The translations under genes and the position numbers were made by a program. This document shows, piece by piece, positions 1 through 64,000 of a stretch of DNA of 64,000 bases. The notes under the pieces were generated by a model. It searched no databases and had not been told where the DNA came from. It was given only the letters and a program-made list of their open reading frames with translations. The stretch spans positions 2,108,001-2,172,000 of the forward strand of contig CP014761.1 of assembly GCA_001647635.1 (NCBI GenBank), in the 5' to 3' direction. Position 1 is the first letter of the stretch; each line of letters begins with the position of its first letter. Origin of the DNA: Leifsonia xyli. Its GTDB lineage: Bacteria > Actinomycetota > Actinomycetes > Actinomycetales > Microbacteriaceae.

Positions 1-481
1 CGCTCAGCAGCGTCGCCGCGACCGGCCCTGTGATCCAGATCAGCTCCTGCGCCGAGGTGTCGAGCGCGAACAGCGCCGGGACCGCGCGGCGGGGCACCAG
101 CCGCGGGTACAGCGCGCGCACCACGGGCATCAGCGGAGGGACGGACGCCCCGATCACCGCACCGAGAACGAGCATCAGCACCGGCACGGGCGGGCCGAAG
201 GCGAGCACGAGCATCCCTGTCGCATTCAGCACCGCCGCGGCCAGCACGGGCCCGCGGATGCCCAGCACGCCGACCGACCGGCTCACCAACGGCATGGCGA
301 TCGCCTCGCCCACGCTCACACAGGCGACGACGAGTCCGGCCAGCGCGTACGACCCTGTCGCGTGCCGTACGTGCAGCAGCACGGCCAGCGACAGCATCCC
401 GAGGGGGAAGCGCGCGACCAGCTGCGAGACGGTGACCCGCAGGACACCGGGCACGCGGACGAGTTCGAGGTACGCCCGCAC
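1..481 (-). CDS. MFS permease, N-terminal part (cut by window edge)
   Basis: The first 160 or so residues of a major facilitator superfamily carrier in the inner membrane; the rest lies beyond the left edge. Read from a GTG at 481, the translation is a chain of hydrophobic helices separated by short Arg/Pro turns (for example PLGMLSLAVLLH and GLVVACVSVGEAIAMPL), the usual MFS pattern. The start is only 4 bases beyond the stop of the preceding permease gene and has no obvious Shine-Dalgarno sequence, so it is probably translated by re-initiation as the fourth gene of the binding-protein operon. Substrate unknown; the context suggests export of a product or by-product of fructosamine metabolism, which is only inference. 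Confidence 0.75.
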   Translation of the reverse strand, partial: MRAYLELVRVPGVLRVTVSQLVARFPLGMLSLAVLLHVRHATGSYALAGLVVACVSVGEAIAMPLVSRSVGVLGIRGPVLAAAVLNATGMLVLAFGPPVPVLMLVLGAVIGASVPPLMPVVRALYPRLVPRRAVPALFALDTSAQELIWITGPVAATLLS

Positions 482-485
482 CCCG

Positions 486-1322
486 CTACTTGCCCACGCC
501 GCCGGCGAGACCGCGCACGAAGTAGCGCTGGCACACGAAGAACAGGATCACCATCGGCAGCGCGGCCATCACCATCCCGGCGAAGACCACCGGATACTGC
601 GTGCCGTTCTTCGACATCATGTCGGCGAGGCCGACGGGCAGCGTCTGCACGCCGGTGCCGCTGGTGAAGATCATCGCGAACAGGTACTCGTTCCAGTTCT
701 GCAGCACGTTCAGCACGATGGTCGTCGCGATGATCGGCATGCTCATCGGCAGGATGATGCGCCAGAAGGTCGCGGCACGTGATGCTCCGTCGATCGAGGC
801 GGCCTCATCCACTTCGCGCGGCAGGTCGAGCATGTACGCGCGGATGAGGAACACCGTGAACGGGATGCGGAACGCCGTGTAGAGGATCAGCAGCCCGAGG
901 AACGTGTCGTACAGTCCCCACGCCTGGAACAGCTTGACCAGCGGGATCAGCGCGACGGTCGGCGCCAGCATCAGGCCGGCGAGCACGATGACGGTGAAGC
1001 TGCGGTTGAGCGGGATGTTCACCCGGGTCAGCCCGTACGCCGCCCACGCGCTGATCAGCTCGGTGATGAGGGTCGCCAGGACGGTCAGCGAGACGCTGGT
1101 GAAGACGAAGTCGCCGACGCCCTGGTTCCACGCCTTGCCGAAGTTCTGCCACAGCCACTCGGTCGGGAGCGCGAAGGGGTTGCCGAACAGCTCGGCGTTG
1201 GTCTTGAGGGCGTTGGTCACCATCCACAGCAGCGGGTAGAGGACGAGGACGGCGAGAGCGATCAGCAGCGCCCACATGAGGGCGGTGCGGACACCGCGGC
1301 CGAGACGGGCGAGGGCTACCAT
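486..1322 (-). CDS. ABC sugar transporter permease, MalG type
   Basis: One of two membrane subunits of a carbohydrate-uptake ABC importer (binding-protein-dependent permease family, CUT1). The 278-residue protein starts at ATG 1322 (MVALARLG) and has about six membrane segments. The cytoplasmic coupling loop that touches the ATPase, EAASIDGASRAATFW, lies near residue 172. Its start overlaps the end of the upstream permease gene by 7 bases, so the two are translationally coupled. The cluster encodes no ATPase, so a shared MsmK-like ATPase elsewhere in the genome is presumably used. The longer open frame running back to 2087 in this reading frame is a shadow of the upstream gene. Confidence 0.93.
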   Translation of the reverse strand: MVALARLGRGVRTALMWALLIALAVLVLYPLLWMVTNALKTNAELFGNPFALPTEWLWQNFGKAWNQGVGDFVFTSVSLTVLATLITELISAWAAYGLTRVNIPLNRSFTVIVLAGLMLAPTVALIPLVKLFQAWGLYDTFLGLLILYTAFRIPFTVFLIRAYMLDLPREVDEAASIDGASRAATFWRIILPMSMPIIATTIVLNVLQNWNEYLFAMIFTSGTGVQTLPVGLADMMSKNGTQYPVVFAGMVMAALPMVILFFVCQRYFVRGLAGGVGK

Positions 1323-2296
1323 TCCACTCTCCTCTTGCGCGAGTAGGCGAGCTGTGCCGCGGCCAGCAGCAGCGTGATGACGAAGATGGCGACGCCGATC
1401 GCGGCGGCCGAGCCGAAGTCGTTGGTGACGAAGCCGGCGTGGTACAGCCACGTGCCGAGCACCTGGCTGGAGTTGTTCGGGCCGCCGCTGGTCATCACCA
1501 TGACCTCGTTGAAGACCTGGAAGGCACCCGAGATCGTGACGATCATCATGAGGCCGGTCATCTCGCGCACGAGCGGCAGCGAGACCTGGAAGAACCGGCG
1601 CACCGGGCCGACGCCGTCGAGGTTCGCGGCCTCGTACAGCTCCTGCGGGATGCGCTGCAGCGCCACCGAGAACAGCAGCACGCTGTAGCCGAAGCCCTGC
1701 CACTGGCTCATCGCGATGATCGCGAAGATCGCCGTGCCCTCGTGCCCGAGCCACGCCTGGGAGAACTGGCCGAGGCCGAGGTTGTCGAGGAAGACGTTCA
1801 GGAGGCCGGTCTGCGGCTGGTAGATGAAGTAGAACAGGAGGCCGGCGACGGTCAGCGAGATCGCCGACGGGATGAAGTAGATCGCGCGGAACGCCTTGCG
1901 CCAGCGCTCGCTGCGCACGCTCTCGACGATGGCGGCGAGCACGAGGGCGCCGAAGACCTGGAAGACGATCGAGATCGCGGCGTACCAGGTGTTGTTGCCG
2001 AGGGCCTTCCAGAAGATCGGGTCCTGGCCGATCTCGGCGTAGTTGTCCACGCCGACGAAGGTCTGGTCGCCGCTGTAGATGTTCCACTTCAGGAAGCTGA
2101 AGACGATGTTCTGCAGGAGCGGCCAGTAGACGAAGATCGCCAGCACGGCCAGCGCCGGGACCAGCCAGATCAGGCCGCGCCAGCGGGCGGGACCCCGCTT
2201 TGCCGCCTTCGGGGCGACGCGGCCGGGGGCCGGGGCCGTCCGGCCGCGGTCGAGCCGCGGCCGGACGGGAGCCTGTGGGGCCTGAGTGGTGGTCAT
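1316..2296 (-). CDS. ABC sugar transporter permease, MalF type
   Basis: Partner membrane subunit of the same carbohydrate ABC importer, 326 residues. A Pro/Arg-rich cytoplasmic N-terminus of about 40 residues precedes the first membrane helix (GLIWLVPALAVLAIFVYWPL). The coupling loop EAANLDGVGPVRRFF is near residue 220. The start codon (MTTTQAP) overlaps the stop of the binding-protein gene as ATGA, which marks tight operon coupling. It is homologous to the CUT1 family used for oligosaccharides and for Amadori products (FrlN/FrlM in Bacillus). Substrate is inferred from the neighbouring frlB/frlD-like genes. Confidence 0.93.
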   Translation of the reverse strand: MTTTQAPQAPVRPRLDRGRTAPAPGRVAPKAAKRGPARWRGLIWLVPALAVLAIFVYWPLLQNIVFSFLKWNIYSGDQTFVGVDNYAEIGQDPIFWKALGNNTWYAAISIVFQVFGALVLAAIVESVRSERWRKAFRAIYFIPSAISLTVAGLLFYFIYQPQTGLLNVFLDNLGLGQFSQAWLGHEGTAIFAIIAMSQWQGFGYSVLLFSVALQRIPQELYEAANLDGVGPVRRFFQVSLPLVREMTGLMMIVTISGAFQVFNEVMVMTSGGPNNSSQVLGTWLYHAGFVTNDFGSAAAIGVAIFVITLLLAAAQLAYSRKRRVEW

Positions 2297-3615
2297 TTCG
2301 CCTTCTCGGACGCCTGTCGCACGGCCTTCAGCGCCGCCTCGGGGGTGAGGCTGCCGGAGACGAGACCCTCGGAGACGGAGACCCACGCGTCGCCGACGGA
2401 GGGCACGCTCGCCATGTCCAGCCAGACCACGGTCGATTTCGCGTCGTTCACCAGCTTGGTGCCCTCGGCGACGGCCGGGCTCGACGTCTGGTCGGTCACC
2501 ACATCCTTCACCGCGCTCGGCTGGCCGTACGGCGGCGAGGAGAGCGTTGTCGCGTTCTTCGTGTTCATGACGAACTTCATGAAGTCGAGGGCGAGCGCGG
2601 CGTTCTTGCTCTTCTTGTTGATCATGTAGCCCTCGGGCGCGGCCTCGAGCGTCGAGGTGTCGCCCTTCGCGCCCTCGGCGGCGGGCAGCTGGAAGATGCC
2701 GAAGCCGTCCTTGGCGAGCTGGCTGTCCTTCGTGTTCACCGAGTCGAACTCGATGAGCTCCTGGTAGTACATCGCGGCTTTGCCGGTCGCCTGCTGCTGC
2801 TGGGCGGTGGTGTAGGTGACGCCGTTGGAGTTGCCTGCGTCGCCGGTGCACTGGGTCACCAGCTCCTGGAACTGCTTCATGCCCTCCAGGTAGCCCTCGT
2901 CCGTGTACTTCGCGGTCTTCGGCAGCAGGTCGGCCTCGAGGGTCTTCTGCGGGACGTCATACGCGAAGAGCTGGCCGAGGTAGTGGAGGCCGGGCCAGCC
3001 GTCCTTGTTGCCGAACGCGATCGGGGTGATGCCGGCGGCTTTGATGGTCGAGCAGTCGGAGATCAGCTCCTCGAGCGTCTTCGGCACGCTCAGGCCGAGG
3101 TCGGAGAAGACCTTCTTGTTGTAGCCCATGAACTTGCCATCCACATACTGCGGGATGCCGTAGTACTTGCCGTCGTACTTGAAGGCGTTGAGCGATCCCT
3201 CTCCGAAGGTGTCGCCCCAGGACGTGCCCGGCGCGATGACGGAGGTGAGGTCGACCGCCAGGCCGTTGGCGGCGAAGTTCTCGCCCCAGTTGCCGGCGTA
3301 GCTGAAGTAGATGTCGGGCAGCGACTGCGACCCGATCAGGACCTTCTCCTTGTCCTTGATCGCGTTGTCGTCCGTCTCCTGGGCGAGGGTGATCTTCACC
3401 TGCGGGTGGAGCTTGGTGTAATCCTTCACCAGGCCCTCGAAGTACGAGCCGAGCGGGTCGCCCGCGGCGGCGGTGAGGATGCTGATGCTGCCGGAGTAGT
3501 CCGGCTTCGCGGTGATGTCGGCGCTGGCGCCGCCGCCCGAGGAGCAGGCGGTGAGCGCGAGCGCCATGACGCCCGCTGCCGCTGCCGTGATGGTCCTGGT
3601 CTTCTTCACGCTCAT
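2293..3615 (-). CDS. Extracellular solute-binding lipoprotein (probable fructosamine binding)
   Basis: Periplasm-equivalent, membrane-anchored substrate receptor for the ABC importer encoded just downstream. The 440-residue product begins with a lipoprotein signal (KKTRTITAAAAG...LALTACSS) with the lipidated Cys near residue 24, followed by a type 1 binding-protein fold (family SBP_bac_1; KIREN-like features such as PDIYFSYAGNWG and a closing TLEAAPEGYMINK). Start choice: the ATG at 3615 has GGGAG directly against it, whereas a GTG two codons later (3609) has the same GGGAG at a 6-base distance, so the GTG may be the true start. A sigma-70-like promoter and palindromic operator lie 85-115 bases upstream. 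Confidence 0.92.
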   Translation of the reverse strand: MSVKKTRTITAAAAGVMALALTACSSGGGASADITAKPDYSGSISILTAAAGDPLGSYFEGLVKDYTKLHPQVKITLAQETDDNAIKDKEKVLIGSQSLPDIYFSYAGNWGENFAANGLAVDLTSVIAPGTSWGDTFGEGSLNAFKYDGKYYGIPQYVDGKFMGYNKKVFSDLGLSVPKTLEELISDCSTIKAAGITPIAFGNKDGWPGLHYLGQLFAYDVPQKTLEADLLPKTAKYTDEGYLEGMKQFQELVTQCTGDAGNSNGVTYTTAQQQQATGKAAMYYQELIEFDSVNTKDSQLAKDGFGIFQLPAAEGAKGDTSTLEAAPEGYMINKKSKNAALALDFMKFVMNTKNATTLSSPPYGQPSAVKDVVTDQTSSPAVAEGTKLVNDAKSTVVWLDMASVPSVGDAWVSVSEGLVSGSLTPEAALKAVRQASEKAK

Positions 3616-3699
3616 CTCCCGTCGTGCGGGTCGTGCGGTCGGGTTCGTCCGCTGACCCGTCTTTGGATCGTGGGTCGCTCCACGCGACCGGTTGCGATG

Positions 3700-3728
3700 A
3701 CTATACGTGATTTTGGTACCGGTATCAA
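3700..3728 (-). promoter_or_regulatory. Promoter of the binding-protein operon
   Basis: On the minus strand TTGATA (3728-3723) and TATAGT (3705-3700) are separated by exactly 17 bases, a good vegetative promoter. The -35 hexamer is part of the palindromic operator described next, so a bound repressor would block RNA polymerase directly. Confidence 0.75.
3713..3728. promoter_or_regulatory. LacI-type operator, site 1 (TTGGTACCGGTATCAA)
   Basis: A 16-bp near-perfect palindrome centred on ACCGGT. The identical 16 bases recur at 6940-6955 in front of the frlB-like gene, and a 14/16 match lies at 41379-41394. The lacI-family gene at 3851-4948 lies between the first two sites and is the obvious candidate regulator. 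Confidence 0.75.
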
Positions 3729-3746
3729 CATCGCCCAAGAAAGCGC

Positions 3747-3802
3747 GAAGTGCAGCTTGTTGCGCACCTGCACGGCGTGTCGACCGCAACTAGCTGCCCT
3801 TC
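3747..3802 (+). repeat. 56-bp inverted-repeat element, copy a
   Basis: Arms GAAGTGCAGCTTGTTGCG and CGCAACTAGCTGCCCTTC pair with two mismatches around an asymmetric centre that contains GGCGTGTCGACCG. Copies of exactly the same length and orientation occur at 31480-31535 and 49992-50047. This copy lies 48 bases beyond the lacI stop and 19 bases upstream of the operator-promoter of the binding-protein gene, so it could also serve as a transcription terminator for the lacI operon. Confidence 0.85.
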
Positions 3803-3850
3803 GGCGGCTGGTGGGTGGGAAGGGGGACGGCGGGAGGGGAGGGGGAGGGG

Positions 3851-4948
3851 CTAGCGAGAGGGCGGCGGGGCGACGGAGTCGCGCTCGATGAAGTCGGCCT
3901 CGAGGACGTGCGTGGCCACGGGCGCCTCGCTGCCGGCGACGCGGGCGAGCAGGCACTCGGCGGTCAGTTCGCCGAGCTGGTGCATCGGCTGGGCGACGAC
4001 CGACATCGGCGGCGTCATCACGCTCGCCCACGAGCTGTCGTCGAAGCCGATCAGCGACACGTCCTCCGGGCAGCGCAGCCCGCGCTGCCGCATGGCGCGC
4101 AGGGAACCCGTGAGCGCATCCGTCTCGGTCGCGAAGATCGCGGTCGGCGGGTCGGACAGCGCCAGCATCCCGAGCACCGCCCGCGTGGCCTGCGACTCGT
4201 TCTTGACGACGTGCGTGACGAGCGAGGTGTCGAAGGGGATGCCGGCGTGCTCCAGCGCCTCGAGATACCCGAGCAGGCGCTCGCCGTCCGACCAGAGCGC
4301 GTGGTCCAGGATGCGGCGCAGATCGTCCGCGTCGGCCGCGGGCTCGTTCGTCACCGGTCCCCAGACGAAGCCGATCCGCCGGTGGCCCTTCTCGATGAGG
4401 GAGAGCACGGCCTGGCGCGACGCCTCACGGTTGTTGATGACGACCGCGTCCGCATCCACCGTGTCCACGAGGCGGTCGAGCAGCACCAGCGGGATCTCGC
4501 GCTTGGCGACGATCTCCAGATGCGGCAGGGACGCGGAACGACCGGCGGCCGGCGCCAACGCGATCCCGTCGACCTGCTTGTCGACGAGCACGTCGATCGC
4601 GGCCGCCTCCTGCTGCAGACTCTCGTCGGTGCTGAGCACGATCACGTCGTAGTCGGCCTTGCGCGCGGCGTCGCTGATGCCGCGCAGCACGCCGGCGAAG
4701 AACGGGTTGCCGACGTCGGCGAGCACCACGCCGAGCGTGCGCGTCTCCCCCGTCGTCATGCTGCGGGCGATCGTGTTCGGCCGGTAGCCGAGCTCCTTGG
4801 CGACGGCGAGGATGCGGTCCCGCGTCTTCGGGCTCACCGAGCCGTAGCCGCCGAGGGTCCGGGCGACGGTCGCGCGGCCGACGCCGGCCGCGGCCGCCAC
4901 CTCGGAGATCGTCGGCGAGGGAGTGCGGTGGTCCCGCTCCGTAGACAT
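3851..4948 (-). CDS. LacI-family repressor of the fructosamine locus
   Basis: Transcription factor with an N-terminal helix-turn-helix and hinge helix (TISEVAAAAGVGRATVARTL, residues about 12-31, then NTIARSM) and a C-terminal sugar-binding domain of the periplasmic-binding-protein fold (GVVLADVGNPFFAGVLRG; FDDSSWASVMTPPMSVV). The frame is open to a GTG at 4954, but ATG 4948 has AGGAAGG about 7 bases upstream and is preferred, giving 365 residues. It is the last gene of the frlB-frlD-lacI operon and most likely binds the two TTGGTACCGGTATCAA palindromes, releasing them on binding a fructosamine or its phosphate. The effector is inferred. Confidence 0.9.
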   Translation of the reverse strand: MSTERDHRTPSPTISEVAAAAGVGRATVARTLGGYGSVSPKTRDRILAVAKELGYRPNTIARSMTTGETRTLGVVLADVGNPFFAGVLRGISDAARKADYDVIVLSTDESLQQEAAAIDVLVDKQVDGIALAPAAGRSASLPHLEIVAKREIPLVLLDRLVDTVDADAVVINNREASRQAVLSLIEKGHRRIGFVWGPVTNEPAADADDLRRILDHALWSDGERLLGYLEALEHAGIPFDTSLVTHVVKNESQATRAVLGMLALSDPPTAIFATETDALTGSLRAMRQRGLRCPEDVSLIGFDDSSWASVMTPPMSVVAQPMHQLGELTAECLLARVAGSEAPVATHVLEADFIERDSVAPPPSR

Positions 4949-4982
4949 CGCCACCCCTTCCTGATCCGGGGCGGCCTCCGCC

Positions 4983-5902
4983 CTAGCCGGCTTCGCCCGC
5001 CGTCACCGGCGGCAGCGAGCCGACCCGCGCGGCCAGATCGACCGCGCGCCCGTGACCGAACGCGCCCTCGACCGTGCACTGCCGCGCGGCGTACTGCGCC
5101 GCCCGCCGCATCGACCGATGAAGAGCGGCGCCGCCGGCCCGCGCATTCCTGCGCCAGCCGGATCGGAGCAATTCAACCACGAACGCGCTCACGTACGCGT
5201 CGCCGCATCCCATCGTGTCCACGAACGGCCCTGGCACCGGCGCCGCGTCGGAGTAGTAGTACGCGTCGCCGTCGAACAGCACCGCACCGTCATCCCCCTG
5301 GGTCCCCAGCACGAGCGACGGCCCGTACGATGCGATGCGTCGGAGCTCGGCCCAAGTGTCCGTGCGGGACTGCCCCCGAGCGACACGAGGGCGAGGTCGA
5401 TCCACGGGCCGACCGCGTCCAGGTACTCCGTCGTGCGGTACTCGGGCTCGGACGAGAAGTCGTACGAGCGCAGCACCCGCGTGGATGCCAGCTTCGGCAG
5501 CTCCGGGATGATGCCCGAGTAGGCGCTCGAGTGCACCAGCGAGAAGCCCGAGATGTAGCGAAGATCCTCCTCGCTCAGCCGCACCGGGTCGCTGATCGTG
5601 ACACCCCCCTGGTTCCAGCCCAGGAAACGGCGCTCGCCGTCCACCGTCTCGATCTCGGTGATCCCGTTGGGACCCGGGCGCACCGAGGACCGCGAGGTGT
5701 CGACCCCGCAGTCCTCGATGGCCGCACGCACGAAGCGCCCCTGCTCATCGTCGCCGAAGACCCCCAGGTACGCCGCCTCGGCGCCGAGCTGCCGGGCGAA
5801 GACCGCGACGTTCACCGCGTTCCCGCCCGGGTACTCGACGCCGCGATCGACGAACCGGTCGACGATGTTGTCCCCGAGACCGAGGACGCGCACCGTGCTC
5901 AT
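4983..5902 (-). pseudogene. frlD: FrlD-like fructosamine 6-kinase, interrupted by one frameshift
   Basis: PfkB-family sugar kinase expected to phosphorylate a fructosamine at C6 before cleavage by the FrlB-like deglycase encoded just upstream. The first part (5902 to about 5375) carries LGLGDNIVDRF, PGGNAVNVAVFARQLG and YDFSSEPEY, matching FrlD-type kinases. The second part, in another frame down to 4983, carries the catalytic motif DTMGCGDAYVSAF (usually DTxGAGD). The frames join if one base is added to the C5 run at 5373-5377, giving SLGGQSRTDTWAE. Either the gene is broken or the run was undercounted; the latter fits four other such events in this window. The intact protein would be about 306 residues. 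Confidence 0.85.
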
Positions 5903-5912
5903 CGACGCCCGC

Positions 5913-6914
5913 TCAGTACGCCACGACGCGGTAGTAGCGGCGCAGGTCGAGCGAGTGGTCGCGCACCTGGGCGAGGTGCTTGCTGAAGCGGTCGACGACC
6001 GCGTCCACGACGATCGGCGCCAGCAGCCCGCGGAACTCGTCGCTCACGCCCGGGAGAGCGTAGTCCTTGGTGTCGATGACGGTCACGTCGTCGCTGTACT
6101 CCTTCGAGAAGGAGATGACGCGGTCGGTGAGCGGGCGCGTCTCGTCCTCGCCCGCGAACACGATGATGCTGGTGTCCTTCTCGATGAGCTCGAGCGAGCC
6201 GTGGAAGAACTCGGCGGCGTGGACGCGCGTGGTGGTCAGCCACTGCATCTCCTCGAGGATGCACATCGAGTAGAGGTAGGTGAAGCCCCACAGCTGGCCG
6301 GCACCGGTCAGGAAGTGGTAGTCGTTCTCGGCGTGCTTCTCGGCGAAGGTCTTGCCGATCGGGTCGGCCTGCTCGGTGACGGCGATGAGGGCCTCGGGCA
6401 GCGCCTCGAGGTCCTTCACGAGACGGTCGTAGCCGTCGAACTCGCCGCGGAGCGAGAGGAATTTGGCGGCGAACGTCAGGAACTGCACGTCGAAGGGCCA
6501 CGCCTTGGGCGCCGACAGCAGCACCTCGTCGACGGCGGACGCGATCGGGCTCTCCGGGTAGCCGGTGAAGCCGACGGTCAGCGCACCCTTCTCGCGGGCG
6601 AACTCGACGCACTCGAGGATGTCCTCGGTGGTGCCGGACACGGAGGCGAAGATCGCGACCGAGTCGGGGCCGAACTGCGGGTCCGGCGCGAGCACGAATT
6701 CCTTGCCGATGACGGCGCGCACCGGGAAGGACGAGTGCGTCTGGAAGAAGCGCTCGTAGGGGAGCGCGGCGGCGTACGTGCCGCCCGCGCCGATGAAGTA
6801 GATGTTCTTCCAGCGTCCGGCGCTGACGCGCTCGGCCAGCTCCTCGATCTGCGGCCGCAGCGCGACGGTGCTGCGGACCTGCTCCAAGTATTCCTCTTCG
6901 TTGAAGCCCAGCAT
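5913..6914 (-). CDS. frlB: FrlB-like fructosamine-6-phosphate deglycase (SIS domains)
   Basis: Cytoplasmic enzyme that splits a 6-phosphofructosamine (for example fructoselysine 6-phosphate) into glucose 6-phosphate and the free amine. The 333-residue protein has two SIS domains, with phosphosugar-binding GAGGTYAAA (about residue 41) and SVSGTTEDIL (about residue 92). It shares FrlB-like blocks: AEFFHGSLELIE, AGEDETRPLTDRVISF and a C-terminal DHSLDLRRYYRVVAY, very close to the E. coli FrlB ending. Start ATG 6914 has GGAGGGAG at a good distance. It leads the operon frlB-frlD-lacI. A glucoselysine or other Amadori-specific deglycase is possible; isomerase (AgaS/GlmS-like) activity is less likely given the adjacent FrlD-like kinase. 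Confidence 0.85.
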   Translation of the reverse strand: MLGFNEEEYLEQVRSTVALRPQIEELAERVSAGRWKNIYFIGAGGTYAAALPYERFFQTHSSFPVRAVIGKEFVLAPDPQFGPDSVAIFASVSGTTEDILECVEFAREKGALTVGFTGYPESPIASAVDEVLLSAPKAWPFDVQFLTFAAKFLSLRGEFDGYDRLVKDLEALPEALIAVTEQADPIGKTFAEKHAENDYHFLTGAGQLWGFTYLYSMCILEEMQWLTTTRVHAAEFFHGSLELIEKDTSIIVFAGEDETRPLTDRVISFSKEYSDDVTVIDTKDYALPGVSDEFRGLLAPIVVDAVVDRFSKHLAQVRDHSLDLRRYYRVVAY

Positions 6915-6939
6915 GTGTCTCCCTCCACCGATCCAGTTT

Positions 6940-6955
6940 TTGGTACCGGTATCAA
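6940..6955. promoter_or_regulatory. LacI-type operator, site 2 (TTGGTACCGGTATCAA)
   Basis: Identical to site 1 over all 16 bases and 26 bases upstream of the frlB-like start. On the minus strand the left half supplies a TTGATA -35-like hexamer as at site 1, but the hexamer 17 bases further (ATCGGT) is a poor -10, so the exact promoter here is uncertain. Confidence 0.75.
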
Positions 6956-7065
6956 CTCGTCTCAATGCTGGCACATGGGAACGGGATGCGCAACAGCGCG
7001 TACCCCTCGCGTCCGCCCGTCGCCAGCCCCGGGACGCGGGACCCGGCCCGTGCTTGCGTAGGGGC

Positions 7066-7962
7066 ATGCCAGAGAACCAGTTCACCTTCGACAACCCCGT
7101 CGACCGTTACCCGGTCATCCACCCGGACGAGACGCAGGTGCCCGAGCCGGGCCTCGAGAGCGACCTGCACCCGGCCGCCGACCTCGGCGAGGACAGCTAC
7201 GTCGGCACCGGCCGACTCACCGGCCGCAAGGCCATCGTGACCGGAGGCGACTCCGGCATCGGCGGCGCCACCGCGATCGCGTTCGCCCGCGAGGGCGCCG
7301 ACGTCGCGATCGTCTACCTGCCGGAAGAGGAGGAGGACGCGCAGCGCATCGCCGGCCTGATCCGGGATGCGGGACGTACCGCCGTCACCATCCCCGGCGA
7401 CCTGAAGGAGCGCGCGTTCAGCGACGAGGTCGTGAAGCGGGCCCGCGACGAGCTCGGCGGGATCGACATCCTCGTCAACAACGCGGGCAAGCAGATCGCC
7501 ACCGAGAGCCTGACCGATGTGAACGATGAGCAGTTCGACCACACGATGAAGACGAACATCTACGCGATGTTCTGGCTCACGCGGGCGGCGCTGCCTCACC
7601 TGCCGGCCGGCGCGACGATCATCAACACGACGTCTATCCAGGCGTATTCGCCCAGCGAGACCCTCGTCGAGTACGCGACGACGAAGGCGGCGATCAACGC
7701 GTTCACGAAGGCGCTCGCCCAGCAGCTCGCGCCGAAGGGCATCCGCGTGAACGCCGTCGCGCCGGGTCCGATCTGGACGCCGCTGCAGGTCAGCAAGGGC
7801 CAGCCGCCGGAGGCGATCCCCGAGTTCGGGCAGCAGACGCCCCTCGGCCGACCGGGTCAGCCGGCGGAGCTCGCGCCCGCGTACGTCTTCCTGGCGTCGC
7901 CGGAGTCGAGCTACGTCATCGGCGAGACGCTGGCGGTGACGGGCGGTATGCCGACGCCGTAG
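7066..7962 (+). CDS. SDR-family oxidoreductase (general stress / glucose dehydrogenase-like)
   Basis: NAD(P)-dependent short-chain dehydrogenase of 298 residues. A 45-residue N-terminal extension (FDNPVDRYPVIHPDETQVPEPG) typical of the YghA/YdaD stress group precedes the Rossmann domain: nucleotide motif TGGDSGIGGATA (about residue 63), NNAG (about 144), catalytic Ser in NTTSIQAYS and YATTK (Tyr and Lys). The start MPENQF at 7066 follows a GGGG-rich stretch; earlier in-frame codons have no support. The substrate is not predictable from sequence. It stands alone, divergent from the frlB operon, and is followed by a strong hairpin. Confidence 0.92.
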   Translation: MPENQFTFDNPVDRYPVIHPDETQVPEPGLESDLHPAADLGEDSYVGTGRLTGRKAIVTGGDSGIGGATAIAFAREGADVAIVYLPEEEEDAQRIAGLIRDAGRTAVTIPGDLKERAFSDEVVKRARDELGGIDILVNNAGKQIATESLTDVNDEQFDHTMKTNIYAMFWLTRAALPHLPAGATIINTTSIQAYSPSETLVEYATTKAAINAFTKALAQQLAPKGIRVNAVAPGPIWTPLQVSKGQPPEAIPEFGQQTPLGRPGQPAELAPAYVFLASPESSYVIGETLAVTGGMPTP

Positions 7963-8300
7963 GCGGGCGGCCCGTCGAAACGGAGGAGAAACGGTGGGTC
8001 TAACCGCCGGGTCTCCTCCGTTTCGTGCGTTTGGGCGGCGTGGCGGTGGGCGACTCCTCCGTTTCGAGCCGGTTGAGCCGCCCCGGGCGGCGGGGATGTA
8101 CCGCGTTCGGAAGGGAGGAGATGAGCGCCTCCGCTGGCCTGATCGACCACAGCGGGAGGAGATTCGGGCCGGCTGGACGCCGATGTCCTCCTTTTCGAGC
8201 GCCGCGCGGGAGGAGCGGGCGAGTCGAAAGAGAGCAGCGGGTGGAGTAGAGCGGGCAGCGGTCGGGCGCGCGGCAGGGAGGATGCGCGGGAATCTGCCCT
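7963..8300. other. Non-coding stretch with degenerate GGAGGAG/CTCCTCC motifs
   Basis: No convincing gene on either strand; open frames here lack start signals and family features. Besides the perfect hairpin at 7976-8025 it holds further partial copies of its arm: CTCCTCCGTTTCG at 8054-8066, a variant GTCCTCCTTTTCG near 8185, and GGAGGAG on the opposite sense near 8116, 8156 and 8210. It looks like decayed repeat DNA next to the gene remnant described below. Confidence 0.5.
7976..8025. repeat. Perfect 14-bp inverted repeat (hairpin) after the SDR gene
   Basis: CGAAACGGAGGAGA (7976-7989) and TCTCCTCCGTTTCG (8012-8025) are exact reverse complements around a 22-base loop that itself contains CGGT and ACCG. 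It begins 14 bases after the SDR stop. There is no T-run, so it is not a textbook terminator, but it may end or protect the SDR transcript. A third arm-like copy follows at 8054-8066. Confidence 0.8.
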
Positions 8301-8483
8301 CTGCATCCCCTGCCAGCTGGCGTACAGCCCCTTCGGCCCGAGCCTGCCGTGATTGATGTGGTCGTCGGTGCGGCCGCGGATGCCGACCATCCGCCCGTCC
8401 TTCACGGCGATGTCGCAGCCGCAGCCGTTGCTGCACAGCACGCAGGCGCTGCGCACGGCGCGCGTGCGGTGGGCGAACGCGGT
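8301..8483 (-). pseudogene. 5' remnant of a molybdopterin oxidoreductase (nitrate reductase type)
   Basis: About 60 codons on the minus strand read TAFAHRTRAVR, then SACVLCSNGCGCDIAVKDGR and MVGIRGRTDDHINHGRLGPK. This is the N-terminal [4Fe-4S] motif (CxxCxxGCxCD) and RGRLxPKG block of the catalytic subunit of NarB/NasC-type oxidoreductases. Similarity stops at about 8301; the frame continues for another 130 codons with unrelated Arg/Ser-rich sequence. The remaining 650 or so residues of such an enzyme are absent, so this is a truncated relic, presumably left by a deletion. The open frame allows a GTG at 8456 but no Shine-Dalgarno sequence supports it. Confidence 0.75.
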
Positions 8484-8544
8484 CTGTCACGCCGGCGCAT
8501 CGCGGCATTACACTTCCGGCGCCGGGCCCAGGATTGGTGGAGCG

Positions 8545-9372
8545 ATGAGCGAGAACGCTGCGGTGAGAACCGACATACGGAGCCGCGTGGAGCGGTGGTA
8601 CGACGCCGAGGTGGTCAAGCCGCTGGCCGACTTCCAGAATCCTCGACAGGAGTGGCGGCGCCTCGTCTCGGAGGTGTTCGGCACCTTCCTGCTGGTGATC
8701 GTCGCGGCTGGCGGCGGGATGGTCGGGCACGCCTACCCCGGAACCATCAGCCGAGCCGCGGCGGTGGTCGCGCCGGGGCTCATGGTCCTGGGCATCATCC
8801 TCTTCATGGGCAAGGTGTCCGGGGCGCACCTCAACCCGGCGGTGTCGTTGGCGTTCGCGCTGCGCGGCGACTTCCCGTGGTGGCGGGTGCCGGGGTACAT
8901 CATCGCCCAGCTCGGGGGTGCGGCGCTGGCCGCCTGGTTCCTCCAGGCGACGCTGAACGTCTCGGCGAAGTACGGGTCCAACTACCCTGCGAGCCAGGCC
9001 TCGGACTGGCAGGCGTTCCTGTTCGAGGCGCTGCTCACGCTCGGGCTCGTGAGCGTCATCCTGGGCACCGCATCCGGCGCGCAGAACGTCGGCGTCGTCG
9101 GCGCGATCGGCGTCGGCAGCTACATCGCCCTGGCCGGGCTGTGGAGCAGCCCCGTGTCGGGGACATCCATGAACCCGGCCCGCACCTTCGGGCCCGACCT
9201 GCTCTCGCTCGACTTCTCGTCGTACTGGGTCTACATCGTCGGACCGCTGGTGGGCGCGGTGGTCGCCGTGGGGCTGGCGTTCGTCCTCCGCGGGTACGGC
9301 GGCGGCCGCAGCGGCTCGGAAGCGGCGCAGGGCGTGCTCGAGACGGAGACGTTCCGCCCTGACAAGGCCTGA
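8545..9372 (+). CDS. Aquaporin / MIP-family channel
   Basis: Integral membrane channel for water or small neutral solutes, 275 residues with six helices. Both signature loops are present: GAHLNPAVSLAFAL (first NPA) and SGTSMNPARTFGPDLL (second NPA, followed by the conserved Arg of the selectivity filter). About 45 hydrophilic residues (RSRVERWYDAEVVKPLADFQ) precede the first helix, longer than in AqpZ. ATG 8545 is preceded by GGTGGAGCG; a TACACT -10-like hexamer is at 8509-8514. The next gene is convergent. Whether it carries water or glycerol cannot be decided here. Confidence 0.92.
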   Translation: MSENAAVRTDIRSRVERWYDAEVVKPLADFQNPRQEWRRLVSEVFGTFLLVIVAAGGGMVGHAYPGTISRAAAVVAPGLMVLGIILFMGKVSGAHLNPAVSLAFALRGDFPWWRVPGYIIAQLGGAALAAWFLQATLNVSAKYGSNYPASQASDWQAFLFEALLTLGLVSVILGTASGAQNVGVVGAIGVGSYIALAGLWSSPVSGTSMNPARTFGPDLLSLDFSSYWVYIVGPLVGAVVAVGLAFVLRGYGGGRSGSEAAQGVLETETFRPDKA

Positions 9373-9376
9373 CCGG

Positions 9377-9889
9377 TCAGCGCCCCTGGATGTGGCGGTT
9401 GTGCTGACTCCGGATCACGAGCGGCAGCACCACCCAGATGACGATCAGCACGACGAAGACACAGCCCGCCGCGATGATGCCGGCCGGCGGGACCAGCAGA
9501 AAGTCGACGATGAACAGCACGATGCCGGTGAAGAGGAGGGATGCGGCCGCCAGGCAGATGATGAGCAGCTTGCTGCCCAGCCCCACCAGCTCGGCCTTCG
9601 CCTTCTGACGGAACAGCAGCCGGTGGAGGGCGACCGGCGCCAATGCGAGCAGCGTGACCGTCACGGCCAGGAACACCAGGACCAGGTACACGACCACGTC
9701 GAACGGGTGGAGTTCCTTGAAGCGCTGCTGGAACGGCAGCGTCAGAAGGAATGCGGCGAGGATCTGCGTTCCCGTCTGGAAGACGCGGAACTCCTGCAGC
9801 AGCTCGTTCCAGTTGCGGTCCGCCCGCTGCGTCGCCGTCTCGTTGCGGCCGTCGCCCGGGTCGGCATCGACACCCTCCGCCCCGCTCAT
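9377..9889 (-). CDS. DUF6328 membrane protein
   Basis: A 170-residue integral membrane protein. A charged N-terminal region (RADRNWNELLQEFRVFQTG) leads into four hydrophobic segments, beginning with TQILAAFLLTLPFQQRF. The QTGxQ-FLLTLPFxxRF block is characteristic of the DUF6328 family, whose function is unknown. On the minus strand a 13-codon open frame (9927-9886, MTEETTGLRERIA) ends in an ATGA overlap with this start; it has no clear ribosome site and may be a minor leader. The start is ATG 9889. Confidence 0.8.
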   Translation of the reverse strand: MSGAEGVDADPGDGRNETATQRADRNWNELLQEFRVFQTGTQILAAFLLTLPFQQRFKELHPFDVVVYLVLVFLAVTVTLLALAPVALHRLLFRQKAKAELVGLGSKLLIICLAAASLLFTGIVLFIVDFLLVPPAGIIAAGCVFVVLIVIWVVLPLVIRSQHNRHIQGR

Positions 9890-9936
9890 GCGATGCGCTC
9901 GCGGAGGCCGGTGGTCTCTTCCGTCATGCAGGAACC

Positions 9937-10056
9937 CTAGCCGTTGTCGGAGTCGCCCTCATCACCCTCGGCCTGCGACGGCTTGTCGACGATCTGCTGC
10001 TCCGCCTTCGTGTCGTCGTCGTGGCGGTCGCCTTCGGTGTTCTGGGGGTCGGACAT
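9937..10056 (-). CDS. Small acidic protein, 39 residues
   Basis: A short gene below usual size cut-offs: ATG 10056 is preceded by GAGGGAA at about 6 bases, and the frame MSDPQNTEGDRHDDDTKAEQ continues to a TAG at 9937. The product is rich in Asp, Glu, Gln and Gly, has no hydrophobic segment and is probably disordered. It lies 19 bases downstream of the CDGSH gene on the same strand, so it may be the last gene of that operon. Function unknown; the ribosome site and codon usage make translation likely but not certain. Confidence 0.6.
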   Translation of the reverse strand: MSDPQNTEGDRHDDDTKAEQQIVDKPSQAEGDEGDSDNG

Positions 10057-10075
10057 GGTGTTCCCTCTCTCTCGG

Positions 10076-10282
10076 TCACGTGTCCGTGCGGAAGTGCACG
10101 GCCTTGTGGCTGCCGTCGCAGAACGGCTTGATGGTCGAGACCCCGCACCGGCACAGCGCCACCGTGCGACGGTGCTGCTCGATGGGCGTTCCGTCGGGGG
10201 TCGTCAGGTCGATGTGCCCGCGGACGAGGAGCGGTCCATCCGGGCAGGCGACGATGACCGGCTCCTCCTCGTGCGCGGTCAT
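10076..10282 (-). CDS. CDGSH-type iron-sulfur protein
   Basis: A 68-residue protein carrying CRCGVSTIKPFCDGSH, the CxCx2(S/T)x3PxCDGxH signature that holds a redox-active, pH-labile [2Fe-2S] cluster with three Cys and one His ligands. It is a single-domain member with no membrane anchor, so it should be cytoplasmic. The start ATG 10282 overlaps the stop of the iron-containing redox enzyme gene as ATGA, indicating co-translation; the pair may form an electron-transfer or iron-handling unit. Partner and substrate are unknown. Confidence 0.92.
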   Translation of the reverse strand: MTAHEEEPVIVACPDGPLLVRGHIDLTTPDGTPIEQHRRTVALCRCGVSTIKPFCDGSHKAVHFRTDT

Positions 10283-11316
10283 GCGGGCACCGCCACGGGC
10301 TGGCGCAGCGAGCTGCGGCCCGCCTCGAAGCTGTCCAGCAGATGCTGCCCGGCGAGCCCGTCGACGTAGAGGCACGCGGCCGCGCCGAAGACGATGTCGG
10401 GCAGGAGCTCGGGATGCTGCTCCGCCAGCCCGCCCGCGAGGTCGCGGCCGGCGATCTGCTCGTGCACCGCATCCGCCTCGACGTGCTCGTCGTAGTACCA
10501 GGTGACGTCCTCGCCGTAGCCGAGGCGGCGGAAGCCGTTGCCGTAGAAGCGGTTCGGGATCGACGACGTCATCTCGAACGCCGCCAGGTGGCCGGTGATC
10601 GCGCCGCGCAGGCTGCGGTTGAGGCCGAACATCGACATCATCGTGAACGACGCCAGCGTGATCGCCGGCACGTTGTCGATGTAGGCGCCGTAGGCGTCGT
10701 CCAGGCCCAGGTTGCGCATCGTGCGGCCGAAGATCTCCGCGTGGATCCGCTCCGGCCGCCCGGCGCCGTACTCGTCGGACTGCACCTCGACCAGCGCGGC
10801 CTTGGCGCGGCCGGTCAGGCGCGGGATGGCCCACGAGTGCGGGTCCGCCTCCTTACGCGTGTAGATGGAGCGGTGGATGACGAACTCGTGCGCCTGCTCC
10901 TCGGTCGCCTTCTTGGCGAGGAACCGGGACAGGCTGGGGCCGCCGTCCTCCCCGGTCAGATCGAACAGGTACGCGGCGACGGCGTCGGCGGTCGGCTCCG
11001 GGAGGTCGCCGACGGGGACGCGCTCGCGCAGCTGCCGCTCGAACTCGCGCTCGATCGTGCGGCGCGTGCGGAGCAGTTCTGGATGCCACTCCCACTCGTC
11101 GTCGGCGTCGACGGTGTCGCCGTAGTGGAGGCCGTAGAGGATGAACAGGGTCAGCTGGAGGTCCTCGTCGGTGAGGAGGTCGGGGTGGGCGTCGAGCGCC
11201 TGGGCGGTGCGGTCGGCGACGACGACGACCAGCTCGCAGGCGGCGGACGGAGCGGTTTGCAGCGCCTCCAGCAGCGCCTCGCTCACCGACCCCCTCGGGG
11301 TGATGCGTGGTGTCAT
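10279..11316 (-). CDS. Iron-containing redox enzyme (haem-oxygenase-like fold)
   Basis: A 345-residue helical protein of the family annotated as iron-containing redox enzyme (PF14518), related to haem-oxygenase-like diiron oxidases. Candidate metal ligands are EEQAHEFVIHRS (about residue 155), ERIHAE (about 200) and YYDEHVEADAVHEQ (about 282), which give the spaced Glu/His pattern. Start ATG 11316 (MTPRITPRG) was chosen because the upstream extension to 11568 is low-complexity Arg/Ala sequence on a shadow frame. It is coupled by ATGA to the CDGSH gene. Substrate unknown; some relatives act on fatty acids or amino-acid-derived substrates. Confidence 0.8.
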   Translation of the reverse strand: MTPRITPRGSVSEALLEALQTAPSAACELVVVVADRTAQALDAHPDLLTDEDLQLTLFILYGLHYGDTVDADDEWEWHPELLRTRRTIEREFERQLRERVPVGDLPEPTADAVAAYLFDLTGEDGGPSLSRFLAKKATEEQAHEFVIHRSIYTRKEADPHSWAIPRLTGRAKAALVEVQSDEYGAGRPERIHAEIFGRTMRNLGLDDAYGAYIDNVPAITLASFTMMSMFGLNRSLRGAITGHLAAFEMTSSIPNRFYGNGFRRLGYGEDVTWYYDEHVEADAVHEQIAGRDLAGGLAEQHPELLPDIVFGAAACLYVDGLAGQHLLDSFEAGRSSLRQPVAVPA

Positions 11317-11371
11317 ATCCCGAGGCAACCGGCGCCTGAGAGGACATTCAAGTGGTTGCCAGAGGGTCGTT

Positions 11372-12334
11372 TCAGTGCTTGTGTCTCGCCCGACGCCGGC
11401 GCAACTCGCGGAGAGGAGTAGCCGCGCGCACGAGGCGGCCGTCGGAGTAGCGGACGCCGCCGCGCAGCCGTGCGCCGAGCGCCAGCCAGACGCAGACGGC
11501 CCGCTCCGTGAGCCACGCGGGCGCCCACAGGGCGGCGGTCGCGGGGAACAGGCGCCGGCCGCCCGCACGAAGGCGGCCCGCCTCGGCGAGCGCCACGACG
11601 GCGGCCGCGCCGGCCAGGATGCGCCCCGGCCGCCGCACGGACAGCAGCACCAGCGGAAGGATCGCCAGCTCGGCGAGCAGCCGCGCGGGCTGCGCGAAGT
11701 CGTCGTAGGCCTGCCGCACCCGTTGGCGCACGAAGTGCCGCAGCGTGGGAGGGCGCCGTGCGACGCCGATCCGGTCGGCGGTCACGACCCGGCCGCCCGC
11801 GGCGACGACGGTGCGGATGAGCTCCAGGTTCTCGAACAGGACGTCGCCGTCGTAGCCGCCCGCGTCCACCAGCAGCTGCCGCCGCACGGCGAGCGTTCCG
11901 GGGTAGTCGTGTCCGAGGGCCCGGTTCAGGAGGCTGCGGCCGGTGTCCCAGCGCGCATGCCAGGGCGCCGGCACGAACACGTTCTGCGGGCGGACGAGGT
12001 CGGCCGCGTCGAGCATCCCCACCACGGCACGGAGGGCGCCCTCGTCGTACCGAACGTCGTCGTCCGCGATCACGACGCGGTCGTGGCGCGCGGTGTGGAC
12101 CCCGGTCATCACGCCCGCGACCTTGCCGTTGCGTCCAGGACGCGGTTCGACCGGGAGGTGCCGGACGCCGGCCGGGAGGGCCCGGGCATGGGCCGCGAAC
12201 AGGTCGGGCTGCGACCCGTCGACCACCGTCACGTCGAGGAGCTCGCGGAGCCCGTCGAGGTAGGCGACGAGCTCGTCCAGCCCGTCATCGGACGCCCAGC
12301 GCAGGGGCAGCACGTACTCGGCGTCGATCCTCAC
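11372..12334 (-). CDS. Family 2 glycosyltransferase
   Basis: A 320-residue GT-A glycosyltransferase with a C-terminal membrane region. VVDGSQPDLFAAHARAL, HDRVVIADDDVRYD (DXD-type motif for the sugar nucleotide, about residue 95) and ENLELIRTVVAAGG define the catalytic half; LAELAILPLVLLSVRRPG and RILAGAAAVVALAEAG are probable membrane helices. GTG 12334 has GAGGTG about 7 bases upstream, overlapping the stop of the preceding gene. It ends the operon that begins with the lipoprotein gene at 14764. The acceptor is unknown; a cell-envelope or glycolipid role is likely. Confidence 0.8.
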   Translation of the reverse strand: MRIDAEYVLPLRWASDDGLDELVAYLDGLRELLDVTVVDGSQPDLFAAHARALPAGVRHLPVEPRPGRNGKVAGVMTGVHTARHDRVVIADDDVRYDEGALRAVVGMLDAADLVRPQNVFVPAPWHARWDTGRSLLNRALGHDYPGTLAVRRQLLVDAGGYDGDVLFENLELIRTVVAAGGRVVTADRIGVARRPPTLRHFVRQRVRQAYDDFAQPARLLAELAILPLVLLSVRRPGRILAGAAAVVALAEAGRLRAGGRRLFPATAALWAPAWLTERAVCVWLALGARLRGGVRYSDGRLVRAATPLRELRRRRARHKH

Positions 12335-12338
12335 GCGG

Positions 12339-12683
12339 TCACACCTCGGAGTCGTCGAGACGCGGCGAGTACACGGTCGCGCCCGGCCGGAGGCGGATGA
12401 CGTCGTCGGTGAAGGAGGCGAGGTCCGTCCAGAGCACAAGGACCGACCCGCGGGCGCGCCAGCGCAGGTAGCGGGCGATGAGCGCGGGCGCATCCACGCC
12501 GGTCCGTTCGTAACCGGCGAACGAGCTGTGCGAGTGCGGGCTCACCACCAGCCCATGCAGGCGGGCCGCGGCGAGCATCCCGTCGGGCGGTCCGTCGAGG
12601 ACGAAGCGGGCGTCGACCACCTGGCCGAGGCGCTCGCCGTCGGCGGCGAGCACCGGGCTGCCGAGCAGGTCACTCAGGATCAT
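12339..12683 (-). CDS. PRC-barrel-like protein, 114 residues
   Basis: Small protein beginning MILSDLLGSPVLAADGERLG, which matches the first strands of PRC-barrel domains (LLGxxVxxxDGxxLGxVxDxRF). The rest (LHGLVVSPHSHSSFAGYERT; ALIARYLRWRARGSVLVLWTDL) also fits this beta-rich family. The start overlaps the previous gene by 14 bases and the following glycosyltransferase starts immediately after, so it belongs to the Nramp operon. In actinobacteria such proteins commonly accompany Nramp-type transporters, but their biochemical role has not been established. Confidence 0.65.
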   Translation of the reverse strand: MILSDLLGSPVLAADGERLGQVVDARFVLDGPPDGMLAAARLHGLVVSPHSHSSFAGYERTGVDAPALIARYLRWRARGSVLVLWTDLASFTDDVIRLRPGATVYSPRLDDSEV

Positions 12684-13074
12684 GGCGACCTCCCGGGATG
12701 CGACCGATGACGTGGTCCCGCATCCACCGCTCGGTCCAGCTCGCGTCGAGCGAATCGGCCGGGACGCCGACGCTGACGACGATGCCGCACTCGGAGACGA
12801 CGCGCCACGGGATGCGGATGAACCGCGACTCGGGCAGCCGGCCGCCGAAGACCCGGGTCAGCAGGATCGGCCCGGTGAGCAGCGCCTCGATGACGGGCGG
12901 ATGGTCGGGGTCGAGATGCGCGAGGTCGACAGGCGTCGTGATCTCCACGTCGTCGACGGTGCTCACCGGCACGGCCTTCGGGTCGAGGATCTGGCGGTCG
13001 AGCAGGTCCAGTCCGGCGTCGAGGATCTGCCCCGCCACCTTCGGGGGCCGCGGCAGCTCTCGGTGCTCCGTCAT
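12670..13074 (-). CDS. PRC-barrel-like protein, 134 residues
   Basis: Second small protein of the Nramp operon. AGLDLLDRQILDPKAVPVSTVDDVEITTP resembles a PRC-barrel strand pattern (LLDRQIvDxxGxxvxkVDDvE), followed by a possible second half around RFIRIPWRVVSECGIVVSVGV. ATG 13074 overlaps the transporter stop as ATGA. It probably acts in the cytoplasm next to the transporter; a regulatory or metal-sensing task is a guess from conserved neighbourhood only. The much longer open frame on this strand back to 13956 is a shadow of the transporter gene. Confidence 0.65.
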   Translation of the reverse strand: MTEHRELPRPPKVAGQILDAGLDLLDRQILDPKAVPVSTVDDVEITTPVDLAHLDPDHPPVIEALLTGPILLTRVFGGRLPESRFIRIPWRVVSECGIVVSVGVPADSLDASWTERWMRDHVIGRIPGGRHDPE

Positions 13075-14303
13075 GCGCCCGCTCCCGTCACGATCATCAA
13101 CGGGATGGCGGCGACGGAGGCGATCAGGATGATCCCGAGGAAGATCAGACCGAAGACGTTCGTGACCCGCCCGTTGACGTGGTCGCCCATGTACTTCGGA
13201 TCGTTCGCCACGATGAGGATCGGCAGATACGTCAGGGGAAGGGCGATCGCCGAGAACACGACGGAGAACTCGGTCACCTGCACGGGATCCACGCCGGTGA
13301 AGAGGATGCCCAGAGCCACCACCAGGGACAGGATCATCGCCGCGTGGAAGCGCGACGCCGATGCCGGACGCCGGAACTTGCCCCACGGCCAGCCGAAGAA
13401 CTGGGCGAGCGTGTAGCCGCTCGACAGCGTCACCTCGAGCGATGCGCCGAACGTCGCAGCGACGAATCCGAGGATCGCGACGATCAGCCCGATCTTGCCG
13501 AACGCCTGCGCGATCGGCAGGGCCGTCTGGTACAGCGACTCGACGGCGATCCCCTTCGGCAGCAGCACGACCGCGGCGCAGGCGGCGATGGACAGGGACA
13601 GCAGCGCCCCGAGCGGGAACCCGACCAGGACGTTGACGCGCGACTGCGCCAGGTCCTTCGGCTTCCACTTCTCCTCGACCGCGCCGGACGAGAAGAAGAA
13701 CACCTCGTACGGCGTCATCGCGGCGCCGAACAGCGCGACCGCGTAGTACCAGTACGTCGCGGGCGACTCGTCGGTGTGCGGCGACGGCTGCAGCAGCGCC
13801 TGCGATCCGAGCGCCGACCAGTCGGGATGCAGCGCGAACAGGGCGACCGCGAAGACGACGAGTGCCAGGCCGAGGAGGCCCGTGACGTTCTCCATGATCG
13901 AGAACTTCACCCGCCACACCACGATCCAGACCGCGATCGCGGCAACGGGGAACCACAGTGTCGGCTCGATGCTGGAGGCGAGCTGCATCGCCAAAGCGAT
14001 GCCGCCGATCTCCGCCGCGAGAGTCAGCAGGTTGATGAGGAACGAGGCGGAGAGGTTGGCGAGCGCCATCCGCGCCCCCAGCCGCTCCCGGATGATCTCG
14101 AAGGTGGCGCGCCCACTGACCGCAGCCACGCGGCCCGACATCTGGGCGAACAGGCAGATGCCGACGGTGCCGAGCACCAGCACCCAGGCCAGCGTCAGCC
14201 CGAACCGCGAGCCGACCACGCTGCTGGTGACGAGATCCCCGATGTCGACGAAGCCGCCGATCGCGGTGAGGACGCCGAGCGCGACGGCGAAGAGCGCCTT
14301 CAC
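13071..14303 (-). CDS. Nramp-related divalent cation transporter
   Basis: Integral membrane transporter of 410 residues with about 11 helices, related to natural-resistance-associated macrophage proteins (metal ion/proton symport). The two metal-site motifs are altered: helix 1 reads GGFVDIGDLVTSS where canonical Nramps have DPGN, and helix 6 reads AAMTPYEVFFFSSG where they have MPH. This is therefore one of the divergent Nramp-related proteins, whose substrate may not be Mn or Fe. The start is GTG 14303, overlapping the stop of the lipoprotein gene as GTGA, and the stop overlaps the next gene as ATGA. Confidence 0.85.
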   Translation of the reverse strand: MKALFAVALGVLTAIGGFVDIGDLVTSSVVGSRFGLTLAWVLVLGTVGICLFAQMSGRVAAVSGRATFEIIRERLGARMALANLSASFLINLLTLAAEIGGIALAMQLASSIEPTLWFPVAAIAVWIVVWRVKFSIMENVTGLLGLALVVFAVALFALHPDWSALGSQALLQPSPHTDESPATYWYYAVALFGAAMTPYEVFFFSSGAVEEKWKPKDLAQSRVNVLVGFPLGALLSLSIAACAAVVLLPKGIAVESLYQTALPIAQAFGKIGLIVAILGFVAATFGASLEVTLSSGYTLAQFFGWPWGKFRRPASASRFHAAMILSLVVALGILFTGVDPVQVTEFSVVFSAIALPLTYLPILIVANDPKYMGDHVNGRVTNVFGLIFLGIILIASVAAIPLMIVTGAGA

Positions 14304-14764
14304 CGGCTCTCCAACCGCTTGGAGATCGCGTCCAGCTGCTGCGCGAGACGGTCGAGTTCGTGGCGCTGCGCCTGGAGGGCGTCGCCGGAGGCCCGGTTGG
14401 CCGCGACAGCGCGCTGCGCGGAGGCGACCTCGTCCTGCGCCGCCCGGATGTCGTGGAGCACGCGGTCGCGGCTGGCCCCGATGCCGCCCAGCGCCGTCGT
14501 CGTGGCGACGACCCGCGCCTCGGCGGCGAGCTTGTCGGCGGCGTCGGAGAGGCCGGTGTCGAGGACCGTGCCGAGGAGGCGGTCGTTCTGATTCAGCCCG
14601 AGCACGAGACCGGCGGATCGGGCGCTCGCGGCAGCCGATCCGGCCGACTGGGACAGTCTTCCGGAGGCGGCGGCGTCGGCCGAGCACCCGGCGAGGGCGC
14701 CGGCCATGACAAGGGCGACGAGCGCGGCGGAGGCCGTGCGCGCCGACGGAGGACGGTGGATCAC
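14300..14764 (-). CDS. Lipoprotein with C-terminal coiled coil
   Basis: A 154-residue secreted lipoprotein: signal peptide TASAALVALVMAGALAGCSA with lipidated Cys near residue 27, then an Ala-rich helical region (HDIRAAQDEVASAQRAVAAN) and a C-terminal heptad-like segment (QRHELDRLAQQLDAISKRLE). It is the first gene of a five-gene coupled operon (lipoprotein, Nramp-related transporter, two PRC-barrel-like proteins, glycosyltransferase). The family is unknown; an extracytoplasmic accessory to the transporter is a reasonable guess. Confidence 0.75.
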   Translation of the reverse strand: MIHRPPSARTASAALVALVMAGALAGCSADAAASGRLSQSAGSAAASARSAGLVLGLNQNDRLLGTVLDTGLSDAADKLAAEARVVATTTALGGIGASRDRVLHDIRAAQDEVASAQRAVAANRASGDALQAQRHELDRLAQQLDAISKRLESR

Positions 14765-14830
14765 GCCCGTGACTGTACGCGCGCTGTGAACTCGGTGACA
14801 GTGCCGCCCGGCGGGGCTCTCTGAGAAGAA

Positions 14831-15136
14831 CTACAGATCCGACGCCGCGCTAGCCGGCTCGTCCCGCCGGAAACCTGCTGTCGCCTCCTCGTATGTCGTG
14901 TGGCGCCGGGCGGGGTGCGATTCGGCCGGCGGCGGCACGTCGGCCTTGCTCAGTGCGTGGAGCACCAGTTGTTCGACGAGCGTCGCGGCCGTGGTGTCCC
15001 GCGAGCGGGCGATCCGCACCAGCGCGGCGTACTCCCGCTCTCCGAGACGGATCGTGAGGGGCATCCCGGCCGGGGCGCGACCCGGCCCGTGTACGGACGC
15101 GGGCTCCGTCGCGTCGGGTCCGTGAGATTCCTTCAT
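14831..15136 (-). CDS. Ribbon-helix-helix-type small protein
   Basis: 101 residues; the central part MPLTIRLGEREYAALVRIAR followed by SRDTTAATLVEQLVLHAL has the beta strand plus two helices expected of a ribbon-helix-helix DNA-binding domain (CopG/MetJ fold), as in antitoxins and small repressors. A 24-residue polar N-terminus precedes it. No toxin gene lies beside it, so it is either an orphan regulator or an antitoxin relic. The 170 bases upstream (15137-15305) hold no gene. Confidence 0.65.
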   Translation of the reverse strand: MKESHGPDATEPASVHGPGRAPAGMPLTIRLGEREYAALVRIARSRDTTAATLVEQLVLHALSKADVPPPAESHPARRHTTYEEATAGFRRDEPASAASDL

Positions 15137-15305
15137 GTCTGAAGCCTCTCATAGGAGAGCGCTCTCGTGGCGCTTTTTCTTCGTTTCGCGCACAGTTCGG
15201 CGGTGTCGTCATTGCACCTCGAGCCGTGCACCCCGGATGATCGATCCCGTCGCGTGTCCGGAGCAGCCCCGTCCCCCCGGTCCCTGGCTGATCCGCCCGC
15301 GGCAC

Positions 15306-15641
15306 TCATTCGGCGGGATCCTGGTCTTCGGGTGACCAGGATCCCGCCGTCAACAGGTCGAGGCCCTCTTGAAGCCGTCCTCTCACGTCGGCGACGGGGA
15401 CCACGCCGCCTCCGAGCGCCAGCGCCATGGAGGCCGAGGAGGCCGCGCCGACGATGCGGTGGATGCGCGGCTCGCGCGCCCGCTCGCCCAGCCTCTCCAG
15501 TGCGCGCTCGGCCGCCGCGCCCAGTCGGTCGGCCAGGCCGTCGGGATCGCCGGGGACGATAGATGCGCCGGAGAGCGCCGCGATCCCCTCGCGCAGCGCC
15601 GGCTCGAGCTCCTCGCGCAGGACCGCGTCGGCGTCTGTCAC
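15306..15641 (-). CDS. Hypothetical protein downstream of the sensor kinase
   Basis: 111-residue protein of no recognised family: acidic helices (LREELEPALREGIAAL; RLGAAAERALERLGERAREP) followed by a Gly/Val-rich part. Its start overlaps the sensor-kinase stop as ATGA, so it is co-translated with the kinase and may modulate that signalling system. Its last 13 codons lie within a perfect 16-bp inverted repeat (15311-15349), so the hairpin probably doubles as the operon terminator. Confidence 0.6.
   Translation of the reverse strand: MTDADAVLREELEPALREGIAALSGASIVPGDPDGLADRLGAAAERALERLGERAREPRIHRIVGAASSASMALALGGGVVPVADVRGRLQEGLDLLTAGSWSPEDQDPAE
15311..15349. terminator. Perfect 16-bp hairpin inside the 3' end of the last kinase-operon gene
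   Basis: CGGCGGGATCCTGGTC (15311-15326) and GACCAGGATCCCGCCG (15334-15349) are exact reverse complements with a 7-base loop. The hairpin lies in the final codons of the gene ending at 15306. There is no T-run on the minus strand, so it may act as an intrinsic terminator of the GC-rich actinobacterial kind or as a 3' end stabiliser. Confidence 0.6.
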
Positions 15642-18235
15642 GACGGCGCCTGACGCGAGGCGGCGCGTTCGTTCAGCGCCGCATCCAGTGTCGCCAGGAG
15701 CGCCGCCGGGGTGAACGGCTTCGCCAGGAAGTGCGCGCCGTCGCGCTCGACCGCCGCGCGGGCGCCGGGACCGGGCAGCAGTCCGCTCATCAGCACCACG
15801 GCGGCCCGCGGCTGTTCGGCCGTCAACCGGCGCGCGATGGCGTCGCCCGCGACACCGGGCATCATGACGTCCGTCAGCACGGCGTCGAACCGGCTCCCCT
15901 GGGCGAGCAACTCGAGCGCCTGCCGCCCCTGAGCGACCTCGGTGACGAAGCCGCGCTGATCCAGCGTCTCCCGGATGAGCTCGCAGATCGCCGGCTCGTC
16001 GTCGACGACCAGCACGCGTCGGCCGCGGCCCGGACCGGGCGCCGGCGGCTCATCACGCGGAGGCCAGGCCTCCGCCTGCGCCACCGGCGGCAGCTCGAAG
16101 GCGATCGAGGTGCCGCGACCCGGCGCCGTCTTGACCTCGAGCTCGCCGCCGTGCGCCTGCACGATCGCCGCGGAGGTCGGCAGGCCGAGGCCCGTCCCGC
16201 TCTCCTTCGTGGTGAAGAACGGCTCGAGGATGTGCCCGACCGTGGCCTCGTCCATCCCGGTCCCCGAGTCCACCACCTCGATCCGCACCTTCCCGTCATG
16301 GTCGCCGGCGCGGATCGTGAGGACGCCGCCCTCCGGCATCGCGTCGCGCGCGTTGGTGACGAGGTTGACGAGCACTTGGAACAGCTCGGTCTCGTCGCCT
16401 GACACCGCGGGCAGTCCGTCCGCCGCCTCCACCCGCAGCTCGATCGACTTCGGCAGTGTCTCGCGGCAGAACCGCGCCAGCTCCCACAGCAGCGGGCCGA
16501 CCTCCACCGGCGCCCGCCGTCCCTGCGACCCGCGGGCGAACGACAGCACCTGCCGGATCATCGACGCACCGCGCTGCGCGGCCGCGTCCAGGGCGTCGAG
16601 CATGTCGCGACGGCGGGGGTCCTGCTCGTCTTGCCGCAGCAGCTGCACCGACATCAGGATGGGCGTCAGCACGTTGTTGAGGTCGTGCGCGATCCCGCCC
16701 GCGAGCGTCCCCAGGCTCTCCAGCCGCTGCGTCCGGATGCGCAGCTCCTGCTCGCGACGCTGCTCCGTGATGTCGGAGTTGACCGCGAACACGGTGACCT
16801 GGCCGTCCTCGCCGCGCGACAGCTGCCAGCGGCAGTCCACCACGATCAGCGCGCCGTCGGCCCGCCGCTGGCGCAGCTCGCCCACCCAGAACCCGTCCCG
16901 TAGCAGGGCGGCGGCCGCGAGGTCGAACTCGCGCGGGTCGTCGTAGAGCAGGTCCCGCACCGACCGGCCCACGGCCTCCGCCGCCGGGATGCCGTAGATC
17001 GTCTCCGCGCCGTGGTTCCAGTACCGGATCACGCCGCCCAGGTCGCGGACGATGATGGCGTCGCGAGCGGCGTCCAGCAGCGCCGCCTGCGCCTCCAGGC
17101 GCCGGGTGTACTCGTCGAGCTTCTCCCGCGCGCGCTGGTCGTCGGTGACGTCACGCACGATGATGGCGATGCCCTCCTCTGTGGGATGCGCGTCCACCTC
17201 GAACCAGCAGCCCCAGTCGGGCACGAACGCCCGAGCCGTCCCGACGACGCCGCGGTCCATCGCGTCCCGGTAGATCGTCTCGAACGGGCTGCCGTGCGTC
17301 GTGGGGAACATCTCCCACAGCGTGTGGTCGCGCAGACGCGCCTCGTCGATCCCGGCGAGCTGGAGCGCCCACGAGTTGGCGAAGGTGAAACGCCAGTCGC
17401 GGCCGACGAACCCGATCGCGTCGTGCACCTGGTCGAGGGACCTGCGCAGCAGCCGCGCCGCCGCCCGCTGCTCCTCGCGGTGCCGCACCTGCGCCGTCAC
17501 GTCGTGGAACGCGCCGTGGAGGCGGGCGATGCGGCCGCTCTCGTCGCGCTCGGCCTCACCGACGAGGTGCGCGTGCACGGTGCGCCCCGCCGCGTCCACG
17601 ATCGTCGCCCGCAGGTCCAGCGGCTCGCCGTGGTGCATGGTCCGCTCGAACGCGTGGGCCACCGCTTCGCGGTCCGCCGGTTCGAAGAGCGCGAGCGAGT
17701 CCTCGGGCACGCGTCCCTGCTCGATCCCGAGCAGGCGGAACAGCTCCTCGCTCCACTCGATGCGGCCGGTCTCGACGTCGACGGTCCAGCCTGCGAAGCC
17801 GGCGATCCGCGCGGCCATCCGCACCAGCGCCTCGTTGCCCGCCGCCGCCGCGGCCGCGCGCTCGACGTCGCCGATGTCGCGCGCGATGGCCAGGACGGCC
17901 GCCACGTCGTCGCCCTCGCCGCGCAGCGGGATGAGCGTCACGTCGAGAAGGCGGACGGTGCCGTCGGGCCTGACGATACGCGTGACGTAGCGCCGGTTCT
18001 GGCCGGTGACGGCCTCCCGGAACCTCGCCATCGTGGACTCGACGTAGTCGGGGTGCAGGAGACGCGAGAACGGCATCCCGAGGAGGTCCTCGGCGCGGAA
18101 CCCGGTGAGGTCGGCGAGGGTGGCGTTCGACTCCACGAAGACGCCGTCCTCGTCGACCACGCAGACGCCGTCGGGATGGCCGTGGAACAGGGCGTCGAGG
18201 CCGTTGATCCGCAGGGCTTCAGCCGGGGTGGTCAT
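15638..18235 (-). CDS. Hybrid sensor histidine kinase with PAS domains and a receiver domain
   Basis: Cytoplasmic signal-transduction kinase of 865 residues with no membrane helix. In order: four PAS-like domains (about residues 10-130, 140-255, 270-375 and 385-500; for example GVCVVDEDGVFVESNATLAD), a phosphorylatable His in LAGGIAHDLNNVLTPIL (about 515), an ATP-binding region with VNLVTNARDAMPEGG and EPFFTTKESGTGLGL, and a C-terminal receiver RVLVVDDEPAICEL whose Asp lies in DAVLTDVMMPG. PAS-rich cytosolic kinases usually sense redox, light or small ligands; no cofactor residue can be named here. It is divergent from two response-regulator genes, its likely partners. Confidence 0.92.
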   Translation of the reverse strand: MTTPAEALRINGLDALFHGHPDGVCVVDEDGVFVESNATLADLTGFRAEDLLGMPFSRLLHPDYVESTMARFREAVTGQNRRYVTRIVRPDGTVRLLDVTLIPLRGEGDDVAAVLAIARDIGDVERAAAAAAGNEALVRMAARIAGFAGWTVDVETGRIEWSEELFRLLGIEQGRVPEDSLALFEPADREAVAHAFERTMHHGEPLDLRATIVDAAGRTVHAHLVGEAERDESGRIARLHGAFHDVTAQVRHREEQRAAARLLRRSLDQVHDAIGFVGRDWRFTFANSWALQLAGIDEARLRDHTLWEMFPTTHGSPFETIYRDAMDRGVVGTARAFVPDWGCWFEVDAHPTEEGIAIIVRDVTDDQRAREKLDEYTRRLEAQAALLDAARDAIIVRDLGGVIRYWNHGAETIYGIPAAEAVGRSVRDLLYDDPREFDLAAAALLRDGFWVGELRQRRADGALIVVDCRWQLSRGEDGQVTVFAVNSDITEQRREQELRIRTQRLESLGTLAGGIAHDLNNVLTPILMSVQLLRQDEQDPRRRDMLDALDAAAQRGASMIRQVLSFARGSQGRRAPVEVGPLLWELARFCRETLPKSIELRVEAADGLPAVSGDETELFQVLVNLVTNARDAMPEGGVLTIRAGDHDGKVRIEVVDSGTGMDEATVGHILEPFFTTKESGTGLGLPTSAAIVQAHGGELEVKTAPGRGTSIAFELPPVAQAEAWPPRDEPPAPGPGRGRRVLVVDDEPAICELIRETLDQRGFVTEVAQGRQALELLAQGSRFDAVLTDVMMPGVAGDAIARRLTAEQPRAAVVLMSGLLPGPGARAAVERDGAHFLAKPFTPAALLATLDAALNERAASRQAPS

Positions 18236-18268
18236 GGCAGGGTTCGGATCTGGCGGGGCATGCAGGGG

Positions 18269-18296
18269 ATTGTAGGCGGATCGGGCGGCCTACACT
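18269..18296. promoter_or_regulatory. Back-to-back promoters within an inverted repeat
   Basis: TGTAGGC (18271-18277) and GCCTACA (18288-18294) form a 7-bp inverted repeat with a 10-base spacer. Its arms supply two -10 hexamers: TACACT on the plus strand (18291-18296), 7 bases before the ATG of the receiver gene, and TACAAT on the minus strand (18274-18269) facing the kinase gene. The plus-strand message would be essentially leaderless. A regulator bound to the palindrome would affect both directions. Confidence 0.6.
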
Positions 18297-18303
18297 GACC
18301 GAC

Positions 18304-18687
18304 ATGAGCGAGTTGCAGCACGGGACGCGCGTCCTCGTCGTCGACGACGACCCGCTGATCCGCCTCACGGTCGAGGCCGCGCTCACCGCGCACGGGTACC
18401 GCGTGACGACCACCGGCGACCCGCGGACCGTGTCCCAGCACGCGGAGGCCGACGTCGTGCTGCTCGACGCCATCATGCCGGACTGTTCGCTCAGCGAATG
18501 CCTGACGCTGCTCGGTCGCCGGGACGACGGGAGCGCCCGGCCGATACTGGTCATGAGCGGCTCCCTGGCCCCGCCAGAGGAGCTCGCCGGAACCGGGATC
18601 GGCTATCTCGCGAAGCCGTTCCCCCTCACCGAGCTCCTCGACGCCGTCGACGGGCTCGTGGCGTCCACCTCTGGGACGGTGACATAA
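18304..18687 (+). CDS. Single-domain response regulator (receiver only)
   Basis: 127-residue CheY-like receiver without an output domain: acidic pocket VLVVDDDPLIRL, phosphoacceptor Asp in ADVVLLDAIMPD (about residue 59), conserved Ser in ILVMSGS and Lys in GYLAKPFPLTELLD. Such proteins work by protein contact or as phosphate shuttles. It is divergent from the hybrid kinase, from which it may take phosphate, and is followed 17 bases later by a LuxR-type regulator. The start ATG 18304 is 7 bases after a TACACT -10 hexamer, so translation probably starts on a leaderless message. Confidence 0.9.
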   Translation: MSELQHGTRVLVVDDDPLIRLTVEAALTAHGYRVTTTGDPRTVSQHAEADVVLLDAIMPDCSLSECLTLLGRRDDGSARPILVMSGSLAPPEELAGTGIGYLAKPFPLTELLDAVDGLVASTSGTVT

Positions 18688-18704
18688 GGGGCAGGAGCCA
18701 GCAG

Positions 18705-19352
18705 ATGACCGACACCTCCGCACGGACGCGGACACTGAGAGCCGTGGTGGCCGACGACGACGTCTTCACGGCGTCGATGGTCGCGTCCGCCCTGCGCTCC
18801 ACCGGCATCGAGGCCTCGCAGACGACGTCGGCCGAGGAGGCGTGGGCGACGATCCTCCAGGTCGAGCCGAACGCCGTCGTGACGGACCTGGACTTCGGCG
18901 GCGGCGGCTCCGGCGCGGAGCTGCTGTGGCGCGTGCACCGTGAGCTGCCGTGGGTGGGACTCGTGGTGCTCACGTCGCACCTGTCGCCCGAGCTCGCGGT
19001 GGGCGATGACGCGCTGCCCCCCTCGGTCGTGTACCTGGTGAAGTCGCAGGTGAAGGATGTGGACGTGCTGGTCGCCGCGGTCGACGCGGCGATCGTCGGC
19101 GGCGACCACCGGCCGGCCGAGCCGACGGGCGACGTGCGCACCGTCACGCGGGCGCAGGCCGAGGTGCTCCGGCTCGTCGCCTCGGGAGCGTCCACGCGCC
19201 GCATCGCGAGCGAGCGCGGCACCAGCGTGCGCGCGGTGGAGACGATGCTCGCCCGCCTGTACACGGCGCTGGGAGTGGATGCGGACGAGCAGGCGAACCC
19301 GCGCGTCACGGCGGCGCGGATGTGGCAGCAGGGACGCGTGCGGATCCGCTAG
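18705..19352 (+). CDS. Response regulator with LuxR-type DNA-binding domain
   Basis: 215-residue two-component transcription factor. The N-terminal receiver has AVVADDDVFTASMV and the acceptor Asp in VVTDLDFGGGGSGAELLWR; the C-terminal helix-turn-helix is VTRAQAEVLRLVASGASTRR followed by IASERGTSVRAVETML. The usual LuxR Thr-x-x-E start (LTxRE) is replaced by VTRAQ, so this domain is divergent. ATG 18705 has AGGAG about 6 bases upstream; the longer frame upstream is a shadow of the receiver gene. Likely acts with the divergent hybrid kinase. Confidence 0.87.
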   Translation: MTDTSARTRTLRAVVADDDVFTASMVASALRSTGIEASQTTSAEEAWATILQVEPNAVVTDLDFGGGGSGAELLWRVHRELPWVGLVVLTSHLSPELAVGDDALPPSVVYLVKSQVKDVDVLVAAVDAAIVGGDHRPAEPTGDVRTVTRAQAEVLRLVASGASTRRIASERGTSVRAVETMLARLYTALGVDADEQANPRVTAARMWQQGRVRIR

Positions 19353-19356
19353 CGCG

Positions 19357-19575
19357 TCAGCCTCCCGCGAGCATCCGCAGGAATCGGCGCAGGGCACTGT
19401 CCGATCGCGCGTGCGACGCCTCGGCGACGTCCTCCTCCGGGTTGTCGGCGTAGCCGGTGTAGCCGCAGGACTGGCACACCAGGAGGTCGGCGTGCACGGC
19501 CAGGCCCGCGCCGAAATAGGGGTTGCGCACCAGGCGCGCAGCACCACGGCACTGCGGGCAGCAGGCCTCGCGCAT
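19357..19575 (-). CDS. Small zinc-ribbon protein
   Basis: 72 residues with two Cys pairs, CCPQCRG near the N-terminus and CQSCGYTGYADNPE in the middle, as in zinc-ribbon proteins. The C-terminal part (SALRRFLRMLAGG) is amphipathic. It is convergent with the LuxR-type gene, ending 4 bases from it. No family name can be given with confidence. The 227 bases between this gene and efeO hold no gene. Confidence 0.75.
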   Translation of the reverse strand: MREACCPQCRGAARLVRNPYFGAGLAVHADLLVCQSCGYTGYADNPEEDVAEASHARSDSALRRFLRMLAGG

Positions 19576-19802
19576 GGCGCCCCTTCCGACACTCCATCAT
19601 GCGCCCGGGTTAGCCGGATCGCCGTGTCCCCTGTTCGCGGCGCGAACGCGCTGGGCCGCTGTCTGTCCCCCTTCCGGGGGCGAGGCGATGACGGTCGGGT
19701 GAACTCCGGGTGAAGGCCGATCCGCGGGCTCCGGCGCGCTCCTAGGATCGCTCACGCCGGGCGTCGCCCGGACCACGAATCCCCCTCTGGAGGCATCCGC
19801 CG

Positions 19803-20978
19803 ATGTCGACTCGCGCCCGGCTGACCGCGTTCTTCGCGGCTCTTGCCGCGCTCGTCGTGGTGGCGTCGGTTCTCGCGATCGTGCTGAGGCCCGTCGCGAG
19901 CGGGGCGGCTGCGCCCACAGCGTTCGAGATCAGCGCCGGGCTCGACGACTGCGGCGCGGGATGGGGAGCGGCCGACTCCGTCCCCGGCGGCGATCAGACC
20001 TTCACGGTGACGAACACGACGGTCGGCGGCATCGAGGTCTACCTGCAGTCGGTCGACAGCAAGCGGGTGTACCTCGATCTCGAGAGCCTCGGGGCCGGCG
20101 CTCATGCGACCGTTCGGGCCTCGCTGGGCGCGGGCCGCTACCGGTTCGTGTGCCTGCCCGCCGACGCCGATCCGGCCCGGGGGCCGACCGTGGTCGTCGG
20201 GAAAGCTCCACCGGGTTCCCCGCTGACCCCGGGCATCGTCCCGGTCACCCGCAACGACCTCATCCCGGTCGCGAAGGCCTATACCGCCTGGGTCGCCGGC
20301 CGGATACCTGCGCTCCAGCGCGAGGTCGCCGCGGTGGCGGCCGACGCCGAGGAGGGCGACTTACCGGCCGCGAAACGCGACTGGCTGACCGCGCACACCA
20401 CCTATGAGACCCTCGGCGGCGCCTATGACGCCTTCGGCGACCTGGGCGACCAGCTGGACGGACTCCCGCGGCACGGACTGACGGGCTTCCACCTGGTCGA
20501 GTCGCAGCTCTGGCACGGCGCACCCGCCGCCGAGGTCGCCGCCTCAGCGCAGACCCTGGTCGCGCTGACCGGCAGGCTGCAGGCGCAGTTCGCGGACGCG
20601 CAGCTCGACCCGGGCGAGGTCGCCCTGCGGGCGCACGAGATCGTCGAGGACGCGATCCAGGACGGGCTCACCGGTGCGACCGACGCGGGCTCCGGCACCG
20701 AGCTCGCCGGCATCGACGCGAACCTCACCGGCGCGGCGGCGGCGCTCGCCCCGCTCCACGACGTGCTCGCCGACCGCTACGACGGGCTGGCCGAGACCCA
20801 GCAGGCGCTCAGGCAGGCGCAGACGCTGGTCGAGTCGTTCCGGGCGGCGGACGGCTCGTGGACGCCGCTCTCGGCCCTTGACCGCCCCGCACGGGAGCGC
20901 GTGGATGCGGCCCTCAGCCGCACGGCCGAACTCCTCGCACCCGTCGCCGCCATCTGCGACCCCCGGAGGGACTCATGA
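19803..20978 (+). CDS. efeO: EfeO: cupredoxin plus imelysin-type iron-uptake protein
   Basis: Extracytoplasmic component of the EfeUOB ferrous-iron system, 391 residues. An N-terminal membrane/signal segment (LTAFFAALAALVVVASVLAIVL) is followed by a cupredoxin-like domain (FTVTNTTVGGIEVYLQSVD; GRYRFVCLP) and an M75/imelysin domain with the metal-binding HxxE motif in GFHLVESQLWHG (about residue 222) and YDAFGDLGDQLDG. ATG 19803 was chosen at the signal peptide. Its stop overlaps the efeB start as ATGA. The EfeU permease gene that normally accompanies it is not in this window. Confidence 0.9.
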   Translation: MSTRARLTAFFAALAALVVVASVLAIVLRPVASGAAAPTAFEISAGLDDCGAGWGAADSVPGGDQTFTVTNTTVGGIEVYLQSVDSKRVYLDLESLGAGAHATVRASLGAGRYRFVCLPADADPARGPTVVVGKAPPGSPLTPGIVPVTRNDLIPVAKAYTAWVAGRIPALQREVAAVAADAEEGDLPAAKRDWLTAHTTYETLGGAYDAFGDLGDQLDGLPRHGLTGFHLVESQLWHGAPAAEVAASAQTLVALTGRLQAQFADAQLDPGEVALRAHEIVEDAIQDGLTGATDAGSGTELAGIDANLTGAAAALAPLHDVLADRYDGLAETQQALRQAQTLVESFRAADGSWTPLSALDRPARERVDAALSRTAELLAPVAAICDPRRDS

Positions 20979-22186
20979 CCCCCATCGACCGCCGCGGCTT
21001 CCTGCAGGCGTCTGCCGCGACCGCGGTGGCCGCCGGCGCGGGGATCGCCGCAGCCCCCGTCCGCCCGGCCGCCGCCGCGCATCCCGCCGCCCTCCCGTTC
21101 CACGGAGCGCACCAGCAGGGCATCCTCACACCCGCACAGCGCGCCGCGAGCTTCGTCGCCCTGGATGTGACCGCCGGCTCCCGCGCCGAACTCGCCGACC
21201 TGCTCAAGACGATCACCGAACGCGTCCGCTTCCTCACCACCGGCGGGACGCCTCCCGACCCCGGGCTCGCCGGCCCGCCGCGCGATTCCGGCGTCCTCGG
21301 GCCGACGGTCGTGCCGGACGGCCTCAGCGTCACCGTATCCGCCGGCGCCTCCCTCTTCGACGACCGGTTCGGGCTCGCCGGCGCCAAACCGGCCCGGCTG
21401 CGGACCATGGACGCGTTCCCTGACGACGCGCTGCGCCGCGACGTCTGCGACGGCGACCTGCTGCTGCAGGTCTGCGCAGCCGACCGGGATGCGGTCACCC
21501 ACGCCGTCCGTGAGATCGCCCGCGCGACCCGCGGTGCGATGCAGGTGCGCTGGCGGCAGGACGGCTTCGTCTCGCCGCCGCGACCCAGCGGCACGCCGCG
21601 CAACCTCATGGGCTTCAAGGACGGCACGAGCAACCCCGACACGAGCGACGCCTCCCTCATGTCGCGGCTGGTCTGGGCGAAAGGCGGCGGCGGCGAACCC
21701 GCCTGGGTCGCGGGCGGCAGCTACCACGTCGTCCGGGTCATCCGGATGCTGGTCGAGTTCTGGGACCGGGTCAACCTCCACGAGCAGGAGAACATGATCG
21801 GCCGCCGCCGCGACACCGGCGCCCCCCTCACCGCCTCCGCCGAGTTCGACGACCCGCACTTCGAGAACGATCCCACCGGCGACGTCATCCAGCTGGACGC
21901 GCACATCCGGCTCGCGAACCCGCGCACGGGCGACACCGCCGACCAGCGGATGCTGCGCCGCGCCTACAACTACGACGGCGGTCTCGACGCCAACGGGAAC
22001 CTCGACATGGGGCTGATCTTCGTCGCCTTCAACCAGGACCTCGACCGCCAGTTCGTCACCGTCCAGAAGCGGCTGACAGGTGAACCACTGACCGACTACA
22101 TCCAGCCGTTCGGCGGCGGGTACTTCTTCGCGCTCCCCGGAGCCCGCGACTCCTCCGACTGGCTCGGGCGCACCATGCTCGCCTGA
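20975..22186 (+). CDS. efeB: EfeB: Tat-exported dye-decolourising haem peroxidase
   Basis: 403-residue DyP-type peroxidase secreted folded by the twin-arginine route (MTPIDRRGFLQASAATAVAAG). Haem-pocket motifs: distal Asp in NLMGFKDGTSNPDTSD (about residue 213) and proximal His in DAHIRLANPRTGD (about residue 310). In EfeUOB it oxidises ferrous iron or handles haem before uptake. It overlaps efeO by 4 bases, confirming the operon. No Fur/DtxR box is obvious upstream of efeO. Confidence 0.93.
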   Translation: MTPIDRRGFLQASAATAVAAGAGIAAAPVRPAAAAHPAALPFHGAHQQGILTPAQRAASFVALDVTAGSRAELADLLKTITERVRFLTTGGTPPDPGLAGPPRDSGVLGPTVVPDGLSVTVSAGASLFDDRFGLAGAKPARLRTMDAFPDDALRRDVCDGDLLLQVCAADRDAVTHAVREIARATRGAMQVRWRQDGFVSPPRPSGTPRNLMGFKDGTSNPDTSDASLMSRLVWAKGGGGEPAWVAGGSYHVVRVIRMLVEFWDRVNLHEQENMIGRRRDTGAPLTASAEFDDPHFENDPTGDVIQLDAHIRLANPRTGDTADQRMLRRAYNYDGGLDANGNLDMGLIFVAFNQDLDRQFVTVQKRLTGEPLTDYIQPFGGGYFFALPGARDSSDWLGRTMLA

Positions 22187-22246
22187 CCACCGGAGGCCGC
22201 CCGTCACGACCGTGACGGGACCACGAAAGAACAGGAAGAAGGAATC

Positions 22247-23935
22247 GTGTTCAGACCCTCACGTCTGCGCCGCTCCCCCGTCGCCCTCGCCGGCGTCGCC
22301 CTCGCCGGCGCCGCGGCGCTCGCGGGCGCCGGGATCCTCGCGGGCGCCCCCGCTTCCGCCAATCCCGGCGGCCAGCACGGCGACCACTCCGACCAGACCC
22401 TCACCCCGATCAAGCACCTCGTCGTGATCTTCGACGAGAACATCTCGTTCGACCACTACTTCGGCACCTACCCGAACGCGGCGAACACCGACGGGACGCC
22501 GTTCACCGCGGCGAAGAACACCCCGAAGGCGAACACGCTCGCAAGCTCCGGGACGCTCACGAACAACCCCAACCTGTACCCGCCCCAGCGGCTGACCCCG
22601 GCGCAGGCCGTCACCTGCGACCAGAACCACAGCTACAAGGCGGAGCAGCAGGCGGTGGACGGCGGTGCGATGGACCAGTTCGTCCAGAAGACCGAGACCG
22701 ACACCTGCACCGGCGCGTACGGCGCTCCCGGCCTGGTCATGGACTACTACGACGGCAACACCGTCACCGGCCTGTGGAACTACGCCCAGAACTACGCGAT
22801 GAGCGACAACAGCTGGGACACCACGTTCGGTCCGTCCACGCCCGGCGCGCTCAACCTCATCTCCGGCCAGACCCACGGCGGGACCGCGTACGACCCGAAG
22901 ACGGGAGCGGTGCTCACCGCGTCCACGGCCGTCCAGTCGCCGAATGCCCAGGGCGTCGGCACCGTGATCGGCGACCCGGACCCGGCCTACGACGACTGCT
23001 CCGACAACGACCACACCTCGACCTCCGCGGTCGTCGGGATGTCGGGCAAGAACGTCGGCGACCTGCTGAACCAGCGCGGAGTCAGCTGGGGCTGGTTCCA
23101 GGGCGGCTTCACCCCGACCACCGCCTGGAACGGCCAGGCCGGCTCGTACGCGAAATGCGACGCCACGACCGCGAACATCGCGGGCGCGACGCCGAAGGAC
23201 TACTCGCCGCACCACTCCCCGTTCCAGTACTACAAGTCCACCTCGAACCCGCACCACCTGCCGCCGACCTCGGTGAAGGCGATCGGGCACACCGACCAGG
23301 CGAACCACCAGTACGACCTGACCTCGTTCGACGCGGCACTGAAGGCGGACAACCTCCCGGGCGTCTCGTTCCTGAAGGCCCCGGAGGCGCAGGACGGGCA
23401 CGCCGGGTACTCGAACCCGATCGACGAGCAGAAGTTCCTCGTCAACGAGATCAACGCCATCCAGAAGTCGAAGAGCTGGTCGAGCACTGCGGTCGTCGTC
23501 GCCTACGACGACTCGGACGGCTGGTACGACCACGTCGCGCCGAAGGTGACGAACGGCTCGAACGACGCGGCCGTCGACTCGACGATCTGCACGGACGTCA
23601 AGCACGTCGCCGGCGGCTACGCCGACCGCTGCGGCCCGAGCCAGCGCCTCCCGCTGCTGGTCGTGTCGCCGTGGGCCGCGCAGAACCGCATCGACCACAC
23701 GCAGACGAACCAGGCCAGCATCCTGCGCTTCATCGAGACGAACTGGCTGACCGGACGGATCGGCGACGCATCGTTCGACACGAGTGCGGGGTCCCTGGGC
23801 GGACTGTTCGACTGGTTCCACCCGCAGCAGCGCGAGGTGCTGCTCGACCCGGCGACCGGCGCGGTGTCGTCCATTGTTCCGACGCGCCCGCACTGGCCGG
23901 TGCCGCCGCGCGGCGGCTGGGCCACACAGCCGTAA
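22247..23935 (+). CDS. Secreted phosphoesterase (phospholipase C / acid phosphatase family)
   Basis: 562-residue exported protein with a signal peptide (SPVALAGVALAGAAALAGAG, mature start about ANPGG). Catalytic-core motifs of the phosphoesterase family PF04185 are present: HLVVIFDENISFDHYFGTYP (metal and nucleophile region), MSDNSWDTTFGPSTPGAL and VVVAYDDSDGWYDHVAPK. Members hydrolyse phospholipids or other phosphate esters outside the cell. GTG 22247 follows AAGAAGGA. It lies after efeOB but 60 bases separate them, so joint transcription is possible and functional linkage unproven. A strong terminator follows. Confidence 0.9.
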   Translation: MFRPSRLRRSPVALAGVALAGAAALAGAGILAGAPASANPGGQHGDHSDQTLTPIKHLVVIFDENISFDHYFGTYPNAANTDGTPFTAAKNTPKANTLASSGTLTNNPNLYPPQRLTPAQAVTCDQNHSYKAEQQAVDGGAMDQFVQKTETDTCTGAYGAPGLVMDYYDGNTVTGLWNYAQNYAMSDNSWDTTFGPSTPGALNLISGQTHGGTAYDPKTGAVLTASTAVQSPNAQGVGTVIGDPDPAYDDCSDNDHTSTSAVVGMSGKNVGDLLNQRGVSWGWFQGGFTPTTAWNGQAGSYAKCDATTANIAGATPKDYSPHHSPFQYYKSTSNPHHLPPTSVKAIGHTDQANHQYDLTSFDAALKADNLPGVSFLKAPEAQDGHAGYSNPIDEQKFLVNEINAIQKSKSWSSTAVVVAYDDSDGWYDHVAPKVTNGSNDAAVDSTICTDVKHVAGGYADRCGPSQRLPLLVVSPWAAQNRIDHTQTNQASILRFIETNWLTGRIGDASFDTSAGSLGGLFDWFHPQQREVLLDPATGAVSSIVPTRPHWPVPPRGGWATQP

Positions 23936-23945
23936 CCGGCTGACC

Positions 23946-23980
23946 AAGGAGGCGGTCCGCGGCGCGCGGGCCGCCTCCTT
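23946..23980. terminator. Bidirectional hairpin terminator
   Basis: AAGGAGGCGG (23946-23955) pairs exactly with CCGCCTCCTT (23971-23980); inside, CCGCG and CGCGG extend the stem. It lies between convergent genes, 10 bases after the phosphoesterase stop and 4 bases before the stop of the DUF4190 gene, so it can serve both strands. Confidence 0.8.
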
Positions 23981-23984
23981 CGCG

Positions 23985-24248
23985 TCACCGGGTGGGCATA
24001 TGGGAGAACGCCTGCAAGAAGAAGGAGAGCCAGACGATGAAGAAGGCGACCTGGAACAGCGTGAAGACGGAACCGATGAACACCGCCGCCCGCGCCAGGC
24101 CGCGACCGCTCTCGCCGCTGGTGCGGGTCTGATTCAACCCGATGGCGCCCAGAACGATGCCGACGACGGGGACCACGAACGCGGCGATGAAGCCGATCAG
24201 GGCCATGAGGTTGGTCTTGGGCGGCGCCGGCTGCTGAAGCGAAGTCAC
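23985..24248 (-). CDS. DUF4190-type small membrane protein
   Basis: 87 residues with two membrane segments, NLMALIGFIAAFVVPVVGIV and VFIGSVFTLFQVAFFIVWLS, joined by GAIGLNQTRTSGESGRGLA. The Ala-Ile-Gly-Leu loop with SGExGRGLA is typical of DUF4190, a family of unknown function. ATG 24248 begins MTSLQQPAPPKT, a Pro-rich tail often seen in this group. Confidence 0.8.
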   Translation of the reverse strand: MTSLQQPAPPKTNLMALIGFIAAFVVPVVGIVLGAIGLNQTRTSGESGRGLARAAVFIGSVFTLFQVAFFIVWLSFFLQAFSHMPTR

Positions 24249-24288
24249 CCGCCCTGTCTACCCCTTCGAGAGGACCTCTCGCACGCCC

Positions 24289-25143
24289 CTAACTGAGGGT
24301 GTCGCGGAGGAGCTCGTCGAGCGAGAGCGGGCGGCGGCCGGTGACGCGCTCGACGTCGCCGGAGACGCCCGCGAGCTCGCCGTTGGCGATGGCCGTGTAG
24401 GTGGACACCCACGCGTCGACCTGCCAGTCGGGCGCGCCCCACTTCTCCCGGGACGCGTAGGCCTCCGGGATGGTCTCGTCGTGGAACGACACCGGGCGGC
24501 CGGTGTGCGCGGACAGCTGCTCGGCGACCTCCGCGAGCGTCAGCTCCTCCGGGCCCGTCAGGTCGTAGGTGACGTCGAGGTGGTCGGCGGGATGCTGCAG
24601 CGCCTCCGCGGCGACCCGCGCGACGTCCGCCCGGGCGACCATCGCGGCACGCCCGTCGCCGGCCGGTCCCCGGATGACGCCGTCGTCGCCGACCAGGAAC
24701 TGCGCGAAGTCGAGGTAGAGGTTGTCGCGCAGGAACGTGTACCGCATCCCGGACTCCCGGATGCGCTGCTCGGTGGCGTAGTGATCGCGAGCCAGGGTGA
24801 ACGTCGCGTCCGGCGCCGCGCCGAAGAACGACGTGTAGACGACGTGCCGCACTCCCGCGTCGACGGCTGCCTCCACGAAGGCGAGGTGCTCGCCCAGCCG
24901 CTCCTTGTTCTCGGCGGCGGACACCATGAACAGGGTCTCGATGCCGTCGAGGGCCGCGAGCACCGTATCCCGGTCGCTGTAAGCCGCGCGGGCGACGGAA
25001 CTGCCGGGATAGCGCGGCGCCTTCTCCGGCGAGCGCGCGAGCATCCGGAACGGCACACCGGCGTCCGCCAGGATGTCCGCCGTCATGCGGCCGACGCCCC
25101 CGGTGACGCCGGTCACGGCCAGGGTGGGTGCGGGTTCGCTCAT
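24289..25143 (-). CDS. NAD(P)-binding oxidoreductase, NmrA/QorB-like
   Basis: 284-residue atypical short-chain dehydrogenase: Rossmann motif TGVTGGVGRMTADIL (about residue 11), RSPEKAPRYPG in the cofactor-specificity loop, and VVYTSFFGAAPDATFTLARDHY in place of the usual YxxxK site. These are features of NmrA sensors and of QorB-type NAD(P)H:quinone reductases. It starts at ATG 25143 one base after the stop of the VOC gene, so the two are probably co-transcribed. Substrate uncertain. Confidence 0.85.
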   Translation of the reverse strand: MSEPAPTLAVTGVTGGVGRMTADILADAGVPFRMLARSPEKAPRYPGSSVARAAYSDRDTVLAALDGIETLFMVSAAENKERLGEHLAFVEAAVDAGVRHVVYTSFFGAAPDATFTLARDHYATEQRIRESGMRYTFLRDNLYLDFAQFLVGDDGVIRGPAGDGRAAMVARADVARVAAEALQHPADHLDVTYDLTGPEELTLAEVAEQLSAHTGRPVSFHDETIPEAYASREKWGAPDWQVDAWVSTYTAIANGELAGVSGDVERVTGRRPLSLDELLRDTLS

Positions 25144-25144
25144 C

Positions 25145-25510
25145 TCAGCCCCAGCATAGGCAGAAGGGGTGCCCGGAGGGATCCCCGTAGACCTGGAATC
25201 CCTCGCTCGCGTCGAGGTCGTCGGCCGCCCGGAGCAGGGTCGCGCCGACCGAGACGGCGTGGTCGTGCGCCTCGCGGATGTCGTCGATGTAAAGATCGAG
25301 GTGCAGTTGCTGCTGCGGGCCGTCCGGCCAGGCCGGCGGCTCGTGGGTCGGCGCCAGCTGAAAGGCGAGCCGCGGCTCGCCGTCGACGTAGACCGTCCGC
25401 CAGTCGTCCCCCTCGCCGCGCGACTCGCCGCCCATCAGCGCCGCCCAGAAGGACGACTCGCGCTCGAGGTCGGCGGTGTCGAACACAACGATCTCACGTC
25501 TGATCCGCAT
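25145..25510 (-). CDS. VOC-family (glyoxalase-like) protein
   Basis: 121 residues in the paired beta-alpha-beta-beta-beta arrangement of vicinal-oxygen-chelate proteins: IVVFDTADLERESSFWAALM, QLHLDLYIDDIREAHDHAV and YGDPSGHPFCLCWG. Candidate metal ligands are His in LHLDL and residues of the C-terminal strand. The frame continues upstream to a TTG at 25522, but ATG 25510 (MRIRREIVV) is the better start. Probably transcribed with the oxidoreductase gene that follows. Substrate unknown. Confidence 0.82.
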   Translation of the reverse strand: MRIRREIVVFDTADLERESSFWAALMGGESRGEGDDWRTVYVDGEPRLAFQLAPTHEPPAWPDGPQQQLHLDLYIDDIREAHDHAVSVGATLLRAADDLDASEGFQVYGDPSGHPFCLCWG

Positions 25511-25546
25511 GGCGGCATCCAACCGCAGGCCACCGACACGGGTGCG

Positions 25547-25951
25547 TCAGTCGATCAGGTCCAGCTCCACCAGACGGCGCAGCACCTCGGTGCCGGCGGC
25601 CGGACAGCGGTTCGCGTCCGCGCTCGTGGTCCAGTGCACCGCGCCGACCTCGGCGGACGGCACCGGTTCGTCGTCCGTCCAGCCGCGGAACACCCGCATG
25701 TGCACCATCCGGCCGTCGGGCTCGCCGTGCGCCTGCGTCCGCACCTCGAACAGCTCCTCCAGGTCGTCGGCGCGGAACGGGAGCGAGACCTCCTCGAACG
25801 CCTCGCGCGCGGCCGCTTCCGCTGCCGTCTCGCCGGGATCGACCTTGCCCCCGGGCATGTAGTAGACGTCCCGCCCGCGGGCGGTCACCATCAGCACGCG
25901 GCGGTCGCGCACCACCGCGACGGCGGAGACGATGATCGGATCGGCGGTCAC
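25547..25951 (-). CDS. Nudix hydrolase
   Basis: 134-residue enzyme that cleaves nucleoside diphosphates linked to another group. The Nudix box is clear: GKVDPGETAAEAAAREAFEE, i.e. Gx5Ex7REUxEE, holding the Mg ions (about residues 35-55). The GTG start at 25951 has GGAGG directly in front of it, closer than normal, but no other start is available in frame. The exact nucleotide substrate is not predictable. Confidence 0.87.
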   Translation of the reverse strand: MTADPIIVSAVAVVRDRRVLMVTARGRDVYYMPGGKVDPGETAAEAAAREAFEEVSLPFRADDLEELFEVRTQAHGEPDGRMVHMRVFRGWTDDEPVPSAEVGAVHWTTSADANRCPAAGTEVLRRLVELDLID

Positions 25952-25977
25952 CCTCCGAGGCTACCGGCCTGTGCAGG

Positions 25978-26427
25978 TCACGGGGTCTCGGCGACCTGCT
26001 TCAGCTTGCGCAGCCCCTTCTCGAAGTCCCCGCCGACGAGATTGTCCAGGTTGACGAACCGCGTGTAGAGCTTGCGCGGCGTCTCCATCCGCCAGACCAC
26101 CCGCGTGCCGTCGCCCTCCGGCGTCAGTACGAATCGGAGCTCGTTCGACGAGGGGAAAGGCCGGGTGAACTCCAGGTGGATGCCGACGCCGTCCGGTTCC
26201 ACCGCCGTGATCCGCATCGTGCCGGAACCGGCCTTCCGGTTGCCCGACCACGCGTAGGTCGATCCGACCGCGCCCGGCTCGCCGCCGTACTCGCGCTTCA
26301 AGTCGGGGTCGAGGTCCTCCCACGGCGACCACTGCGTCCACTCGGGCAGGCGGGCGATGTGCGGCAGCAGCTGCTCGGGGGTGGCGCTGATGCGCGTGGT
26401 GCGTTCGACGATGACGGTTCCGGCCAT
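25978..26427 (-). CDS. SRPBCC-family (polyketide cyclase-like) protein
   Basis: 149 residues of the helix-grip fold. TRISATPEQLLPHIARLPEW, TQWSPWEDLDPDLKREY and TRVVWRMETPRKLYTRFVNL are typical of the polyketide_cyc2 group, small ligand-binding proteins of mostly unknown role. Start ATG 26427. It is divergent from the exonuclease gene. Confidence 0.85.
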   Translation of the reverse strand: MAGTVIVERTTRISATPEQLLPHIARLPEWTQWSPWEDLDPDLKREYGGEPGAVGSTYAWSGNRKAGSGTMRITAVEPDGVGIHLEFTRPFPSSNELRFVLTPEGDGTRVVWRMETPRKLYTRFVNLDNLVGGDFEKGLRKLKQVAETP

Positions 26428-26503
26428 GACGCGAACACTATCGCCCGCGGGCTGTGTGCGGGGAGGTGTGCCGCGCGGCGCCCTCGCGTGGCAGGATCGT
26501 CGC

Positions 26504-27427
26504 GTGACCGGCCGAATGATGCTGCTCGACAGCGCCTCTCTCTACTTCCGTGCGTTCTACGGCGTGCCCGACACGGTGAAGGCGCCCGACGGCTCGCCGG
26601 TGAACGCGGTGCGCGGCTTCCTCGACATCATCGCCAAGCTGGTGACCGACTACCGCCCCGAGTCGCTGGTCGCCTGCTGGGACGACGACTGGCGCCCGCG
26701 CTGGCGCGTCGACCTCATCCCGAGCTACAAGGCGCACCGCGTCGCGACGCTCGTCCCTGGCGGCGTCGACGTGGAGGAGGTGCCGGAGGCGCTCGTCGCC
26801 CAGGTGCCGGTGATCCGCGAGGTGCTGGGTGCGCTGGGCATCCCCATCGTCGGGGCGCCGCTCGCCGAGGCCGACGACGTGATCGGGACGCTCGCGACCC
26901 GTGCGGCCGGACCGGTGGACGTCGTCACCGGCGACCGCGACCTGTTCCAGCTCGCCGACGACGAGCGTGACGTGCGGATCGTGTATACCGCGCGCGGCAT
27001 GAGCAACCTCGAAGTCGTGACGGACGCGGTGGTGCAGCAGAAGTACGGCGTCCGCGGCGACCAGTACGCCGATTTCGCGGCGATGCGCGGCGACACGTCC
27101 GACGGGCTCCCGGGGGTTGCGGGTATCGGCGAGAAGACGGCGGCGGCGCTCCTCGCGGACTACGGCGACCTCTCCGGGATCATCGCCGCCGCCGAGGATT
27201 CCGCGAGCGGCATGAAGCCGGCGGCCCGAGCTCGCTTCGCCGCCTCCCTCGACTACCTGGCGGTCGCACCGACGGTGGTCGAGGTCGCCCGCGACCTCCC
27301 GCTCCCCGACGTTGACGCCCGGCTCGCCCCGCTCACCGACGAGCAGCGCGAGACGTTGCGCGCGCTGTCCGAGCGGTACGGCCTCGGCGGTTCGCTCGAC
27401 CGGCTGCTGACCGCGCTGAACGGCTGA
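26504..27427 (+). CDS. 5'-3' exonuclease (PolA N-terminal domain family)
   Basis: 307-residue flap/5' nuclease. The N-terminal PIN-like domain contains LLDSASLYFRAFYGV, the acidic metal ligands in CWDDDWRPRWRVD and AEADDVIGTLA / TGDRDLFQL, and the C-terminal helix-hairpin-helix GLPGVAGIGEKTAAALLADY binds DNA. It corresponds to the separate exonuclease that occurs in addition to DNA polymerase I in actinobacteria. GTG 26504 has AGGAT about 7 bases upstream; an ATG at 26516 (MMLLD) is the alternative. Role: removal of RNA primers and flaps in repair. Confidence 0.92.
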   Translation: MTGRMMLLDSASLYFRAFYGVPDTVKAPDGSPVNAVRGFLDIIAKLVTDYRPESLVACWDDDWRPRWRVDLIPSYKAHRVATLVPGGVDVEEVPEALVAQVPVIREVLGALGIPIVGAPLAEADDVIGTLATRAAGPVDVVTGDRDLFQLADDERDVRIVYTARGMSNLEVVTDAVVQQKYGVRGDQYADFAAMRGDTSDGLPGVAGIGEKTAAALLADYGDLSGIIAAAEDSASGMKPAARARFAASLDYLAVAPTVVEVARDLPLPDVDARLAPLTDEQRETLRALSERYGLGGSLDRLLTALNG

Positions 27428-27433
27428 GTCCGC

Positions 27434-28639
27434 TCAGGTCTCGGGCGGCTCCCACCGCCACAGCTCGCGCTGAGCGAGCAGGGCGAGCTCGCGCAGCACG
27501 TCGAGGTCCGCCTCCCCGTCCGCCCGGTCGCGAGGCGCGCGGCCGAACACGCAGAGCGCGCCGATCCGCGTGCCGTCCGGCGCCTCCACCGGGTACCCGG
27601 CGTAGTAGCGCAGCCCGGCGGGACCGGTGACGAGCGCGTTCGCGGCGAACCGCTCGTCCTCCTCCGCGTTCGGCACGACCATCCCGTCCTCGGACTGGAT
27701 GGTGTGGATGCACGCCGACTGCTCGATCGGGATGCTGTCCAGCATCGCGCCCGTCGAGGCGAGCGGCCACTCGCTCCGGTCGTCCAGGACAGTGAACATC
27801 GCGATCTCGGTCCCGAGCGTGCGCTTCGCTGTGCCGACGATGCCTTCGAGTCGGGGGTCGCCGCCGCGGCGGCTGAGCTTGAGGCGCTCGATAGCCTCGA
27901 CGCGATCGGCGCCGTCCGCGGCGGGCACAGGTCGCTGCGTCTCCCGCTCCTGCAGCGCCGGCGCCAGCGCATCCACGATCTGCCGCGCCCAGAACAGGTA
28001 GTCGGCCGGCGTCCGGCGCCGCCGCGACTCTGTGTGCTCCGGCGCCGCGAGGCCGACGTAGAGAGCGCCGGTCTCGCGACACACCCGGCGGGCGACGGCG
28101 TTGAGCCGGTGGGCGTGCTGATCGGCGATCCGGCCGCCGGCATTGTCGTAGGGCCGGATGGACAGGATGGGCTGAGCGCCCAGCCACACCACCGTCCGCG
28201 GTCCGCAAGAACGCGCATGCTCGAGCAGCCGTCGGAGCTCCGCCGCCCAGCCCGAAGGCTTGGCCATGCGGAGCGCGTCGGCCACCGCACCGCTCAGCAC
28301 CACGGCGTCGTAGCGCTCGAATCCGGCGTGGTCGAGCAGCCGGCCGAGGCGCGTGACACCGGCGGAGGGATGCGGCACCACATCCACCACCGCGCCGTGA
28401 TCGGTGGCCGCGGCGAGCGCACGTGCCACCGCACCGGGCAGGGCGAGGTCGTGACTTCCGACGCCCCAGCCCATGGCGGGCCCGGAGCCGACGAGCAGGA
28501 CGCGGATGGTCCTCCGCCCGGCGGCGTAGGCCTGACGCCCGTCCACCGGCCGAACCAGGCGCGAGCGGACGACCGCGACGTGGGCGCGCCAGAGCCGCAT
28601 CGCCATCCGGTGCGACAGCGGCACACGATCGTCGACCAC
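27434..28639 (-). CDS. SGNH-hydrolase-like / GAF fusion protein
   Basis: 401 residues with an unusual two-domain layout. The N-terminal half resembles SGNH/GDSL esterases (IRVLLVGSGPAMGWGVGSHD with the Ser of block I, YDAVVLSGAVADALRM, VVWLGAQPILSIRPYDNAGG and a late PADYLFWARQIVDAL). The C-terminal half (about residues 250-395) is a GAF domain (ERLKLSRRGGDPRLEGIVGT; ACIHTIQSEDGMVVPNAEED; YYAGYPVEAPDGTRIGALCV). Catalytic Ser is replaced by the G-S-G-P context and the late Asp-His pair is not obvious, so activity is doubtful; it may be a sensor. GTG 28639 is the start. Confidence 0.75.
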   Translation of the reverse strand: MVDDRVPLSHRMAMRLWRAHVAVVRSRLVRPVDGRQAYAAGRRTIRVLLVGSGPAMGWGVGSHDLALPGAVARALAAATDHGAVVDVVPHPSAGVTRLGRLLDHAGFERYDAVVLSGAVADALRMAKPSGWAAELRRLLEHARSCGPRTVVWLGAQPILSIRPYDNAGGRIADQHAHRLNAVARRVCRETGALYVGLAAPEHTESRRRRTPADYLFWARQIVDALAPALQERETQRPVPAADGADRVEAIERLKLSRRGGDPRLEGIVGTAKRTLGTEIAMFTVLDDRSEWPLASTGAMLDSIPIEQSACIHTIQSEDGMVVPNAEEDERFAANALVTGPAGLRYYAGYPVEAPDGTRIGALCVFGRAPRDRADGEADLDVLRELALLAQRELWRWEPPET

Positions 28640-28727
28640 CTACCGACCGTAACCGGTCGGGATGCGTCCGGCGGACCGGGCGGCGGCGGCGTGTTCGCTG
28701 AGCCGACGCCCGGTCCGGGCAGGGCGG

Positions 28728-29666
28728 TTACGGGAGGGTGTGCCCCGCTGCCGTGAAGAGGCGGTACCACTCGGGACGCGTGAGGGGGATGTCCGACCCG
28801 GCCGCCGCGTCGCGCACGCGCTGCTCGTTGGTCGTCCCGAGGATCACCTGCATCCCCGCGGGGTGCCGCGTGATCCACGCCACCGCGATGGCCGTGGGCG
28901 TGACGTCGTACTTCTCGGCCAACTCGTCGATCGCGTCGTTCAGCTCGGCGTAGTCCTCGCGGTCGCCGAGGAAGACGCCGTCGAAGAAGCCCTTCTGGAA
29001 CGGCGACCAGGCCTGCAGCACGATGTCGTGCAGGCGGGCGTAGTCCAGGATGCCGTTGTCGCGGTCGATGGACTGGTCGAGCCCCGCCATGTTGGCCGCG
29101 ACGCCCTGGGCGATGATCGGGGCGTGCGTGATGCTCAGCTGCACCTGGTTGGCGACCAGCGGCTGCGAGATCGACCGCTGCAGGAGCTCGATCTGGCCCG
29201 GCGTCTGGTTCGAGACGCCGAAGGCGCGCACCTTGCCCGCGCTCTGGAGCTCGTCGAAGGCCAGGGCGACCTCGTCGGGCTCGACCAGCGTGTCCGGGCG
29301 GTGGAGCAACAGGATGTCGAGGTAGTCGGTCTTCAGCGCTGCCAGCGACTCGTCGACCGAGCGCAGGATGTGCTCGCGCGAGAAGTCGAAGTATCCATCG
29401 CGGATGCCGACCTTCGACTGGATGACGACCTGGTCCCGCTCCGAGGCGGGGATGGCGCCGGCGTCGCCGAAGCGGCGCTCGCAGCCGTCGGTCTCGCCGC
29501 CGTAGATGTCGGCGTGGTCGAACATCGTGATCCCGGAGTCGCGAGCCGTGCGGACCAGGGTACGGATCTGCTCGTCGTCGAGGGACGAGATGCGCATGAG
29601 ACCGAGGACGATGTTCGAGGCCTCGATGTCGGTGCGGGGGAAGGTGAACGTCTTCATGCCTTCCAT
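28728..29666 (-). CDS. Aldo/keto reductase
   Basis: 312-residue NADPH-dependent carbonyl reductase with a TIM-barrel fold. The catalytic set Asp-Tyr-Lys-His is visible in TMFDHADIYGG, VIQSKVGIRDG and DILLLHRPD; SNQTPGQIELLQ and GTTNEQRVRDA belong to the cofactor site. It is closest to the YdhF-type group. ATG 29666 has GAGGAG at 5 bases, better than the second ATG at 29657. Substrate unknown; stands alone between divergent and convergent neighbours. Confidence 0.92.
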   Translation of the reverse strand: MEGMKTFTFPRTDIEASNIVLGLMRISSLDDEQIRTLVRTARDSGITMFDHADIYGGETDGCERRFGDAGAIPASERDQVVIQSKVGIRDGYFDFSREHILRSVDESLAALKTDYLDILLLHRPDTLVEPDEVALAFDELQSAGKVRAFGVSNQTPGQIELLQRSISQPLVANQVQLSITHAPIIAQGVAANMAGLDQSIDRDNGILDYARLHDIVLQAWSPFQKGFFDGVFLGDREDYAELNDAIDELAEKYDVTPTAIAVAWITRHPAGMQVILGTTNEQRVRDAAAGSDIPLTRPEWYRLFTAAGHTLP

Positions 29667-29740
29667 CTAACTCCTCGTCAACCCCCTGACGGCGCGGGTT
29701 TCCGCGCCTACATTGCTTGATGGCAGTAAAGGAGCCACCG

Positions 29741-30013
29741 ATGACCATGACGCCTGATTTCCATGTCGCTGTCGACGACTTCGCCAAGGAGACGGGCCTC
29801 CGCCGCATCCCGCCGCAGACGCCGGGGTACATCGTGAACGCTCTGGGCCGCGACTTCCGCGTCACCGACGAGATGGCGCGCATCTTCCTCAACCAGGTGG
29901 AGCGCGTCGCCGCGTCCGATGCGTCGGCCCTCGTCGTGCTGCGTCACGATGCCGGCCTCGAGCTGCTGCTGGTCACCGACGACAACTCCTTCTCCATCCG
30001 CACCCTCTCGTAG
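29741..30013 (+). CDS. Hypothetical protein, 90 residues
   Basis: No recognised family. Soluble protein: MTMTPDFHVAVDDFAKETGL, then VNALGRDFRVTDEMARIFLN, VERVAASDASALVVLRHDAG and LELLLVTDDNSFSIRTLS. The start was set at ATG 29741 because AAAGGAG lies 6 bases upstream; in-frame TTG/ATG codons at 29717-29720 have no such signal. The next gene on the same strand begins 9 bases after its stop, so the two form an operon of unknown purpose. Confidence 0.6.
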   Translation: MTMTPDFHVAVDDFAKETGLRRIPPQTPGYIVNALGRDFRVTDEMARIFLNQVERVAASDASALVVLRHDAGLELLLVTDDNSFSIRTLS

Positions 30014-30022
30014 GCTCGTCCC

Positions 30023-30562
30023 GTGCAGGACGGGACCGACGACGACGCGGAAGCGATCGGCCGCATCCAAGCCTCGATCCAGGAGGCGGTGGCCGCGCTG
30101 ACCGCTGCGGGAGCCCGACAGGAGGCGCTGGCGGAGTTCATCCCGGCGCGACGCACGCTCGGCATCCGTCGGGAGCCTGCCCTGCGCCGGATCGGCAGCG
30201 TGTGGCGGCTCGGGGTGTTCCTGCTCGACGACGCCGGGACGCTGTACGCGACCGGCACGCTGGTGCGGGCCACGCCGCCGGGGCGGCCGCAGTACCAGTC
30301 GCAGTCCGCGGAGCATCGGCGCGCCCTGCGGGCGGCCGCCAAGCGCGGGCATTTCCGCGACGGCGAGACGGTCGACTTCGACGCGGTCCCGATCCCCCTG
30401 GATGCGGACGCCCTCCGCGCCTCCACCGGCCCGCTGTTCCTCCGCGACGGCCGGGCGCTGGTCCGCTGGAGTGCGGCGGCCGACGACGCGCACTCGCGCG
30501 CCTTCGACGCGTACCTCTCCGAGCGGGTGGACCTGCTGGCCCACCCGCCCGAGGGAGCGTAG
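30023..30562 (+). CDS. Hypothetical protein, 179 residues
   Basis: No family recognised with confidence. N-terminal acidic helices (DAEAIGRIQASIQEAVAALT) precede a beta-rich region (RRIGSVWRLGVFLLDDAGTL; YATGTLVRATPPGRPQYQSQ) with a basic stretch RRALRAAAKRGHFRDG. No signal or membrane segment, so presumably cytoplasmic. GTG 30023 is 10 bases after the previous gene, probably co-transcribed. Confidence 0.6.
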   Translation: MQDGTDDDAEAIGRIQASIQEAVAALTAAGARQEALAEFIPARRTLGIRREPALRRIGSVWRLGVFLLDDAGTLYATGTLVRATPPGRPQYQSQSAEHRRALRAAAKRGHFRDGETVDFDAVPIPLDADALRASTGPLFLRDGRALVRWSAAADDAHSRAFDAYLSERVDLLAHPPEGA

Positions 30563-30571
30563 AGGGGCGGC

Positions 30572-30870
30572 TCAGACGGCGGGGGACGTGGACGCGCCGC
30601 CCTCGTCGCTGCCGCTGCCCTTGCCGGTCACCTGGTCGATCTTGGCCGACGCCTTGTCGGTCACCTTGCTGACGGTCTCGCTGACCTTGCCCCCGACGTC
30701 GGATGCGGCGCGCCCGGCGAAGTCCTTCACATCGCCCTTCACGCTCTGCAGGGTGTCCGAATCCGCGAACCCGCGCCACTTGCGGCGCAGGTCCTCGTAC
30801 GCACCCCGCCCGCGCGCGACCCGATGATGAACCCGACGGCGACTCCTGCGGCAAAAGTGATGATCTTCAT
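30572..30870 (-). pseudogene. YtxH-like membrane-anchored protein with one frameshift
   Basis: Two adjacent frames make one small gene. From ATG 30870: MKIITFAAGVAVGFIIGSRA, a single membrane anchor ending in the GSRAG motif of YtxH-like proteins. In the next frame: GRGAYEDLRRKWRGF, then VKDFAGRAASDVGGKVSETV and a Lys/Ala-rich helical tail to 30572. Adding one base to the G3 run (plus-strand CCC 30809-30811) joins them as GSRAGRGAYEDL, a perfect family match, giving about 99 residues. As with three other genes here the missing base is in a G/C run, so a sequencing error is the simplest reading. Confidence 0.75.
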
Positions 30871-30920
30871 GGCGTGCACCGTACGCGCGGAGGCCCGGGC
30901 GCGACAGTGCCCGCCACCGC

Positions 30921-31481
30921 GTGGAGCACAATGTCAGCGTGGACGGGCGACGAGAGCACGGCACGGCCATCCTGGTCGAGGGCGCCAGCGATCGCGCCGC
31001 GGTGCTGGCGGCGGCCGACCTGCTCGGGCTCGACCTCGCCGCCTCGGATGTCGCGGTCGTCGCCATGGGCGGCGCGATGAGCATCCGCCGGTTCGTGGCC
31101 GAGCTGGGTCCATCGGGCGACGGCCTGCGCCTGCGCGGTCTGTGCGACGCGCGCGAGGCGGGGTACTACCAGCGGGCCGGTCTGCCGGACACCGCGATCT
31201 TCGTCTGCCGGCCCGACCTCGAGGCGGAGCTGCTGCGCGCCCTCGGCCCCGACCGCACCTTCGCGGTACTGGAGCAGGAAGGGGACCTGCGGCTGTTCCG
31301 GATGTTCCAGCAACAGCCCGCGCAGCGCCCGCGCTCGCTCGACCAACAGCTGCACCGCTTCCTGGGCACGACCTCCGGCCGCAAGGAGCACTACGGCGCC
31401 GTGCTGACCGGCGCCCTTGCCGCCGACGAGCTCCCCGCGCCGCTCCGCGGCATCCTGCGGTCGCTCCCCTTCCCCTCGTGA
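30921..31481 (+). CDS. TOPRIM-domain nucleotidyl transferase/hydrolase-like protein
   Basis: 186-residue protein built mainly of a TOPRIM fold as in OLD-family nucleases. The invariant Glu is in TAILVEGASDRAAVLAAADL; VVAMGGAMSIRRFVAELG follows; the acidic pair motif appears as LCDAREAGYYQRAG, where the usual DxD is altered. A lone TOPRIM of this type with no ATPase partner is common in actinobacteria and its role is unknown. Start GTG 30921 (an in-frame GTG at 30939 is possible). Its stop codon lies inside the 56-bp repeat that begins at 31480. Confidence 0.75.
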   Translation: MEHNVSVDGRREHGTAILVEGASDRAAVLAAADLLGLDLAASDVAVVAMGGAMSIRRFVAELGPSGDGLRLRGLCDAREAGYYQRAGLPDTAIFVCRPDLEAELLRALGPDRTFAVLEQEGDLRLFRMFQQQPAQRPRSLDQQLHRFLGTTSGRKEHYGAVLTGALAADELPAPLRGILRSLPFPS

Positions 31482-31535
31482 AGTGCAGGTACTCGCGCAC
31501 CTCAGCGGCGTGTCGACCGCAGTTACCTGCCCTTC
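31480..31535 (+). repeat. 56-bp inverted-repeat element, copy b
   Basis: Arms GAAGTGCAGGTACTCGCG and CGCAGTTACCTGCCCTTC flank the same GGCGTGTCGACCG centre as copies a and c. Two bases of the TOPRIM stop codon belong to the element, and the next gene starts 36 bases after it. Confidence 0.85.
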
Positions 31536-31570
31536 AGTGGAGGGGTGCGGGGCACGGATAGGGTGAGAGG

Positions 31571-32083
31571 ATGCCCACGACCGACCCCGCGCTGCTCGCG
31601 CGCCTCGCCGAGCTGTTCGCCGCCCGCGACCGGGCCGACATGCAGCCCACGATCGACGCCCTGCTCGCGGTGTTCGCCGAGCATCCGGACGACCCGCACG
31701 TGCTCTACGAGGTCGGCGGCGCCTACGACACGGCCGGCGAGGAGGAGACGGCGGCGGGCTACTACGAGCGCGCCCTGGAGGCCGGGCTCGACGGCGACAC
31801 CCTGCGTCGCTGCCTGCTGCAGTACGGCAGCACCCTCCGCAACCTCGATCGCTTCGACGACTCGCTCGCAGTTCTCGACCGCGCGCTGACGCTGTTCCCC
31901 GAGTCGGAGTCGGTGCGCGTCTGGCACGCGCTGTCGCTGCACGCCGCCGGCCGCAGCGACGCGGCGGTCGCCGAGCTGATGGAGGTGGCGGCCGACCGCA
32001 TCCGCACGCCCGACCTGCAGCGGTACGAGGCAGCCATCCGCGGAAACGCGGCGTACCTGCGCGAGGTGGATGCGGGGCGCTAG
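31571..32083 (+). CDS. Tetratricopeptide-repeat protein
   Basis: 170-residue all-helical protein: LLAVFAEHPDDPHVLYEVGG, AYDTAGEEETAAGYYERALE and NLDRFDDSLAVLDRALTLFP carry the W/L-G-Y-A-F-A-P spacing of TPR units, about three in number. It matches the small actinobacterial tetratricopeptide family next to which no enzyme is fixed; a protein-interaction role is likely. Its TAG stop overlaps the TAG of the convergent gene in the shared tetramer CTAG at 32080-32083. Confidence 0.85.
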   Translation: MPTTDPALLARLAELFAARDRADMQPTIDALLAVFAEHPDDPHVLYEVGGAYDTAGEEETAAGYYERALEAGLDGDTLRRCLLQYGSTLRNLDRFDDSLAVLDRALTLFPESESVRVWHALSLHAAGRSDAAVAELMEVAADRIRTPDLQRYEAAIRGNAAYLREVDAGR

Positions 32084-32895
32084 CCCCGCCGCCCCGACCC
32101 CGGCCGGGTTACGCGCACCGCGAGCGCGATGAGCAGCAGCAGCGCGGCCGCCGCGAAGGCGGTGATCGCGACCGGCGCCGATACCAGGGACCCGGTCAGC
32201 CGGGACACCCCGATCCACGCGAGGCCCCAGGCGGAGGCGACCGCGGGGGCGAAGCGTCCGCGGTCCCAGATCGCCAGCGCGCCGCCGATGACCGTGAAGA
32301 CCACGAGGAGGGCGATCGCCCATGCGTGGGGGCTCGCGCCGAAGCCGTCGAAGCCGGTCTTGAGAAGCCACGAGGTGACGTTCGCGACCGTCGCGATCAT
32401 GACCCAGCCCAGGTAGAGGCCCATCACGCCGTCGAACAGGACGGCGTCGGCAGTCGACTCCGACGGGTGGCGGCGCAGGATGACGAAGGTCACGATGAGC
32501 ACGACCAGCAGGGCGAGGATGGCCACGACCGAGAGGCCGAGCTGGCCGGCCTGGACGGACAGGATCCACGCGGCGTTGAGGAGCAGCGACGCGAGCACCC
32601 AGAAGCCGGCGCGGCGCTGGCGCTCCCGGGCGGCCTGCGACGGCAGGGCCTGCCAGATCGCGTAGGCGACGAGGCCGGCGTAGATCACCGACCAGATCGC
32701 GAAGGCCGGACCGGCGGGAGCCAGGAGGGTCGCGTCCGCGCTCAGCGCTCCGCCCGCCACCTCGGGGATGGGTGTGCCGCCGGCGGCTCCTGAGCCGACG
32801 AAAGCCCCGATGATCGCCACGACGGTCCCGGCGATGACGAGGGTCTGGCGGACGCGGTCGGCCGGCATGGGCCGCGCGGCGGCGAGCGTGCTCAT
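32080..32895 (-). CDS. TspO/MBR-related membrane protein
   Basis: 271 residues with about eight membrane segments. PAGPAFAIWSVIYAGLVAYA and NAAWILSVQAGQLGLSVVAI resemble the tryptophan-rich sensory protein group in actinobacteria, which is longer than classical five-helix TspO. Start ATG 32895 (MSTLAAARPMPADR); the frame upstream of it has no ribosome site. Function in these bacteria is not established; classical TspO binds porphyrins. Family assignment is moderate. Confidence 0.65.
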   Translation of the reverse strand: MSTLAAARPMPADRVRQTLVIAGTVVAIIGAFVGSGAAGGTPIPEVAGGALSADATLLAPAGPAFAIWSVIYAGLVAYAIWQALPSQAARERQRRAGFWVLASLLLNAAWILSVQAGQLGLSVVAILALLVVLIVTFVILRRHPSESTADAVLFDGVMGLYLGWVMIATVANVTSWLLKTGFDGFGASPHAWAIALLVVFTVIGGALAIWDRGRFAPAVASAWGLAWIGVSRLTGSLVSAPVAITAFAAAALLLLIALAVRVTRPGSGRRG

Positions 32896-32941
32896 GCCCC
32901 GTACGGTAGTCCGCAAACCGGCGACGCTGAAGGGAGGCGGG

Positions 32942-33730
32942 TCAGCACGGGGCGACGCCGACCACCATCGTGGAGCCGGTCTCGTCGTCCGCGTCGACCG
33001 TCGTGTCATTCCCCGCGGCGGCGAACAGGGCGGCGGAGGTGGCGGCCTGGGACGCGCCCGCCTCGATGAGCAGAATGCCGCCGGGAGCCAGCCACTGCGC
33101 GACCTCCGCTGCGATCCGGCGGTGCAGGTCGAGGCCGTCGGCGCCGCCGTCGAGCGCCACCTGCGGCTCGTGATCGCGGGCCTCGGGCGGCATCAGCGCG
33201 ATCGCATCGGTCGGAACGTAGGGCGCGTTCACCGCGAGCACATCGACGTGGCCGCGGAGAACGGACGGCAGGGCGGCGAACAGGTCGCCCTCGAAGACGC
33301 GGTCGGCGGGGAGGTTGCGCCGTGCGCACCGCACGGCGGCCGGGTCGATGTCGGCGGCGTAGACCTCGGCGCTGGGCGCCGCATCCCGGACCACGGCCCC
33401 GATCGCGCCGATCCCGCAGCACAGGTCGACCACGACAGCATCCCGGCCGGCGGCGAGCGCGTCCGCGGCGAGGTCGGCGGCCCGCAGCGCCAATCGGGAG
33501 GTCCGCCGGCGCGGAACGAAGACGCCCGGGTCGACGTGCAGGCGCAGACCGCAGAACTCCACCCAGCCGAGCAGCGGCTCCAGCGGCTCGCCGGCCACCC
33601 GCCGGGCGACCAGGGCTTCCAGCTCCGCCGGGGAGACGGCCGCCGCGGTCAGCAGCAGGGCCTCGTCCTCGGCGAAGACGCATCCGGCCGCGCGCAGTCG
33701 CGCGACGATCACGGGGTCGGGTGCGGGCAC
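32942..33730 (-). CDS. HemK/PrmC-like N5-glutamine methyltransferase
   Basis: 262-residue SAM-dependent methyltransferase. SAM-binding motif VVVDLCCGIGAIGAVVRDA (about residue 97), acidic loop VYAADIDPAAVRCARRN, and VDVLAVNAPYVPTDAIALMP where the catalytic NPPY of PrmC reads NAPY. It has the N-terminal helical half of release-factor methyltransferases (PGVFVPRRRTSRLALRAADL). The NAPY change marks a paralogue rather than the housekeeping PrmC, so substrate may differ. GTG start at 33730. Confidence 0.82.
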   Translation of the reverse strand: MPAPDPVIVARLRAAGCVFAEDEALLLTAAAVSPAELEALVARRVAGEPLEPLLGWVEFCGLRLHVDPGVFVPRRRTSRLALRAADLAADALAAGRDAVVVDLCCGIGAIGAVVRDAAPSAEVYAADIDPAAVRCARRNLPADRVFEGDLFAALPSVLRGHVDVLAVNAPYVPTDAIALMPPEARDHEPQVALDGGADGLDLHRRIAAEVAQWLAPGGILLIEAGASQAATSAALFAAAGNDTTVDADDETGSTMVVGVAPC

Positions 33731-33773
33731 CCGGCCATGCTAGCCGGGCGCCGTCGTCGCAGGGCCGCCGGGC

Positions 33774-34394
33774 TCAGGCCGAGCCGAACGGTTGCGAACG
33801 CAGCACGCGCGCGAGATGTGCAGCGTTGTGCGCGACGGTCGCGTTCTGGCCGGCCACGGCCTCCGGGGTCTCGTCGAGGTCCTTGTAGTCGACGGTCTGC
33901 ATCGCCTCGCCGTTCCAGTAGGTCGATCCCTGCGAGGGGATGCTGAAGCCCACGTCGTTGAGGCCCTGGAAGAGGTCCGCGATGATGCCGTGCGCTCCAT
34001 CCTCATTGCCGACGACGCCGACGATCGCGACCTTGCCCTCGACGAGAGGACGGCCGTTGTCGTCGGTCTCGGACAGTTCGGCGTCGAGGCGCTCCAGCGC
34101 GCGCTGCGCGACGGAGGAGAGGTGGCCCATCCAGGTCGGCGTCACCATGACGAGGATGTCGGAGGCGAGGACCTGCTCCCGGATCTTCGGCCAGTCGTCG
34201 CCGTTCCCCTCATCCGCGGAGACGCCGGGCTTGATGTCGTAGTCGACCAGGCGCACGGCGGTCCCGGTCACATCGTGGGTGGCCAGCTCGTCCAGCAGCT
34301 GCCGGGCCATGAGCTGGCTGCTCGACTCCCCCGGCGACGGCGTGAGCGTGCACACGAGGGCCAGAGCGGTCAACGGACGGGTGTGATCGGTCAT
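33774..34394 (-). CDS. Flavodoxin-like NAD(P)H-dependent oxidoreductase
   Basis: 206-residue flavodoxin-fold protein. ALALVCTLTPSPGESSSQLM supplies the phosphate loop for FMN, ASDILVMVTPTWMGHLSSVA is the second FMN-binding segment, and VAIVGVVGNEDGAHGIIADL the third. It resembles NADPH-dependent FMN/quinone reductases (WrbA-like). ATG 34394 was chosen because the longer frame to 34778 is a shadow of the opposite-strand gene. Cytoplasmic. Confidence 0.85.
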   Translation of the reverse strand: MTDHTRPLTALALVCTLTPSPGESSSQLMARQLLDELATHDVTGTAVRLVDYDIKPGVSADEGNGDDWPKIREQVLASDILVMVTPTWMGHLSSVAQRALERLDAELSETDDNGRPLVEGKVAIVGVVGNEDGAHGIIADLFQGLNDVGFSIPSQGSTYWNGEAMQTVDYKDLDETPEAVAGQNATVAHNAAHLARVLRSQPFGSA

Positions 34395-34447
34395 GCGGTG
34401 GAGTGAACGCGCAGGCTCCGCGGAGCGCAAGCCATTCGCAGGCAACC

Positions 34448-34475
34448 TTGACCTCCGGCACGAGGGATGTATTGA
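34448..34475 (+). promoter_or_regulatory. Promoter of the 112-residue hypothetical gene
   Basis: TTGACC (34448-34453) and TATTGA (34470-34475) are 16 bases apart; the ATG at 34482 follows the -10 by 6 bases, which suggests a leaderless transcript. Confidence 0.5.
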
Positions 34476-34481
34476 TGGACT

Positions 34482-34820
34482 ATGAAACGCATCCACTACG
34501 CGAGCGGCTCGCTGCTCACCGGCGACGACATCGCCGACGTCTTGGTGCGCTTCGCGGCCGCCCTGGCGCACCGGAACGACTCGGCCGAAGTGCACGCGCC
34601 CGCCATCGTCGACGGCGACCAGACCGGTGAAGTGCTCATGCTGCTCGGACCGGCCAGCCAGATCCTCGCCGAGGACGAGCACTTCGACGGAGGCGAGCTG
34701 CGCGACGAGGAGTTCGTGACCGAGTTCGAGGGCAGGATCGCTGCGCTCGGGCCCACGCGCGCGACCTTCGTCGAACACGGGACCGACGACCTCCCCGATC
34801 TCGACTACGACCTGCTGTGA
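34482..34820 (+). CDS. Conserved hypothetical protein, 112 residues
   Basis: Acidic cytoplasmic protein with no recognised family: MKRIHYASGSLLTGDDIADV, VRFAAALAHRNDSAEVHAPA and MLLGPASQILAEDEHFDGGE. The lack of a Shine-Dalgarno sequence and a promoter ending 6 bases before the ATG point to leaderless translation. The next gene follows on the same strand after 82 bases with its own TACTAT -10-like hexamer (34865-34870), so the two are probably separate units. Confidence 0.65.
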   Translation: MKRIHYASGSLLTGDDIADVLVRFAAALAHRNDSAEVHAPAIVDGDQTGEVLMLLGPASQILAEDEHFDGGELRDEEFVTEFEGRIAALGPTRATFVEHGTDDLPDLDYDLL

Positions 34821-34902
34821 TCCGCCCGATGCGTCACTGCACTGGCGCTCTCACGGGCACCGCGTACTATCGGGCGAGTAACAGAGGACCGGGGAGAGGG
34901 TA

Positions 34903-35184
34903 ATGCAGGTGTTCCACGTCTACATCGACGACCTGAGATTCACCTTCGTCGACCGCACCCCGGTCGAGGAGCTGAAGAGCAGTATCGTCGCGGCGAGCAG
35001 GAACGACGGCGACTTCGTCTCCATCACCCAGTCGAGCCGGCCGCCGACCGAGATCTTCGTCTCGAGCCAGACAAAGGTGCGCATCGAGACGGCGACCATC
35101 CCGCGCGATCCGGTCTCCACCGGGGCGACCGCCGGAGAAGACGACGACGACGCCTTCTGGTTCGACTTCGACTCGCTCGCCTGA
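34903..35184 (+). CDS. Hypothetical protein, 93 residues
   Basis: Small soluble protein with an acidic C-terminus (AGEDDDDAFWFDFDSLA). The first part, MQVFHVYIDDLRFTFVDRTP, then LKSSIVAASRNDGDFVSITQ and TEIFVSSQTKVRIETATIPR, suggests a beta-sheet fold. No family recognised. Start ATG 34903 follows GGGGAGAGGG at a good distance. Confidence 0.65.
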   Translation: MQVFHVYIDDLRFTFVDRTPVEELKSSIVAASRNDGDFVSITQSSRPPTEIFVSSQTKVRIETATIPRDPVSTGATAGEDDDDAFWFDFDSLA

Positions 35185-35254
35185 ACGGCGGGACGCGAAC
35201 ACCCGCCCGAGTCAAGCACTACCGCCGACCTCTCCGGCAGGGGATGCTCGTGTC

Positions 35255-36766
35255 ATGCCGACGACGTCCCTCTGGCTCCAGACCGCCCCGCCGATCGCCA
35301 CCGACCCCTTCGAGTGGGACGGCCACTACGACACGATCGTGGTCGGCGCCGGCCTGACGGGGCTCGCGACGGCCCTGATGCTGGCCCGTTCCGGGATGCG
35401 CGTGTGCGTGCTCGAGGCCCGAACCGTCGGCGCGGTCACCACCGGCAACACCACCGGCAAGGTGAGCCTGCTGCAGGGGACGACGCTGTCGTCCATCCGC
35501 CGGCACTCCTCCGACGCGGTGCTGCGCGCCTACGTCGACGGGAACACGGCGGGGCAGGGCTGGCTGCTCGACTTCTGCGAGGAGCAGCGAGTGCCGTACG
35601 AGGTCCGGGACGCGGTGACCTACGCGACAACGCTGGACGGGCTCGACAAGCTGGACGCGGAGCTGGCGGCCGCGCGCGGCGCCGGACTCGACGTGGCGGA
35701 GGAGCGCAGCACGGAGCTGCCCTTCGCGGTGGAGGGGGCGTTGACGCTCGCCGGCCAGGCGCAGGTCCACCCGCTGAAGGTGCTCGCGGCGCTGGCCGCC
35801 GAGCTGCGGCGGCTCGGTGGACGCATCGTCGAGGGCGAGCGGGTGACCGACGTGTCGGCGGCGAAACCGGCGGTCGTCACCAGCACCTCCGGCACCTCGC
35901 ACGCCGACCACGTGATCCTCGCGACCGGAACGCCCATCCTCGACCGCGGGCTGTACTTCGCGAAGGTGGAGCCGATGCGGTCGTACGTGGCCGCGTTCCG
36001 GGTGCCGGGCAGCATCCCGCGGGGGATGCATCTGTCGGCCGACGCGCCCACCCGTTCGCTCCGGACGGCGACGGCCGCGGACGGCGGCGAGCTGCTGCTG
36101 GTGGGCGGAAACGGGCATCCCGTCGGTCGCGCGGACTCACCGGCCGAGAAGATCGCCGACCTCACCGCTTGGGCGGAGCGGATGTTCCCCGGTGCTGAGC
36201 GCACACAGTGGTGGGCGGCGCAGGACTACCGCTCGGCGAACCGGGTGCCGTTCGTCGGCTGGCTGCCGCGCGGACGCGGGAGGGTGTACCTCGCGACCGG
36301 GTACGGCAAGTGGGGGATGACGAACGCGATCGCCTCGGCCCTCAGCCTCACCGCCGACCTCACCGGCGAGACGCTCGAATGGGCGCGCGTGCTGCACCAC
36401 CGCGTCACCCGACCGGTCGACATCGCCTCCGGTGTCGCCATGAACGCGGGCGTGGGGAAGGCGGCCGTCACCGAGTGGGCCTCGGCCACGACCGGACCGG
36501 AGCTCCCGGACGCGCCGGTCGGCGAGGGCACCGGCACCGTCGGCCGCCGCGGTCGCACACCTGTCGCCGTGTCGACCATCGACGGCGAGACCTGCGCCCT
36601 GTCGGCCGTATGCACCCACCTCGGCGGGGTGGTCCGGTGGAACGACGCCGAGCTGTCGTGGGACTGCCCGCTGCACGGCTCGCGCTTCGCTCCGGACGGT
36701 TCTGTGCTGGAAGGTCCGGCGACCCAGCCGCTCGCCCCGGCGCCCGACGCGCCGGAGCGCCCATGA
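35255..36766 (+). CDS. FAD-dependent oxidoreductase with C-terminal Rieske domain
   Basis: 503-residue flavoprotein. The N-terminal DAO-type FAD domain shows DTIVVGAGLTGLATALMLAR (about residue 26) and VCVLEARTVGAVTTGNTTGK; RVYLATGYGKWGMTNAIASA closes the FAD site. The C-terminal Rieske [2Fe-2S] domain has CTHLGGVV (about residue 450) and CPLHGSRF (about 469), the C-x-H and C-x2-H ligand pairs. This is the family of FAD-Rieske oxidoreductases related to gamma-glutamylputrescine oxidase; the substrate is unknown. ATG 35255. It stands alone. Confidence 0.9.
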   Translation: MPTTSLWLQTAPPIATDPFEWDGHYDTIVVGAGLTGLATALMLARSGMRVCVLEARTVGAVTTGNTTGKVSLLQGTTLSSIRRHSSDAVLRAYVDGNTAGQGWLLDFCEEQRVPYEVRDAVTYATTLDGLDKLDAELAAARGAGLDVAEERSTELPFAVEGALTLAGQAQVHPLKVLAALAAELRRLGGRIVEGERVTDVSAAKPAVVTSTSGTSHADHVILATGTPILDRGLYFAKVEPMRSYVAAFRVPGSIPRGMHLSADAPTRSLRTATAADGGELLLVGGNGHPVGRADSPAEKIADLTAWAERMFPGAERTQWWAAQDYRSANRVPFVGWLPRGRGRVYLATGYGKWGMTNAIASALSLTADLTGETLEWARVLHHRVTRPVDIASGVAMNAGVGKAAVTEWASATTGPELPDAPVGEGTGTVGRRGRTPVAVSTIDGETCALSAVCTHLGGVVRWNDAELSWDCPLHGSRFAPDGSVLEGPATQPLAPAPDAPERP

Positions 36767-36809
36767 CGGGACTCTAGTTCTGAGAGCCTGCTGGGAGTAG
36801 GTTCATAAC

Positions 36810-37479
36810 ATGACGAATCCTGACGACGAGAGCACGCCGCGCCCGGCCGGACCCACCGGGGCAGGCGAGCCGACGACCCCGCCGCCCGCTTCGGACGTTC
36901 CGGCCGCGGCCGACGCGCCGACTCCTCCCCCGCCGCGACCGGCCAGGGCTTCCCGGCCGCGCCGCCGCCCCTCCCGCCTACCCGGCCGGTGCGGGTGCGC
37001 CCGCCGGCGGCCCGGTGGTCGCCCCGACCGCTCCGCCGACCACCGTGAACATCGCGTTCTGGCTGTACGTGGCCGGCGCCGTCCTCAGCGTGATCAGCGG
37101 CATCATCACCATCGCGACGATCGGGTCCCAGCGCGCCCAGTTCCTGGATGCGGTCCGCAACTCCAGCCAGACCGGCAACGCCAACCCGAACGCCGTGGTC
37201 GACGCGGTCATCGCCGGCGCCACCGTCTGGGCCATCGTGACCCTGATCTTCTGGGCCGTGGCGTTCGTGCTCTTCGCGTTCTTCATGCGACGGGGCGCCA
37301 ACTGGGCGCGCATCGTGCTCACGGTGCTCACCGTCCTGTCACTGCTCAACATCATCAACGGCTTCGGCACCGGTGCCCTGCAGGTCATTGCGACGATCGT
37401 CGCCACCGTCCTCATCTGGCTTCGGCCGTCGAGCGAGTACTTCGCCGCGGTCAAGGCCTCGAAGGCGCCGCGCGCCTGA
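36810..37479 (+). pseudogene. Pro-rich membrane protein with two frameshifts
   Basis: One gene split over three frames. From ATG 36810 a Pro/Ala-rich tail (MTNPDDESTPRPAGPTGAGE) continues; after the C5 run at 36927-36931 the next frame gives AATGQGFPAAPPP; after the C4 run at 36968-36971 the third frame gives AYPAGAGAPAGGPVVAPTAP followed by a membrane domain (VNIAFWLYVAGAVLSVISGI; AIVTLIFWAVAFVLFAFFMR; LTVLTVLSLLNIINGF). Adding one C to each run yields a continuous product of about 223 residues typical of Pro-rich actinobacterial membrane proteins. Both losses lie in C runs, so they are most likely sequencing errors. Confidence 0.75.
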
Positions 37480-37490
37480 CACCCTCCTCT

Positions 37491-37524
37491 CTGCGGCCCG
37501 TGGACTCCGGTCCACGGGCCGCAG
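37491..37524. terminator. Strong hairpin terminator
   Basis: CTGCGGCCCGTGGAC (37491-37505) and GTCCACGGGCCGCAG (37510-37524) are exact complements, 15 bp, with a TCCG loop. It lies 11 bases after the membrane-protein stop. The following TCGTTCC gives only a weak T-tract. Confidence 0.8.
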
Positions 37525-37552
37525 TCGTTCCCGGCACGCGTACACTCGCGGC

Positions 37553-38410
37553 ATGGACCTGCGGGATGTCGCCGGCGAGCTCTACGCCGCCGCGCCGGGC
37601 GACTTCATCGCGAAGCGGAATGCCGCAGCGGCCGGGGCCGACCGGCCGACCGCGAAGCAGATCAAGGCGCTGCGCAAGCCGTCGGCGTCCGCCGCGGCGA
37701 TCAACGCGCTCGTGCGCGACCAGCCGGATCTCCTTGGCGACGTGCTGGACATCGGGGCGAGGATGCGCGACGCCTTCGCCTCCCGCGACCGGGCCGAGAT
37801 CCGGTCGCTGACCCAGGAGCGGCAGCGGCTGCTGCAGCGGGCGACGGACGGCCTCGACCTCAGCCCGTCCGTGCAGCGCGAGGTGGAGGAGACGCTGCAG
37901 GCGGCCGTCATCGACCCGGCCGCTGCGGCGGCGGTGCGCAGCGGGATGCTGGTACGCGCGCTCGAGTCGACCGGGCTGGAGCAGGTCGACGTGTCGGACG
38001 CGGTGGCGCTGCCCGTCGAGATCGAGGACTTCCCGACGCCCCGGCCGGGACGAAAGAAGGCCACCCGGGCGGCGTCCGAGGATGCACCCGAGACGGAGGC
38101 CGTGGAGGCCGGGCCCGACGAGTCGCCGAGCGAGCGCCGCGAGCGGCAGCGCCGCATCCGGGCCGCCGAGAAGGCGGTCGAGCGCGCCCGCGCCGACGCC
38201 GACGCCGTCGACGACGAACTGGACGAGACCGTGGACCGCCGCGGCGACCTGGAGGCGGAGCGCGACCGCCTGCAGCGCACGCTGCAGCGGCTGATGGACG
38301 ACCTCACCGAGACGCGCGCCTCCGAGAAGGAGCTGCGCTCGCGGCTGTCCGACGCGCAGCGCGCCGTCCGCGAGGCCGAGCGCGAACTGCGCGACGCCCG
38401 CGCCGACTGA
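37553..38410 (+). CDS. Coiled-coil protein, 285 residues
   Basis: Cytoplasmic protein without recognised family. The first 140 residues are helical and charged (MDLRDVAGELYAAAPGDFIA; RPTAKQIKALRKPSASAAAI), then an acidic linker, then about 100 residues of long coiled coil (RRERQRRIRAAEKAVERARA; SRLSDAQRAVREAERELRDA). A TACACT -10 hexamer at 37541-37546 is 6 bases before the ATG at 37553, so the message is probably leaderless. Preceded by a strong terminator, so it forms its own transcription unit. Could be a scaffold or nucleoid-associated factor; not determinable. Confidence 0.75.
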   Translation: MDLRDVAGELYAAAPGDFIAKRNAAAAGADRPTAKQIKALRKPSASAAAINALVRDQPDLLGDVLDIGARMRDAFASRDRAEIRSLTQERQRLLQRATDGLDLSPSVQREVEETLQAAVIDPAAAAAVRSGMLVRALESTGLEQVDVSDAVALPVEIEDFPTPRPGRKKATRAASEDAPETEAVEAGPDESPSERRERQRRIRAAEKAVERARADADAVDDELDETVDRRGDLEAERDRLQRTLQRLMDDLTETRASEKELRSRLSDAQRAVREAERELRDARAD

Positions 38411-38419
38411 GCGAGCCGG

Positions 38420-39385
38420 TCAGCCGACCCAGCGGGCGAGGAGCTCGTCCCAGTCGGCCTGGAAGCGGCCGAGACCGAAACGCTCCAGCGCCCACTCGCG
38501 GGCCCGCTCCCCGGCCTCCATCCCGCGGCCGGGGTCGTCGACGAACGCCCGGACCGCGTCGTGCAACTCGGTCACATCGGTCGAGATCGCCCCGACGCCC
38601 GGGACCACCGCGCGACGCGCATCCGTCGTGTCCAGCGCCACCACGGGCACCCCGGCGGTCATCGACTCGAGCAGCGAGAGCCCGAGCGACGTCCATCGGT
38701 TCGGGTGCACGTAGACGCGACGGCGCCCGATCTCCGAGAACAGCCGCGGCGCCTCGATGTCGCCCGCTGCGACCACGCGGTCGGCTCCGACGCCGAGCGC
38801 CTGCGCGAGCCCGTCCACCTGCATGCCGAACACGTCGACCGGCGCGACGGCACTGAACCCGCCGAGCAGGTCCGATCCCGTGACCCGCCAGCGGCGCACC
38901 GGCTCGTTGATGACGGCGGCGGCGCGCGGCAGCTCGCCGGTGAAGAACCGGCCGTAGTCGACGACGCCGTGCTCGATGACCTGCGTACGAGTGGACCCGG
39001 TGTCCCAGAACAGCGCGTTGAAGTGCGTGACGTGCGCGATCAGCAGGTCGTCACGGTCGGCGAGGGGATGCCGGGAGCGCGGCACGTCCTCCTGGGGCGT
39101 GTTGTGCTCCACGAACACGACCGGCACGTCCACGCCCGGCGTGCGCCCGGTCAGCCGCTCGACGAGGTCGAACTCCTCCAGCCGCTGCAGCACCACGGCG
39201 TCGAAGGGTGTCTCGGCCAGGTCGGCTTCCGGCACCTCGACAACGTTCTGCGGCCAGTCGCGACCGCCCACGCCACCCTCGCCGGCGGCATCCACCGGCA
39301 GGAGGTAGGTGTGCCGCCCGCGGACGAACGCGTCCATCCAGCCGCCGTGGACCTGCCAGACGAGCAGCCGCAGCCCGCGGCTCAC
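38420..39385 (-). CDS. Family 4-type glycosyltransferase
   Basis: 321-residue GT-B glycosyltransferase. N-terminal acceptor half: RGLRLLVWQVHGGWMDAFVR, VVFVEHNTPQEDVPRSRHPL. C-terminal donor half: RVYVHPNRWTSLGLSLLESM and AGVPVVALDTTDARRAVVPG, the E-x7-E-like region that binds the sugar nucleotide. GTG 39385 overlaps the stop of the upstream unknown gene as GTGA. It is the last gene of a four-gene cassette with two related unknown proteins and DUF6098. Donor and acceptor unknown. Confidence 0.8.
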   Translation of the reverse strand: MSRGLRLLVWQVHGGWMDAFVRGRHTYLLPVDAAGEGGVGGRDWPQNVVEVPEADLAETPFDAVVLQRLEEFDLVERLTGRTPGVDVPVVFVEHNTPQEDVPRSRHPLADRDDLLIAHVTHFNALFWDTGSTRTQVIEHGVVDYGRFFTGELPRAAAVINEPVRRWRVTGSDLLGGFSAVAPVDVFGMQVDGLAQALGVGADRVVAAGDIEAPRLFSEIGRRRVYVHPNRWTSLGLSLLESMTAGVPVVALDTTDARRAVVPGVGAISTDVTELHDAVRAFVDDPGRGMEAGERAREWALERFGLGRFQADWDELLARWVG

Positions 39386-40029
39386 AGCTGCGTCCCGGAA
39401 CCGGGGTGACCCAGCTCCAGCGGGCCGGTCAGCGGCGCCGGCTCCCGTTCCTGACCGGCGGCCACGCCGGCGTGCGTGTGGCCCGCCACCCCGTGGGCGG
39501 CGGTGTGCGGCTCCTTCTGCGGGCACAGCCTGCCGCAGTACGAGCAGATATAGCCGTCGCCCGTCCGCGCCTCGCCGTTGAGCCGGTACTCGAGCACGTC
39601 GCCGTCGGCATCGAGCACGAACTCGACGAACGCGGGTCGCTCCAGGGAGGGGATGGGCACCCGCATCGCCGCGAACGGCTCGCCGTCGTCATCGAGCGGC
39701 ACCCACAGCTTCTCGGGCGACGCACCGAAGATGGAGCCCGCCTTGTCGACGCGTGCCGGCCGGTGGTCGTCCCGCACATGCAGGATGTGGCCGGCGCGGA
39801 TCATGTCGCGCGGCAGCGCCTGGTACAACTCGGGCACACCGTAGGCGATGGTGCCGCGGCGCAGGCGCGAGAAGCCCTCCTCGGAGTCGTCGCCCATGAC
39901 CACGAACGGGGGAGCCTCCGAGCTGCGCAGCACGATCACGGTGCCGCCCGACGGGCTGTCGGAGATGAGCTGGAGCACTGCCGTGGCGTCGACGAGCGAG
40001 GCCCCGCCGGTCGGGACGGTCTCAGGCAT
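39382..40029 (-). CDS. Hypothetical protein, paralogue of the one at 40452-40943
   Basis: 215 residues. Blocks PELYQALPRDMIRAGHILHV, SIFGASPEKLWVPLDDDGEP and AMRVPIPSLERPAFVEFVLD align with the product of 40452-40943 (EPYRELPRDDFPV, ASVFGASDVVVFVPLDADAE, RVRIPIPSLDRPSWHDYELV), so the two arose by duplication. This copy has an extra C-terminal section with a Cys/His cluster (YICSYCGRLCPQKEPHTAAH) that could hold a metal. Start ATG 40029 overlaps the DUF6098 gene by 8 bases; its stop overlaps the glycosyltransferase as GTGA. Function unknown. Confidence 0.7.
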   Translation of the reverse strand: MPETVPTGGASLVDATAVLQLISDSPSGGTVIVLRSSEAPPFVVMGDDSEEGFSRLRRGTIAYGVPELYQALPRDMIRAGHILHVRDDHRPARVDKAGSIFGASPEKLWVPLDDDGEPFAAMRVPIPSLERPAFVEFVLDADGDVLEYRLNGEARTGDGYICSYCGRLCPQKEPHTAAHGVAGHTHAGVAAGQEREPAPLTGPLELGHPGSGTQL

Positions 40030-40471
40030 GCGCCACCGACACCAGTTCCGTCTTGCGGCGGCCGAGCTCGGCGTCGAACCGCGCGCCCCAGACGCGGTCG
40101 GCCTGCTCGATCAGGCACTCGGCCAGGCGTCCGACCACCTCGACGTCGGCGAGCAGAGTCTCGCCGTCGGGCGCGTGACCGACCTCCCGGCCCCGCAGCA
40201 GCCACGCGAACCGCTCAGGTCGGGAGCCGTCCTGCGGGGCGTGCCGAGGGGCCGGGAGGCGGCTGATCTGGCGGGCGACCCACTCGATCCTGGGCAGCGT
40301 CCACCACTCCTCCGCGTCGAGGGGATGCGCGGGGAGGCCCGGCATCGACAGGCCGCTCTCCGCATCCATCGAGCCGGACTCGACATCGGCGGCGTATCCC
40401 GCCGAGAAGCGCACGTGCAGACCGGGTCCGTCGTCGAGCAGGCGCTCGACCTCAGAGAGCTGATAGAGCAC
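40022..40471 (-). CDS. DUF6098 family protein
   Basis: 149 residues: MLYQLSEVERLLDDGPGLHV, RFSAGYAADVESGSMDAESG and LSMPGLPAHPLDAEEWWTLP, with a C-terminal RVWGARFDAELGRRKTELVS. These blocks match the DUF6098 family of unknown function. It lies between the two paralogous unknown genes and overlaps both, so the three are co-translated. Confidence 0.75.
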   Translation of the reverse strand: MLYQLSEVERLLDDGPGLHVRFSAGYAADVESGSMDAESGLSMPGLPAHPLDAEEWWTLPRIEWVARQISRLPAPRHAPQDGSRPERFAWLLRGREVGHAPDGETLLADVEVVGRLAECLIEQADRVWGARFDAELGRRKTELVSVAHA

Positions 40472-40943
40472 GGGATCCTCCGGTCGGGACGGGCTCGTCG
40501 CGGCCGGCGACGCGGTAGCGGCACTCCATGCGGGTGCGGGAGACGAGCTCGTAATCGTGCCACGACGGCCGGTCGAGCGAGGGGATGGGGATGCGGACGC
40601 GCGCGGGCGCTTCGGCGTCCGCGTCCAGCGGGACGAACACGACCACGTCCGACGCCCCGAACACGGACGCCGAACAGGCGAACCGGCCCTGTGCGTAGCC
40701 GTCGGCGGTCACCACGACGGCGGGCTCGGACTCCACCGGGAAGTCGTCGCGCGGAAGCTCGCGGTAGGGCTCGGCGAGCCCGTGGACGCCGGGGCCGCGG
40801 CGCATGCGCACGAACAGGTCGCGGCCGCCGAACACGTCCAGCCGGAGCGAAGAGGGGACTGGCCCGTCGACCAGCACCGCCACCGGCGTCCGGGCACGGC
40901 GCGGCAGCATCATCAGCACCGCTGTCGCCGTCATATCGCGCAT
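40452..40943 (-). CDS. Hypothetical protein, paralogue of the one at 39382-40029
   Basis: 163 residues, the shorter of two related proteins that flank the DUF6098 gene (shared IPIPSLxRP and PLDxD blocks), lacking the Cys/His tail of the other copy. The N-terminus ATAVLMMLPRRARTPVAVLV could be a beta strand rather than an export signal. Start ATG 40943 or 40934; neither has a clear ribosome site. First gene of the cassette. Function unknown. Confidence 0.65.
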   Translation of the reverse strand: MRDMTATAVLMMLPRRARTPVAVLVDGPVPSSLRLDVFGGRDLFVRMRRGPGVHGLAEPYRELPRDDFPVESEPAVVVTADGYAQGRFACSASVFGASDVVVFVPLDADAEAPARVRIPIPSLDRPSWHDYELVSRTRMECRYRVAGRDEPVPTGGSRALSAL

Positions 40944-41012
40944 GCAAGCAAAGCTATGTCGGCGGTGACCCGAAAAGCAGGGGATTGACGATCGCCCGCG
41001 GGAGTGCGGGCG

Positions 41013-41336
41013 TCAGGGGATGTGGTGGCCGATCTCGTCCTCGGACATGATCACCATGCCGCCGGTGCGCTGCGACGTGTGCATGAGCGCCTCCAGCCAC
41101 TGCGGGTTGATCGCGGGCGGGCGGCTGCCGCTGAACTGGAAGGCGAGCGGGACCTCCCGGCTGATCCAGAGCGAGACGCGGCCCGAGCCCTGCTCGACCG
41201 GAACGTCCCAGTTCAGCAGAAAACTCTCGTGGCGGCGGAGCTTGGCGACGATCGCGAGCTTGACGTGGCTGAGCACGCGGTCGTCGAGATCGTATTCCTG
41301 GCCCGCGCCGTAGACGAGTTTTCCCATAACCGACAT
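41013..41336 (-). CDS. DUF7882-type small protein
   Basis: 107 residues: MGKLVYGAGQEYDLDDRVLS, KLRRHESFLLNWDVPVEQGS and GRVSLWISREVPLAFQFSGS, then RPPAINPQWLEALMHTS. This pattern matches the DUF7882 family found almost only in Microbacteriaceae, often in several copies; role unknown. ATG 41336 has AAGG upstream; an internal ATG at 41327 (MGKL) is the alternative and matches the usual family start. An operator-like palindrome lies 43 bases upstream. Confidence 0.75.
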   Translation of the reverse strand: MSVMGKLVYGAGQEYDLDDRVLSHVKLAIVAKLRRHESFLLNWDVPVEQGSGRVSLWISREVPLAFQFSGSRPPAINPQWLEALMHTSQRTGGMVIMSEDEIGHHIP

Positions 41337-41378
41337 AGTGCCTTATCGGTGCACCGAAATCCTCTCGTGTCAGGGGGA

Positions 41379-41394
41379 TTGACACCGGTACCAG
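41379..41394. promoter_or_regulatory. Third copy of the ACCGGT-centred operator (TTGACACCGGTACCAG)
   Basis: Matches the reverse complement of sites 1 and 2 at 14 of 16 positions. It lies between the DUF7882 gene (start 41336, reading leftwards) and the stop of the FAD-oxidoreductase gene (41402). On the plus strand TTGACA here plus TTAAAC 17 bases later would form a promoter pointing into the 3' end of that gene. Whether it controls the DUF7882 gene, an antisense RNA or nothing is open. Confidence 0.55.
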
Positions 41395-41401
41395 AGCGTG
41401 G

Positions 41402-42955
41402 TTAAACCGGTTCGATCCGCGCCCCGCCATCGCGGAGACGAGCCTGCACAATGTCGAGCGGAGCGTCGTGGACGGCCACCCCGAGCGACGCGGCGAGCGC
41501 GGCCGCCGTCCCGGCCGCCTGACCCAGCATCATGTACTGCGGCTCCATCCGGACCGACGCGAAGGCGACCGCGGAGGCCGACAGGCAGACGGGGACCAGA
41601 AGGTTCGACGCGTCCTCGCGACGCGGCAGCAGAGCGGTGTACGGGATGCCGTAGACGGGCACCGGCACCGACAGGTAGCCCTCCGTGAAGACGGTGCCGA
41701 TCGGATCCGGGTGCTCGTACACCCAGCGCCAGACCCGCTGCACCTCGCGAATGTCGATGTGGTACGAGCCGAGGGCGACCGTGTCGGCGGGAACAGCGCC
41801 CGCGAGCAGGTCGTGCTCGGTCAGGACGCGGGAGCCCACCATGCGCCGCGCCTCGCGCACGTACAGCTGGTGCGGGAGGTGGCCGGTGTCGGCGAACTCC
41901 GCCCTCGGCAGCCCCCAGCGCGACAGCTCGCGGCGGATCGCGGCCGGCACAGCGGGGTCGTGCGACAGGAAGTACAGGAACCCGCGCGTGTGCGAGAGAT
42001 GGTGCTGCCGGAGCTCCTCGCGGCGCTCCGGCGAGGCGTCCGGGTACTCCCACGCCGAGCCGTCGAGCACGCTCAGCGAGACCGGTCCGAGCGAGTTGCC
42101 GTCCGCCATCCCGCCGGGGAGGTTCGGCTCGAGACCCAGCATCCGTCCGGCCGTCCGCTCAACGCCCTCGCGTCGGTCGCGGGCGAACAGGCGGCGACCC
42201 AGCTCCCAGTACTCCTCGTCGTAGTCCTCGGGACGGCCGAACGGGATGCGGTCGGCCGCGGTGGTCAGGCACACGCGGTAGCCGTACGACATCACGCCAC
42301 CGTCGCCCTCGCCCAGCTGGGCGAGCGACCGGTCGTGCAGCTGCGGCAGGATGCGGCCCTCGGTGCGCCCGGTCGGGTCGCCCGCGAAGGGCGAGATCCA
42401 CGGCGGCATGGCGTGCATCCCGGGCACCAGCTCCTGTCGCCCTGCGAAGCGCTCGCCGTGGAGGGAGCGGTCCTCGCGGCCGACGCAATACGGCACGCCG
42501 GCCGCCGCCAGCAGGTCGCCCTCGTAGCTCGCGTCCACGAAGACGGACGCCTCGAGTCGGTCGCCCGCGGTGGTGGTCAGCGCCCGCAGCTCGCGCCCGT
42601 CGCGGCCGTCGCCCGTCTCGACGGCATCCTGACGCGCGTCGAACGCGACGTCGACGCCGGCCTGCTCCAGCCACCGCCGGAAGATCGCCTCGGCGACGTG
42701 CGGCTCCGGACCGGCGTAGCGGCCCGGGGTCGTGCCGTAATGCGCGGCGATGTCCGCCCGCAGCCGGGCCGCCGCTCCGCCGAGCGTGCGGACGTCGCCA
42801 ATGTCGGTGTAGCCGAGTCCGCCGGATGTCATCCCGCCGAGGTGCCGCCCGGGTTCGAGGAGGACCACCCGCGCGCCGCCCTCGGCGGCGGCGACCGCGG
42901 CCGCGACCCCAGCCGAGGTCGCACCGTAGACGACGACGTCGGCGGACGGGCTCAT
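41402..42955 (-). CDS. FAD-dependent oxidoreductase of the glycan regulon
   Basis: 517-residue flavoprotein of the FAD_oxidored family (PF12831). The FAD-binding fold is at the N-terminus: DVVVYGATSAGVAAAVAAAE, VVLLEPGRHLGGMTSGGLGY, and DASYEGDLLAAAGVPYCVGR; the C-terminal QYMMLGQAAGTAAALAASLG closes it. Members are often found in polysaccharide or glycoside catabolic clusters and may oxidise a sugar. ATG 42955 overlaps the GH4 stop as ATGA, and the operon (kinase, GH4, this gene) starts at the operator at 45205. The specific substrate is unknown. Confidence 0.85.
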   Translation of the reverse strand: MSPSADVVVYGATSAGVAAAVAAAEGGARVVLLEPGRHLGGMTSGGLGYTDIGDVRTLGGAAARLRADIAAHYGTTPGRYAGPEPHVAEAIFRRWLEQAGVDVAFDARQDAVETGDGRDGRELRALTTTAGDRLEASVFVDASYEGDLLAAAGVPYCVGREDRSLHGERFAGRQELVPGMHAMPPWISPFAGDPTGRTEGRILPQLHDRSLAQLGEGDGGVMSYGYRVCLTTAADRIPFGRPEDYDEEYWELGRRLFARDRREGVERTAGRMLGLEPNLPGGMADGNSLGPVSLSVLDGSAWEYPDASPERREELRQHHLSHTRGFLYFLSHDPAVPAAIRRELSRWGLPRAEFADTGHLPHQLYVREARRMVGSRVLTEHDLLAGAVPADTVALGSYHIDIREVQRVWRWVYEHPDPIGTVFTEGYLSVPVPVYGIPYTALLPRREDASNLLVPVCLSASAVAFASVRMEPQYMMLGQAAGTAAALAASLGVAVHDAPLDIVQARLRDGGARIEPV

Positions 42956-44217
42956 GCGCTCGCGAACTGCGGCAGCAGCTCGCCGCCGGTCTCGAAGAGG
43001 CCGCGCTCGAGAGCGGTCACCAGGTCCCACTGCTGGACCAGCGGATGCGCGAGCAGGGCCTTGCGCACCAGCCGTCGATCACCGGTCACGGCGGCGCGCG
43101 CGGCGAGCCGCTCGTACGCGCTCACGTGCTGGATCAGGCCGAGCAGCTCGGGCGCGACCGGCTCCTGCGGCAGCGGCGTCGCGCCGGCCGCATCCACCCG
43201 GCAGAGCGTCTCGATCACGTCGTCGTCGGCCAGCCCCGCGATGAGCCCGCTGTTGCGCACGTTCACGACGTGGTTGTCGCCGGTTCCTCCGACGAGCGAC
43301 GCGAGGAGCGCCGTCGCCGCCTCGCTGTAGAAGGCGCCGCCCCGTGCCTCCAGCTGCGGCGGCTTCGTGTCGACGCGGGGGTCGGCGTACAGCTCCAGCA
43401 GCTCGCGCTCCACATCGGCGACGACGGTCGCGCGCGGGGTGCCCGCATTCATCTCGGCGACCGTCGCATCGTGCGCGTAGTAGTACTTGAGGTAGTAGGA
43501 CGGCAGCACGCCCAAGTCGCGGATCAGCTCGCCGGTCACGCCGCCCCGGCGGCCGAGCTCGTCGGACCGCTCCGCGATCATCGCGGGCAGCACATCCACT
43601 CCGTCCACCCGGATGTGGCGCACCCAGGACAGGTGGTTGAGGCCCACCGGGTCGACCTCGACGCGGTGCGGCTCGACGCCGTGCTCGCGCGCGATCCAGC
43701 GCTGCACCCCGATCGCGAAGTTGCACAGGCCGATCGCGTGGTGCCCGTCGTCGAGCAGCGCCCGCGTGTTGATGCCGACCGGGTTGGTGAAGTCGACCAC
43801 CCACGCGCCGGGGTTCGCGCGCTCCCGCGCCTCGCGGGCGATGTCGAGCACCACCGGGACGGTACGCAGCGCCTTGGCGAGGCCGCCTGCGCCGGTGGTC
43901 TCCTGGCCCACGCAGCCGCAGGCGAGCGGAAACAGTTCGTCCTGCAGGCGCGCCCGCTGCCCGCCGACGCGGAGCTGGATGAGGACCGCGTCAGCGCCGG
44001 CGATGGCCGCGGTGCGGTCGGTGGTCAGGGTGACCGGCACCTCCGCGCCCTGCCGCGCGAGCATCCGGCGCACCATGCCGCCGACGATCTCGAGGCGCGG
44101 GCCGTCGATGTCCATGAGCCACAGCTCGTCGACCGTGAGGCGTTCGCGCTCGTTCCACAGGCCCGAGACGAGCTCGGGCGTGTAGGTGGAGCCGGCGCCG
44201 ATGACCGTGACCTTCAT
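42952..44217 (-). CDS. GH4-family glycosidase (6-phospho-beta-glucosidase type)
   Basis: 421-residue NAD- and Mn-dependent glycosidase using the oxidation-elimination mechanism of family GH4. NAD fold: KVTVIGAGSTYTPELVSGLW; sugar/metal site: VDFTNPVGINTRALL, GLCNFAIGVQRW (Mn-binding Cys, about residue 172) and VGLNHLSWVRHI (metal His, about 201). ATG 44217 has AAAGGA 7 bases upstream. Phospho-sugar specificity is usual in this branch and fits the sugar kinase encoded just upstream, though the enzyme could be specific for alpha- or beta-links; this is not decidable here. Confidence 0.9.
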   Translation of the reverse strand: MKVTVIGAGSTYTPELVSGLWNERERLTVDELWLMDIDGPRLEIVGGMVRRMLARQGAEVPVTLTTDRTAAIAGADAVLIQLRVGGQRARLQDELFPLACGCVGQETTGAGGLAKALRTVPVVLDIAREARERANPGAWVVDFTNPVGINTRALLDDGHHAIGLCNFAIGVQRWIAREHGVEPHRVEVDPVGLNHLSWVRHIRVDGVDVLPAMIAERSDELGRRGGVTGELIRDLGVLPSYYLKYYYAHDATVAEMNAGTPRATVVADVERELLELYADPRVDTKPPQLEARGGAFYSEAATALLASLVGGTGDNHVVNVRNSGLIAGLADDDVIETLCRVDAAGATPLPQEPVAPELLGLIQHVSAYERLAARAAVTGDRRLVRKALLAHPLVQQWDLVTALERGLFETGGELLPQFASA

Positions 44218-44252
44218 CGCGGGTCCTTTCTGCAGGGTTCGGGGTCGTGGAG

Positions 44253-45185
44253 TCAGCGGGAGGCGGCGCGCTCGCGGAGCGCCCGCACGAGCCCGTCGAC
44301 CGGACGGAAGGCCAGCGGCGCGGGCTCGAAGCCGCGCTCTCGCAGGCCGTCCGAGACGGCGGCGAGGAAGCCGGGGTCGGAGAACAGGCCGCCGGCGAGG
44401 ACGGCCGGGGTGCGGGACCGGGCGGGCGCATCCTGGCCGAAGGCGGCGCGAGTCACCACGCCGGCGAGCAGCAGCGCCTCACCGGCCGCGCGGGCCATGA
44501 GCTCGCTCGCGACGCTGTCCCCGTCGGCGGCCGCCCGGGCGACGACCTGCGCCAGCGCACCGACCGCATCCATCGTCACGACGCCGTCGCGGATGCCGCG
44601 CGCGAGGGCCACCGCATCCGTCGCCCCTGTCGCCGCGAGGACGAGCGGGAGCAGGTCCGTCGCCGGGCCGCGCCCGTCCTCGGCGCGGGCGGCCGCGCGG
44701 ACCGCCTCACGGCCGAGCGCATGGCCGCCGCCCCAGTCGCCGCTCACCCAGCCCAGCGCGGGGACGGTGGCGAGGCCCCGCGGCCCGCAGGCGACGGCGT
44801 TGAGGCCGGCGCCGCAGACGATCGCGAGCGCGTCACCCAGGCCGCCGCCCGCATCCAGCACCGCGACGACGTCTCCCACCGCCTCGACGGAGGCGTTCGG
44901 GAAGGCCGCCGAGAGCGCCTCGGCGTAGGCGACCTCGTCGCCCGGGAAGTCGAGCCCGGCGACGGCCGCCGACACCTCGCCGACGAGCAGCGGATCGACG
45001 CCGGCCTCGGCGAGCAGGGAGGCGACGACGCGCGCGACCGAGGCGGGGCCTCCGCCGCTGCCGGGGCCGATCCTTCGCGTGCGCTCGGGAAGGCCGACCG
45101 CGGCGCGGTCGAGCACCACGACCTCCGTCTTGGAGTTGCCGCCGTCGATCGCGACGGCGAACGGCGGGTGGACGCGGTCTGGCAT
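44253..45185 (-). CDS. BadF/BadG-type sugar kinase (N-acetylglucosamine kinase-like)
   Basis: 310-residue ASKHA-fold kinase. Phosphate loop AVAIDGGNSKTEVVVLDRA (about residue 10), GAGLNAVACGPRG and WVSGDWGGGHALGREAVRAA mark the BadF/BcrA/N-acetylglucosamine-kinase branch, which phosphorylates an amino sugar or related hexose. ATG 45185; AGGA upstream. It is the first gene of the operon kinase-GH4-FAD oxidoreductase and has the 18-bp operator 20 bases upstream of its start. Together with GH4 this supports intracellular processing of a phosphorylated disaccharide. Confidence 0.87.
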   Translation of the reverse strand: MPDRVHPPFAVAIDGGNSKTEVVVLDRAAVGLPERTRRIGPGSGGGPASVARVVASLLAEAGVDPLLVGEVSAAVAGLDFPGDEVAYAEALSAAFPNASVEAVGDVVAVLDAGGGLGDALAIVCGAGLNAVACGPRGLATVPALGWVSGDWGGGHALGREAVRAAARAEDGRGPATDLLPLVLAATGATDAVALARGIRDGVVTMDAVGALAQVVARAAADGDSVASELMARAAGEALLLAGVVTRAAFGQDAPARSRTPAVLAGGLFSDPGFLAAVSDGLRERGFEPAPLAFRPVDGLVRALRERAASR

Positions 45186-45204
45186 GCTGCCATCCTGCCG
45201 CAGA

Positions 45205-45222
45205 TATGGGATCGTTTCCACC
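45205..45222. promoter_or_regulatory. 18-bp LacI operator of the kinase-GH4-FAD operon
   Basis: TATGGGATCGTTTCCACC matches the consensus TRTGGNAWCGWTNCCACA of four other sites (46549, 51583, 51717, 62308) at all but the last base. Located between the kinase start and the stop of the lacI-type gene. Confidence 0.75.
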
Positions 45223-45262
45223 CGGCCTGGCGAGCCTGTGGAGAACCGTCGGAACGGGACCG

Positions 45263-46297
45263 TTACAGCGCGCGTGGGGCGGCCGTCGAGCCGCGCGGGC
45301 GCACCTGCGCCTCGAGCACCGTGGTCTGCGGCTCGGCGCCCGGGTCCTTCAGCCTCTCCAGCAGGCGGTCGAGCGCCGTCTCGCCAAGGGAGACCGCATC
45401 CTGCGCCACCGCGGTGATTCCGGGGCTGACCATGCTCATCCACTCGGAGTCGTCGAACGACACGACGCTGACGTCCTCGGGGATGCGCAGCCCGAGGTCG
45501 TTCGTGGCGCGCCAGACGCCCTCCGCGAGCAGGTTGTTGGCGGCGAAGATCGCGGTCGGATGGTCGCGACGGGCCAGGATGTCGATCGCCGACTTGCGGG
45601 CGCCGTCCGCGTCCCAGCCGGTCGAGATCACCAGCGACGGGTCCGCGTCGATGCCCGAACCCTCGAGCGAGCTGCGGTAGCCCGCGGCGCGCTCGCCGCC
45701 GGTGGTCCACGTCGTCTCGTCGATGAAGAGGGCGATGCGGCGGTGGCCGAGGTCGATGAGGTGGTCGGTCATGCGCTTGGCCACGCCCGCGTTGTCGATG
45801 ATGACGGCGTCGCAGCGGCCGGCCGAGAACTGGCGGTCGGCCTCGATGACGGGGATGTGCTGGCGCACGAGGTAATCGGAGACGTCGCCCGACAGCGGGG
45901 TGACGATCACGCCGGCGACACGGGTGGCGACGAACGCGCGCGCCGCATCCATCTCGGCCTCGGTGGACCCCTGGTCGTCGACGAGCATCATCGTGTAGCC
46001 CTCGCGGCGGGCGCGAGACGCGATGCCGGCGGCGAGATCGGCGTAGAAGGCGTTACGCAGGTCGGAGACCAGCACGCCGATCGTGCGGCTGTCCTGCTTG
46101 CGGAGGCTGCGGGCCATCGCGTGCGGCACATAGCCGAGGGATTCGGCGGCAGCGAGCACACGTTCCCTCACGCCCGCGGCGACGTACCCCTCGCCGCTCA
46201 GGGCACGGGATGTCGTCGACTGCGACACTCCTGCCGCCACGGCGACGTCCTTCAACGTCGCGCGCCGTGGAGCCCCCTCCGCATCGTTCCCGATCAT
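45263..46297 (-). CDS. LacI-family regulator of the dispersed glycan regulon
   Basis: 344-residue repressor: helix-turn-helix ATLKDVAVAAGVSQSTTSRA (about residues 13-32) with hinge HAMARSLRKQ, then the effector domain (GVLVSDLRNAFYADLAAGIA; FAANNLLAEGVWRATNDLGL; VSFDDSEWMSMVSPGITAVA). It is located centrally between two of the five matching operators, divergent from the permease operon, so it most likely represses all of them and is released by an intracellular sugar. ATG 46297 follows GGGAGAGG; the frame upstream to 46567 is not supported. The 309 bases upstream (46298-46606) hold the permease-operon promoter and operator and no gene. Confidence 0.9.
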   Translation of the reverse strand: MIGNDAEGAPRRATLKDVAVAAGVSQSTTSRALSGEGYVAAGVRERVLAAAESLGYVPHAMARSLRKQDSRTIGVLVSDLRNAFYADLAAGIASRARREGYTMMLVDDQGSTEAEMDAARAFVATRVAGVIVTPLSGDVSDYLVRQHIPVIEADRQFSAGRCDAVIIDNAGVAKRMTDHLIDLGHRRIALFIDETTWTTGGERAAGYRSSLEGSGIDADPSLVISTGWDADGARKSAIDILARRDHPTAIFAANNLLAEGVWRATNDLGLRIPEDVSVVSFDDSEWMSMVSPGITAVAQDAVSLGETALDRLLERLKDPGAEPQTTVLEAQVRPRGSTAAPRAL

Positions 46298-46510
46298 CGC
46301 ACCTCTCCCCCGGGCGCCGGAGCGCCGGACGCCCGGCGAAGTCCACCATAACGGTCGAGGCGGCGTCCCGGCGCGCCGGAGGCCCGGTGACGCTGCCCCC
46401 GTCCGGGTGTACCGTGCGCCGCAACACGCAGAACCCCCGCCGGCACGTCCGCAGCCAGTGACCGGTCCGCATCGCGAGAGGCCTCCCGCCCGGGAAAGCA
46501 CTGGGCGCGG

Positions 46511-46540
46511 TTGCACCGCCCGCTCACGAGGACTTATAGT
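46511..46540 (+). promoter_or_regulatory. Promoter of the permease operon
   Basis: TTGCAC (46511-46516) and TATAGT (46535-46540) are 18 bases apart. The expected start point falls at the left end of the operator at 46549, so repressor binding would block initiation. Confidence 0.7.
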
Positions 46541-46548
46541 CGCTGCTA

Positions 46549-46566
46549 TGTGGTAACGATGCCACA
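46549..46566. promoter_or_regulatory. 18-bp LacI operator of the permease operon
   Basis: TGTGGTAACGATGCCACA, palindromic with two mismatched pairs, 9 bases beyond the -10 hexamer. The best-conserved member of the five-site family together with 51717. Confidence 0.8.
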
Positions 46567-46606
46567 CCGCGCCGATGGTGGCGGGGGACGGATCGAAAGG
46601 GTGGCG

Positions 46607-46651
46607 ATGAGGATCACCGAGCTCGATGACGCGACACGGGGAGGCCGGTGA
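46607..46651 (+). CDS. 14-codon leader peptide coupled to the permease gene
   Basis: ATG 46607 has AAAGGG 6 bases upstream and encodes MRITELDDATRGGR; its TGA overlaps the permease ATG in the form TGATG. Too short for a protein domain, but the ribosome site is good and the overlap is exact. It may serve as a coupling leader for the transporter genes. It is not rich in any single amino acid, so attenuation in the classical sense is unlikely. Confidence 0.45.
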   Translation: MRITELDDATRGGR

Positions 46652-47619
46652 TGGCCGTTCTCACCGACGCGTCTGGTGGCAAGACCCGGACGGGTGACCG
46701 CAAGCCGGAGAAGAAGCGGGCCACGAAGTACAACAGGCGCGAGGCGATCGCGGGCTATCTCTTCATCAGCCCGTGGATCATCGGCTTCCTCGTGTTCACA
46801 CTCGGCGCGATGCTATACAGCCTCTTCATCTCGTTCAGCAACTACAACCTGGCGACGAACAGCGCGAGCCCGGCCGGCGTCGACAACTACGCCGAGCTGT
46901 TCAACGACCCGAAGGTCGCGCTGTCGCTGGGCAACACGCTCTTCTACGCGGTGATGGCCGTTCCGCTGGAGATCATCTTCGCGCTCCTCCTGGCCCTCCT
47001 GCTCAACTGGGTGGGGCGCGGGGCCGGCGTCTTCCGCACTCTCTACTACCTGCCGAAGATGACCCCCGCGGTCGCCACGGCCTCCATCTTCCTGCTGCTG
47101 CTGAACGGCAACACGGGTGCGATCAACCGCTTCCTCGCGCTGTTCGGCATCGAGGGCCCGCAGTGGCTGATCGACCCGAACTGGGTGAAGCCGTCGATCG
47201 TGCTGATGACCCTGTGGGGCGTCAGCGGCACGATGGTGATCTTCCTCGCGGCCCTCAAGAACGTGCCGCAGGACCTCTATGAGGTGGCCTCCCTGGATGG
47301 CGCCGGCGCCGTCCGCAAGTTCTTCACGATCACCATCCCGATGATCTCCCCGGCGATCTTCTTCAACGTGGTCGTGCTCACGATCGCGGCGTTGCAGGTG
47401 TTCGATCAGGCTTACCTGCTGTTCTGGCGAGATCAGACGAACGCCTCGCCCGACTCGTCACTGTTCTACGGCGTCTATCTGTTCCAGCAGGCCTTCCGGC
47501 AGTTCAACTTCGGCTTCGCCGCGGCGATGGCGTGGCTGCTGTTCGTGATCATCCTCCTGATCACCCTGGTCCAGGTGAAGGTCAGCAACCGCCTCGTCTA
47601 CTACGAAGGAGACAAGTGA
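46651..47619 (+). CDS. ABC sugar transporter permease, MalF type (glycan regulon)
   Basis: 322-residue membrane subunit of a CUT1 carbohydrate importer with about six helices (AGYLFISPWIIGFLVFTLGA first). Coupling loop EVASLDGAGAVRKFFTITIP near residue 212. ATG 46651 has GGGGAGG 6 bases upstream; a GTG at 46648 is less likely. The stop overlaps the next permease start as TGATG. The matching binding protein is probably the one at 50125-51495, 1.5 kb away on the other strand, which carries the same operators. No ATPase gene is nearby. Confidence 0.93.
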   Translation: MAVLTDASGGKTRTGDRKPEKKRATKYNRREAIAGYLFISPWIIGFLVFTLGAMLYSLFISFSNYNLATNSASPAGVDNYAELFNDPKVALSLGNTLFYAVMAVPLEIIFALLLALLLNWVGRGAGVFRTLYYLPKMTPAVATASIFLLLLNGNTGAINRFLALFGIEGPQWLIDPNWVKPSIVLMTLWGVSGTMVIFLAALKNVPQDLYEVASLDGAGAVRKFFTITIPMISPAIFFNVVVLTIAALQVFDQAYLLFWRDQTNASPDSSLFYGVYLFQQAFRQFNFGFAAAMAWLLFVIILLITLVQVKVSNRLVYYEGDK

Positions 47620-48587
47620 TGTCGTCCGCGACCCAGTCCGCACCGGCCGCGGCACCGCTCGCCTCCGAGCTGCAGACCGCGCAGGCCCAGACCGGCAAGA
47701 CGTCCGGCAAGGGCGACAAGCCCGTGGGCAGCCGCTGGTACCGCCCGAAGTCGATCGTCGCGAAGACCCTGCTGTGGATCGTCGCGATCGGATTCGCGCT
47801 GCTGTTCCTCTATCCCTTCGCCTGGCTGCTCGCGGCGAGCCTCAAGCCGCGGCAGGAGGTGTTCGACAACTCGCTGTGGCCCAAGACATTCACACCGCAG
47901 AACTACGTCGAGGTGTGGAACCAGCTGCCGCTGCTCTCGTGGATCGGCAACAGCGTCATCATCGCGGTGCTCGCCGCCGGCCTGGTGGCGATCTCGAGCT
48001 CGATCGTCGCGTTCGGCTTCGCCTACTTCAAGTTCCCGGGGCGGACGCTGCTGTTCGGCCTGGTGCTCGCGACGATGATGCTCCCGGGCGCGGTGACGAT
48101 GGTCCCCCAGTACCTCATCTGGAAGAACCTCGGCCTGGTCGGCACCTGGATCCCGCTGTTCGGCATGAACCTGTTCGGCTCGGCGTTCTACATCTTCCTG
48201 CAGCGGCAGTTCTTCATGGGGCTGCCGCGTGAGCTGTTCGAGGCCGCCCGCCTCGACGGCGCCAGCTACTGGAAGCTGTTCACGCGGATCGCGATGCCGC
48301 TCAGCATCCCGTCGTTCATCATCATCTTCCTGTTCGAGTTCCAGGCCAGCTGGAACAACCTGCAGGCGGCGCTGATCTACCTGAACGCGGGAGGCGTCGA
48401 CGGCTTCACCGTCCCGCTCGGCATCTCGTACGCGATGACCACGTTCAGCCCGACCAACGGCGGGCACGGCGACTACCAGTTCGTGATGGTGGCCGCCCTG
48501 ATCGTGACGCTGCCCATGCTGCTGCTGTTCGGCTTCGGCCAGCGGTACTTCATCGAGGGGGTGGCGACCCAGGGCCGCAAGGGCTGA
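47619..48587 (+). CDS. ABC sugar transporter permease, MalG type (glycan regulon)
   Basis: 322-residue partner permease. After a 45-residue Ala/Gln/Lys-rich cytoplasmic tail (TQSAPAAAPLASELQTAQAQ) come about six membrane segments; the coupling loop EAARLDGASYWKLFTRIAMP lies near residue 212. ATG 47619 follows AAGGAG at 7 bases and overlaps the previous stop. A long hairpin terminator ends the operon. Confidence 0.93.
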   Translation: MSSATQSAPAAAPLASELQTAQAQTGKTSGKGDKPVGSRWYRPKSIVAKTLLWIVAIGFALLFLYPFAWLLAASLKPRQEVFDNSLWPKTFTPQNYVEVWNQLPLLSWIGNSVIIAVLAAGLVAISSSIVAFGFAYFKFPGRTLLFGLVLATMMLPGAVTMVPQYLIWKNLGLVGTWIPLFGMNLFGSAFYIFLQRQFFMGLPRELFEAARLDGASYWKLFTRIAMPLSIPSFIIIFLFEFQASWNNLQAALIYLNAGGVDGFTVPLGISYAMTTFSPTNGGHGDYQFVMVAALIVTLPMLLLFGFGQRYFIEGVATQGRKG

Positions 48588-48599
48588 GTCGCATCCCGA

Positions 48600-48638
48600 T
48601 TACCGGGCGCGTTGGACATCGTCCATCGCGCCCGGTAA
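48600..48638 (+). terminator. Terminator of the permease operon
   Basis: TTACCGGGCGCG (48600-48611) pairs exactly with CGCGCCCGGTAA (48627-48638); inside, TGGAC and GTCCA continue the stem around an ATC loop. CATTTAA follows. It lies 12 bases after the permease stop. Confidence 0.85.
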
Positions 48639-48719
48639 CATTTAACCCCCTAGCGACGATTTCCGGATCGAGCCGGCGGGTGGGAGGACCACCTGTTCCG
48701 GATTCGAAAGGCCCACGTC

Positions 48720-49985
48720 GTGACCTCCTCTCCCTCTCCTTCGTTGTTCGCGTCCCGCGACTTCCGGCTGCTGCTGGCCGGCCAGACGACCAGTCAGCTC
48801 GGCGCGCAGATCGCCGGCGTGGCGCTTCCGCTGCTCGCGGTGGTGACCCTCCACGCGACCCCGTTCGAGGTCGGGATGCTGGGCGCCGCATCCACCATCG
48901 CCTTCGCCGTGCTGGGGCTTCCGGCCGGGGCGTGGATCGACCGCGTCCGCCGGCGGCCGGTCCTCGTCGCGAGCGACCTCGTGCGCGCGGTGCTGCTCGC
49001 GACCATCCCGCTCGCCGCGCTGCTCGGCGTGCTGTCGATGGGGCAGCTGCTCCTGGTGTCGCTGCTGACCGGGGTGGCCCGCGTGTTCTTCGACGTCGGC
49101 TATCGCAGCTACCTGCCCGCGGTGATCGGCCGGGACAGGGTGCTCGCCGGCAACTCGTCGCTCGAGTTCGTGCGCGCCTCCGGTCAGGTGGCGGGACCCG
49201 CCCTCGGCGGCGTGCTGGTGTCGCTGATCGGGGCGGCGTCGGTGCTGCTGGTGCAGGCGGGCACGTTCGCGGTATCGGCGTTGTGCCTGGTCGGCATCCG
49301 GGCGCCGGAGCCTGCGCCCGTCGCCTCGTCGGGGCGCCAGCGCCTGCGGGACGGGATCGCCGAGGGGCTCGGCTTCGTGTTCCGGTCGCGGGTGCTGCGG
49401 GCGACCGCGACTGCGAGCGCGCTGAGCAATTTCTCGTTCGCGATCGCCTCCGCCGTGAATATGGTGTTCCTGTCGCGCACCCTGGGCCTCTCGCCGGCGC
49501 TGATCGGCCTCGTGATCGCCGTGGGGTCGGTGACCGTGATGGTCGGCGCGGCGTTCACCACCCGCCTGTCGCGTGCGGTCGGACCGGTGCGGATCGTGTG
49601 GCTGTCCCTGGCGGTGACCGCGCCCCTGTCGCTCCTCGGCGCCTTCGCCCAGCCGGGATGGTGGACGCTGCTGATCGTCCTCGGAATCGCCGCCGGCGAG
49701 CTCGGACAGATCGTCTACGCCATCACGCAGGTGAGCCTGAGGCAGCAGGTCTGCCCGGACCGCATCCTGGGCCGCGTGAACGCGACCATGCAGGTGGTCG
49801 TGATGGGCCTGTTCCCCGTCGGGGCGCTCGTCGGCGGCATCCTGGGCGAGGTCGTCGGTCCGCGCTGGACGCTGGTCGTGGCCGGGACGCTGCTCCTCGC
49901 GTGCCCCGTGGTGCTGTGGTCGGCGCTCCGCGGCGCCCGCGAGGTCTCCGACCTCCCCGACGCCGCCCCCGCCGCGGTCCCATGA
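48720..49985 (+). CDS. MFS transporter, 421 residues
   Basis: Twelve-helix major facilitator protein. Between helices 2 and 3 lies GAWIDRVRRRPVLVASDLVR, the D-R-x-x-R-R loop of the family; RSYLPAVIGRDRVLAGNSSL and the C-terminal RVNATMQVVVMGLFPVGALV are typical of drug- or macrolide-efflux-like permeases (MFS_3 group). GTG 48720 has AAAGG 8 bases upstream. It follows the permease terminator and has no operator of the glycan regulon, so it is probably independent although it separates the permeases from their binding protein. Confidence 0.9.
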   Translation: MTSSPSPSLFASRDFRLLLAGQTTSQLGAQIAGVALPLLAVVTLHATPFEVGMLGAASTIAFAVLGLPAGAWIDRVRRRPVLVASDLVRAVLLATIPLAALLGVLSMGQLLLVSLLTGVARVFFDVGYRSYLPAVIGRDRVLAGNSSLEFVRASGQVAGPALGGVLVSLIGAASVLLVQAGTFAVSALCLVGIRAPEPAPVASSGRQRLRDGIAEGLGFVFRSRVLRATATASALSNFSFAIASAVNMVFLSRTLGLSPALIGLVIAVGSVTVMVGAAFTTRLSRAVGPVRIVWLSLAVTAPLSLLGAFAQPGWWTLLIVLGIAAGELGQIVYAITQVSLRQQVCPDRILGRVNATMQVVVMGLFPVGALVGGILGEVVGPRWTLVVAGTLLLACPVVLWSALRGAREVSDLPDAAPAAVP

Positions 49986-49991
49986 CCACCC

Positions 49992-50047
49992 GAAGGGCAG
50001 GTACTTGCGGCGACCGGCGGCGTGTCGACCGCAACAAGCTGCCCTTC
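49992..50047 (+). repeat. 56-bp inverted-repeat element, copy c
   Basis: Best-conserved copy: arms GAAGGGCAGGTACTTGCGG and CCGCAACAAGCTGCCCTTC pair nearly perfectly around a centre containing GGCGTGTCGACCG. It starts 7 bases after the MFS stop and precedes the hairpin at 50083. Confidence 0.88.
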
Positions 50048-50082
50048 GGCGGAGGTCGGCGGAGGTGGGCGGGGACGCAGAA

Positions 50083-50110
50083 GGGGCGGCCTCCGCGAGG
50101 AGGCCGCCCC
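50083..50110. terminator. Hairpin terminator between convergent genes
   Basis: GGGGCGGCCTCC (50083-50094) and GGAGGCCGCCCC (50099-50110) are exact complements with a GCGA loop, 15 bases from the stop of the binding-protein gene. It can end transcription from either side. Confidence 0.8.
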
Positions 50111-50124
50111 TGGGGAGAGTGGCG

Positions 50125-51495
50125 TTACTTGCTGCTCTTGGTGGACTGGTCGTAGGCCTTCAGGGCCGCCGTCTGCGCGTCCTTGAGGGCCTGGCTGGCC
50201 GACGCCTGACCCAGGAGGTACTTCTGGATCGCGTTCTGCAGCTCGGTCTGGATCTGCTGGCCGGCGGGCGACGCACCGAACGACTTGCCGCTGCCGACGA
50301 CGTCGTAGTAGGTCGAGATGGCCTTGTCGAAGCCCGCGTTGCCGGACGGCTTCACGTACTTGTCACGGAGCGTCTTGTCGGCCTCCGGCGAACCGGTGAA
50401 GAGGCCGGTGTTGATCGCACCCGGGGTCTTCTCGATCGTCTTGGCACGGGCCGCGCCCGCAGCCTCCCAGGCCTGCAGGCTCGTCAGGTCGAGCGCCCAG
50501 GCGCACGCGGCGTCCTTGTTCTTGGCGCCGGTCGGGATGACGAACGACGTGCCGGAGGCGACGGTGAAGGGCTGGCCGCTGCTGTCCTTGAACGGCACTG
50601 CGCCGATGTCCACCTTGTCGACGAACGGGGTCAGCACGTTGACGTACCACTGGGCGTTGACCTCAGCGCCGACCTGGTCCTTCACGTACTGGTTGTTCTC
50701 GCCGAAGAAGTCGAAGGAGTCGGTGAAGCTCTTCATCTTCGCGTACCCGCCCTGCGCGTCCGCGATCTGCTTCAGGACCTCGAGGCCCTTCTCGTTCTTC
50801 GGGTCGTCGAGCGTCGGCTTGCCGTCGCTGCCGATGACCTGGCCGCCGTTGGCGAGGAGCCACAGACCGGCCTGGCCGGAGGCCTGCGGGTCGAAGCCGA
50901 GGACGCTCGGGTTGCCGCCCGAGGCCTTGTACATCTTCTTGACGGCTGCGACGAGCTGCTCCGGCTTGGAGGTGTCGATGTCGGCGTCGGTGACCCCGGC
51001 CGCCTTCATGACGCGCTCGTTGGTGATGATCGCCGGCGGCTGGTAGAACTGCGGCACCGCGTAGATCTTGCTCTTGTAGGTGATGTCGTCGACGACCGAG
51101 CCGTAGTACTGCTTCTGCGGGTCGACGTTGTGCACGGAGTAGCACTGGTCGAGCGGCTGGATGAGGCCCTGCGCCGCGTAGGTCGCGACGAACTGGCGGT
51201 CCATCTGCACGACGTCCGGCACGTTGCCGCTGGCGACGCGGGTGGTGAACTTCTGCGCGTCGAACGGCGTCTGGTCGATCTTGATGGTGACGCCCTTGAG
51301 CTGTTCCTTGGCGTAGTCGATGCGGGAGGTGCCGACCTCGTCGGCGTTGTCGAAGCCCCAGGCGTTCAGGCTGCCCTTGACGTCCTTCGAGAAGTTCCCG
51401 CCGGAGGAGCTGCCGCCGCTGGAGCTGCACCCGGCGAGGAGCGCCACCGACGCGGTGATTGCCATCGCGGCGAGGGCGGTGTGCCTCTTGTTCAT
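50125..51495 (-). CDS. Extracellular solute-binding lipoprotein of the glycan regulon
   Basis: 456-residue substrate receptor of a carbohydrate ABC importer. Lipoprotein signal TALAAMAITASVALLAGCSS with lipidated Cys near residue 23, then a Gly/Ser linker and a type 1 binding-protein domain (VASGNVPDVVQMDRQFVATY; SKIYAVPQFYQPPAIITNER; TVASGTSFVIPTGAKNKDAA). ATG 51495 has AAGGGA 7 bases upstream. Two of the 18-bp operators lie 88 and 222 bases before its start, the same type as in front of the permease operon, which ties this single gene to those permeases. Confidence 0.92.
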   Translation of the reverse strand: MNKRHTALAAMAITASVALLAGCSSSGGSSSGGNFSKDVKGSLNAWGFDNADEVGTSRIDYAKEQLKGVTIKIDQTPFDAQKFTTRVASGNVPDVVQMDRQFVATYAAQGLIQPLDQCYSVHNVDPQKQYYGSVVDDITYKSKIYAVPQFYQPPAIITNERVMKAAGVTDADIDTSKPEQLVAAVKKMYKASGGNPSVLGFDPQASGQAGLWLLANGGQVIGSDGKPTLDDPKNEKGLEVLKQIADAQGGYAKMKSFTDSFDFFGENNQYVKDQVGAEVNAQWYVNVLTPFVDKVDIGAVPFKDSSGQPFTVASGTSFVIPTGAKNKDAACAWALDLTSLQAWEAAGAARAKTIEKTPGAINTGLFTGSPEADKTLRDKYVKPSGNAGFDKAISTYYDVVGSGKSFGASPAGQQIQTELQNAIQKYLLGQASASQALKDAQTAALKAYDQSTKSSK

Positions 51496-51582
51496 CTGAT
51501 TTCCCTTCAGTGGTGTCGCAGCGGGCGTCCTCGCCCGAGCGAAGAGGTACGGGATTCCCACTGCCGGGGTCTGAGGCGACAG

Positions 51583-51600
51583 TATGGAAACCTTCCCACA
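51583..51600. promoter_or_regulatory. 18-bp LacI operator, proximal site of the binding-protein gene
   Basis: TATGGAAACCTTCCCACA fits the family consensus except at the central CCT. On the minus strand it follows a weak promoter (TTGTGA, 17 bases, TTAGCG), consistent with repression at the start point. Confidence 0.7.
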
Positions 51601-51716
51601 TCGCACGCTAATGCAGCGGTACGGGTCTTCACAAGGGGAGCGGGCACACGGGGCCCGTTTTCGTTACTTGATCGTTTCTTACGCTCAGGCGAAACGGTTG
51701 TGAAGCCCCCGAGACA

Positions 51717-51734
51717 TATGGCAACGATGCCACA
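51717..51734. promoter_or_regulatory. 18-bp LacI operator, distal site of the binding-protein gene
   Basis: TATGGCAACGATGCCACA, 16 of 18 bases identical to the site at 46549. It is 134 bp (centre to centre) from the proximal site, about 13 helical turns, a spacing that would allow DNA looping. Confidence 0.8.
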
Positions 51735-51862
51735 TCGTGAACGAATGGAGGCGCCGCCGCCAACCTGGGAAACCCCTCAAAAGGGGCACACGCACCGAAC
51801 CGATCCACCCCGCGCTCCGGATGAGTGTCCGGTGGCAGGCGTTTCCCTCCCCTCCCACTGAC

Positions 51863-51911
51863 GGATGCGGCGCGCCGGATGCGACCAGGGGCGCCGCGGC
51901 GCGCCGCATCC
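51863..51911. repeat. Perfect 14-bp inverted repeat upstream of the ABC exporter
   Basis: GGATGCGGCGCGCC (51863-51876) and GGCGCGCCGCATCC (51898-51911) are exact complements separated by 21 bases. A TAGGGT -10-like hexamer follows at 51928-51933, before the ATPase gene. Could be an operator, an end of the neighbouring transcription unit or repeat DNA. The rest of the 489-base gap (51496-51984) holds the two operators above and no gene. Confidence 0.65.
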
Positions 51912-51984
51912 CGAATCCCGGCGCGGCTAGGGTGGACGCACCGGCGCGTTCGAGGTGCGAACGCCCGGACGTGAGGGGGTGCGC

Positions 51985-52752
51985 GTGGCCGAGGACGAAG
52001 CTGTCGCGATCAGGATCCGCGGGCTGCACAAGCGGTTCGGCGAGAAGGTCGCGGTGGACGGGATCGACCTGGATGTGCCGTCCGGCAGCTTCTACGGTCT
52101 GGTCGGACCGAATGGCGCCGGAAAGACCACGACGCTCAGCATGGCCACCGGGCTGCTCCGCCCGGACGCCGGGCAGGTGCTCATCCACGGCGTCGACATG
52201 TGGCAGCGGCCGCTGGTCGCCAAGGCGATGGTCGGCGTGCTCTCGGACGGCGTGCGGCTCTTCGACCGGCTGACCGGCCAGCAGCTGGTCGAGTACGCGG
52301 GACTGCTGAGCGGGATGGACCGGCCGACCGCCCAGCAGCGCACCGCCGACCTGCTCCAGTTGCTCGATCTGCAGTCCGCGGGCGGCACGCTCGTCGTCGA
52401 CTACTCGGCCGGTATGACGAAGAAGATCGCCCTGGCCGCCGCTATGGTCCACGCACCGCGGGTGCTGGTGCTGGACGAGCCGTTCGAGTCTGTCGACCCC
52501 GTGTCGGCGGCGAACATCCGCGACATCCTGCGCACCTACGTGCAGGGCGGCGGCACGGTCGTCGTGTCCTCGCACGTGATGGACCTGGTCGAGCGGATGT
52601 GCGACCACGTCGCCGTCATCAGCGCCGGCCGCGTGCTGGCCGCCGGCTCGGTGAATGACGTCCGCGCCGGGTCCACGCTCGAGGACCGCTTCGTCGAGCT
52701 CGTCGGCGGGCGCCGGGTCGGGGAGGGGCCGGAGTGGTTGCGACACTCGTAA
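51985..52752 (+). CDS. ABC transporter ATP-binding protein (exporter type)
   Basis: 255-residue ATPase. Walker A VGPNGAGKTTTLSMATG (about residue 40), degenerate signature DYSAGMTKKIALAAAM (normally LSGGQ), Walker B VLVLDEPFESVDPVSAANI and switch His in VVVSSHVMDLVERM. It belongs to the drug/antibiotic or multi-subunit exporter group rather than to sugar importers. The start is GTG 51985 after GAGGGGG; the frame upstream to 51955 lacks a ribosome site. It overlaps the following permease gene by 19 bases. Confidence 0.9.
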   Translation: MAEDEAVAIRIRGLHKRFGEKVAVDGIDLDVPSGSFYGLVGPNGAGKTTTLSMATGLLRPDAGQVLIHGVDMWQRPLVAKAMVGVLSDGVRLFDRLTGQQLVEYAGLLSGMDRPTAQQRTADLLQLLDLQSAGGTLVVDYSAGMTKKIALAAAMVHAPRVLVLDEPFESVDPVSAANIRDILRTYVQGGGTVVVSSHVMDLVERMCDHVAVISAGRVLAAGSVNDVRAGSTLEDRFVELVGGRRVGEGPEWLRHS

Positions 52753-54304
52753 GGCTGCGGCTGCTCGTGCTGCGGAACTCGTTCCGTCGCAGCACCAGCC
52801 AGCTGGTGGCCGTCATCATCGGCGCCGTGTACGGCGCAGGGGGCCTGCTCGTCGTTCTGGCCGCGCTCGTCGGTCTGTCGTTCGCTCCTCCCGAGGTCGC
52901 GACCACCGCCGTCGTGCTGGCCGGATCGGCGGCCGTGCTCGGGTGGGCCGTCTTCCCGCTGCTGCTGTCGGGCGTCGAGCAGACGCTCGATCCCGGCCAC
53001 CTGGCCGTGTATCCGATCGGCCTCCGACCCCTGATGCTCGGGATGCTGCTGAGCGGAGCCGTCGGCGTCGCGGGCGCGGCGACCACCATCGCATCCCTCG
53101 GGACCGCGCTGCCGTGGCTGCGGTCGCCCGGCGTTGCGCTGATCGCGCTGGTCACCGGGGCTCTTGGGGCCGCGACGTGCATCGTCGTGTCGCGGGCGGT
53201 CACCTCGGTCGCGAGCGGCCTGGCCTCGGGGCGGCGGTTCCGAGAGGCGAGCGGGCTGCTCATCCTGATCCCGCTCATCCTCGCCGGGCCGATCGTCATC
53301 GGCATCACCAGCGGCCTGCGCAGCTCGGCGGACGCGCTGCCGTCCATCGCCGCCGGCCTCGGCTGGTCGCCGCTCGGAGCGGCGTGGGCCGTGCCGGGCG
53401 CCGTCGCCGCGGGCGACCCGCTCGGCGCGCTGCTGCGGCTGCTGGTCGCCGTCGCGACCTTCGTCGTGCTGTGGTTCGTGTGGCGCTGGGGACTCGCGCG
53501 CTCGCTCGTGACCCCGGTCCGCGCGTCGTCGCGGGTGCGGGCCCCGGGGACGTCGGGGCTGTTCGGGGTGCTTCCCGGGACCGCCGCCGGCGCGATCGCC
53601 GCGCGGTGCCTGACCTACTGGTTCCGCGACCCGCGCTACCTGCGGCAGCTGCTCGTCATCCCGCTGCTGCCGGCCGTCATGTGGTTCTACTCGAGCATCA
53701 ACCACTCCACCGGCTACATCTTCGCCGTCGGCCCGGTCGTCGCGTTCGCGCTGGGGATCGGGATGATCGCCGACGTCTCGTACGACTCCACGGCCTTCGC
53801 GCTGCACGTCTCCAAGGCGGTGCCCGGACGCGCCGACCGCTGGGCCGCGCCTCCGCGCTGCTCTCGTTCGCCGTGCCGGCCGTCGCGATCATCACGCTGG
53901 GCTCGGTCGCGGCCGAGGGCGACTGGCTGCCCGCACCCGGCCTGCTCGGACTCACGCTCGGGATGCTGCTGAGCGGCGTCGCCGTGTGCTCGGTGACGTC
54001 GGCGCGGTTCGTGTTCCCGGTGCCCGAGCCCGGCGACAACCCGTTCCGGTCGCGCCCCGGCGCGAACATCTCGCTGCTCGGGCCGACGTTCGCCGCGTGG
54101 GGGGTGATCGCGGTGCTGTGCCTGCCGGAGGTCGTGCTGCTCGTCGTCTCCCTCGTGACGCGCGAGGCGGTGTGGGGCTGGCTCGGGCTCGCGGCGGGCG
54201 TGGTCCTCGGTGCGGTGCTGCTCGTCGTCGGCGTCCGCATCGGCGGCCGCGTCTTGGACGTTCGCGCCCCGGAGCTGCTGCAGCAGCTCCGCAAGGACGG
54301 CTGA
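52734..54304 (+). pseudogene. ABC exporter permease with one frameshift
   Basis: Large membrane subunit paired with the ATPase above. GTG 52734 has GGAGGGG upstream. The first 370 or so residues hold repeated helices (FRRSTSQLVAVIIGAVYGAG; LMLGMLLSGAVGVAGAATTI; RQLLVIPLLPAVMWFYSSIN) and end at PGRADRW; the next frame continues GRASALLSFAVPAVAIITLG to 54304 with four more helices. Adding one G to the G3 run at 53842-53844 gives an unbroken 523-residue protein. As the loss is in a G run, a sequencing error is likely; otherwise the exporter is inactive. Confidence 0.82.
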
Positions 54305-54325
54305 CGGCTCCACCGCCCTGCAGTT

Positions 54326-54371
54326 GACGCAACACGCCGCAATGCGTGCGTTTGGGACGGCGTGTTGCGTC
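54326..54371. repeat. Palindrome A1
   Basis: GACGCAACACGCCG and CGGCGTGTTGCGTC, exact 14-bp arms, 18-base loop; 22 bases after the ABC permease stop. Confidence 0.9.
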
Positions 54372-54430
54372 CACCAGGAAGCGGTCGAGGCGGCGTGGAC
54401 GGCTGCCGCCCGGTTCACCCATCCAGTGGG

Positions 54431-54472
54431 CCCAACACGCCGCTATGCGGATGGGCGTAACGGCGTGTTGGG
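54431..54472. repeat. Palindrome B1
   Basis: CCCAACACGCCG and CGGCGTGTTGGG, exact 12-bp arms, 18-base loop. Confidence 0.9.
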
Positions 54473-54590
54473 ACCGGTGGATGCAGCAATGCCGACGGCG
54501 TTGCAAGCGTCGCCGGGTGACGGGCGATCCGCCACCTGGTGGGCGTGAATTGCCGTCAGGCGGATGGGCGTGGTGCGCCCGCGCCTCTCG

Positions 54591-54640
54591 TTGACGCAAC
54601 ACGCCGCGATGCATGCGTTGGCGACGGCGTGTTGCGTCAA
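54591..54640. repeat. Palindrome A2
   Basis: TTGACGCAACACGCCG and CGGCGTGTTGCGTCAA, exact 16-bp arms, 18-base loop; the longest stem of the set. Confidence 0.92.
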
Positions 54641-54695
54641 CCGAAGGGGCCGGGACGGCGTGGCCGGCGGCCGACCGGTCCACCCGACTAGTGGG

Positions 54696-54737
54696 CCCAA
54701 CACGCCGTCAGGCGGGTGGGCGTGACGGCGTGTTGGG
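54696..54737. repeat. Palindrome B2
   Basis: CCCAACACGCCGTCA and TGACGGCGTGTTGGG, exact 15-bp arms (12-base loop; 18 bases measured from the shared core). Confidence 0.9.
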
Positions 54738-54781
54738 ACGAGTAGGTGCGGCGGCGGTTGAGCGCGTGCGAGGGTGGACGG

Positions 54782-55288
54782 GTGGAGGAGACGGAAGCGG
54801 CGGGCGCGGACTGGCGGCCGGTGGTCGCGGCGTTGGCCAACGGCGACGCGCGCGCGGTGTGGGCTGCGGTCGTGGCGACGGGCGAGACGGACGCGGGCCT
54901 GGGCGCCGCGCGGACGCGGCGAGCGCTGGATCTGCTTGAACGGGTCGGGCTGGTACGACGGGTCGGCGACTCCGTGGTGGCGGATGACGGCGTGTTCCGG
55001 AACCTCCTCGCCGCGTCGGCCGCGGTCCGGCCCCGGCCGACCGGGGTGGGGCAGTTCCTGCGGGCGGACGGGCGGATCGACCGGTATCCGTCGTCGGCGG
55101 ACGACCGGATGGCGCTCCTGCGCATGGTCGCGGAGTCCGTGCTCTCGGACGGCGAGGTCGTCGGTGAGCGGGCGCTGACCGAGCGGCTGGCGGAGCGCAG
55201 CGACGACCCGGTCGCCCTGCGGCGCTACCTCGTGGACGCGGGGCTCGTAGTCCGCACCCGCTCGGGCTCGGAGTACGCGCGCGGGTGA
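54782..55288 (+). CDS. DUF2087-domain protein inside the palindrome cluster
   Basis: 168-residue cytoplasmic protein. The N-terminal half (WRPVVAALANGDARAVWAAV; RRALDLLERVGLVRRVGDSV) looks like a small winged helix; the C-terminal half (GQFLRADGRIDRYPSSADDR; EVVGERALTERLAERSDDPV; ALRRYLVDAGLVVRTRSGSEY) is a DUF2087 domain, found in many putative transcription factors. GTG 54782 (VEETEAAG) was chosen; an upstream start at 54746 is possible. It is enclosed by palindromes, with a copy starting 9 bases after its stop. DNA binding to these palindromes is an attractive but untested idea. Confidence 0.8.
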   Translation: MEETEAAGADWRPVVAALANGDARAVWAAVVATGETDAGLGAARTRRALDLLERVGLVRRVGDSVVADDGVFRNLLAASAAVRPRPTGVGQFLRADGRIDRYPSSADDRMALLRMVAESVLSDGEVVGERALTERLAERSDDPVALRRYLVDAGLVVRTRSGSEYARG

Positions 55289-55297
55289 GCGACGGGG

Positions 55298-55338
55298 CGC
55301 AACACGCCGCCACGCCGTGGCGATAACGGCGTGTTGCG
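55298..55338. repeat. Palindrome A3 after the DUF2087 gene
   Basis: CGCAACACGCCG and CGGCGTGTTGCG, exact 12-bp arms with a 17-base loop, between the stop of the DUF2087 gene and the end of the convergent CGNR gene. Confidence 0.9.
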
Positions 55339-55354
55339 ACCCCTGGCCGCGCGG

Positions 55355-55951
55355 CTAGGCGTGCGCGCGCCTCTGCATCTTGACGGCGTTGCCGCAGCCG
55401 GCCATGGTGCACCAGCGGCTGGAGCGGTTCTTGGAGTAGTCGTAGTACGCCCAGCGGCAGGTCGCGCGGTCGCAGACCTTCAGGCGCGACCAACTGCCGT
55501 CCTCGCGGGACGCGCGCACCGCGTCGAGGACGCCCGCCAGCGCGTTCAGGACCCGATCGCCACCGGCGGGAGCGAGGGACAACGCCCCTGAGGTGCCGAA
55601 GGTCACCCGCACCGGCAGCTGCGCGAGCGCCTGGTCGAGCCGGCCGGCCGCTGCGGCGTCGACGTCGTGGCCGGCGTGGCCCGCCAGGACGCTGCGGAGA
55701 CCTTCGCGGACCGTCTTCGCAAGCTCGAGGTCGTCCTCGGAGGCGGCTGCGTCGCCGCTGAGCAGCTCGCGTGCACGCAACCATGCCGTGAGGTCGGCCG
55801 GGCGCTCCCAGCCCTCCTCGTCCTCCTGGTACTCGACGGTGTTCACGAAGTCGCGGACGAGACGCAACGGGACGGGGATGACCTCGTCCTCGCGCTGGAA
55901 CGCCGCAAACAGGTTTAGCCGGGGTGGAGGTCGACGTGGATCAGACAGCAC
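55355..55951 (-). CDS. CGNR zinc-finger regulator (ABATE domain)
   Basis: 198-residue DNA-binding protein. An N-terminal ABATE-type domain (PLRLVRDFVNTVEYQEDEEG; LARGLxSVL-like region) is followed by the CGNR zinc finger CDRATCRWAYYDYSKNRSSR and WCTMAGCGNAVKMQRR, whose four Cys bind zinc. These proteins are stress-related regulators in actinobacteria. GTG 55951 is taken as start with no clear ribosome site; a start nearer LNLFAAFQRED cannot be excluded. The 135 bases up to the next gene hold no gene. Confidence 0.85.
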   Translation of the reverse strand: MLSDPRRPPPRLNLFAAFQREDEVIPVPLRLVRDFVNTVEYQEDEEGWERPADLTAWLRARELLSGDAAASEDDLELAKTVREGLRSVLAGHAGHDVDAAAAGRLDQALAQLPVRVTFGTSGALSLAPAGGDRVLNALAGVLDAVRASREDGSWSRLKVCDRATCRWAYYDYSKNRSSRWCTMAGCGNAVKMQRRAHA

Positions 55952-56086
55952 CGTGGATATGGATCCGCTATCGGGCGATGCGGGCACGTCGATTCGCACG
56001 GCGCGCGGGCGGCGACCGGTGGATGGACAGCATCTCACCCTGGGCCTTCTGGGGCCTGCACCGCTGAGCGGGCCCCGCGATGCGCT

Positions 56087-57940
56087 TCAGCGGGCGAGCG
56101 TCTGCTCGCACGCGAGCAACGTCACGCCGACGCTCCAGGCGTGCGAGAGGGTGAGCAGCATCCCCTTCGGCTGGAAGCACGCGGTCTGGTAGTAGCGCTC
56201 GCTGACCATGCCGCGGTAGGCGTTGAAGTCGCCGTCCTCGCGCGCGATGAACTGGCGGAAGCACGCCAGCGTCTCGTCGGCGCGCTCGGCGTAGTGCGGG
56301 TCGCCGAGGGCGGCGGAGAGCTCGCGCAGTTCGGCGGTGCACACCAGGCCGTACGCGTGGAGGTGCTGGTTCGACGGCGACGCGTTGTCCGCGCCGCGGG
56401 TGCGGAAGCCGTAGGCGCCGAGGAGCGTGTGCTGGGGGAAGGCGACGTCGTAGGTGTAGCGGAAGGTCAGCATCCAGTCGGCCGCGCGGCGGGCGACGTC
56501 GAGCCAGTGCGCGTCGCCGGTGGCGCGGTGCAGCGCCACGTAGGCCATGACCGCCGCGTAACCGTCTTCGGAGGTCGGGGCCAGGTCGACGTCCTCCGGG
56601 GCGCCGTGGATGAACTCGCGGTCGACGAACTGCTCGTAGTACCGGCCTGCGGCGACGGCGGCGGGGAGGTAGCGCTCGTCGCGGTCGGCGGCCTCCACAA
56701 GCGCCGCGATCCAGGTGAGCCCGGACGCTCCGGACCAGGACAGCACCTCTCCGGTCTCGGCGTGGTGGACGGAGCCGAGATTTCCGTCGGCGCGCTGGCG
56801 GCCGACCACCACATCCAGGTTGGAGTGGATGGCAAGCTCCCACTGCGGGTGCGCGTCGAGCGCCTGCGCGCGCAGCAGGAACAGGGTGGCCTCGGCGAGC
56901 GTGCGCGAGTGGAGGCCGCGCTTCAGCTCGGTCCAGCTCTGGGTCCAGCCGTAGTCCCGGTACCAGACGCCCCAGAAGCTGCCGGAGGGCGAAAGGGAGG
57001 CGGTGATGAAGTCGATGACGCGGCGCGCCGCGTCCACGTCGTCCGGGCGGCCGGTGCGGAGCCCGTGCGCCAGCAGCGCGTACGCCCACGGGATGCCGCT
57101 GACCCAGCCGACGTGCATCGCCTGTCGGTCGACTGTGAGCCCGTCGCGGCCGCTGACCTCGCGGTCGAAGCCGACGGTCTCGAGCAGGACGCCGGGGTCC
57201 GGGTCGTAGTGCCAGGTGCGGAGGCCCTCGGCGGTCAGGTCGGCGGCGGTGGCGACATCCATCCACGGCGACTGCGGAGCGTTCTGCGCGGTCTCGGCGT
57301 GCAGGGCCCGCAGCACCGGGGCGTAGGCGTGGCGGGAGGCGTCCAGCGCGAAGACGCGCACGGACAGCTCCACGGTCTCGCCCGGCTCGAAGCGGTGGGT
57401 GGCCTGCTCAGCGGGACGCGGGTGCGCGTCGCCGTAGTAGGTCACCGGGAACTCGTGGAACGGGAAGCGCAGGCTCACCGTCGCGTCGCCCCACGTCGCG
57501 TCGTGCGCCAGGCCGAGGCCGGTGAGGCCGAGCGCCGACGTCTCGCCGGTCGCCAGCGCCACCCCGCCGCGGCCCGGACCGGCCCAGGCGAAGACGGCGG
57601 GCGTCGCCGCGCGGTCGGCGCGGAACTCCCACGTGTCGCTCACCAGCGCGTCGTGCTGCTCGCGCGTGTCCGCGCCGACCTCGAAGCGCGGGAAGGCGCG
57701 CGTGTTCGCGGCCGGCCGGTTCTCGCCGTAGAACGCGCCCGGGATCAGCCACCACGGGTCGTCGGCGCCGTGGACGGGCGCCTCCACGAGCACCGAGCCT
57801 TCGGCCGGCGCGGCGCCGGTGAAGGACGCGCGGATGGTGAGGTGCCAGCCGATCGGCGCGTCCGTCCACTCCTCTTCCAGGTGGAGGTCGTCGGCGGTTG
57901 GTCCGACGGCGCTGACGCGGACTTCGGGGCGCGGGCTCAC
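56087..57940 (-). CDS. Putative (alpha/alpha)6-barrel glycoside hydrolase
   Basis: 617-residue intracellular protein with no signal peptide. The N-terminal third is beta-rich (GWHLTIRASFTGAAPAEGSV; GRGGVALATGETSALGLTGL); the C-terminal two thirds repeat helix pairs (SWTELKRGLHSRTLAEATLF; GYAAVMAYVALHRATGDAHW; NQHLHAYGLVCTAELRELSA), the layout of six-hairpin glycosidases. Family not named with certainty. GTG 57940 overlaps the alpha-mannosidase stop as GTGA, so it is the last gene of the ROK-SIS-mannosidase operon and should act on the same glycan. Confidence 0.7.
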   Translation of the reverse strand: MSPRPEVRVSAVGPTADDLHLEEEWTDAPIGWHLTIRASFTGAAPAEGSVLVEAPVHGADDPWWLIPGAFYGENRPAANTRAFPRFEVGADTREQHDALVSDTWEFRADRAATPAVFAWAGPGRGGVALATGETSALGLTGLGLAHDATWGDATVSLRFPFHEFPVTYYGDAHPRPAEQATHRFEPGETVELSVRVFALDASRHAYAPVLRALHAETAQNAPQSPWMDVATAADLTAEGLRTWHYDPDPGVLLETVGFDREVSGRDGLTVDRQAMHVGWVSGIPWAYALLAHGLRTGRPDDVDAARRVIDFITASLSPSGSFWGVWYRDYGWTQSWTELKRGLHSRTLAEATLFLLRAQALDAHPQWELAIHSNLDVVVGRQRADGNLGSVHHAETGEVLSWSGASGLTWIAALVEAADRDERYLPAAVAAGRYYEQFVDREFIHGAPEDVDLAPTSEDGYAAVMAYVALHRATGDAHWLDVARRAADWMLTFRYTYDVAFPQHTLLGAYGFRTRGADNASPSNQHLHAYGLVCTAELRELSAALGDPHYAERADETLACFRQFIAREDGDFNAYRGMVSERYYQTACFQPKGMLLTLSHAWSVGVTLLACEQTLAR

Positions 57941-60690
57941 GGCTGCGGAGGCTGCGAGGTCTGCGACCGTCCGGGGTCCTCCTGCGAGGTCTGCGCCTCG
58001 GAGGTCTGGGACGTCACAGGCGACTCGGGCACCTCGGACGAGGACGTGGACGTGGACGCCGACGTGGGTGCATCCGACGCACCCGACGCCGCCGGCGCGG
58101 ATGCCACGTGCGCGCCGAGCGGCCGCTCGATCAGGTCGACCTCGCGCACCGGCTGCGCCGGGTCCGCCGGCACGACGAACGTGCGCAGTTGCGACGGCCC
58201 GAAGTCCTCCTCGATGACACGTCCGAGCAGGGGCAGCTCGATGCGCGACCGTCCGGCCTCGCCGCGGGTCTCCACCGCGCGGACGACGACGTCCGCGCCG
58301 CCGGGCGCCTCCGTCGCATCCTCGGTGCCCTTGAGCGCGGTGATCATGACCGAGGAGCCGCCGTCCGCCGCGAAGGAGTTCACCGGGGGAAGCGCGCCGT
58401 CGTGGAACGACTCCTGCTGCGCCCGCACCGGGTTGCCGAGTTCGAGCGCGCGGCGGATTGGGTCGGCCTCGCGCCAGTCGCCGGCGTGCGGCACGAGCTC
58501 GTAGCTGAAGCGCTGGATGCCCTGGTCCTGGAACGAGTAGATGCCCTCCGGGTCGAGCAGCCGCGGGTCGTGCCACGAATAGACGGGGCTGCGGACCGCG
58601 GTGACGCCGATGCTCGGCTCGTCGCCGGGCGAGACGTCGTAGGCGTGCTTGTTCGTCGTGATGACGGTCAGGCCCGCGGCCTCGCCGCCGACCGTGCCGG
58701 TGAGGTCCACCCACGACTGGGCCGGCTCCTCCGCGCCGTCGACCGGTCGCTCGAGGTGGCCGAACGGGATCTCGTAGGTCGCGGTCGGGTCGTCGAGCAC
58801 GGTCGGGAAGCGCAGCTTGAGCAGGTGCGCCTGCTCCCGCCAGTCGAGCGTCACGTTCACCCGCAGCACGGGCGAGTCGTGGTCCAGGATGAGCTCCTCG
58901 ACCAGGGTGGATGCGCCCCACTCCCGCTCGACACGGACCCGCGAACGCAGCGGGCCGGTCTCGCGGACCACGATGCGCTTCAGCGCCATGGTGGCGCCCG
59001 GCCAGGCATACGAGATGACGCGGTGGCCCCAGGTGTCGGTCGGGTCGTCGTTGATCTGGGTGTGCTGCGCGCCGTCGACGCCGGCCATCACATCCACGCC
59101 CGTCGCCTTGACGAGGTAGGACGAGATCCAGCCCGTCTCCTGGTCGATGCGGATGCGCACGTGATCGTTCTCGAGGGTGTCCTCGGTCACCGTGAGGCCG
59201 CCGGACGAGGCGCCGGGGCCGCTGCCGGGCCGGAGTCGGTACAGACGGTAGCCGAGCGCGGGCACCTCGGCGCGGAACACGACCGCGCCACGCGACACGT
59301 CATCCGTCGTCGCCGTCGACTGCGAGTTCTGGAACACAACGGGCTCACCGGTCTCGTCGACCACGTGCACGCCGGCGCGCTGCGCGCCGTACTGGAAGTC
59401 CACATCCACCGCCACCGCCCAGGGGTGCGGGTTGAACACGAGCACCGGCTGCGTGCCGTCCTCGCGGTCGACCTGCACCTGGCGGGCGAGGACGTTGTGC
59501 GCGCGGGTGATGATCCGCTTCGAGATCGACACCGCCTCGCCCAGCTGGTCGCGCGCGTCGTCGTACGACGGCTCGATCGCCGAACCGGGCAGGATGTCGT
59601 GGAACTGGTTGAACAGCACCTGCTTCCAGGCGGTCTCCAGCTGTTCGCGCGGGTACTCGATCCCGTCGTGCGCGGCGACGACGGCCGCCCAGCGCTCGGC
59701 GTTCAGCACGGCGAACTGCGCCCGCCGCTGCCACGCCTTGATGCCGGAATGGGCGGAGTAGCAGCCGGGCGCGTGGTGCTGCAGGTCGTCGCGCCGCACC
59801 GGCAGGCCGTCGAGGAACGCCTCGCCGCGGCCGAGGACCTCGTCGAAGTAGGTGCGCGGTGAGGACATCGTCATCCTTCCGAAGGAGCCCATCCGGTCGT
59901 AGCGGTGGATGGACTCGATGTTCGCGATGGTCGGGCCGCCTCCGTGGTTGCCCACGCCGTAGAACACCATGGCGGTGGCGTTCTCGCCGAAGCCGACCGT
60001 GCGGTCGAGCGCTGCGAGCGACTTCTCGGTCTGGCCGTCGACCGACCCGGGCGGGCTGCCGTACTCGAACGGGATGCGGTACGCGAGCACGCGCGAACCG
60101 TCGGGCGCCTCCCACCAGAACAGGCTGGGCGCGAGGTCGGACTCGTGGGGGCCGGGGCGCAGGAACGTGTACGAGTCGAGGCCCTGTCCCTTGAGGATCT
60201 GCGGGAGCATCGCGTTGTGGCCGAACGGGTCGACGTTCATGCCGACCGTGGCCGGGATGCCGAAGCGCGACTCCAGGTAGCGCTGGCCGTAGAGGCCCTG
60301 GCGCACGAAGCTCTCGCCCATCGGCATGTTGTTGTCGGGCTCCACCCACCAGCCGCCGACGTTGACCCAGCGGCCCTCGGCGACGCGTCGCTTGATCTGC
60401 TCGAACAGCTCCGGATCGGACTCCTCCACCCAGCTGAGCAGCACGATCTGGTCGCAGGTGAAGACGAAGTCGGGGTACTCCTCCATGCGGTGGATGGCGG
60501 ACCAGAAGGTGGCGCGCGCCTCCTGGTAGCCCTCCTGCCACGGCCACAGCCACACCGGGTCGAGGTGCGCGTTGCCGATCATGTGCAGGGTGCGCTGCGG
60601 GGTCGCGGTCGGGCGGTACGCGGGGGCGAGGTCGCGCGGCTGGGTGCCGGCGGGCGCGTTGGCGACGGGTGCCTTCGGGGCGTCGGTCAC
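57937..60690 (-). CDS. GH38 alpha-mannosidase
   Basis: 917-residue cytoplasmic glycosidase of family GH38, which removes alpha-linked mannose with a Zn-dependent retaining mechanism. Zn ligands His and Asp in MIGNAHLDPVWLWPWQEGYQ, nucleophile Asp in GMNVDPFGHNAMLPQIL, and a further Zn His in FNQFHDILPGSAIEPSYDDA; the large beta-rich C-terminus is normal. The last 55 or so residues are an unusual Ser/Thr/Gln/Pro-rich tail (SASTSTSSSEVPESPVTSQT). GTG 60690 overlaps the SIS gene stop as GTGA; the longer frame to 61263 is a shadow. Points to mannose-containing glycans as the regulon's substrate. Confidence 0.93.
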   Translation of the reverse strand: MTDAPKAPVANAPAGTQPRDLAPAYRPTATPQRTLHMIGNAHLDPVWLWPWQEGYQEARATFWSAIHRMEEYPDFVFTCDQIVLLSWVEESDPELFEQIKRRVAEGRWVNVGGWWVEPDNNMPMGESFVRQGLYGQRYLESRFGIPATVGMNVDPFGHNAMLPQILKGQGLDSYTFLRPGPHESDLAPSLFWWEAPDGSRVLAYRIPFEYGSPPGSVDGQTEKSLAALDRTVGFGENATAMVFYGVGNHGGGPTIANIESIHRYDRMGSFGRMTMSSPRTYFDEVLGRGEAFLDGLPVRRDDLQHHAPGCYSAHSGIKAWQRRAQFAVLNAERWAAVVAAHDGIEYPREQLETAWKQVLFNQFHDILPGSAIEPSYDDARDQLGEAVSISKRIITRAHNVLARQVQVDREDGTQPVLVFNPHPWAVAVDVDFQYGAQRAGVHVVDETGEPVVFQNSQSTATTDDVSRGAVVFRAEVPALGYRLYRLRPGSGPGASSGGLTVTEDTLENDHVRIRIDQETGWISSYLVKATGVDVMAGVDGAQHTQINDDPTDTWGHRVISYAWPGATMALKRIVVRETGPLRSRVRVEREWGASTLVEELILDHDSPVLRVNVTLDWREQAHLLKLRFPTVLDDPTATYEIPFGHLERPVDGAEEPAQSWVDLTGTVGGEAAGLTVITTNKHAYDVSPGDEPSIGVTAVRSPVYSWHDPRLLDPEGIYSFQDQGIQRFSYELVPHAGDWREADPIRRALELGNPVRAQQESFHDGALPPVNSFAADGGSSVMITALKGTEDATEAPGGADVVVRAVETRGEAGRSRIELPLLGRVIEEDFGPSQLRTFVVPADPAQPVREVDLIERPLGAHVASAPAASGASDAPTSASTSTSSSEVPESPVTSQTSEAQTSQEDPGRSQTSQPPQP

Positions 60691-61271
60691 AGTGCGTACT
60701 CCTCGTCGCCGTCGGCCCACGCGTCCACGATCTCGGACAGCACGTGGAGCATGAACGTGTGGAACTCCTGGATCCTCGGGGTGGTGGTGGACGGGCTCAG
60801 CAGCGCGAAGTCGGCGAACTGCTTGGCCGGTCCGCCGTCGCCTCCGCCGAACAGCACCGTCGTCGCACCGGCCGACTTCGCCGCTTCGAGCGCTGAGACG
60901 ATGTTCGCACTCCGTCCGCTCGTCGTGAAGGCGGCGACCACATCGCCGGGACGCGCGAGCCCGAGCACCTGCCGCGAGAAGACGTCGTCGTAGGAGTAGT
61001 CGTTGGCGATGCAGGTCATCGTGGTCGGGTCGGTGCTCAGCGTGACGGCGCCGAGCGGGCGGCGGTCGCGCTTGTAGTGGCCGATGATCTCGCCCGTGAA
61101 GTGCTGGGCGTCGGCCGCGCTGCCGCCGTTGCCGAACGTATACAGGATGCCGCGCTCGGCGAACGCGTCGCACAGCACCTTCCCGACCTCGCGGAGGGCC
61201 GGCAGCAGCGTCTCGCCCTGCTCGGCGACCTGGATGTGGGCCTGCAGCTGGTCGCGCATCCACTCAGACAT
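60687..61271 (-). CDS. SIS-domain phosphosugar isomerase, GmhA-like
   Basis: 194-residue single SIS domain. LYTFGNGGSAADAQHFTGEI is the phosphosugar-binding loop of D-sedoheptulose-7-phosphate isomerases; VVAAFTTSGRSANIVSALEA and the His in EFHTFMLHVLSEIVD complete the set. In this operon it more likely isomerises a phosphorylated sugar released by the mannosidase than takes part in heptose synthesis, which is unusual in this lineage; this is inferred. ATG 61271 overlaps the ROK kinase gene by 8 bases. Confidence 0.85.
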   Translation of the reverse strand: MSEWMRDQLQAHIQVAEQGETLLPALREVGKVLCDAFAERGILYTFGNGGSAADAQHFTGEIIGHYKRDRRPLGAVTLSTDPTTMTCIANDYSYDDVFSRQVLGLARPGDVVAAFTTSGRSANIVSALEAAKSAGATTVLFGGGDGGPAKQFADFALLSPSTTTPRIQEFHTFMLHVLSEIVDAWADGDEEYAL

Positions 61272-62262
61272 GCGGGGCTCCCTTCGCGCTGACGCCCGCG
61301 CCGGCGAGCTGGTCGAGGCGGTCGAACGCGACGGCTCCGGCGCCGACGACGCAGACGACGTCGCCGAGGCCGGCGAGCACCACGGTCGAGGCGGCGGCCG
61401 CGGGCGGCATCGCGTCGGCCGCGACGCGCTCGCGGACGGGCACGAGCAGCGCGTCGCCCGAGCGGGTCACGCCGCCGCCGAGCACGACGAGGTCGGGCTC
61501 GAAGACGTTGACGAGGTCGGTGAGGGCGGTGGAGAGGACGTCGACGGTCTCGTCCCAGAGCTCGGTCGCCAGCGCGTCACCCGTGGCGGCGGCCGCGACG
61601 ACGTCCTCGGCGCGCACGACGGGGAGCTGCGCGAGCGACGACCCCGCCCCGCGCTCCGCGACGGCCTCCCGGGCGCGCTGGGCGATCGAGGTGCCGGAGG
61701 CGTAGCCCTCGAGGCAGCCGCGGCGGCCGCACAGGCAGGGCCGCCCGCCGGTGCGGACCATGACGTGGCCGAACTCGCCGCCGTTGCCCGCGGCTCCGCG
61801 GTGGAGGCGGCCGTCGATGACCGCGCCGCCGCCGATGCCGGTGGAGATCGTCAGGTACACCATGGTGTCGGCGTCGCGTGCTGCGCCGTAGCGGAACTCG
61901 CCCAGGGCGCCGGCGGTCGCGTCGTTCTCGAGCACGGCCGGGACGCCGAACTCGCGCTCGGCGAGCTCGACGATCGGCAGGTCGATCCAACCCGGGAGGT
62001 GGAGCGGACCGGTCAGGACGCCGGCCTTCGCATCCAGGGGACCGCCGCACGAGATCCCGACGGCCTCGACCGGGAGGCCGGATTCGGCGATGGCGCGCTG
62101 CCCCATGGCGAAGAGTCTGGGAACGATTACACCCGAACCCTCGTCGCGGCGCGTGGGTTCGACGGTGAGTGCGTGGGTTCGTCCGTCCTCCGTGACGACA
62201 CCGACGGCGAGCTTGGTGCCGCCGATGTCGAGTGAGAGGACGGCGCGGAGGCCGTTTGCCAT
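61264..62262 (-). CDS. ROK-family sugar kinase
   Basis: 332-residue hexose kinase. ATP loop AVLSLDIGGTKLAVGVVTED (about residue 8), catalytic Asp in PAVLENDATAGALGEFRYGA, and the zinc motif HVMVRTGGRPCLCGRRGCLE (CxCGxxGCxE, about residue 170). There is no N-terminal DNA-binding domain, so it is an enzyme rather than a NagC/XylR-type repressor. Two adjacent ATGs are possible (62265 and 62262); GGAAGG lies 5 bases from the second. It leads the operon with the GmhA-like isomerase and two glycosidases and follows a promoter/operator pair. Confidence 0.9.
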   Translation of the reverse strand: MANGLRAVLSLDIGGTKLAVGVVTEDGRTHALTVEPTRRDEGSGVIVPRLFAMGQRAIAESGLPVEAVGISCGGPLDAKAGVLTGPLHLPGWIDLPIVELAEREFGVPAVLENDATAGALGEFRYGAARDADTMVYLTISTGIGGGAVIDGRLHRGAAGNGGEFGHVMVRTGGRPCLCGRRGCLEGYASGTSIAQRAREAVAERGAGSSLAQLPVVRAEDVVAAAATGDALATELWDETVDVLSTALTDLVNVFEPDLVVLGGGVTRSGDALLVPVRERVAADAMPPAAAASTVVLAGLGDVVCVVGAGAVAFDRLDQLAGAGVSAKGAPHV

Positions 62263-62307
62263 CATGTCCTTCCGGGGATGCACGACCGCGCCTGCGCTGG
62301 TGGATCG

Positions 62308-62325
62308 TGTGGGATCGTTCCCACA
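62308..62325. promoter_or_regulatory. 18-bp LacI operator of the ROK-mannosidase operon
   Basis: TGTGGGATCGTTCCCACA, palindromic apart from two central mismatched pairs, 43 bases before the kinase start. It immediately follows the -10 hexamer of the promoter, so binding would stop initiation. It links this operon to the regulator encoded at 45263-46297, 11 kb away. Confidence 0.85.
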
Positions 62326-62326
62326 G

Positions 62327-62356
62327 ATACTAGGGCGCGGCGGGCAGGCGGGTCAA
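62327..62356 (-). promoter_or_regulatory. Promoter of the ROK-mannosidase operon
   Basis: On the minus strand TTGACC (62356-62351) and TAGTAT (62332-62327) are separated by 18 bases. Confidence 0.75.
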
Positions 62357-62368
62357 CACGGCAGGGGG

Positions 62369-62414
62369 TTGTGCGGCGCGGCGGCGGCCGCTAACGTACA
62401 ACCAAATGGTTGTA
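62369..62414 (+). promoter_or_regulatory. ArsR promoter with palindrome over the start codon
   Basis: TTGTGC (62369-62374) and TAACGT (62392-62397) are 17 bases apart. The palindrome TACAACC-AAAT-GGTTGTA (62397-62414) contains the ATG at 62406, so the transcript is probably leaderless and the ArsR-type protein may bind here to control its own operon. Confidence 0.65.
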
Positions 62415-62789
62415 GATGAGCTGACGGACGCAGAGGTCGACCGCATCTTCCACGCGCTGGCGGATGCGACCCGGCGAGACATCGTCGCGCGGTCGCTGGC
62501 CGGCGAGCACTCGGTGAGCGAGCTCGCCGGGCGGTACGACATGAGCTTCGCGGCGGTCCAGAAGCACGTCGCCGTGCTCGAACGCGCGGGACTCGTGCAC
62601 AAGCGGACGCGCGGACGGGAGCGGGTCGTCACGGGCGACCCCGAGACCATCCGGCGGGCGTCCGCGCTGCTCGACGCCTTCGAGCAGCTGTGGCGCCACC
62701 GCGATGCGGCCATCGACGGCATCCTGGCCGCGGAGGCCGGGAAGAGACGAACCACCCGCACCACCGAACGAGAGAGGAGCGACCGATGA
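62406..62789 (+). CDS. ArsR-family transcriptional regulator
   Basis: 127-residue winged-helix protein: DRIFHALADATRRDIVARSL, HSVSELAGRYDMSFAAVQKH and VAVLERAGLVHKRTRGRERV cover helices 1 to 5 and the wing. There are no Cys metal-binding pairs, so it belongs to the non-metal group that commonly sits in front of an SRPBCC gene. The start ATG 62406 lies inside a palindrome that is the likely autoregulatory site. Its stop overlaps the SRPBCC start as ATGA. Confidence 0.9.
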   Translation: MVVDELTDAEVDRIFHALADATRRDIVARSLAGEHSVSELAGRYDMSFAAVQKHVAVLERAGLVHKRTRGRERVVTGDPETIRRASALLDAFEQLWRHRDAAIDGILAAEAGKRRTTRTTERERSDR

Positions 62790-63280
62790 CGGTCATCGAA
62801 TCGACCAAGGACCCGGAAGCGCTGACGCTCACCATCGTCAGCGAGTACGACGCCCCGCAGGAGCGGGTCTGGCAGCTGTGGTCCGATCCGCGGCAGCTGG
62901 AGCTGTGGTGGGGCCCTCCCGGGTACCCGGCGACCTTCGAGGTGTTCGAGTTCGAGCCGGGCGGACGCGCGACCTACTACATGAGCCTGCCCGAGGGCGG
63001 GAAGGCGTGGGGCTGGTGGCGGTTCGTCGAGATCGAGCCGACCGGCCGCATCGCGATCGACGACGGCTTCGCCGAGGAGGGCGGCGCTCCCGCACCCGGC
63101 GAGCCCGGCCGCATGATGGCCACCCTTGAGGAGCGCGACGGACGCACCCGGATGACGATCCTCAACCAGTTCGCGAGCACCGCTCAGATGAACGAGCTGC
63201 TCGAGATGGGCCAGGAGCAGGGCATGACGCTGGCCCTCGACCAGATCGACGCCATCCTCGCCGGCACCCTCACCCGCTAA
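62786..63280 (+). CDS. SRPBCC (AHSA1-like) protein
   Basis: 164 residues of the AHSA1 branch of the helix-grip fold: LTIVSEYDAPQERVWQLWSD, PRQLELWWGPPGYPATFEVF and MTILNQFASTAQMNELLEMG. Such proteins are paired with ArsR-type regulators across actinobacteria and bind hydrophobic ligands; the ligand is unknown. ATG 62786 has GAGAGGAG upstream and is coupled to arsR. Its TAA stop overlaps the TAG of the convergent hydrolase gene at 63277-63280. Confidence 0.9.
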   Translation: MTVIESTKDPEALTLTIVSEYDAPQERVWQLWSDPRQLELWWGPPGYPATFEVFEFEPGGRATYYMSLPEGGKAWGWWRFVEIEPTGRIAIDDGFAEEGGAPAPGEPGRMMATLEERDGRTRMTILNQFASTAQMNELLEMGQEQGMTLALDQIDAILAGTLTR

Positions 63281-64000
63281 GGGGCGTCGAGGAAGGCGAG
63301 CAGGTGGGGGAGCGTGCGGCGGAGGGCGGCGGGGTCGCCGGACGCGGCCAGCCGTTCGCCGAGGTAGTCGCCGTGGGTTCCGGGGACGATCAGGAGGCGG
63401 GCATCCGGCAGCAGTGACGCCAGCTCCACGAAATGGGACGCCCGGACCACGTCGCGGTCGGCCCCGACGACGAGCACGGGCGCGTGGATGGACGCGAGCA
63501 GCTCGTCCGGGAAGTCCTCGAACCCGAGCATCAGCTCCCGGTCGAGCTCGAACATCCGCCGGGCGTGGTCGGGGTCCCGGCTGACGGCGCGGTCCGCATC
63601 GCGGTACGGCGCCGGCAGGTCGTCGAACGTGCCCCCAGCGAGCGCATCCCAGAACCCGTCGACCATCGCATCCCGTCGCACGGGCGTGGAGGCGGCGATC
63701 ACCCGCCGAACCGCGCCGGGATGGCGTGCTGCGAGCTGCAGCGCGACCTGCCCGCCGTTGCTGAAGCCGAGGACATCCACCGGCCCGAGCCGCAGCTCGG
63801 TCAGCACCGCCGCGACGTCATCCGCCGAGCCCTCGAAGGACGCGGGCCGGTCACCGGATGCGGTGCGCCCGTGCCCCTGCAGCTCCACGCAGAGCACCGA
63901 CCGCGTCGGCTCGACGAGCGGCAGCAGCAGCCCCCAGTTGGTCTCGATGGTCGAGCCGCCGCCGTGGATGAGCAGCAACGGCGGATGCGGCGAGTCGGGG
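63277..64000 (-). CDS. Alpha/beta hydrolase (start beyond the window)
   Basis: At least 240 residues of a serine hydrolase. The frame is open to the right edge and reads PDSPHPPLLLIHGGGSTIET, the oxyanion-hole HGGG region that normally follows 10-25 more residues, so only a short N-terminus is missing. Nucleophile Ser in VDVLGFSNGGQVALQLAARH, acid Asp in VLVVGADRDVVRASHFVELA and His in PGTHGDYLGE complete the triad. Substrate unknown. Confidence 0.88.
   Translation of the reverse strand, partial: PDSPHPPLLLIHGGGSTIETNWGLLLPLVEPTRSVLCVELQGHGRTASGDRPASFEGSADDVAAVLTELRLGPVDVLGFSNGGQVALQLAARHPGAVRRVIAASTPVRRDAMVDGFWDALAGGTFDDLPAPYRDADRAVSRDPDHARRMFELDRELMLGFEDFPDELLASIHAPVLVVGADRDVVRASHFVELASLLPDARLLIVPGTHGDYLGERLAASGDPAALRRTLPHLLAFLDAP

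Follow-up and report, generated by a model that had tools for sequence, protein, structure and literature searches.

The palindromes clustered around a DUF2087 gene in the chromosome of Leifsonia xyli appear, judging from sequence comparison, to belong to a DNA-cutting enzyme that resembles repair or homing endonucleases and whose own gene is bracketed by such palindromes. They are dispersed at a fixed geometry and bracket the enzyme gene, with which they co-diverge; empty sites exist, and the protein has conserved residues of catalytic type and a predicted nuclease fold. We consider it probable that this endonuclease, which joins an AbiEi-like part to a Vsr/EDxHD-type part, has the palindromes as its cognate repeats, with cutting and repair as their likely means of dispersal.

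The palindrome array and its chromosomal family

The window, by which we mean the whole 64,000-nucleotide stretch analysed (positions 2108001-2172000 of contig C1 of a 3.60-Mb single-contig genome, G000), holds five perfect core pairs of the form CAACACGCCG-N17/18-CGGCGTGTTG, starting at 54330, 54433, 54597, 54698 and 55300, where 100 dinucleotide shuffles gave a mean of 0.00. The five core palindromes with a 17-18-base spacer that had been picked out in a first-pass annotation are thus real. Because pairing extends past the core in every window copy (7-10 of the 14 outer bases), each unit is an imperfect palindrome of about 66 bp, and as single-stranded DNA the five fold with z scores of -4.2 to -7.6. 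The R1 covariance model, trained on 47 copies from this genome with the five window copies among them, matches in the window exactly these five palindromes, on both strands.

None of the five has a strand of its own. Two of type A (54316..54381, core pair 54330-54367, 53.6 bits with R1; 54583..54648, core pair 54597-54634, 57.6 bits) alternate with two of type B (54419..54484, core pair 54433-54470, 72.5 bits; 54684..54749, core pair 54698-54735, 66.5 bits), all four with a spacer of 18. The earlier description of two alternating arm types holds for these four copies and fails for the fifth, which is of a third type, C (55286..55350, core pair 55300-55336, spacer 17, 59.1 bits), and sits between the convergent stops of the DUF2087 and CGNR genes. 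The tandem A-B unit with its 265-base period is confirmed, 54378-54487 being 81% identical to 54643-54752. What had been taken for a worn third unit exists as a remnant, but is merely the degenerate left half of one type B palindrome (54536..54572, no strand), 78% identical to 54688-54724 over 37 nt and missed by R1.

The enclosed gene (54746..55288, plus strand, with a start that may lie at 54782) does encode a DUF2087 domain (PF09860, 6.1e-15) and is an incidental host of the array. Its convergent neighbour, at 55355..56038 on the minus strand, encodes an ABATE/CGNR zinc-finger regulator. The ABC permease gene at 52734-54304 occupies two frames in the window versus one continuous frame in relatives, and this split makes it look frameshifted or affected by a sequencing error.

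The cluster had been read as a local structure, whereas the family extends well beyond the locus. The chromosome carries 25 perfect core pairs, and their spacer is always 17 or 18 in a search that permitted 5 to 30. Exact half-cores number 84, versus 10 occurrences of the reversed pattern. In the DNA of this genome around half-cores, all pairs with 0 or 1 mismatch likewise have a spacer of 17 or 18, and a relaxed search there (at most 3 mismatches, spacer 5 to 40) yielded 47 elements. When arm types are assigned by the closest of three templates of our own making, the spacer is 18 in 16/16 elements of type A and 9/9 of type B, and 17 in 21/22 of type C. Close arrays are common, with a spacing of 62-64 bp at three loci (L013, L053, L057) and five elements within about 570 bp at another (L008). 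The perfect copies are unevenly spread along the chromosome: 14/25 lie in 0.30-1.24 Mb and none in 1.24-1.91 or 2.59-3.40 Mb. A single motif of the DNA-uptake kind was considered and rejected, as 50 of the 84 exact occurrences of CAACACGCCG belong to perfect pairs and many others have a partner with 1-3 mismatches.

A palindrome-bracketed enzyme

In Leifsonia, Microbacterium and Agromyces, some elements form pairs separated by about 1 kb; the enclosed gene was of the same type, coding for about 300 aa, in 5/5 such loci examined. Bracketing is not exclusive to this enzyme, since the DUF2087 gene of the window and another gene (L055) are bracketed too. An early set of 14 enzyme-coding loci, in which some are one gene under two records and most were found via the element, had elements nearby in 14/14 and on both sides in 12/14.

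Because these early loci mostly came through the element, an unbiased protein search was made of 28 genomes of the genus. It separated a top, focal clade (E <= 3.2e-68, the next best match at 9.3e-57) that is represented by a single gene per genome in 19/28 genomes. R1 palindromes flank the focal gene on both sides in 16/19 cases (weakly at L228), on one side in 2/19, where the contigs end, and on neither side at L222 in G018. At the last of these, palindromes with a different core are visible by eye on both sides, and at L228 (G005) the flanking palindromes are near-identical, with a strongly changed core and a 29-bp shared stretch, so that the palindrome type may have changed here recently. 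No R1 match was found at the 11 best paralogue loci.

Presence of the focal gene goes with abundance of the palindromes: genomes that have it contain 19-118 R1 matches, against 1, 2, 4, 35, 3, 0, 0, 0 and 0 in the nine that lack it (Mann-Whitney p 2.9e-5). The gene lies between ybaK-like and dsbA-like genes, where the homology gap is 1180-1322 bp in the 17 gene-bearing loci with both neighbours in view and 53-252 bp in the nine genomes without it. No focal-core palindrome was found at the nine empty ybaK-dsbA sites, and therefore gene and palindromes come or go together; since the site is the same in all genomes, the focal gene does not hop often. The genome with 35 R1 matches, no focal gene and an empty site (G009, C1:814710 region, L280) could represent a lineage that lost the enzyme gene, its repeats outliving the enzyme. 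Two focal copies appear broken, one by a single internal TGA (L219, G010) and the other by being in two pieces (L236, G020); despite this, these genomes keep 58 and 80 R1 matches, respectively.

The C-terminal part of the protein has a predicted Vsr/EDxHD-type PD-(D/E)XK nuclease fold, and E198, D230, H247 and D257 are jointly present in 82/83 homologues. The N-terminal part of the predicted model resembles AbiEi, and PADLOC AbiEi models match 4/5 enzyme proteins (E <= 2e-5). In the fold comparison, the second aligner was run on Foldseek's own candidates. Homologues are currently named 'very-short-patch-repair endonuclease' or 'endonuclease domain-containing protein', and the association with palindromes offers them a role.

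Matched palindromes around enzyme homologues

The association holds when the palindrome sequence is not specified in advance. In a blind test, which sought palindromes within about 350-400 bp on either side of a gene that share at least a 10-mer, 42/57 enzyme loci of the genus and the order passed, against 1/200 random intervals; by group, the counts were 15/17 for the top clade, 9/11 for paralogues and 18/29 for other Micrococcales. One locus outside the genus (L251, G601) passes by way of a 392-bp identical duplication that includes the palindrome of the enzyme homologue. Extended to 112 homologue loci of the genus, with 7 at contig ends set aside and a few of the weakest matches left out, the test was passed by 71/96 main and 2/9 distant homologues, so that a quarter do not pass. 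Other genes of 500-1400 bp passed in 2/39 and 7/349 cases, and the difference between 71/96 and 9/388 is pronounced (Fisher p 4e-53). All three homologues in the genome of the window pass, as do 2/3 from Arthrobacter plasmids; a distant Nonomuraea homologue does not.

The palindrome sequence varies between enzyme clades and follows protein relatedness. Over the 62 loci with both protein and palindrome, the two divergences are correlated (Mantel r 0.584, with 0/2000 permutations as high). A 10-mer is shared by 77% of pairs at protein identity of at least 60%, by 25-30% at 45-60% and by about 5% below 45%, and the best palindrome partner falls among the 8 nearest proteins for 48/56 loci versus 7.3 expected. 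The enzyme tree used has 83 rows. The palindromes flanking one gene have no preferred mutual orientation, 20 of 73 pairs being inverted, 19 direct and 34 undecided.

Further families accompany other enzyme clades. The arm GATTCGTSACGAATS flanks members of one such clade, which has a gene at 909403 in the genome of the window, and in G008 the gene at C1:877302-878054 has pairs on either side among the places listed. Counted on both strands, so that certain sites matching both are counted twice, this arm occurs 237 times in G017, 125 in G008, 66 in G007, 23 in G000, 3 in G009 and 0 in G012 and G014; its reversed control occurs 0 times in all seven. A third family flanks the paralogue at G000:C1:1204013 (L277) and is represented by a single free copy in the 259 kb searched of this genome, a palindrome of about 58 bp within the window at 3746..3803 (no strand). 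The motif CRACACGCCG lies near 12/93 non-focal homologues versus 27/1000 background 500-bp windows and may be a shared core. The loci that have it include L239, L240, L277, L303, L333, L335 and L352, and at several it forms the loop of palindromes with arms unlike those of the focal family.

Proposed mechanism and significance

What could connect such an enzyme with palindromes far from its gene? In the explanation that we propose, a protein of about 300 aa is encoded in each lineage between two copies of a clade-specific palindrome of about 57-66 bp, free copies of which are scattered over the genome, by preference at gene ends. The AbiEi-like N-terminal part would recognise the palindrome arms, and the nuclease would cut or nick at or near them, in the duplex or in an extruded hairpin. 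Repair would then copy palindromes to new sites or convert older copies, giving them the arm type now current. Binding and cleavage, like the dispersal route and any benefit to the host, are what we infer.

Conversion in place is favoured by the observation that orthologous junctions differ in arm type and loop between species (A at L007 versus C at L128; B at L002 versus C at L109 and L113), as does the element downstream of the enzyme across the loci of four species. It is favoured further by the fact that the palindromes flanking one enzyme share arms without a fixed orientation. Copies would persist at the 3' ends of genes, the places in which they might do least harm and may serve as two-way terminators; such a distribution would result if insertions into promoters and genes were selected against. 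The window would represent a local burst of the family around an unrelated DUF2087 gene. Two further junctions deserve mention: tandem composite A-C units at L024 and L112 occupy a junction that is C-A-C in the genome of the window, and at L201 a single near-loopless palindrome with the middle CGCAACAC-CC-GGCGTGTTGCG stands where that genome carries a five-element array.

A wider proposition, which we regard as evenly balanced, is that AbiEi-Vsr fusion endonucleases generate and keep rewriting a many-family class of dispersed Micrococcales palindromes. Such a class would be a convergent counterpart of REP/RAYT based on homing-endonuclease chemistry (cutting plus gene conversion, with no HUH transposase), in which the specificities of enzyme and palindrome co-evolve by clade. 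In PMC3733652 and PMC6006769, the bacterial palindromes that are dispersed and have an enzyme of their own go with HUH/Y1 enzymes, and the present case offers an actinobacterial repeat-plus-enzyme system on an unrelated fold. The origin and spread of palindrome families without RAYTs become testable, as does the co-evolution of nuclease and repeat, for which the 62 enzyme-palindrome pairs suit a specificity swap.

Alternative explanations

The palindromes might instead be bidirectional transcription terminators selected at convergent gene ends, with the enzyme gene merely insulated on each side. We regard this as unlikely, even though their location speaks for it. Among the 47 elements of the genome, 28 are flanked by convergent genes and 18 by co-directional ones, 1 falls in a called gene and none is in a divergent spacer, while only 4% of intergenic bases in the window and 9% in the named loci belong to convergent spacers. 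Of the 156 distinct elements of the window and L001-L137, 91 are convergent and 48 co-directional, 7 are divergent, and the other 10 are unassigned or lie in genes; this set omits eight loci judged to be chance matches or plain terminators (L064, L072, L076, L079, L088, L096, L119, L124), the duplicate L014 and L138-L177, and all context counts depend on a simple GC3 gene caller of our own. In the own-genome elements, the distance between core and gene stop is often about 15-30 bp, certain convergent junctions consist of almost nothing but the element, and the good folding of the window copies also fits termination.

Speaking against termination, TTTT follows within 30 nt past the core in just 1/48 co-directional and 2/91 convergent copies, and no terminator-like site was found at 54200-55500. 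If the hairpin were selected as RNA, G-U pairs should outnumber A-C mismatches on the transcribed strand; co-directional copies show no excess on the sense strand (G-U 74 vs A-C 69), whereas convergent copies show a slight skew on the plus strand, an arbitrary choice for them (149 vs 114, nominal p 0.036). Selection on RNA structure, one reading of the structure-based selection suggested in the first-pass annotation, thus gains no support from the co-directional copies in this low-power test. No Rfam family exceeds its gathering score at 53800-55800; the best match scores 24.1 bits, for a family whose threshold is 50. Termination would need neither a conserved core with a fixed 17/18 spacer nor a clade-specific sequence matching the enzyme tree, and matched palindrome pairs are rare around other genes (9/388, as above). 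A terminator role as a by-product is possible.

It is rather improbable that the palindromes are operators through which the AbiEi-like domain autoregulates its own gene and controls a regulon via the free copies. Inverted repeats are bound by AbiEi proteins, and both the AbiEi-like character of the predicted N-terminal part, with its PADLOC matches, and the co-divergence of palindromes and protein agree with such a role. Against it, the gene has a palindrome on its downstream side in addition to the upstream one, few free copies stand between divergent genes (0/47 and 7/156), and a pure repressor would not need the nuclease residues that are kept in 82/83 homologues.

Very improbable is the movement of the palindromes, as REPs, by an undetected HUH/Y1 transposase, notwithstanding their REP-like form, location and array behaviour. 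The likeness to REP/BIME elements drawn in the first-pass annotation stands as regards form, the palindromes being dispersed and mostly at gene 3' ends; the RAYT transposase expected with it was not found in the genus genomes, and a different enzyme is associated. PF01797 was found in 0/28 genomes of the genus and in 5/14 control genomes, on which grounds RAYT/REP proper was rejected, and the account in the relevant portion of PMC6006769 gives Actinobacteridae TnpA of subclass 1.1 (IS200-type) only.

A role of the array as multi-site operator of the DUF2087 protein, as had been proposed from the enclosure of the gene by five palindromes, is extremely improbable and, as a general explanation, refuted. 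A DUF2087 relative occurs in 13/28 genus genomes, and R1 places a palindrome within roughly 1.5 kb at 0/12 orthologue loci outside the genome of the window; conversely, seven genomes (G010, G016, G019, G021, G023, G024, G026) that lack a DUF2087 match contain 50-112 R1 matches. The same permease-DUF2087 order is found without the array in G020, G022 and G025, where the gap is a palindrome-free 104, 85 and 37 bp, versus about 490-500 bp with four palindromes inside it in the window. Two of these (G020, G022) retain the CGNR gene too, with no core palindrome ahead of it. The suggested search of the core through this genome and its relatives thus returned a dispersed family, mostly at gene 3' ends, and not one restricted to DUF2087 loci.

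Relation to known systems

By analogy of behaviour, the closest known system to the bracketed endonuclease and its repeats is that of REP/REPIN elements with TnpA-REP/RAYT (REPtrons). As described in parts of PMC3733652 and PMC6006769, these too have dispersed intergenic palindromes concentrated at the 3' ends of genes, a single enzyme gene for each repeat type, flanked by its own repeats, and multiple repeat types with matching enzymes within one genome. The enzyme here is a predicted AbiEi-Vsr fusion and not an HUH Y1 protein, and the units are palindromes of about 57-66 bp, against the 20-40 bp given for REPs in the same portions of those sources. Since the defining HUH enzyme was looked for and not found, we do not class the system as a REPtron. 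Neither a GTAG nor a CGTC tetranucleotide foot is evident at the palindrome consensus ends; CGTC repeats are left without any enzyme in the part of PMC3733652 concerned.

The EDxHD homing endonuclease I-Bth0305I (3R3P) and Vsr (1CW0) differ from the present enzyme, which has an AbiEi-like N-terminus fused on and is bracketed by cognate palindromes. The AbiEi antitoxin of abortive-infection/type IV TA systems (6Y8Q) differs in turn from a protein fused to a nuclease whose palindromes flank both sides of the gene and occur genome-wide. MITEs and IS elements with TIRs are similar in that a coding unit lies between similar short repeats with many non-coding copies, and empty sites exist here; unlike in those elements, each end is a whole palindrome without fixed orientation, and the focal gene is single-copy per genome at a single site. 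Inspection by eye showed no target duplication in the orthologous pairs, though their flanks (67-94% identical) are too diverged for a firm reading, and an ordinary TIR transposon was rejected on the flat orientation counts reported above. Among open-access papers, judged by titles and the openings of abstracts, none was found that links DUF559, AbiEi or Vsr-like nucleases to dispersed palindromes.

Distribution among genomes

A perfect core pair is present in 18/28 genus genomes and in 6/293 other genomes of the family sample (11/299 with the genus members of that sample counted); one genus copy, in G021, has a spacer of 16. R1 matches occur in 24/28 genus genomes, at 1 to 118 per genome with both strands counted, the high counts being lower bounds because 150 candidates were scored per genome. 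Among the 80 loci listed, the named records with a core pair include Leifsonia, Agromyces, Microbacterium, Sinomonas, Micrococcus and Dermatophilaceae. Apparent cross-phylum matches (Sphingomonas, Rhodococcus, Desulfovibrio, Prevotellaceae and others) were dismissed by eye as chance or plain terminators. The exact core pair was found in 0 viral contigs. A single enzyme homologue lies in an unannotated phage record.
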